This document shows positions 1 to 21,993 of a DNA stretch of 21,993 bases, piece by piece. Source of the stretch: a virus; IMG/VR virus record IMGVR_UViG_3300021961_000716, positions 1 through 21,993 of that record; one strand, written 5' to 3'. The position numbers and the translations under genes were made by a program. Numbering within the stretch: the first letter of the stretch is position 1; every line of letters begins with the position of its first letter. The notes under the pieces are model-generated. The model was not told where the DNA came from. It did not search any database and saw nothing but the letters and a program-made list of their open reading frames with translations.

Positions 1-3000
1 ATATCAATATCTCCAGTTGAAGTGCTCAGTGTCTTACTACCACCAGCAAACTTCATTGTGCTGGTTAGTGTGCCAGTTGTAGCACCTTGCGTAATAATAA
101 TTGTAGCACTTGTGCCAGCAACAGCATTGGTTAAACTGTTAATGGTTAAACCACCGCCTGTTGTAACTTGGAATATAGTGCCTGTGCTTACATCTAAGTT
201 AGCAGCAATATCACCACTTAGTGTGCCTAAACTGACCACAGTCTCGTTAAATTTTGTTAATGAAACATTACTTGGCTGTATTGGATCAACGGGTGTAAGC
301 ATGTCGTAGAACACATTACCAGCAGCATTGCTAAACTGCCAACGATCAGTTGACTCATTCCACAACAAGTAAGTTGAAGTAGCACTTGCACCGCGGTATA
401 CAGCAAATCCAGCATTTACATCACTTGCACCACCATAGTTAAAGTTTATACCAGCGGAAGTTGTTGATAGCACATCACTGTCATCAACACTTAACGTAGT
501 TTGAGGTTCATCTGGGTAAGCACCCTTTAGATTTTTAAGTGTTATTGTATGCGCAGTTATTGTGCTAACATTACCAATATCAATATTGCCTTGGTAATTA
601 CCAATAGCAGTGTTTGCACTATCACTGAAACTTGTTGTAACTGCTAAATTGCTTGCACTGCCAATAAAGATATTGCCTTCATTCAAGTTAGGTGTAGCGT
701 TTGTTCTGCCTGCACCAGCAACATTAATTGTGTTGCTGTTAGTTACAGTTGCTATCTTTTGAACAAACTGATCTTCACCAGATGGCTGTGTTTCTGTGAA
801 TGTGCCTGAGCCATCCACATACAGTTGAGCACCTACGGTAAAACCATGTGAAGTAAAGTTCATTTTACCACTGATAACAACTTCACCTGTTTCATTAGGT
901 GCAATGCTGTTTTTAACAACACCAAAGCCTGGCATTAGACTTGCATTGCCGCTGTCTGCTAACACAGCATCTGGTGTATCACCATGGTTATTACCATTTA
1001 GTGCAACAATGTCACCTTTGTTTAATGTGCCACCTGATGCGTTCCATATTACTGCTTGAATAGCACCATTAATATCGCCTTCAAATTGTGTAGTAGCAAT
1101 TATGTAATCGCCTTGAATATTAGCAGTTGTGGTTATATTACTGTCTGAACTAATAACAACATTTGTGTTTGGCAAATAAGTTTGTATTGCTGTATTTGCT
1201 CTATCAGTTGTATAGTAAAGGTTAGTGCCTTCTGCTAAGTCTGAAGTTGTTTTAGTAGTAAGCCAAGCATCACTATTTGTGTTGCCTCTATCAGTTGTCC
1301 AATAAAGATTAGTGCCTTCAGTGAGATCTGATGTTGTTTTAGTTGTTAGCCAAGCATCGCTTGCAGTGTTTGCTCTATCAGTTGTGAAGTATAAGTTATC
1401 ACCTTCATCTATATCAGTTGTGGTTAAACTTTCACTAATAACTCCATTAGCAAAATTGATATTGCCACTACCACTAATATAAGATTCAACTAGTGCATTA
1501 CTATAATAAAGATTAGTTGATCCTTCAGTGATTTCATCTGTGGTTAATGTAACAACACCTGTTTGTCCATTTACGCTGTCGACATTAGCAGTTGTGCTTG
1601 TTAAGTAAGCATCCATTGCGCTGTTAGCACGATCAGTTGTGAAGTATAAGTTACCGTTTTCAGCAATATCGCCAGTGTCTAATACCACAACACCTGTTTG
1701 ACCATTTACACTTTCAACAGCCTGCTCACCAATAACAATAGTGTTGCTGCCGTCTGACACTTCCCAACGATCCAGTGTTTCATTCCATATGATATAACTG
1801 TTAGTTAATGCACCACCAGAACGATCAACATATATAAATGCATCGCGTGGTGTAGCATTACCATAGTTAAGAGTAATACTGTTATCTAATACCTGCAGGT
1901 CTTGTGTATTAACATAATTAATATTGCCGCTAACTTCTAAGTTGCCACCAACTGTTAAATCATTACTGCCAATATAAGCAATAACATCTGCGTTGGTTAA
2001 CAACGTTGGTAAATTACTTAAACTTGTATAGTCGACACCTAAACCATCAACAAAAGTCTTTGTTACACGATTGTCAATGTCAGTGTTTGCTCTGCTTGTT
2101 GTATAATATAAATTAGAGCCTTCTGTTAAATCAGTTGTGGTATAATTTAGTAGTGTATTAGTTAATGCACTACCATCACCTAATAGATATGCAGCACTGA
2201 TATTGCCAGTTGCAGTAATATTGCCTGAACTAAAACTAACACCAGTAACATCATCTTCTTTGAGTTCAAGCGTGTTACTAGTTTCGGCTAATTCAAGACT
2301 ATACTTTTTAGCAGTGTGGCTTGGAGTAATATCATACTCAAGAAGCGGGCACGGAAATGGGATTGGATTTGTTGTAACTAATCCTCTACCCACCCAACTT
2401 GTTCCTGTTACTGTAGCCCAAGTTAGCGGAGTAGTTAATCCACTGTCCTCAAATACACCATAATATACTTGGTTAGCGAAAGTTCTTCCTCTCTTTAGAT
2501 ATCCAATATTACTATTATTGGTCCAAGTAACTAAGTCTTGTATAAAACTAAAACCTGTTCCAACAAAATAAACTGGTGTTGCATCATCAAGAGGTTGATT
2601 ACCTAAATAATTTATACCAATAACAACCGTATCAGCATCTTCTGTGATCTGACCATATGTGCCACTTGTAACATATTGCCAACCCCAATCAGGTAGTCTT
2701 GCTTTTGATCCTACACGGCGGTCTAATTCAATAACCATATCACCAACAACAGGTTGAGCATTACCGCCATTATGACCGCCATTAGTAACAGTTAAACGGC
2801 TACCACTGTCAGCACTCACATTAGCACTGTTCATTTCTACCCAAGTGCGTTTGGTTTCGCTACTCCAGTTACCACGTGTGCCTTTACCAGCACCAAAACC
2901 CGTCTGATTTTCAGCAACAGGACCTATAATAACAGGTCTGCGTGTTTCACCTGAAGGTTTATTAGAACCTAAATATAATCCACCATCTTCATAAGTTAAG

Positions 3001-6000
3001 AAAACATCGCGAAGTGATTTATTAGCCGCATTTACAGTATCAGGTCGGCTATTAGCAACAAAAGACATATTTGTTTTGCCACCGTAAGCACCATCAGTCC
3101 AATCTTCACCTGCGGATACTGATATATAAGCACTTGGTATTCCTTCACCACCAGGTAAAGAACCACCACCATAACTGGTCCAACCAATCTTACCTAATTC
3201 TTGATTGTCTCTTGCATACCAACCTGTGCTTGGTTCATTTAGATTACCATTATAACTTCTAAATAATAATTCTGCAGCACCATAATCTAGACTGTTTTCT
3301 TGGCGTGTTAAATCAGTAAAATTACCAAGTTGTAGTCTTGGAATGAATGAATTTTGGCTACCTTGTGAGGATGAACCTATTAACGCATAGTCACTAGCAT
3401 ATGGTGTAATACCATCATAGCCTAGGCTAATACCAAAACCAGATTGACCATTATCAAACATTTGGCTTGTTGTTAGTGTATTAGCACCTACAACCAATCC
3501 ATCTTTCATTCCAAAGTAAGTTTTATCACTGCTTACTAAACTAACTTTACCTTGTGTATAATGACCATATGTTCTAAAGTTAGATTCGCTCATGTTGAGA
3601 CTATAATCACTGCTACTGCCCGCAGTGTATGTGAAGTCACCTGCTACAGGACCACTTATTGGATAAGCATACACATTAGTTGAAAGCATCTTAGCAGGAC
3701 CAACACTTGCAGGACTACGGGCTCCACCATACACATCATACTCACTTAATACACCAACTAAGAATCCAGTTTCAGTGTCACGCATTGTTTGCATGAAGAA
3801 ACTGTTGTTACCAAATATATTAGTAGCAGCCAATACACTGGTAAATTCAAAATCGCTGGTTGCTGGATTATTCATTGTAACAGTTAAATTACCTGTATCA
3901 ATTGAAGTAATATATGTTCCTGCAGGGAATGGAGTTTGTGTTCCTTCTGTGCCGCCATCACCTAATGTTAAATTGTTGTAGATGCCACTTAATGGTCCTG
4001 TAGTATACATTGGCGACATACCAGTAACAATGTTATTAATCAATGTAGAAATATTGCCAGTGCCAACAATTGGTTTAGTTCGTAATGGGAAAGTAGTTGC
4101 GTTAGCAGTTTCGCGGTATGTTTCCATACCTGTTAACTGTATTGTTGCACTACCACTTACAACATTACCTGTAAAACAATATGCGTTTATATCAGTAGCA
4201 CCTGAGTATGTAATAAGTCTTGTAGAAGTAAGTTGGTTAAAATTACTTGAAGGTTGTGATTTTGTATAACCATAACCGCCTGTCATGTTAAGCACATCAG
4301 TCAATACTTGATTTGCGCCTAATGCTTCAGTAAATGTAAAGCCACCAACACCATCACCAAGTGATATTTTGTTTAGACTTTCTGCCTGTATGCTGTTAAC
4401 ATTAGCAAGTGCATTAGTGAGACTGATTACGCCACTGTTAACAAGAATATTTTCACTGCCTACAACATAGTTGTCAATTGCAGTGTTTGCTCTTGCAGTT
4501 GTAAACCAAACATTACCTGTGCCTTCTGGTAGATCATCAGATGTATAAGAACTGCTACCAGCAACAGCAATATTAGCACCACCAAAACTTAGCACACCAT
4601 TTGCGGCTGAGATAGCAGTGTCATCTAAGTAAATTGAAGTGCCACTTAGATATAAATCTTTCCAACGATTAGAAGGATTGCCTAATGTATATACACTATT
4701 TGCACTAGGCAGTATGTTTCCGCCTACATTTAGATCATTAGCACCTAAGTAAGTGGTAATAGCAGTATTTGCTCTTGCAGTTGTGAAGTATAAATTACCA
4801 TTTTCTGCAATATCACCTGTGTCTAATACAACAATACCTGTTTGACCATTAACACTTTCTACAGCTTGCTCACCAATAACTATTGTGTTACTACCATCTG
4901 ACACTTCCCAACGGTCAAGTGTTTCATTCCATTTGATATAACTGTTAGTTAATGCACCGCCAGAACGATCAACATATATAAATGCATCTCTAGGTGTAGC
5001 ATTACCATAATTTAATGTAATTTGATTGTCTAATACTTGTAAGTCTGTGGTATTAACATAGTTAATGTTACCAAGAACTTCTAAATTGCCGCCTACTGTA
5101 AGCGGAACAGTTGCAATATACGCAACAACATCGCTGTTGCTTACACCACTATCAGATGCCCAACTTACAATACCATTAGCATCTGTTTTTAATATTTGAT
5201 TAGCAGTGCCTCTGACATTAGGTAAAACAAAATTTTGATTAGCAGACACATTACCAATACTAATAGTTCCATGTGCATCTATACTTAAAACCTCATATGT
5301 GCCTCCTGATACAGCAAACGGATCTCCACCGCCAAATCTTATTAATTTAAATTTAGCGCCGTCTGCACTCTGGAATGATGGTTTCAAATCCATTATAATA
5401 TTACCATCATCCCTAATACCAAAATGTATACCGCTAGGATCATCATTTGCAATTGGTGCACTTGCAAATACTATATTACTAAGTTGATCACCATCTGTGT
5501 CCATTGCAATTCTTACACCAGAATGACTGTATATGTGCAATGGTTTGGTATCTTCTAGTTTAAAAATTTGTGGTGAATCAGTGCTATCTGTAAAAATAAT
5601 TGTGCCTAGACTTGTAATATTACCAGATGAAATAATATTACCTGTAACAGAATGATCAGTATTTAAATAATTAGATATGGCAGTATTTGCTCTTGCAGTT
5701 GTGTAGTAAAGATTTATATTACCTTCTGCTAAATTATCTGTTGTAAAATCTGCAAGTATGTTGTATGAATTCATGCGCACAACACTTGTGTAATATGTTG
5801 TGCCATCGGATATAATATTAAATATAGTCTCTTGGTTAATACCAGTATCTATATCAGTAGCATTGGCAACAAAATCCCATGCTGTCCAATTGGAAGTATA
5901 TGTTGTTGTATCTAATATTTTACCACCAAAATTATCTTGTTTGGCAATTATAGTAAAAGTTTCGCCGGCATCAATATTAGAAATAGTAATACCAGTAATA

Positions 6001-6566
6001 TTACCTGTTAGTGTAATTCTTTGTGTTTTACCATCATTAACATCTAAGGATATATTGCCAGTAACATTACCAGCATCATAATAAGTTTCTAAGTTTAATG
6101 CTGTGGTATCTAATCCAATAATACCTGTATTAGTATCAAATGTAATTGGACTTGTATTACTGAATAATGTTTTTATTTCATTAGGTGTTACTCTAGTATA
6201 CTCAATGACACCTGTTGTAGAATTATATGCAATATTTCCTACTCCAGTGCCTGCATTAATAGCACTAAAATGTGCTCTTACTTCACTTGCACTTGGTCCA
6301 GTGTATGTAAATACACCAGTTATATTACTGTAAGTTAAACTACCATCGCCGCCTGCATCAACAACACTAATACTTTCTCTAACTTGTTCTACTGATATTT
6401 GACCTTCTGTTACAACAACATTAAAAGGAGTATTAGTAACACTTACATTTGTTTGGGTTGTGGTAATATTAGCAACTAAAACACCATCTTCACTGACAGT
6501 GATGTTGCTGGGAGTAGAAGTAACTGCAATGTTACTTAATGTGCTTGAAACTGTTACATTAGCCAT
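1..6566 (-). CDS. Giant modular tail-fibre/virion structural protein, partial (C-terminus off the left edge)
   Basis: Starts at ATG 6566 behind a good AAGGAG site that overlaps the stop of the upstream 166-aa gene. The frame stays open for 2188 codons to the window edge. The N-terminus has Val/Thr/Asn-rich beta repeats (NITVSE, FNVVVTE), then short TGV-centred repeats (TGVFTYTGPSASEVRAHFSA at about residues 85-105). Nine copies of a motif like EGxNLYYTTxRANTAIxxYL follow. Two near-identical modules contain RDAFIYVDRSGG and WNETLDRWEVSDGSN, and a diverged third copy lies near residues 2022-2085. A separate domain near residues 1800-1960 has the pattern SGGTLNKGDIVALNG...MPGFGV. I recognise the repeat style from very large structural proteins of marine phages. 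The likely role is a virion fibre or appendage for host contact, inferred from repeats and position at the end of the tail operon. No catalytic motif was seen, and any C-terminal chaperone or receptor-binding tip lies outside the window. Confidence 0.88.
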   Translation of the reverse strand, partial: MANVTVSSTLSNIAVTSTPSNITVSEDGVLVANITTTQTNVSVTNTPFNVVVTEGQISVEQVRESISVVDAGGDGSLTYSNITGVFTYTGPSASEVRAHFSAINAGTGVGNIAYNSTTGVIEYTRVTPNEIKTLFSNTSPITFDTNTGIIGLDTTALNLETYYDAGNVTGNISLDVNDGKTQRITLTGNITGITISNIDAGETFTIIAKQDNFGGKILDTTTYTSNWTAWDFVANATDIDTGINQETIFNIISDGTTYYTSVVRMNSYNILADFTTDNLAEGNINLYYTTARANTAISNYLNTDHSVTGNIISSGNITSLGTIIFTDSTDSPQIFKLEDTKPLHIYSHSGVRIAMDTDGDQLSNIVFASAPIANDDPSGIHFGIRDDGNIIMDLKPSFQSADGAKFKLIRFGGGDPFAVSGGTYEVLSIDAHGTISIGNVSANQNFVLPNVRGTANQILKTDANGIVSWASDSGVSNSDVVAYIATVPLTVGGNLEVLGNINYVNTTDLQVLDNQITLNYGNATPRDAFIYVDRSGGALTNSYIKWNETLDRWEVSDGSNTIVIGEQAVESVNGQTGIVVLDTGDIAENGNLYFTTARANTAITTYLGANDLNVGGNILPSANSVYTLGNPSNRWKDLYLSGTSIYLDDTAISAANGVLSFGGANIAVAGSSSYTSDDLPEGTGNVWFTTARANTAIDNYVVGSENILVNSGVISLTNALANVNSIQAESLNKISLGDGVGGFTFTEALGANQVLTDVLNMTGGYGYTKSQPSSNFNQLTSTRLITYSGATDINAYCFTGNVVSGSATIQLTGMETYRETANATTFPLRTKPIVGTGNISTLINNIVTGMSPMYTTGPLSGIYNNLTLGDGGTEGTQTPFPAGTYITSIDTGNLTVTMNNPATSDFEFTSVLAATNIFGNNSFFMQTMRDTETGFLVGVLSEYDVYGGARSPASVGPAKMLSTNVYAYPISGPVAGDFTYTAGSSSDYSLNMSESNFRTYGHYTQGKVSLVSSDKTYFGMKDGLVVGANTLTTSQMFDNGQSGFGISLGYDGITPYASDYALIGSSSQGSQNSFIPRLQLGNFTDLTRQENSLDYGAAELLFRSYNGNLNEPSTGWYARDNQELGKIGWTSYGGGSLPGGEGIPSAYISVSAGEDWTDGAYGGKTNMSFVANSRPDTVNAANKSLRDVFLTYEDGGLYLGSNKPSGETRRPVIIGPVAENQTGFGAGKGTRGNWSSETKRTWVEMNSANVSADSGSRLTVTNGGHNGGNAQPVVGDMVIELDRRVGSKARLPDWGWQYVTSGTYGQITEDADTVVIGINYLGNQPLDDATPVYFVGTGFSFIQDLVTWTNNSNIGYLKRGRTFANQVYYGVFEDSGLTTPLTWATVTGTSWVGRGLVTTNPIPFPCPLLEYDITPSHTAKKYSLELAETSNTLELKEDDVTGVSFSSGNITATGNISAAYLLGDGSALTNTLLNYTTTDLTEGSNLYYTTSRANTDIDNRVTKTFVDGLGVDYTSLSNLPTLLTNADVIAYIGSNDLTVGGNLEVSGNINYVNTQDLQVLDNSITLNYGNATPRDAFIYVDRSGGALTNSYIIWNETLDRWEVSDGSNTIVIGEQAVESVNGQTGVVVLDTGDIAENGNLYFTTDRANSAMDAYLTSTTANVDSVNGQTGVVTLTTDEITEGSTNLYYSNALVESYISGSGNINFANGVISESLTTTDIDEGDNLYFTTDRANTASDAWLTTKTTSDLTEGTNLYWTTDRGNTNSDAWLTTKTTSDLAEGTNLYYTTDRANTAIQTYLPNTNVVISSDSNITTTANIQGDYIIATTQFEGDINGAIQAVIWNASGGTLNKGDIVALNGNNHGDTPDAVLADSGNASLMPGFGVVKNSIAPNETGEVVISGKMNFTSHGFTVGAQLYVDGSGTFTETQPSGEDQFVQKIATVTNSNTINVAGAGRTNATPNLNEGNIFIGSASNLAVTTSFSDSANTAIGNYQGNIDIGNVSTITAHTITLKNLKGAYPDEPQTTLSVDDSDVLSTTSAGINFNYGGASDVNAGFAVYRGASATSTYLLWNESTDRWQFSNAAGNVFYDMLTPVDPIQPSNVSLTKFNETVVSLGTLSGDIAANLDVSTGTIFQVTTGGGLTINSLTNAVAGTSATIIITQGATTGTLTSTMKFAGGSKTLSTSTGDID
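309..500 (-). repeat. Diverged third copy of the fibre module
   Basis: Encodes DSDVLSTTSAGINFNYGGAS followed by AVYRGASATSTYLLWNESTDRWQFSN. This lines up with ITLNYGNA, IYVDRSGG and WNETLDRWEVSDGSN of copies A and B. The spacing is similar but the identity is much lower, so it is an older paralogous module. It lies close to the left edge. Confidence 0.7.
1602..2000 (-). repeat. Duplicated fibre module, copy A
   Basis: Encodes a segment from LTNADVIAYIGSNDLTVGGN through INYVN, ITLNYGNATPRDAFIYVDRS, WNETLDRWEVSDGSN and ESVNGQTGVVVLDTGDIAEN to an LYFTTDRAN motif. It matches copy B at 4746-5140 almost residue for residue, for example S/L before GNINYVN, I/K before WNETLDRW and V/I after GQTG. 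Most DNA differences fall at third codon positions. In protein order it is the second copy (about residues 1523-1655). Confidence 0.9.
4746..5140 (-). repeat. Duplicated fibre module, copy B
   Basis: The N-terminal partner of the module at 1602-2000 (about residues 476-607 of the giant protein). It encodes SDVVAYIATVPLTVGGN, then INYVN, ITLNYGNATPRDAFIYVDRS, WNETLDRWEVSDGSN and LYFTTARANTAITTYL. About 3.1 kb of mostly unrelated coding sequence separates the two copies, so this is a dispersed intragenic duplication and not a tandem one. Confidence 0.9.
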
Positions 6567-6576
6567 GTTTGTCTCC

Positions 6577-7077
6577 TTACACTAAGGAAACAAAATTAGC
6601 TTCAGTTGTTGGATCACCCAGTGTTACACCTGGTTCATAACGTTCGATTACAGCCCAACGGTGCATGTCTTGTTGATCAGGAGAACCGGGTATGGTCCAT
6701 TGGAATGCAACTACTGTCATTACAACTTTTTCACGAGCATTTGGAATAATCTTACCAGTATATCTATTTTGTGGAATAGTAAAAGTAACTATGCCTGAAC
6801 TTGCACTGGTGTTATTAATTAATGAATTACTTACATTGCCAACAGTATTCATATAACCAATTACATTAGTGTCAGTAAAGTTAGGATCACCTGTTACACG
6901 ATCATATGTAACACTGTCTAACACTAGTGTTTGGTAATCAGCACTAAAAGTATATGCGCTTACGTTTGTGCCAAAGTTATATGTATATGTTTTTTGACTG
7001 CGGGGAAATAATTCAATTACTTGAACATTGTCTGCACCGCCGATATAAGATTTGAAATCTAGAAGTCTTCCACTCAT
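6577..7077 (-). CDS. Virion-associated protein of unknown function (166 aa)
   Basis: Begins at ATG 7077 with an AGGAG site 8 nt upstream and ends 10 nt before the giant fibre gene, whose ribosome-binding site overlaps this stop codon. The sequence is beta-rich. It opens MSGRLLDFKSYIGGADN, has a PRSQKTYTYNF segment, and ends with VVAFQWTIPG, HRWAVIERYEPGV and TTEANFVSLV. There is no signal peptide, membrane helix or catalytic motif. Position between the adhesin and the giant fibre gene, and the tight coupling to the latter, suggest a fibre-base, adaptor or baseplate-periphery role. That role is inferred; I do not recognise a named family. It is the first gene after a 78-nt gap holding a hairpin, so it may be expressed as a unit with the fibre gene. 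Confidence 0.8.
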   Translation of the reverse strand: MSGRLLDFKSYIGGADNVQVIELFPRSQKTYTYNFGTNVSAYTFSADYQTLVLDSVTYDRVTGDPNFTDTNVIGYMNTVGNVSNSLINNTSASSGIVTFTIPQNRYTGKIIPNAREKVVMTVVAFQWTIPGSPDQQDMHRWAVIERYEPGVTLGDPTTEANFVSLV

Positions 7078-7100
7078 TTGCTCGTCTCCTGAAGGGGCTT

Positions 7101-7124
7101 GTGTTAGAACTAAGGCTCTAACAC
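7101..7124 (-). promoter_or_regulatory. Perfect 8-bp hairpin in the gap before the 166-aa gene
   Basis: GTGTTAGA and TCTAACAC form an 8-bp perfect stem around an 8-nt loop. It lies in the transcript between the adhesin stop (7156) and the ribosome-binding site of the next gene. No T-run follows, so it is not a standard terminator. An RNA-processing or stability element, or a protein-binding inverted repeat, would fit. No convincing -35/-10 pair was found in this 78-nt gap. Confidence 0.5.
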
Positions 7125-7155
7125 CGTATTATGTATTTATGCTATTTTTAAATTT

Positions 7156-8322
7156 TTATGGACTTAACACGTTATATGTGGTTGCTATTGGCAATTCTAT
7201 ATAGATTGAACCACTACCACCATTACCATAAGTTAACGCAGGTGCTCCAACAGCTCCCACATGCGGTGCATAACCACCGCCACCGCCTCCGCCAGTGCCG
7301 TTAACGCCATCTAGACCGCCAAATCCACCGCCCTCGCTTGCTACGCCTCTATAATTTGCCCATGGCACATTACCATCCGGCCATTGCCCATGGAATATGT
7401 AAGAGCCGCCACCGCCTCCACCACCATATTCTCTGCCTGATATGACACTGCTATTACCTATTTTACCAGTGCCACCTGTTACAATAAAACTACCATCTAT
7501 ATCTGGAAATAATGGTGCATTAAAAACAGGTGCCGCGCCTGTCCCATTACGTGAATTACCACCTTCACCACCATAAACATCAGATTGATTTGTGTCTGCA
7601 CGATACCAAAATTGATATTGAGTTGGACCGCCTAATGCTGTTAATCCAAATATAGAACTATTAGTTCCAGCTGTAGCACTAGGGCCTCCTAAACCACCTG
7701 ACCCTACAGTAGCAATAGCATTACCAGCAGAAATTGTATTTGCTAATGTTGTAGTAATAATAAGATTACCACCATGACCACCTTTGTATTGGCCACCTCC
7801 ACCTCCACCAACCATTTCTATATAGATTGGTGTAGTATCTGTTGTTATCCATGGGTCTGATGCTTTTGTTATTGATAATGTTGTATTACTATTAATAGTA
7901 ATTGAAGTATTTGACCCATTTGTTCCTTGCACACCGCCTGTTATTTGTGTTACGCTTGCTACAGTTAATATTGTTATATTTGATGTAGTAGCAAATGTTT
8001 CTAATCCATCAACTCTTTGCACTTGCAAATAAAATGTCCCACTATCGCTAGTGCTTACTGGATCAATTGATTTTATTATTGTAGCATTTCCATTAATATC
8101 TAAATTAAATGTATCTGTTAATGTATTATCTATAAATGCAGTTGAATTGACACCTGTAATTGTATAACGCATGGTTTGTTGATTTGTTAAATTAGATGTA
8201 ACTGAAAAGATAACACTATTAGCATTGGCAATAGTATAATCTACTGCAAACTCTGCAACAATAGCATTTGCAGTTTCTCCACCTGCAACATATCTTCCAA
8301 AGAATCCAAATCTGTTACTCAT
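7156..8322 (-). CDS. Polyglycine-rich tail adhesin candidate (388 aa)
   Basis: Residues 1-130 form a beta-rich, Thr/Asn/Val-rich domain resembling an immunoglobulin-like sandwich. From about 168 to 375 the protein is rich in glycine runs: MVGGGGGGQYKGGHGG at 170, EYGGGGGGG at 299, TGGGGGGGY at 343. It closes with GNGGSGSIYIELPI. Glycine-rich domains of this type occur in phage tail fibres, and glycine-rich loops form the receptor-binding tip of gp38-type adhesins of T-even-like phages. Position just downstream of the J-like hub supports a tail-tip, host-recognition role. The start ATG at 8322 is 10 nt after the hub stop and has only a weak GGA upstream, so translation may depend on coupling. 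The receptor cannot be read from the sequence. Confidence 0.75.
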   Translation of the reverse strand: MSNRFGFFGRYVAGGETANAIVAEFAVDYTIANANSVIFSVTSNLTNQQTMRYTITGVNSTAFIDNTLTDTFNLDINGNATIIKSIDPVSTSDSGTFYLQVQRVDGLETFATTSNITILTVASVTQITGGVQGTNGSNTSITINSNTTLSITKASDPWITTDTTPIYIEMVGGGGGGQYKGGHGGNLIITTTLANTISAGNAIATVGSGGLGGPSATAGTNSSIFGLTALGGPTQYQFWYRADTNQSDVYGGEGGNSRNGTGAAPVFNAPLFPDIDGSFIVTGGTGKIGNSSVISGREYGGGGGGGSYIFHGQWPDGNVPWANYRGVASEGGGFGGLDGVNGTGGGGGGGYAPHVGAVGAPALTYGNGGSGSIYIELPIATTYNVLSP

Positions 8323-8332
8323 CGGTCATCCA

Positions 8333-11149
8333 TTAAAATTGATATCTATATTCATCTGATGCATTATAAATTTGCATTGCTGACACTGTTATGTTTGGTG
8401 AATTGATGTGATAACTTGTGCCTGTAAACCAAACGTTAGCTCTGCTTACATACCAGTCTTCATCTAATCCATACATACTTGCTTCTGTGCTGAATTCATT
8501 TTCTAACAGTGTGTAATTATTTTTAATGTTAGCAGCATTAATATTGCCACTACCAGAGAACTTAAAGCCACTACCATTAATAGTATGTGTAGTAGAAACA
8601 GTATTATTGTTATTAACAAACGTAATATTTGCCATTGGCACTACTGCAATAATGCTATCAGTGCTTAATGTATTCCAATCTGTATACACATATGTTTTCC
8701 ACTGCCATTTACCTTTTGTTGGTGAACGTGCAAGATCATAACGCTTATATGGTGTATTACTAATTGTATAGTAGTGTGGGAAGGTATTGTTTACATTTGT
8801 TGTAATACTAAAGTCTTGCTCTAATATATAACTGTCTATACCAAAGTTGTCATACATTGTGCTGTTATATTGTCTATCTTCAATATAAAACCAAGCACTT
8901 GTATTAGCTTGACTGTATTGATATGGAACCCATGCTTGATTTCTTCCGGCAATCGGAGCATAACCATCATCATAAAACTGCACAGTAACACGATAGTAAG
9001 CACCAGGCACAGTGGTTACTTTGTTTAACGGTATCTTAGCAAAATAAAATTGATTATTTTCAATATCATCAAAGTTTTGTGTTATGCTGGCTGCAGGTGT
9101 TACACCTAACGCATAATCAAAACGTTCTAGAGTAGTAATACAACCTTGCCAATATGTAAACACATTATTTTGTGTTGTTACTGGTGCGGCAACAGCAACA
9201 TATTGTGCTGTTGTGCTTGGACCATATTCACCAACAGTTAAATCAGCATTTACAAATAATGTGCTAACTGTAGCGTTAGTAATAACATTACCAGTAGTAG
9301 GACTTACTATGTTACCAAATCCACTAGCAGGATTGTCTACAACATAAATGTTTCCTAACTGAATGTTATAATCACTGTATGGACTCTTAAAGTCTACCCA
9401 AGCCCATCTATCTCTGTAATATAAACCAGTAGCATCGCTGTCAGTAATGCCATCACGATATACTACATCACGATATGGTCTATCATTATATTCAACGCAC
9501 ACAAAGTCGCATGTAAGTGTGCCATCGTCTTCTATATTTTCTGTTGTGCGCAACACACGGAACCATTTGTTTTCAAACTTTTTACCTGGGTCTGTTAATT
9601 TAATATAATCACCAACATTAACTACAAGTGAACTATGATCTGCACTAAACGTTACAGTATTTGTGATGCGACTTTGACTTAATGTTAAGTTTGCAAGTGT
9701 TGCGGCTCTTGCTCTATTTGTTACACCTTTTAAACTAAAACTCATTCCACTAGTGGGCTCGTTAAGAACTTTATCAGCAGTGGGTGTAGTTACGTAGATA
9801 GTATCTGGTTGTTGTAATAGTGCATCATTAGGAAATGTTACTTCAGCAAAGTTATATAAACTGTATAAGTCTGTGCTGTTAACAGTAACACTACCAATAA
9901 TATTATCATTGTTAAATGTAAATGCATTTGCTTCTTCAGCGGCTGTCATTTCTTTGTTAATTAATACTTTAAACTTACCTTGTTTATTATCATAGGCAAA
10001 TGTAGCACCACCTGCTTTACAGATTTCTTCAATGTTTTCTGCTACACTATTTTGTGGGTTGACATACATATTGAGACGCCAACGGTCAACTTCAATATCG
10101 TATGCTCCAGCAACGCCACCAAACAAATCATAATAGCCACCTGCTGTCCCAGAATCAGGGCCACCTGTAGTCGGACTTTGAACTAATAAATGTTCTGCTG
10201 TAGAGTCATTATTAGTAGAATAATTATACCACTCTAGTATACTAGCATAATCTATATCATTTGCGGTTAATCCTGCACCGTATTTAGAATTAGTTAAGTA
10301 ATCATACAAACAACTTGCTGGTGTAAACATCCACCAATTTGTAAGAGAACCAGGCGGCGCTGTAGGGTCGTTGTAACCCATAGACTGCGCTCTAAATCGC
10401 CAATCACCAAAATCTTTTACTTCAACAGGTTGTGCAGTATACCAATCGCTGTATGTTCCAGCATTAACACGCACAATAGCAAATACCAAATCTTCCATTG
10501 TGTTTGAACTAGTCCAACCTGGAAATATATCATAAGCATTTTCACGATCAACTGAACCTACTGCATACTTGGGAAACACTTGATATCCAGCAGTTGAACC
10601 ACCTGCCCATGCCCAAACTTGCATAACACTATCTGCAACATCAAACCCTACATTAGCACTAGACCCTAATTCATCTAATCTAATAACAACTTCTTTAGTT
10701 GTTGGAGAAAATGTTGCTCTACTATTATCGCGATATATGTCTGTAAGTTCCCAATTTAGATCACCTGTAACAGCAGTGTTACTTTGATCATATAAATCAG
10801 TTTCACTTAACACAAAGCAATAAAATATTGTGTTTGCATTTGCTTTGTATACATCAGTAATAACACCGCCAGTTGTTACTGACCCATATAATCGAGGAAC
10901 TTTGTTATCAGTAGCAGGAGGAATAATACCTCTATCACTTTGACTACCACCTGTTAGACTTACATCACCGCCACTACTAATACGTTCTGATTGACGTAAT
11001 ACTTCACGTGGTAATCCAGTTGCACCAAGTGTAATACTGCTACTACCAACAAGTGGACTGTTGGCAATACTGCGAATACTATCTTCTTTACCAGCTATAT
11101 CTCTTGCTGCGTTGCTAACAGTTCGTAAAACATCATTAAAATTAGCCAT
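8333..11149 (-). CDS. Tail tip hub / host-specificity protein, lambda gpJ-like (938 aa)
   Basis: A large protein in the place of lambda J, after the tape measure and two minor tail proteins. An N-terminal VPRLYGSVTTGGVITD at about residues 84-99 matches the VPxxYG...GG start of J-family hub domains. FTPASCLYDYLTNSKYGAGL at 275-294 and ENIEEICKAGGATFAYDN at 371-388 are also J-like: the short-element-of-known-geometry region and the domain that handles a single-chain hub. Aromatic and beta-rich segments follow, with no collagen or coiled-coil fibre. In lambda this protein closes the tail tip, carries the receptor-binding end and takes part in DNA ejection. Translation is coupled to the upstream gene by a TAATG overlap at 11149. 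Family assignment is from motifs and synteny; the C-terminal third is unassigned. Confidence 0.85.
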   Translation of the reverse strand: MANFNDVLRTVSNAARDIAGKEDSIRSIANSPLVGSSSITLGATGLPREVLRQSERISSGGDVSLTGGSQSDRGIIPPATDNKVPRLYGSVTTGGVITDVYKANANTIFYCFVLSETDLYDQSNTAVTGDLNWELTDIYRDNSRATFSPTTKEVVIRLDELGSSANVGFDVADSVMQVWAWAGGSTAGYQVFPKYAVGSVDRENAYDIFPGWTSSNTMEDLVFAIVRVNAGTYSDWYTAQPVEVKDFGDWRFRAQSMGYNDPTAPPGSLTNWWMFTPASCLYDYLTNSKYGAGLTANDIDYASILEWYNYSTNNDSTAEHLLVQSPTTGGPDSGTAGGYYDLFGGVAGAYDIEVDRWRLNMYVNPQNSVAENIEEICKAGGATFAYDNKQGKFKVLINKEMTAAEEANAFTFNNDNIIGSVTVNSTDLYSLYNFAEVTFPNDALLQQPDTIYVTTPTADKVLNEPTSGMSFSLKGVTNRARAATLANLTLSQSRITNTVTFSADHSSLVVNVGDYIKLTDPGKKFENKWFRVLRTTENIEDDGTLTCDFVCVEYNDRPYRDVVYRDGITDSDATGLYYRDRWAWVDFKSPYSDYNIQLGNIYVVDNPASGFGNIVSPTTGNVITNATVSTLFVNADLTVGEYGPSTTAQYVAVAAPVTTQNNVFTYWQGCITTLERFDYALGVTPAASITQNFDDIENNQFYFAKIPLNKVTTVPGAYYRVTVQFYDDGYAPIAGRNQAWVPYQYSQANTSAWFYIEDRQYNSTMYDNFGIDSYILEQDFSITTNVNNTFPHYYTISNTPYKRYDLARSPTKGKWQWKTYVYTDWNTLSTDSIIAVVPMANITFVNNNNTVSTTHTINGSGFKFSGSGNINAANIKNNYTLLENEFSTEASMYGLDEDWYVSRANVWFTGTSYHINSPNITVSAMQIYNASDEYRYQF

Positions 11150-11709
11150 TAGCCAAACTCCGGTAAAGTTGTTATATACTGAACACGATCAAAACTGATG
11201 TCACCAGGATAAAAACGGCGTCTGTCTGCACCATTGGTTCGTTGCCCACTTATTTTTTTGTTTAGCAGTGTAACTATACTACTACAACTTAATACAATAG
11301 TATTTGTTATAACACCATTGATAACATCTGTATTTTCTTCAATATTGAAATTACTAATTATTCCTTTATAACGCAAATATGCTGTTTGGGGCTCAAAGTT
11401 ATTGTTATAGAATACACGATAAAGTATAACTTCACCACCTTTTATTTTTTCATTAAGCACAATGTTCATATAATCGCGCTTGTTTGGAATACCACTTAGG
11501 CTTATAGTAATAGTGCCCTGTGTGGATTTAAAGTCATTTCTAAGACTGCTTACTTGTAACAATTCGCCACATTCAAAATAATCTACATTACCAAACGTAA
11601 CCGGGGAAACAGCATCACTTAGGTAATATGTAGTATCACCTAATTGTAAATCCATAAACAGTGCATGTTTAATGGTTGCATTAGCAACTTCAGGTATTGT
11701 TGATGGCAT
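11149..11709 (-). CDS. Minor tail protein upstream of the hub (186 aa)
   Basis: Starts at ATG 11709, 9 nt after the 227-aa gene, behind a weak AGGAT. Its stop overlaps the hub gene start by one base (TAATG). The opening region reads MPSTIPEVANATIKHALFMD and LQLGDTTYYLSDAVSPVTFG. The middle is beta-rich, and the C-terminus ends with KKISGQRTNGADRRRFYPGD and then ISFDRV. That RT-N-RR-F-PGD-F-V ending recurs in minor tail proteins encoded just before J-like hubs. By position it corresponds to the lambda L/K/I region or a DUF1833/DUF2163-type tail-tip component. It carries no cysteine cluster of the gpL kind and no NlpC/P60 peptidase motif. A structural role at the tail tip is likely; the exact family is uncertain. 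Confidence 0.72.
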   Translation of the reverse strand: MPSTIPEVANATIKHALFMDLQLGDTTYYLSDAVSPVTFGNVDYFECGELLQVSSLRNDFKSTQGTITISLSGIPNKRDYMNIVLNEKIKGGEVILYRVFYNNNFEPQTAYLRYKGIISNFNIEENTDVINGVITNTIVLSCSSIVTLLNKKISGQRTNGADRRRFYPGDISFDRVQYITTLPEFG

Positions 11710-11718
11710 AATTTAATC

Positions 11719-12402
11719 CTATACGTCAATTACTTCCATTAATTCTAATGGTCCGCTAAACTCTATCCAACGTCCTGGGATAATTTCATATTGTGGTTTT
11801 GAAAGCATTTGAACATTCCACGTTACATTATTACCTACAAGTATACCTTTGCCTGCAACAGTGTATCCAGTCTGGAATATAACTGGTCTGTGCAGTGTTA
11901 CAGTAACATTGCTACCACCTAGGCCAGGAGTAACCACAGCACCTATTTGAACATCTTGTGTTACTACAAATGGATAACGATATCCTGCGTTAAATGTAAT
12001 ATAATCGCCTGCTTTAAATAGTATATCAGTAGGATTAGTATTAGTAACGTTAGAAGTGTTAACTAATATTGAGCCACCACTATAACTTGTTATACTGAGG
12101 TTGCTGATGTTATTAGCAGTCATATCACCTTGATATTCTGTAATCCAACTTAGTCCACTGTTAGTAGAACCAATATCAATACCTTCACTGTTAATAACAT
12201 CTAATCTATCTAATTCGGTCATTGTAGCACGATAGTCAGCATAAGTGCCACGTGCCATAAAGTTAACTGTAATTCTAAATGGCTGTGCTGTCATTACTTG
12301 AGCACTTTTAATTCTGCCACTGCGACTAATAGTTGTCCCACTGGTTTTAGTAGGAGTAATGAAAATTGTTTCTGCTTTGTTAATTACGTTTTGAATACTC
12401 AT
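11719..12402 (-). CDS. Distal-tail-like minor tail protein (227 aa)
   Basis: The first gene after the tape measure. Its ATG overlaps the tape-measure stop (ATGA, 4 nt) with AGGAG about 9 nt upstream, so the two are translationally coupled. The protein is beta-rich: RITVNFMARGTYADYRATM near residues 43-61 is followed by Thr/Asn/Gly-rich strands, and the C-terminus ends KPQYEIIPGRWIEFSGPLEL. In siphophages this slot usually encodes a distal tail (Dit) or lambda gpM-like protein that joins tape measure and tube to the tip. No carbohydrate-binding insertion is obvious. The call rests mostly on synteny. Confidence 0.7.
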   Translation of the reverse strand: MSIQNVINKAETIFITPTKTSGTTISRSGRIKSAQVMTAQPFRITVNFMARGTYADYRATMTELDRLDVINSEGIDIGSTNSGLSWITEYQGDMTANNISNLSITSYSGGSILVNTSNVTNTNPTDILFKAGDYITFNAGYRYPFVVTQDVQIGAVVTPGLGGSNVTVTLHRPVIFQTGYTVAGKGILVGNNVTWNVQMLSKPQYEIIPGRWIEFSGPLELMEVIDV

Positions 12403-14753
12403 CGTGGAATTCTCCTACTGCCTGCCATTGTTACGTTATATATAAACTCAGGATCTTTTGCTATTAGATTTTTAAAGCTGTCACTGTCTACTGCTGATAT
12501 ATTGTAATTAATTACAGTAGCACCACCACCGCCTAAACCATTTTGGCCAAGTGCAAAGTTTGGTATAATAGTGCCTGAACTTGATGGCATAAACAACTCT
12601 GGTCCTTTTTCACCAACAATACTTAATTTATTGCCTGGGATATATCCGCCTTCGGCAAAGCCAAACAGTTTAGCACCAAAACTAATAGCTTTGCCTAGGA
12701 AGCCACCACTGCCACCAGTTAGTTTACTTAATACACCACCTAAACCGTCTGATGCTTTTTTTGCATCATTTGCTTTGCGTATAACTTTATCAAACCAATC
12801 AATTAAACCTCTTGCAGCAGCACTTGCCAAGTAATCAATAATAGCTTTTTTAAGTGTATCAACAACACCTTTAAAACTTATTTTGCCTGTTTCAGCAAAT
12901 GTTCTAAAACTATCTGTTAGACTTGTTGTTAAATCAGTAAATACCTGCTTACCGTATCTAGACATATCTGTTATTTGATCTTTGTAGTCTGCATGTGCTT
13001 GGCGCCAGCCTGTAGAGAAACTGCGTTGTGATTCACTGTATTCTCTTGTTCTTTCTTCTAACTCTGCTCTTTCTTGCGCACTTAACTCCATAAAGTTGTC
13101 TAATGCTGTTTGAGCATTTTCAACTAATGTAGCAGTTGTTGCTGAGTTTTCTTCTCTGTGTAAACGTTCTGCTTCTGCAATAGTTTCTTGTAACTTGGCA
13201 ATACCTTCGGCACGCTTTTGATCAAAGTCTATTAATTCTTCAATAACATCACGCTCAACACCATATAGGTCAATATTTTCTTGAACTTGATTAAACTCAA
13301 GTATACGTGCATCTGTATAAGCAGTTATACTTTCGCGAGCAGCAATACCATTGTCAATTATTTTTTCTGTTGTTCTTTCTATTTCACGCTGTCTTGTTTT
13401 CTCAGCTTCACTTAATTTTTCTGCACCCCTTACTGCTTCTGCAACGTTAACTGTTATTGCTTCAGTTTGAGCTTGTGTTGCGGCAGTTTGTGCTTCTGTT
13501 GCAGCTTGGTTTTCGCGCATTGTATTCATTGCAGCGCGGACACGAGTTTCGATATCAGCAAATGCATCACTAGCAGCAGTAACACGACCTGAACTTTCAC
13601 CAATTTGGTCAAAGAAACCAGGTATGCCACTCATACCTTCTGCTAAGTTTCCTGCTGCTATTTGTCCTTGTCTAAAGTATTCTGCTACAGCATTACCTTG
13701 TTCTAATATACCAATGTATTCTAGGAAGTTTGTAAACACTTCGCCTAGTGCATATACACGATCTATAATAAAACCAAGTGATTTGGTCATTATGTTACCA
13801 AACCAAACTCCTATTTTGCCAGCAGCTTCAAACGCTGGACCAAATATTGCTTTTAATGTTCTAGCAATCTCAACAACATTGTCAATAACAAATGCCATTG
13901 TTTTGCCTGCGGCTAACAATGCTTCAACAAGTGTAAATGCTGCTTCTCGAGCAAAACTAGTAACTGCTTCCTCATTTGCTCCAAACGCACTAGTTAAGCT
14001 GTCGATAGTTGCTTTAAGTGCTTCATTAAATACTGAACCAAATGCAACTTGCACTTTGAATATGCTATCACCAACCATACTCATTTTACCATCAAGCGTT
14101 TCAGCCATCTTAGATGTGCCTGCGGTAATACGATCAAAACTTTTATTAAATGCTTCAGCAGTTTGTTCAGCAGTGTAAGTAACACCTTGTTCAAAACCTA
14201 AGAAAGCATTAACACCACGTTCTCTGAATATGTCTGCGCTTTGTGCGCCACTTGTTAATGCACGTTGTAATTGTCCAGCAGCAGTTTGGAAGTCAATACC
14301 AAAACTACTTGCTGTGCCTGCGGCTAATTGTATTGCGTTATCTAATCCACCAACTTGGTCAGCAATTAACAGTAATGCTGGTGAACCTTGTGCTATTTCG
14401 TCTAGGCTATATGGTAACTTGGCTGCTTGTTCTACAACCATTTCCATTGCTCTAGCACCCATCTCGGCACTACCGGTTAACACTTCAAGACGCACACCTA
14501 ACTGTTCAACACTTGCGGCTGCTGCACTTGCTTCTTTAACTTGATCTATAGCGGCACCAAGTGTTTTAATAGCAGCATATACGGCACCGGCCGCGGCAGC
14601 AAGAGGAGCAAAACGACTGAGCAAACTACCCATGCTAGTGCTTGCGGATTGACCACTACGATCTAAGCCACCTAATGCACCATCGGCATCTTTAACACCT
14701 TTGCTAAAGTTTTTATCATCAAGTTTAAGTGTTACTGTTATACTTTTAGCCAT
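12399..14753 (-). CDS. Tail tape measure protein (784 aa)
   Basis: Length determinant and scaffold of the tail tube. After an opening MAKSITVTLKLDDKNFSKGV there is an Ala-rich segment (LLSRFAPLAAAAGAVYAAI), hydrophobic helices around residues 270-355 (TMAFVIDNVVEIA, GFIIDRVYALGEVFTNFLEY), and a long charged coiled-coil region from about 440 to 590. The C-terminus has the typical lambda gpH-like signature FAEGGYIPGNKLSIVGEKG followed by PELFMP. I chose ATG 14753, in a TGATG overlap with the upstream stop and 7 nt from AAGGA, over the GTG one codon earlier. By the usual rule of about 0.15 nm per residue, 784 residues imply a tail of roughly 115-120 nm. No lytic transglycosylase or peptidase motif was seen. 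Confidence 0.95.
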   Translation of the reverse strand: MAKSITVTLKLDDKNFSKGVKDADGALGGLDRSGQSASTSMGSLLSRFAPLAAAAGAVYAAIKTLGAAIDQVKEASAAAASVEQLGVRLEVLTGSAEMGARAMEMVVEQAAKLPYSLDEIAQGSPALLLIADQVGGLDNAIQLAAGTASSFGIDFQTAAGQLQRALTSGAQSADIFRERGVNAFLGFEQGVTYTAEQTAEAFNKSFDRITAGTSKMAETLDGKMSMVGDSIFKVQVAFGSVFNEALKATIDSLTSAFGANEEAVTSFAREAAFTLVEALLAAGKTMAFVIDNVVEIARTLKAIFGPAFEAAGKIGVWFGNIMTKSLGFIIDRVYALGEVFTNFLEYIGILEQGNAVAEYFRQGQIAAGNLAEGMSGIPGFFDQIGESSGRVTAASDAFADIETRVRAAMNTMRENQAATEAQTAATQAQTEAITVNVAEAVRGAEKLSEAEKTRQREIERTTEKIIDNGIAARESITAYTDARILEFNQVQENIDLYGVERDVIEELIDFDQKRAEGIAKLQETIAEAERLHREENSATTATLVENAQTALDNFMELSAQERAELEERTREYSESQRSFSTGWRQAHADYKDQITDMSRYGKQVFTDLTTSLTDSFRTFAETGKISFKGVVDTLKKAIIDYLASAAARGLIDWFDKVIRKANDAKKASDGLGGVLSKLTGGSGGFLGKAISFGAKLFGFAEGGYIPGNKLSIVGEKGPELFMPSSSGTIIPNFALGQNGLGGGGATVINYNISAVDSDSFKNLIAKDPEFIYNVTMAGSRRIPR

Positions 14754-15040
14754 CACAATTTCCTTATATAAGTGTCGACAAGTTTATCAATTTGGTCTAT
14801 AGTAGGATCACTCATACCTTTTGGTGCTTGTTTACTAAAACCATCATCTAGCCTTCCAGCATAACCATAATCAGCATTTATTGTTAAATCTTTTTGTCGT
14901 GTTTTACTACGAGCATTACCTGTTTTAATTGGTGTTTTGGCGCGAAAAAACACACCAGCATCTTTCATGACAGCACCCGGCATATTTGCTAATTCTTTTA
15001 GCAACTTGTCCACACCACCTTTATCTATTTTTACTGTCAT
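14753..15040 (-). CDS. HK97 gp10-like tail completion/neck protein (95 aa)
   Basis: Reads MTVKIDKGGVDKLLKELANM, then AGVFFRAKTPIKTGNARSKT, YGYAGRLDDGFSKQAPKGM and a helical C-terminus. The pattern TPxxTGxxR...A-YA-x-L-x-x-G-x-S-x-x-APxxM resembles the HK97 gp10 family of head-tail joining and tail completion proteins. I chose ATG 15040. An in-frame ATG at 15076 would add 12 residues including two cysteines, but has no ribosome-binding site. The start lies inside the gpT-like frame (20-nt overlap), and the stop overlaps the tape-measure start. Its position between the chaperone and the tape measure is unusual, since this family normally sits nearer the connector genes. Confidence 0.68.
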   Translation of the reverse strand: MTVKIDKGGVDKLLKELANMPGAVMKDAGVFFRAKTPIKTGNARSKTRQKDLTINADYGYAGRLDDGFSKQAPKGMSDPTIDQIDKLVDTYIRKL

Positions 15041-15586
15041 TCGTTTTAACTCTATCCCACATTTGTTGCAAATCATTTGAATTTGCTGTATTTGGAGTTA
15101 CTTTTTTATTGTGTTTGTCACTTAAGTATTGGCGATATGTTGCCGCTACATCAAACACTACTAAGTCGTGTGTGGTTGCCTTAGCTAATATATCTGTAGG
15201 CAACATGCCATAGCGTTCTGCCATAGCGTCTATTAATGTCAACATTACTAATGCCGGGTCATCAGCATCAAATGCGACATTATTTACTTTCCCAACTGCT
15301 CCATTACTGCTGTGAATGCTTTTAGACTTACATCACTTGGCAGTATTTTATTTTCACGCATAACAGGATTGCCTTCATTATCTAAAATCATAGTTTTAGC
15401 AATATTTGTTATTGCGTCAATTTGATCTGCACCTTCAGCACGTTTGCTAAGTTGCAAATAATATTCTATTGGTTGCCTATCCCACACCCAAAAGGAAATA
15501 CTGTCACCATATTTGGCAACAATGTCTTCGTCTTTAAGGGTTATTTCAACTAATTTGGGTTCTGCGGCAAGGTCTGTGATGTTCAT
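15021..15586 (-). CDS. Tail assembly chaperone fusion (gpGT-like) made by -1 frameshift, 188 aa
   Basis: The gpG-like frame (15586-15284) ends ...EQLGK-TAA. The codons G GGA AAG just before the stop form a GGGAAAG slip heptamer (15287-15293). A -1 slip re-reads base 15287 and continues V-N-N-V-A-F-D-A-D-D-P-A-L-V into a frame that runs to 15021. It adds 88 residues including DAMAERYGMLPTDILAK, DLVVFDVAATYRQY and a basic tail. This is the arrangement of lambda gpG/gpGT, where the fusion binds the tape measure and gpG covers it during tube polymerisation. The gene lies, as expected, between the tail tube protein and the tape measure. The distal frame has no ribosome-binding site at its first ATG (15245), which supports synthesis only by frameshifting. 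Confidence 0.88.
15284..15586 (-). CDS. Tail assembly chaperone, gpG-like unslipped product (100 aa)
   Basis: The product made when ribosomes do not slip. It starts at ATG 15586, immediately after the upstream stop (TAG-ATG), with GGAG 8 nt upstream. It reads VEITLKDEDIVAKYGDSISF near residues 13-32, FWVWDRQPIEYYLQL at 32-46 and KILPSDVSLKAFTAVMEQLG at 80-99. The final LPxDV...AF..V...LGK segment is typical of siphophage tail assembly chaperones just before the frameshift. It is small, acidic to neutral, and has no membrane segment. It is expected to be made in excess over the fusion, to be needed for tail assembly, and to be absent from the virion, as in lambda. Confidence 0.86.
   Translation of the reverse strand: MNITDLAAEPKLVEITLKDEDIVAKYGDSISFWVWDRQPIEYYLQLSKRAEGADQIDAITNIAKTMILDNEGNPVMRENKILPSDVSLKAFTAVMEQLGK
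15287..15293 (-). promoter_or_regulatory. Programmed -1 ribosomal frameshift site GGGAAAG
   Basis: The codons are G GGA AAG in the zero frame, directly followed by TAA at 15284-15286. After slipping they re-pair as GGG AAA. It is the same heptamer as in lambda gpG-T. Possible enhancers are a Shine-Dalgarno-like GGAG 5 nt upstream (15299-15302) and a 7-bp stem with one G-U pair beginning 5 nt downstream: AATGTCG at 15275-15281 with CGGCATT at 15250-15256. The stem has an 18-nt loop and is only a suggestion. Confidence 0.9.
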
Positions 15587-15769
15587 CTATATATCTCCAT
15601 TGTTATCACGTTTTTTAAGGCTATGTATAGCACTTAAACTAAAAGCAATTCTATTTTTTGCTTTTTCTATATCTTTATAAGCACAATCTAATTCATTACG
15701 TGCTTTAGCTATTTCTTGTTCAAGACTCTTCAGAATGTCCTTCGTCGAGTGATTGTCCCATATCTGCAT
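15587..15769 (-). CDS. Small helical protein of unknown function (60 aa)
   Basis: Starts inside the preceding gene, overlapping it by 50 nt in a different frame. A purine-rich GGAAGAAGAAA serves as a plausible ribosome-binding site just before ATG 15769. The stop TAG abuts the gpG-like start. Most of the protein (SLEQEIAKARNELDCAYKDI, EKAKNRIAF) looks like one long amphipathic, coiled-coil helix with a basic end. The position next to the tail chaperone suggests a tail-assembly accessory, but no family is recognised. Confidence 0.62.
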   Translation of the reverse strand: MQIWDNHSTKDILKSLEQEIAKARNELDCAYKDIEKAKNRIAFSLSAIHSLKKRDNNGDI

Positions 15770-15956
15770 TTTCTTCTTCCTTCACATCTATATTTATTGT
15801 ATCTAAAGTTTTTACTGCTTTTACAGTATCATCAACACCATAAGCAATCTTTTTAAACTCGGATCCTTTGATTGGTTTGCCTTCCCAAGTAAAGTTTTCA
15901 CTCATTTTGTGAGTTTCACTCCACTTAGCAAAAGCATCTAATGTTCTTTGTTTCAT
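15720..15956 (-). CDS. Small acidic protein after the tail tube gene (78 aa)
   Basis: Starts at ATG 15956 with a strong AAGGAG 7 nt upstream, directly after the hairpin that follows the tail tube gene. It opens MKQRTLDAFAKWSETHKMSE, then FTWEGKPIKGSEFKKIAYGV, and ends with a very acidic tail (KEEENADMGQSLDEGHSEES). There is no membrane helix or known motif. Its 3' end overlaps the 60-aa gene. Location between tube protein and chaperone suggests a tail-assembly function, which is inferred from position alone. Confidence 0.7.
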   Translation of the reverse strand: MKQRTLDAFAKWSETHKMSENFTWEGKPIKGSEFKKIAYGVDDTVKAVKTLDTINIDVKEEENADMGQSLDEGHSEES

Positions 15957-15973
15957 GTTTACTCCTTAAGAAA

Positions 15974-15999
15974 AGCAGTAGCAGTTGCCTGCTACTGCT
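15974..15999 (-). terminator. Hairpin after the tail tube gene, terminator or attenuator
   Basis: In the transcript, AGCAGTAGCAG and CTGCTACTGCT form a perfect 11-bp stem closed by a GCAA (GNRA) tetraloop, followed by TTTCTT and then the AAGGAG site of the next gene. The stem is strong but the T-run is short and interrupted. Partial termination or 3'-end protection of the abundant capsid and tube message is more likely than a full stop, because the tail genes downstream have no visible promoter. Confidence 0.65.
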
Positions 16000-16009
16000 G
16001 TTTCATTAT

Positions 16010-16492
16010 TTAAATAACAACGTCGACAGTATAATCGCCGTCTACTTCAACAGTAACTGGTGTTACCCAAAGAGGACTGTCTGGATTTACTGTTGGTGCT
16101 AGACCACCAATATATCCTACACCTTCCACAAGTTTTGAGCCTGCGTCAGTTCCGTTAAAATAAACTCTAAAACCAATCTTGGTCTTATTTGTTGATGTCC
16201 CTAACAAACCATTAATTGCAACTGCACCAGTGCCGCCCGCATTACCAAAGAATGTATCATCATCAACGATACAGTTCAGTGCTAATTGGTTAGTAGCTGG
16301 TGTTGTAACAACACTTTCACTTGCACTGTCTAGAGTTTTAAATCTAAAAGTGCCGGTAGTATTGGTCACAGTAATGTCTGTCATGAAGGGAACACTAACA
16401 ACGTTAGCGTCAATGATAACGCTATTGCCGGCGTAGATATCGTATATTTTTAATACGGCTTCGTTGCCTGCTGCTGTGTTAATATAAGCCAT
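16010..16492 (-). CDS. Major tail (tube) protein candidate (160 aa)
   Basis: Starts at ATG 16492 behind AAAGGAG with good spacing, one of the better ribosome-binding sites in the window. The protein is beta-rich and compact: MAYINTAAGNEAVLKIYDIY, ITVTNTTGTFRFKTLDSASE, an acidic DDDTFFG loop, GFRVYFNGTDAG, and a C-terminal WVTPVTVEVDGDYTVDVVI. Size, composition and position (after the tail terminator, before the chaperone and tape measure) fit the tube-forming major tail protein. No C-terminal Ig-like domain is present. The hairpin directly after the gene would suit a highly expressed message. The call is by synteny; sequence families for tube proteins diverge strongly. Confidence 0.75.
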   Translation of the reverse strand: MAYINTAAGNEAVLKIYDIYAGNSVIIDANVVSVPFMTDITVTNTTGTFRFKTLDSASESVVTTPATNQLALNCIVDDDTFFGNAGGTGAVAINGLLGTSTNKTKIGFRVYFNGTDAGSKLVEGVGYIGGLAPTVNPDSPLWVTPVTVEVDGDYTVDVVI

Positions 16493-16503
16493 TGCTTACT
16501 CCT

Positions 16504-16899
16504 TTATAATTTGACAAATGTATATTCAAACGAATACGTTATGTAGTCGTCTGTGATTTCTGTTTCCACTACTGATGTTGAGTCAATAGTGCTGCTTATA
16601 GCTGTTCTACTTCCTAATATAGCTGTTATAACTGAGTCAATATTAGAAGGTTGGTTTTTAGCATCTGTTGTTAAATACCCATTAACTGTTGTTTGCGTCT
16701 GCATTATTTTTGTTGTGCCTAATACAGGGATAAGTTGTGTAACTTCTTTATTTTCCTGTGCTAAGTAAACAGTTTTCTTATTTTTCAAATACAACGGTTC
16801 ACCTGCACTGTCAAAAGGCAATTCACTACTAACTTTGAATGCTGTGTAAGCAGTTAGGTTTGTAGTTAGTTGCGCTAATAAATCAGTTCTTATACTCAT
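16504..16899 (-). CDS. Tail terminator/completion protein candidate (131 aa)
   Basis: Its ATG overlaps the connector gene stop by one base (TAATG), indicating coupled translation. An N-terminal helix (SIRTDLLAQLTTNLTAYTAF) is followed by alternating strands: KTVYLAQENKEVTQLIPVLG and the segment from NIDSVITAIL to YITYSFEYTFVKL. This alpha-then-beta plan, with a last strand of alternating aromatic residues, resembles lambda gpU-type tail terminators, which cap the finished tube and join it to the head. Position between connector and tube protein agrees. A head-closure protein is the alternative. Confidence 0.62.
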   Translation of the reverse strand: MSIRTDLLAQLTTNLTAYTAFKVSSELPFDSAGEPLYLKNKKTVYLAQENKEVTQLIPVLGTTKIMQTQTTVNGYLTTDAKNQPSNIDSVITAILGSRTAISSTIDSTSVVETEITDDYITYSFEYTFVKL

Positions 16900-17471
16900 T
16901 ATCTAACCTGCACTAAACTTCTACGTCTGCGTGTTCTACGCACACTACTATAACTGTATGCAACTTCATCGCTTTGAACAGTCCCGTCCGCGTCTGCGTC
17001 ATACCAATCAGCCATATGTATTAGTTCCTCAAATAGTTCATTAAACTTGTTTGAGTAGTAATTGATTTTGGCTAAATCAGCACTATCAGTATCAAACTGA
17101 CCAATTAAAGGCAATAGATACTCTTTAAAACAGTAATATACGCAAAGGTCCGTAAACTGTTGACGTCTACCTAACGCATCACCTGGATCTATACGATTTG
17201 GATTAACGTTAGGTAGGTTATTCAAACTGGTTATGTGGTTCCCTACGTAATTATTATATGCTTGCCACCAAGTAGAGGCTTTAATTTTTAACAGTATACG
17301 CTGTGTGCTTTTTTCCAACATATCTTCTACAAAATCAGTTACATCGGTAAACCCACTTTCAGCAGGAATACGCAACTCATTTGCTTCAAGTATACGCTGA
17401 TCTTTTTGCACTACGTCAGTATATTCTGCAAAACTAACAACATTACCGCTACCATCTGTGACAAAACTCAT
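16899..17471 (-). CDS. Head-tail connector protein with EF-hand-like loop (190 aa)
   Basis: First gene after the capsid gene, with AGGAG before ATG 17471. It is mostly helical (FVEDMLEKSTQRILLKIKAS, QFTDLCVYYCFKEYLLPLIG, YYSNKFNELFEELIHMADWY), as expected for an adaptor that docks under the portal. Residues 158-169 read DADADGTVQSDE. This fits the EF-hand calcium loop D-x-D-x-D-G-x-[hydrophobic]-x-x-x-E exactly and is flanked by the helical IHMADWY. A basic end, RRTRRRRS, follows and could contact DNA in the neck. The connector role comes from gene order and helical content. Calcium binding is a prediction from the motif alone, and a paired second EF-hand is absent. Confidence 0.75.
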   Translation of the reverse strand: MSFVTDGSGNVVSFAEYTDVVQKDQRILEANELRIPAESGFTDVTDFVEDMLEKSTQRILLKIKASTWWQAYNNYVGNHITSLNNLPNVNPNRIDPGDALGRRQQFTDLCVYYCFKEYLLPLIGQFDTDSADLAKINYYSNKFNELFEELIHMADWYDADADGTVQSDEVAYSYSSVRRTRRRRSLVQVR

Positions 17472-17496
17472 AACCTTCTCCTATTATACCTGACTA

Positions 17497-18390
17497 TTAA
17501 GCTGCGTTAGGTAAGTTGTTGCTGCGATAGAATTCACAGCCAGCTGCTTGTCCAATTATGCCAGTTAACAATGCGCGGTTACCAATCATAGAAAGGTCAC
17601 CAATTGCAGCCTGTGTTACTGAGTTAAGCTGACTTGCAATACTGTATTCCAAGCTAGGATCAACAATAGCAATGTAAAGACCATTCATCATAGTAGGAGC
17701 ATTCTGTCCACGTAATGAAGCAACAGCCTTAGCAATGTTTGTTAAGTTAGCAGTTGCAGTGCCAACAGTTGCATGTGCAGTTACACGAGCACCAAAGCCG
17801 GAACGTAATGTTGCGAAACCATTGCGAACAGTAGCGCGGAACTGGTGAGTGTCAAGGTCGTTATCATAGAACATGGTAACGTTTGGCTCACGCTTTGCGC
17901 CGTATCCCATTGCTTCTGGTGAGAATACAAAGTTAGTGGTAAAGTCTGCGTTTGTGCCGCCTTCACCAAAGTCAGTTGCACCAAAGCCTGATTTCATTGC
18001 TGCAAAACCAGCAACGTCAGTAGCTTGTGCTAAGCCGCGGCTTAAGCGAGTTAGCATTGCTTGACGAACAACAGCAAGGCCGCCGTCTTCAAGTGCTTCT
18101 GCAGTTACGTCTGAACCAACACCGCGCTTAATCATTGTGATAGAAGCATCAAGTGGGTTAAAGTCGCTGGCAGCAGCCGCAACAATACTATTGCCTTCAC
18201 CAACAGTTGCACCGTTAGTATAAGAGTTTGTTAGAGGAATACGAACAACGTTTCCTGCAGTTCCGCTCACTAAAAACTGAGCAGTGATTAATTGTGGGTT
18301 AGGTAACAATACAGCATCATCATAGTAGGGCTGAAGATCAGCGACGATGTCTGCGTAAAGTTCCTGAACCGTAGTTTTAGTAGTAGCCAT
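17497..18390 (-). CDS. Major capsid protein, HK97-fold candidate (297 aa)
   Basis: Starts at ATG 18390 with AAAGGAG upstream and directly follows the scaffold gene. It opens MATTKTTVQELYADIVADLQ and continues with VVRIPLTNSYTNGATVGEGN, ITMIKRGVGSDVTAEALEDG and RQAMLTRLSRGLAQATDVAG. The C-terminal half has MFYDNDLDTHQFRATVRNG and GIIGQAAGCEFYRSNNLP. The helix-rich middle with 'VTAEALED' and the closing 'G-x-AGCEFYRSNNLP' are typical of HK97-fold capsid proteins, broadly like the N4 gp56 or P22-like groups. G+C appears higher here than in the adhesin genes, as is common for a highly expressed gene. There is no N-terminal delta domain and no protease gene, so assembly should use the separate scaffold. 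Confidence 0.88.
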   Translation of the reverse strand: MATTKTTVQELYADIVADLQPYYDDAVLLPNPQLITAQFLVSGTAGNVVRIPLTNSYTNGATVGEGNSIVAAAASDFNPLDASITMIKRGVGSDVTAEALEDGGLAVVRQAMLTRLSRGLAQATDVAGFAAMKSGFGATDFGEGGTNADFTTNFVFSPEAMGYGAKREPNVTMFYDNDLDTHQFRATVRNGFATLRSGFGARVTAHATVGTATANLTNIAKAVASLRGQNAPTMMNGLYIAIVDPSLEYSIASQLNSVTQAAIGDLSMIGNRALLTGIIGQAAGCEFYRSNNLPNAA

Positions 18391-18406
18391 TATAAATCTC
18401 CTTTAG

Positions 18407-19243
18407 TTAGGCTTTTTGTCTTTGCTTACGCATCGTATCTAATTGTTTGCTGACCATATTATGCGTTATGCTTTCTCTAGACATATTTGGATTATACTGT
18501 CTAATGTTCATATACGCACTACGGTATTCAGCATCTGTTTTTAATCTTGCTTCATCTAAAGGTTTGATACGATTATCACCTTCATATGAAGTAGATTCTG
18601 TTGCTACAAGATCAACTCCGCGTTTGCCTGTGTTTAAACCTAATGTTTTTGCTACTAAATCAACAGCAGCAGCATAATCAGGCTTCTCACCATCTACAGT
18701 GAGAAATTCACTTCCATTGCGTAATTGGAAACTGTCGCCTTCAACAGCAAACATGTTTCTTGCTCGCATAAGGTCTAATACTGCTCCCTTCTGCTCTGCA
18801 TTCCAATTACCAGGCATAGCATTGTTTAAGTTACTGATATGATCTTTTAGTAACAACTCTTGTTTTAGAGTTCCTACTTGCTTTTGTAGTTCTTCTAATG
18901 TTGCTTCTCTTTTAGCAACTGCTTGCTTAAGAGCTTTAACATCTAAACTACCTTCTCCATCCTCGTTAGAAGATTTCAATTGCGTTATCACATCTTTAAC
19001 TTGATCTAAACTGTCCACATCTAATTCTCTTAGTAGAGAATTAACTGCTTCATTCTTGGCGTTAGCAGCAATCTTGTTAGTATCATCACGTGAATACACG
19101 CGAGTATTATTGACAAAATATTTGCCATCCTTAATTTCCAGTTTAGGTGTAGCACTTTCAGATTTGGTCTCAGTGACCTCAGCTTCTGTTACTGGTGCAG
19201 TTTGTTCAGTTTGCACTTCTGTATTGTTGGATGCTGTATCCAT
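18407..19243 (-). CDS. Capsid scaffolding protein (278 aa)
   Basis: Lies between portal and capsid genes, the usual place for a scaffold. It starts at ATG 19243 behind AGGAG. The N-terminus is disordered and acidic (TEQTAPVTEAEVTETKSESA). A short beta element, LEIKDGKYFVNNTRVYS, follows at about 35-51. Residues about 100-140 form a strong coiled coil (LKQAVAKREATLEELQKQVG, TLKQELLLKD), and the C-terminal end is basic (HNMVSKQLDTMRKQRQKA). Acidic start, coiled-coil middle and basic helical end match scaffolds of P22- and phi29-like type, whose basic tail binds the capsid protein. No serine-protease motif is visible, so it is not a fused protease-scaffold. Confidence 0.85.
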   Translation of the reverse strand: MDTASNNTEVQTEQTAPVTEAEVTETKSESATPKLEIKDGKYFVNNTRVYSRDDTNKIAANAKNEAVNSLLRELDVDSLDQVKDVITQLKSSNEDGEGSLDVKALKQAVAKREATLEELQKQVGTLKQELLLKDHISNLNNAMPGNWNAEQKGAVLDLMRARNMFAVEGDSFQLRNGSEFLTVDGEKPDYAAAVDLVAKTLGLNTGKRGVDLVATESTSYEGDNRIKPLDEARLKTDAEYRSAYMNIRQYNPNMSRESITHNMVSKQLDTMRKQRQKA

Positions 19244-19269
19244 TTTTTCTCCTGTTATCGTCGAAGTAG

Positions 19270-19302
19270 ACGTAATTTTTAATTACGTAGGTTTGCACCT
19301 AC
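19270..19302 (-). promoter_or_regulatory. Two adjoining hairpins between portal and scaffold genes
   Basis: The 81-nt gap holds ACGTAATT-(3 nt)-AATTACGT at 19270-19288 and GTAGGT-GCAA-ACCTAC (transcript sense) at 19287-19302. They overlap by 2 nt, so they compete or stack. The second has a GNRA tetraloop. No T-run follows either. A processing or stabilising element that raises scaffold and capsid mRNA over portal mRNA would make sense. No good -35/-10 pair was found in the gap. Confidence 0.5.
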
Positions 19303-19324
19303 CTTTGTTACTACCTATTTGTCA

Positions 19325-20887
19325 TTACAGACTGTTCTCTGTATAGGAATTATTTACTAATGCCTTTATTCTAGCTTCCAATGCCATATGCAATTCATGT
19401 TCTAAACTTTCTTCTTCCATGGGCACGCCTTCAAAGCGAGCTTTATATGCATCATAAAGAGCCATTAGGTTGGTTAATTCTGCGATTTCTTCTTCTAAAC
19501 CTTTTTTGTTATACTGTCTATTGTAGGAAATAGTTAAGTCTGTGGGGATTGGTTTGTTCTGCCAATCATACCACATTTCCCACAATTGGAATTCTGCGTT
19601 TTCTAAACTGGTTGCTTTTTTGCGTATAAACGCTTCCAGTTTGCTGTCATATTGCTCAATTTGCACACCACTGCGACTAGCACGAATAAGTTCATCTGAA
19701 CGCACCATTGCTACTTGATTCATCTTCTCAATCTTTTGATCAATAAGTTCGCGTAGTTGCTGTAAGCTATCAAGTGGAGGAGCAACAAACTCATACACAT
19801 GATTTGTTTGCCCGTTTAGGCTACTGGCTACACGTATTACTGTGCCTGGTTCTGCGCCTATAGCACCATTATTCAGCTGAGCTGTTTGCTCGTCTACGAT
19901 ATTTACTGGGTGGGAGCCGTAACTAACGGCACTGTATATTTCCCCCATGTCACCGTAGACACTACGCTGAATCTGTGCAATATCAAATATTGGAGTATGT
20001 CCAATTCCATTGTATATTTTGGAGCTTTGATACACGGGTCTAACTGGTATGTAACCTAATTCATTAGGTTGACTAATTCTGTAATAATTCAATTCGTCTT
20101 CTGAATACATTATGCCACCATCTGGTAACACAACATCTACTTCATCATCTGTAATTACAAACACTGTATCTATAGTTTCTTTTGTAATATAATGGTAAAT
20201 GTCAACACCTGGATTGGTGCTAACACGCAATACGATTCTGTTTAATACTAATTCGCCACTAGTGGTATATGAATACTCCCAGTTTGTTACGTCTTGTGGC
20301 TTATACATTCTTAATAATGCATAGTTCTTTTCTGCGGGCTTAATACAACTTACCCATACTACACCACATACTGTGCTGAACGTATCTACTTGGCTCCAGA
20401 ATTCGTTCAAGCTGTTTCCCTCACCATCACAATCTTGTGAGAACGCTAACACATCTGGTGTGTCTGGCATTTCTCTATGTGGAGGATTGCGGAATAATAT
20501 ACTATTGTATTCACTTACATAAAGTCTTGTGTAAGGAAATACAGGAACATTGCGTAGTTTTTCTTCATAGAAACTGCTTAAGTAGCTGCTACCACTTTCA
20601 CTTTCTGTTTTACTACCAACACGTTCCACCATTGTGCTATAACTGCCAGTTTGCACACCGTTAGCATCTACATCATAGGTGGTGATAACTTCACTTGGTG
20701 TTGATTGGTCAATGTCATAGCATTTGAGATACTTACCGCGGCGATATTCAACGCCACCGTAGTATGATTTGAGGGCGAGGTTCCAGTCCTCGTAATATCT
20801 TTGATATAGTTCATGACTTCCTGTGAGGAAATCGTAATAAGAGAGTTTCTTAGCCAAGATATAACTCCATATGTTGTCGACAAACAT
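19325..20887 (-). CDS. Portal protein (520 aa)
   Basis: Forms the DNA-packaging and ejection ring at the capsid vertex. An N-terminal helical YYEDWNLALKSYYGGVEYRR is followed by YLKCYDID, LRNVPVFPYTRLYVSEYNSI and LFRNPP. Then come CGVVWVSCIKPA, LRMYKPQDVTNWEYS and GYIPVRPVYQSS, and a helical stem region from IFDIAQIQRSVYGDMGEIYS to LRELIDQKIEKMNQVAMVRS. The C-terminus is helical and charged. Length and this layout, including the 'KPQDVTNWEY' wing segment, resemble the DUF4055-type portal group. The scaffold and capsid genes downstream agree. ATG 20887 has no ribosome-binding site. An in-frame TTG at 20857 with GGAG 7 nt upstream (20865-20868) would give 510 aa and may be the true start. No terminase lies next to it on the right. 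Confidence 0.87.
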   Translation of the reverse strand: MFVDNIWSYILAKKLSYYDFLTGSHELYQRYYEDWNLALKSYYGGVEYRRGKYLKCYDIDQSTPSEVITTYDVDANGVQTGSYSTMVERVGSKTESESGSSYLSSFYEEKLRNVPVFPYTRLYVSEYNSILFRNPPHREMPDTPDVLAFSQDCDGEGNSLNEFWSQVDTFSTVCGVVWVSCIKPAEKNYALLRMYKPQDVTNWEYSYTTSGELVLNRIVLRVSTNPGVDIYHYITKETIDTVFVITDDEVDVVLPDGGIMYSEDELNYYRISQPNELGYIPVRPVYQSSKIYNGIGHTPIFDIAQIQRSVYGDMGEIYSAVSYGSHPVNIVDEQTAQLNNGAIGAEPGTVIRVASSLNGQTNHVYEFVAPPLDSLQQLRELIDQKIEKMNQVAMVRSDELIRASRSGVQIEQYDSKLEAFIRKKATSLENAEFQLWEMWYDWQNKPIPTDLTISYNRQYNKKGLEEEIAELTNLMALYDAYKARFEGVPMEEESLEHELHMALEARIKALVNNSYTENSL

Positions 20888-20893
20888 TATTTA

Positions 20894-20923
20894 TCTATAT
20901 TTAAAAAAATGCATACAAATCAA
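20894..20923 (-). promoter_or_regulatory. Possible leftward promoter for the late operon
   Basis: On the minus strand TTGATT (20918-20923) and TATAGA (20894-20899) are separated by 18 nt. Transcription would start near 20888, at the first ATG of the portal frame, so the message would be leaderless unless the TTG at 20857 is used. The surroundings are very AT-rich, so a chance match is possible. Operons of this kind also often use a phage-encoded activator. Confidence 0.35.
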
Positions 20924-20974
20924 GCACTTATACACTGTGTTTGTAAGTTGTTGATTTATATAGAGTTTTTGGGT

Positions 20975-21002
20975 TTGACATTTACTAAAGATTTGCTATT
21001 AT
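20975..21002 (+). promoter_or_regulatory. Sigma70-like promoter of the rightward cassette
   Basis: TTGACA (20975-20980), a 16-nt spacer and TATTAT (20997-21002), with a TG of the extended -10 type at 20994-20995. Start of transcription is expected near 21009, giving a leader of about 35 nt to ATG 21043. It is the best consensus promoter seen in the window. It points away from the late operon and should work with host RNA polymerase without phage factors. Confidence 0.75.
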
Positions 21003-21042
21003 ATACATGTAAGTTAAACAAACGCCTTAGGAGGCAAACAAC

Positions 21043-21222
21043 ATGGGTATTATTGGTGGTCTTGGCACGTTAGCAATTCTGTATGGTGTAATTGGTTTGT
21101 TTATTGCAGTGTTTTATATTGCAATCATCTATACACACATTGTTGAAAACTATAATTTTTATAAATGGGTTGCACTGATTATTCCATTTATTCCACTTGC
21201 AATTGGCTTGGCTAATTCTTAA
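21043..21222 (+). CDS. Small two-helix membrane protein (59 aa)
   Basis: ATG 21043 lies 8 nt after a perfect AGGAGG (21029-21034). The protein has two hydrophobic stretches: residues about 2-30 (IIGGLGTLAILYGVIGLFIA and on) and about 42-57 (WVALIIPFIPLAIGLA). A short polar turn containing THIVENYNFYK joins them. It ends in a TAA that is followed at once by the next gene's AGGAGG. Size and topology fit a holin, an antiholin or a superinfection-exclusion protein, but no endolysin is beside it and no family is recognised. It is expressed from its own promoter, opposite to the virion genes. Note that GCCT-TAGG-AGGC (21024-21035) could fold over the ribosome-binding site. Confidence 0.8.
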   Translation: MGIIGGLGTLAILYGVIGLFIAVFYIAIIYTHIVENYNFYKWVALIIPFIPLAIGLANS

Positions 21223-21236
21223 TAGGAGGCACTGTA

Positions 21237-21677
21237 ATGACCTGGGATGACTACATCTTTATTCTTAAATTGCGTCAAATTCCAACTGAAGCAATTGAAT
21301 CGTGTAAAACATTTGTTCTAGCAGAAATGCAAGAGTGGAATATGCTTAATAACTTCGGACTGAGGACTTGCAGTGCAACACATGATTTAGGTTATAGCGA
21401 ACTGGGCAGTATCACCAGTAAAGAACAAAGCATACAAGAAATTATAGAACAAATTGGTAATAGTATTCTTGAAATTGATAGTGCTGGCAGAGATATCAGC
21501 AAACGTCTTTATAAAGAGTTAGTTAAAAAACCGCATAAAGGTCTAGAGAGGCGTGTGCTTAAAAGTTTCTATTTGTTTCATCACGATCTAAATGAAGAAC
21601 CTACTAAAGAAAATATGTGGGGCAATCGGTATATTTGGCAGTTAGATACTATGTATAAGCTGGGTGCTTTTAAGTAA
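21237..21677 (+). CDS. Unknown cytoplasmic protein (146 aa)
   Basis: Second gene of the rightward cassette, with AGGAGG 7 nt before ATG 21237 and a terminator just after its stop. The protein is soluble and mostly helical: MTWDDYIFILKLRQIPTEAI, ESCKTFVLAEMQEWNMLNNF, EQSIQEIIEQIGNSILEIDS, ISKRLYKELVKKP and LERRVLKSFYLFHHDLNEEP, ending IWQLDTMYKLGAF. Two cysteines (residues about 23 and 45) and several tryptophans are present, with no catalytic or DNA-binding motif that I recognise. Co-expression with the small membrane protein suggests they act together, possibly in altering the host. That is a guess from gene order. Confidence 0.8.
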   Translation: MTWDDYIFILKLRQIPTEAIESCKTFVLAEMQEWNMLNNFGLRTCSATHDLGYSELGSITSKEQSIQEIIEQIGNSILEIDSAGRDISKRLYKELVKKPHKGLERRVLKSFYLFHHDLNEEPTKENMWGNRYIWQLDTMYKLGAFK

Positions 21678-21680
21678 TAA

Positions 21681-21715
21681 AAAAGCCCCTCTAGGCTTCA
21701 ATTAGAGGGGCTTTT
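21681..21715. terminator. Bidirectional intrinsic terminator
   Basis: AAAAGCCCCTCTA and TAGAGGGGCTTTT form a perfect 13-bp stem around a 9-nt loop. The A-run on one side and T-run on the other make it work both ways. It ends the rightward cassette 3 nt after the 146-aa stop and would also stop leftward transcripts coming from the genes at 21760 onward. Confidence 0.93.
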
Positions 21716-21759
21716 GAACTACACACATTCACCCCACACGAGTGTTTGTGTAAATTTAT

Positions 21760-21924
21760 TTATAGCGTAAGTGTTTCTTTATCTGCATTGTAAACAGGTT
21801 CATTCTGTTCAACAGCAACACCTTTAACAACCTTATAATGCTTGAGTGGGTTATATTTTTTACCCTTGCGACTTGCGTTGTGCTTTTCTCTTTTCTTTTG
21901 TAATGCTTTCTGACTTAGTGCCAT
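21760..21924 (-). CDS. Small basic protein of unknown function (54 aa)
   Basis: ATG 21924 begins 3 nt after the stop of the preceding gene; GGAG and GAGG lie just upstream. The first half is very basic (SQKALQKKREKHNASRKGKK), followed by YNPLKHYKVVKG. The second half is acidic to neutral and ends NADKETLTL. A nucleic-acid-binding role would fit the charge, but nothing identifies it. It is the last leftward gene before the bidirectional terminator and converges on the rightward cassette. Confidence 0.75.
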   Translation of the reverse strand: MALSQKALQKKREKHNASRKGKKYNPLKHYKVVKGVAVEQNEPVYNADKETLTL

Positions 21925-21927
21925 ACC

Positions 21928-21993
21928 TCAATTCTCCATATCTTCAAAAGTGTTAGAACCCCACATTTCTACTGTCATTTCTTCTGGTTCGAA
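21928..21993 (-). CDS. 3' end of an unidentified gene (21 aa seen)
   Basis: The frame enters from the right edge and ends at TGA 21928-21930, giving an acidic C-terminus: FEPEEMTVEMWGSNTFEDME plus N. Its 3' end holds the GGAG that serves the 54-aa gene, so the two are likely co-transcribed. Too little is visible to name it. Confidence 0.6.
   Translation of the reverse strand, partial: FEPEEMTVEMWGSNTFEDMEN

Follow-up and report, generated by a model that had tools for sequence, protein, structure and literature searches.

Gene content and boundaries of the portal-adjacent locus

The window analysed here is the complete stretch of a linear IMG/VR virus record of 21,993 bases, and all coordinates refer to this whole window. 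It derives from a group of uncultured, siphovirus-like tailed phages. Next to the portal gene, two genes are oriented rightward, opposite to every other assigned gene of the window, i.e. those for the portal, a head protein, the tape measure and a fibre-like protein. The locus comprises the following features:

19325-20857, minus strand: portal gene (PHROG_145 portal, E=7e-35); the TTG start at 20857, with a GGAG site upstream, was judged from homologues to be more likely than ATG at 20887
20888-20895, minus strand: GATAAATA, putative late-type promoter element of the portal operon, found in 58/66 distinct relatives
20907-21667, plus strand: predicted accessory insert with promoter and two genes, delimited by blastn of the window slot against the empty site L041
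20975-21002, plus strand: predicted sigma70-type promoter TTGACA-16-TATTAT (11/12 consensus match)
21029-21034, plus strand: Shine-Dalgarno sequence AGGAGG of gene 1
21043-21222, plus strand: gene 1, predicted 59-aa two-helix membrane protein (hydropathy, codon pattern, AF2 helices, homologue in L040)
21224-21229, plus strand: Shine-Dalgarno sequence AGGAGG of gene 2
21237-21677, plus strand: gene 2, 146-aa soluble protein of no known family, with a homologue in the same slot of L001/L002/L003
21681-21715, no strand assigned: hairpin terminator, retained in the empty site L041
21760-21924, minus strand: core flank gene for a 54-aa basic protein, 83% identical in L041/L042

The promoter is the single match to TTGACA-N15-18-TATWAT in the window, where 0.10 matches would be expected by chance. 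The preliminary description had proposed a near-consensus promoter followed by two rightward genes with perfect AGGAGG sites, and both elements are borne out, the sites lying 7-8 nt before each gene. A leader hairpin around the first AGGAGG was no stronger than in shuffled sequences (z +0.28), and we therefore do not claim an RNA switch. In comparisons with their homologues, both genes show the highest divergence at codon position 3 and the lowest at position 2. This order of positions (3 > 1 > 2) means that both are real genes, and it indicates that they are under selection.

The 59-aa protein is strongly hydrophobic (GRAVY 1.51) and its AF2 model (pLDDT 75) contains helices at residues 3-35, 39-46 and 49-57. 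Hydropathy and predicted helices thus agree with the membrane protein of two helices suggested earlier, which by prediction is a short inner-membrane protein as found in the superinfection-exclusion class. It gave no significant match in PHROG, Pfam, NCBIfam, PADLOC or PDB, and no sequence similarity to known exclusion proteins was seen in the first four of these collections. A homologue with 47% identity, 61-64 aa in size, is encoded in L040, a contig with a gene content that by eye is T4-like. There the gene (4971-5165) lies within an operon of small genes under a TTGACT-17-TATAAT promoter, and it is followed by a gene for an exported signal-peptide protein of ~95 aa.

The 146-aa protein (pI 6.1) was described as unrecognised, and it remains so after searches of PHROG, Pfam, NCBIfam, PADLOC and PDB, none of which gave a match. 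Its AF2 model is mostly helical at low confidence (pLDDT 44) and was kept out of the fold search. Full-length homologues of 46-48% identity occur in one other phage, represented by three metagenome contigs (L001-L003), which is the only species besides the present phage found to carry the gene; rescanning viral sequences with a profile of these two members added no new species, and the profile found nothing in bacterial genomes. Neither cassette protein was matched by tblastn in 50,697 phage records. In L001 the homologue is preceded by a gene for an exported 128-aa signal-peptide protein, which was absent outside the L001 phage. Because the partners differ in L001 and L040, an obligate pairing of the 59-aa and 146-aa proteins is doubtful. 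Judged from these distributions, the cassette genes are exchanged between unlike phages. Envelope-directed partners recur among them: a predicted membrane protein here and exported proteins in L001 and L040.

The insert boundaries follow from comparison with L041 and L042, in which the 54-aa gene is kept, the portal gene follows 198 bp further and the cassette is absent. Homology to L041 ends at 20906 and restarts at 21668 (blastn), leaving 761 bp here versus 9 bp in L041. The presence/absence comparison with conserved flanking genes that had been suggested as a check therefore supports a genuine insert, but its bounds are ca. 20907-21667 instead of 20975-21715, and they exclude the hairpin. 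The arms of the hairpin (21681-21694 and 21702-21715) form 14 bp as plus-strand RNA, with folding energies of -22.2 kcal/mol (z -5.5) on the plus strand and -20.2 kcal/mol on the minus strand. The postulated bidirectional terminator is thus stable on both strands, but it has 14 bp and not 13, and only its leftward U-tract is long (GCTTTTTTATT), the rightward one being GCTTTTGAACT. L041 has the hairpin on its late strand, where the U-tract is likewise long; between the two sites the arms are distinguished by a compensatory C-G to U-A exchange (GCCCCTCTA/TAGAGGGGC here, GCCTCTCTA/TAGAGAGGC in L041). Since the hairpin lies inside the part common to L041, the terminator must have been part of the ancestral site, and its opposite face serves the cassette. 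A moron would be expected to bring a terminator of its own, which this insert does not. The closed unit proposed earlier thus retains its promoter, its opposed orientation and its presence or absence between conserved flanks, but not its terminator.

The locus had also been placed where a terminase often adjoins the portal. The neighbour on the far side is instead the leftward 54-aa gene, and TerL follows a few kb beyond it in relatives, where the far-side genes up to TerL are all leftward. In most of the long contigs that were read the core genes are otherwise co-oriented; contig G028 has a second opposed gene pair, away from the slot.

The slot and the late-type promoter in related phages

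Eighty portal relatives and an earlier set were combined to 66 distinct loci. Both flanks were present for 44 slots, which were near-empty in 13 cases (55-198 bp), intermediate in 19 (265-694 bp) and large in 12 (902-3450 bp). Their cargo varies. L001/L068 carry a signal-peptide protein and a relative of the 146-aa protein; L067 has four genes, including those for a signal-peptide and a membrane protein; L106 has a 199-aa gene with further genes; and L111 has about nine genes. A 177-aa family occupies the slots of L123, L127, L135 and L039, and a predicted terminator-ended transcript without a convincing gene those of L074, L084, L090, L095, L101, L121 and L128. The 77-80-aa membrane proteins of L067 and L034 are similar by eye. 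Sequence comparison thus identifies the slot as an interchangeable accessory site outside the core genome. By the same comparisons, some slots hold genes that are not truly accessory. Slot ORFs of L038 (327-846) and L139 (798-1230, both in slot coordinates) are homologues (32-49%) of one gene, which in G011, G028, G030 and G031 is located away from the slot, and some cargo is therefore relocated early-type DNA.

Opposed sigma70-type promoters matching at least 11 of the 12 consensus positions occur in 18/66 slots, as compared to ~0.2% of 1475 control windows, a ~100-fold enrichment; these controls are downstream structural genes, not intergenic DNA, and the claim of enrichment is carried by perfect 12/12 promoters, present in 10/66 slots and in 0/1475 control windows. 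One promoter match, in L077, falls where coding regions overlap and probably arose by chance.

On the portal side, GATAAATA is found within 100 nt 5' of the portal gene in 58 of the distinct loci versus 8/3596 same-strand control windows; the opposite strand gave none in the control comparison. In nearly all relatives it is on the portal strand, 30-67 nt before the portal start. In five long contigs the corresponding motif NATAAATA is mostly intergenic and invariably on the core strand, and it often lies 40-70 nt before a few genes, among them the portal gene, a terminase-side gene and a gene encoding an MSGR..DF..YIGG protein. For cyanophage S-PM2 the reported late promoter is NATAAATA, and for T4 it is TATAAATA (PMC2984593). 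The motif GATAAATA matches the S-PM2 late promoter, and we infer a separate late promoter for the portal operon. Similar to the T4 and S-PM2 promoters, the element is intergenic, on the same strand as the portal and 30-67 nt 5' of it; in its late-strand position upstream of late genes it would qualify as a T4-like late promoter. Unlike these, it occurs in siphovirus-like contigs. The window itself carries the T4-like motif at 20888-20895 and at 7134-7141, both on the minus strand, and further copies are found in relatives.

Expression and possible role of the cassette

The name moron-like accessory cassette is a fair one for this locus. The reading that we prefer, with a probability of about 0.62, is that of a horizontally exchanged moron-type cassette in a conserved slot, which would be transcribed early by the host RNA polymerase and act on the envelope or the host state. 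Its parts differ in strength. An accessory insert with its own promoter is very probably present, considering the empty site and the promoter match. Early or constitutive expression is likely from the promoter type, and an envelope-directed action of the products is somewhat favoured by the signal peptides in the L001 and L067 slots and the membrane proteins in those of L067 and L034.

According to this moron-type reading, the slot would separate two core units, a terminase-side unit ending at the hairpin and a portal/late unit starting at GATAAATA. As the slot lies outside both, opposed inserts could come and go with the virion genes unharmed; such a junction, where one operon has been terminated and the late operon starts from a promoter of its own, would explain the tolerance for inserts. 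Upon DNA entry, host RNA polymerase with a sigma70-type factor would read the cassette without phage factors, and in a prophage, if one exists, the cassette would be read from its own promoter too. Transcription would be independent of the late switch and end at the hairpin already in place. The smaller product, of 59 aa, would insert into the inner membrane; the 146-aa protein would be cytoplasmic and act with it or downstream of it. Together or separately, the products would most likely alter the envelope or the host state, either excluding competitors or serving host takeover.

Morons are characteristically antisense to the lytic genes and driven by a promoter of their own (PMC7067206), and the cassette has this arrangement. 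Similar to morons of the HK97/HK022 type (Cumby et al. 2012, as cited in PMC7067206), it has a predicted sigma70-type promoter, opposes the lytic genes and is present or absent with conserved synteny, and its products are by inference dispensable. Unlike these morons, the present insert does not bring its terminator, no prophage relative was found among the genomes scanned, and the phage group has T4-like late motifs and a slot that lies between a terminase-side unit and the portal; moreover, in relatives the same slot holds apparent small RNAs.

Small membrane products of this kind usually include proteins that exclude other phages, and small membrane superinfection-exclusion proteins include those of the T4 Imm and P22/lambda Sie types. 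The 59-aa protein resembles them as a predicted, very short two-helix inner-membrane protein made apart from the late programme, whereas no sequence similarity was found and a 146-aa soluble gene is predicted to be co-transcribed here. As the products belong to no recognisable family, exclusion of other phages would be a sensible but rather unlikely conjecture for the specific function.

A serious alternative, which we consider somewhat short of even odds, is a strictly lytic phage in which the gene pair is an early unit, read by host RNA polymerase and directed against a host process instead of being a device for exclusion. The portal profile found no relative, and no prophage, in 84,980 bacterial and archaeal genomes. 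Early lytic expression is therefore at least as likely as expression from a prophage, and the result leans toward lytic phages or unsampled hosts. The gene shared by the L038 and L139 slots sits in a non-structural region elsewhere in the group, and similar sigma70 promoters occur at other non-structural sites of the long contigs; both would suit such a host-takeover unit. However, the missing prophages may also reflect unsampled hosts or the pattern-based scan, and the species-specific presence and the swapping of partners fit accessory cargo better. Inspection of the contigs by eye gave no recognisable integrase.

An addiction pair of a small membrane toxin and a soluble antitoxin would account for a two-gene unit with its own promoter and a membrane protein of toxin-like size, and the L040 homologue scored below threshold against a type I toxin model (E 0.031, 14.7 bits; cut-off 60). 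Since each gene is found without the other in a relative, no toxin-antitoxin, NCBIfam or PADLOC family was matched and no antisense RNA was seen at the cassette, we regard this as improbable. Even less probable is a lysis unit in which the 59-aa protein would be a holin or spanin-like part with the 146-aa protein as its partner. The small two-helix membrane protein would suit such a role and weak Pfam holin matches were obtained (E 0.37 and 4.1), but these are far under the curated cut-offs, the promoter is of the sigma70 type and not late-type, and the relative of the 146-aa protein is partnered by an exported protein. The cassette is moreover missing from most relatives, and it thus shows neither the core presence nor the late expression of a holin unit. 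A core unit common to all relatives, which would have contradicted the moron-like layout, can be set aside on the same ground. The window stops only 278 bp past the hairpin, but the leftward 54-aa neighbour and the leftward genes up to TerL in relatives practically dismiss the idea that the cassette is a piece of a longer rightward early operon cut by the window end.

With respect to the moron-type reading, the exact empty site makes cargo collectable by position alone in this little-studied environmental phage group; so far this comprises two new protein families here and apparent small RNAs in relatives.

RNA-like cargo and further observations

In seven slots (L121, L124, L125, L128, L129, L103 and L152) an apparent RNA gene of 70-80 nt is located 75-85 nt from the portal start. 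The L121-type RNA has a strong opposed promoter, an invariant 5' CUUGUCCUAA-CUUG and an intrinsic terminator. In eight aligned copies the 5' stretch is invariant and the terminator stem varies compatibly. The promoter combined with TTGTCCTAA matched 21 viral contigs, about a dozen of which carry the conserved, portal-adjacent L121-type RNA; the matches in the remaining contigs look like chance. In L119, and by eye also in L083, L118 and L132, the L121-type element is on the core strand. The slots of L095, L090, L084, L098, L101 and L074 contain longer putative RNAs that end in a terminator and have a stem near the predicted start. Two of these are in tandem in L095, each with a TTGACA..TATAAT promoter, one being common to L084 and the other to L090. 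A search of ten sources against Rfam at gathering scores gave no family that reached the threshold.

We tentatively suggest that the slot is a dedicated 'divergent-promoter dock' conserved in this phage group, in which a strong opposed host-type promoter beside the portal late promoter serves interchangeable protein or RNA cargo. If this is true, one early task would be solved by proteins in some phages and by regulatory RNAs in others.

Two of the loci, L141 and L142, belong to G028, a contig of 34,475 bases with ends that overlap by ~200 nt (200/202 identical). Because of this overlap G028 is probably a complete genome of ~34.3 kb; reading its ORFs gave no obvious polymerase, helicase or integrase gene. 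At the other end of the window, an open-ended ORF on the minus strand (3-6566, at least 2188 aa) contains many repeated TTDLxEGxNLYYTTxRAN-like blocks and probably encodes a tail-fibre protein. Its counterparts in relatives are 1586-2674 aa long.
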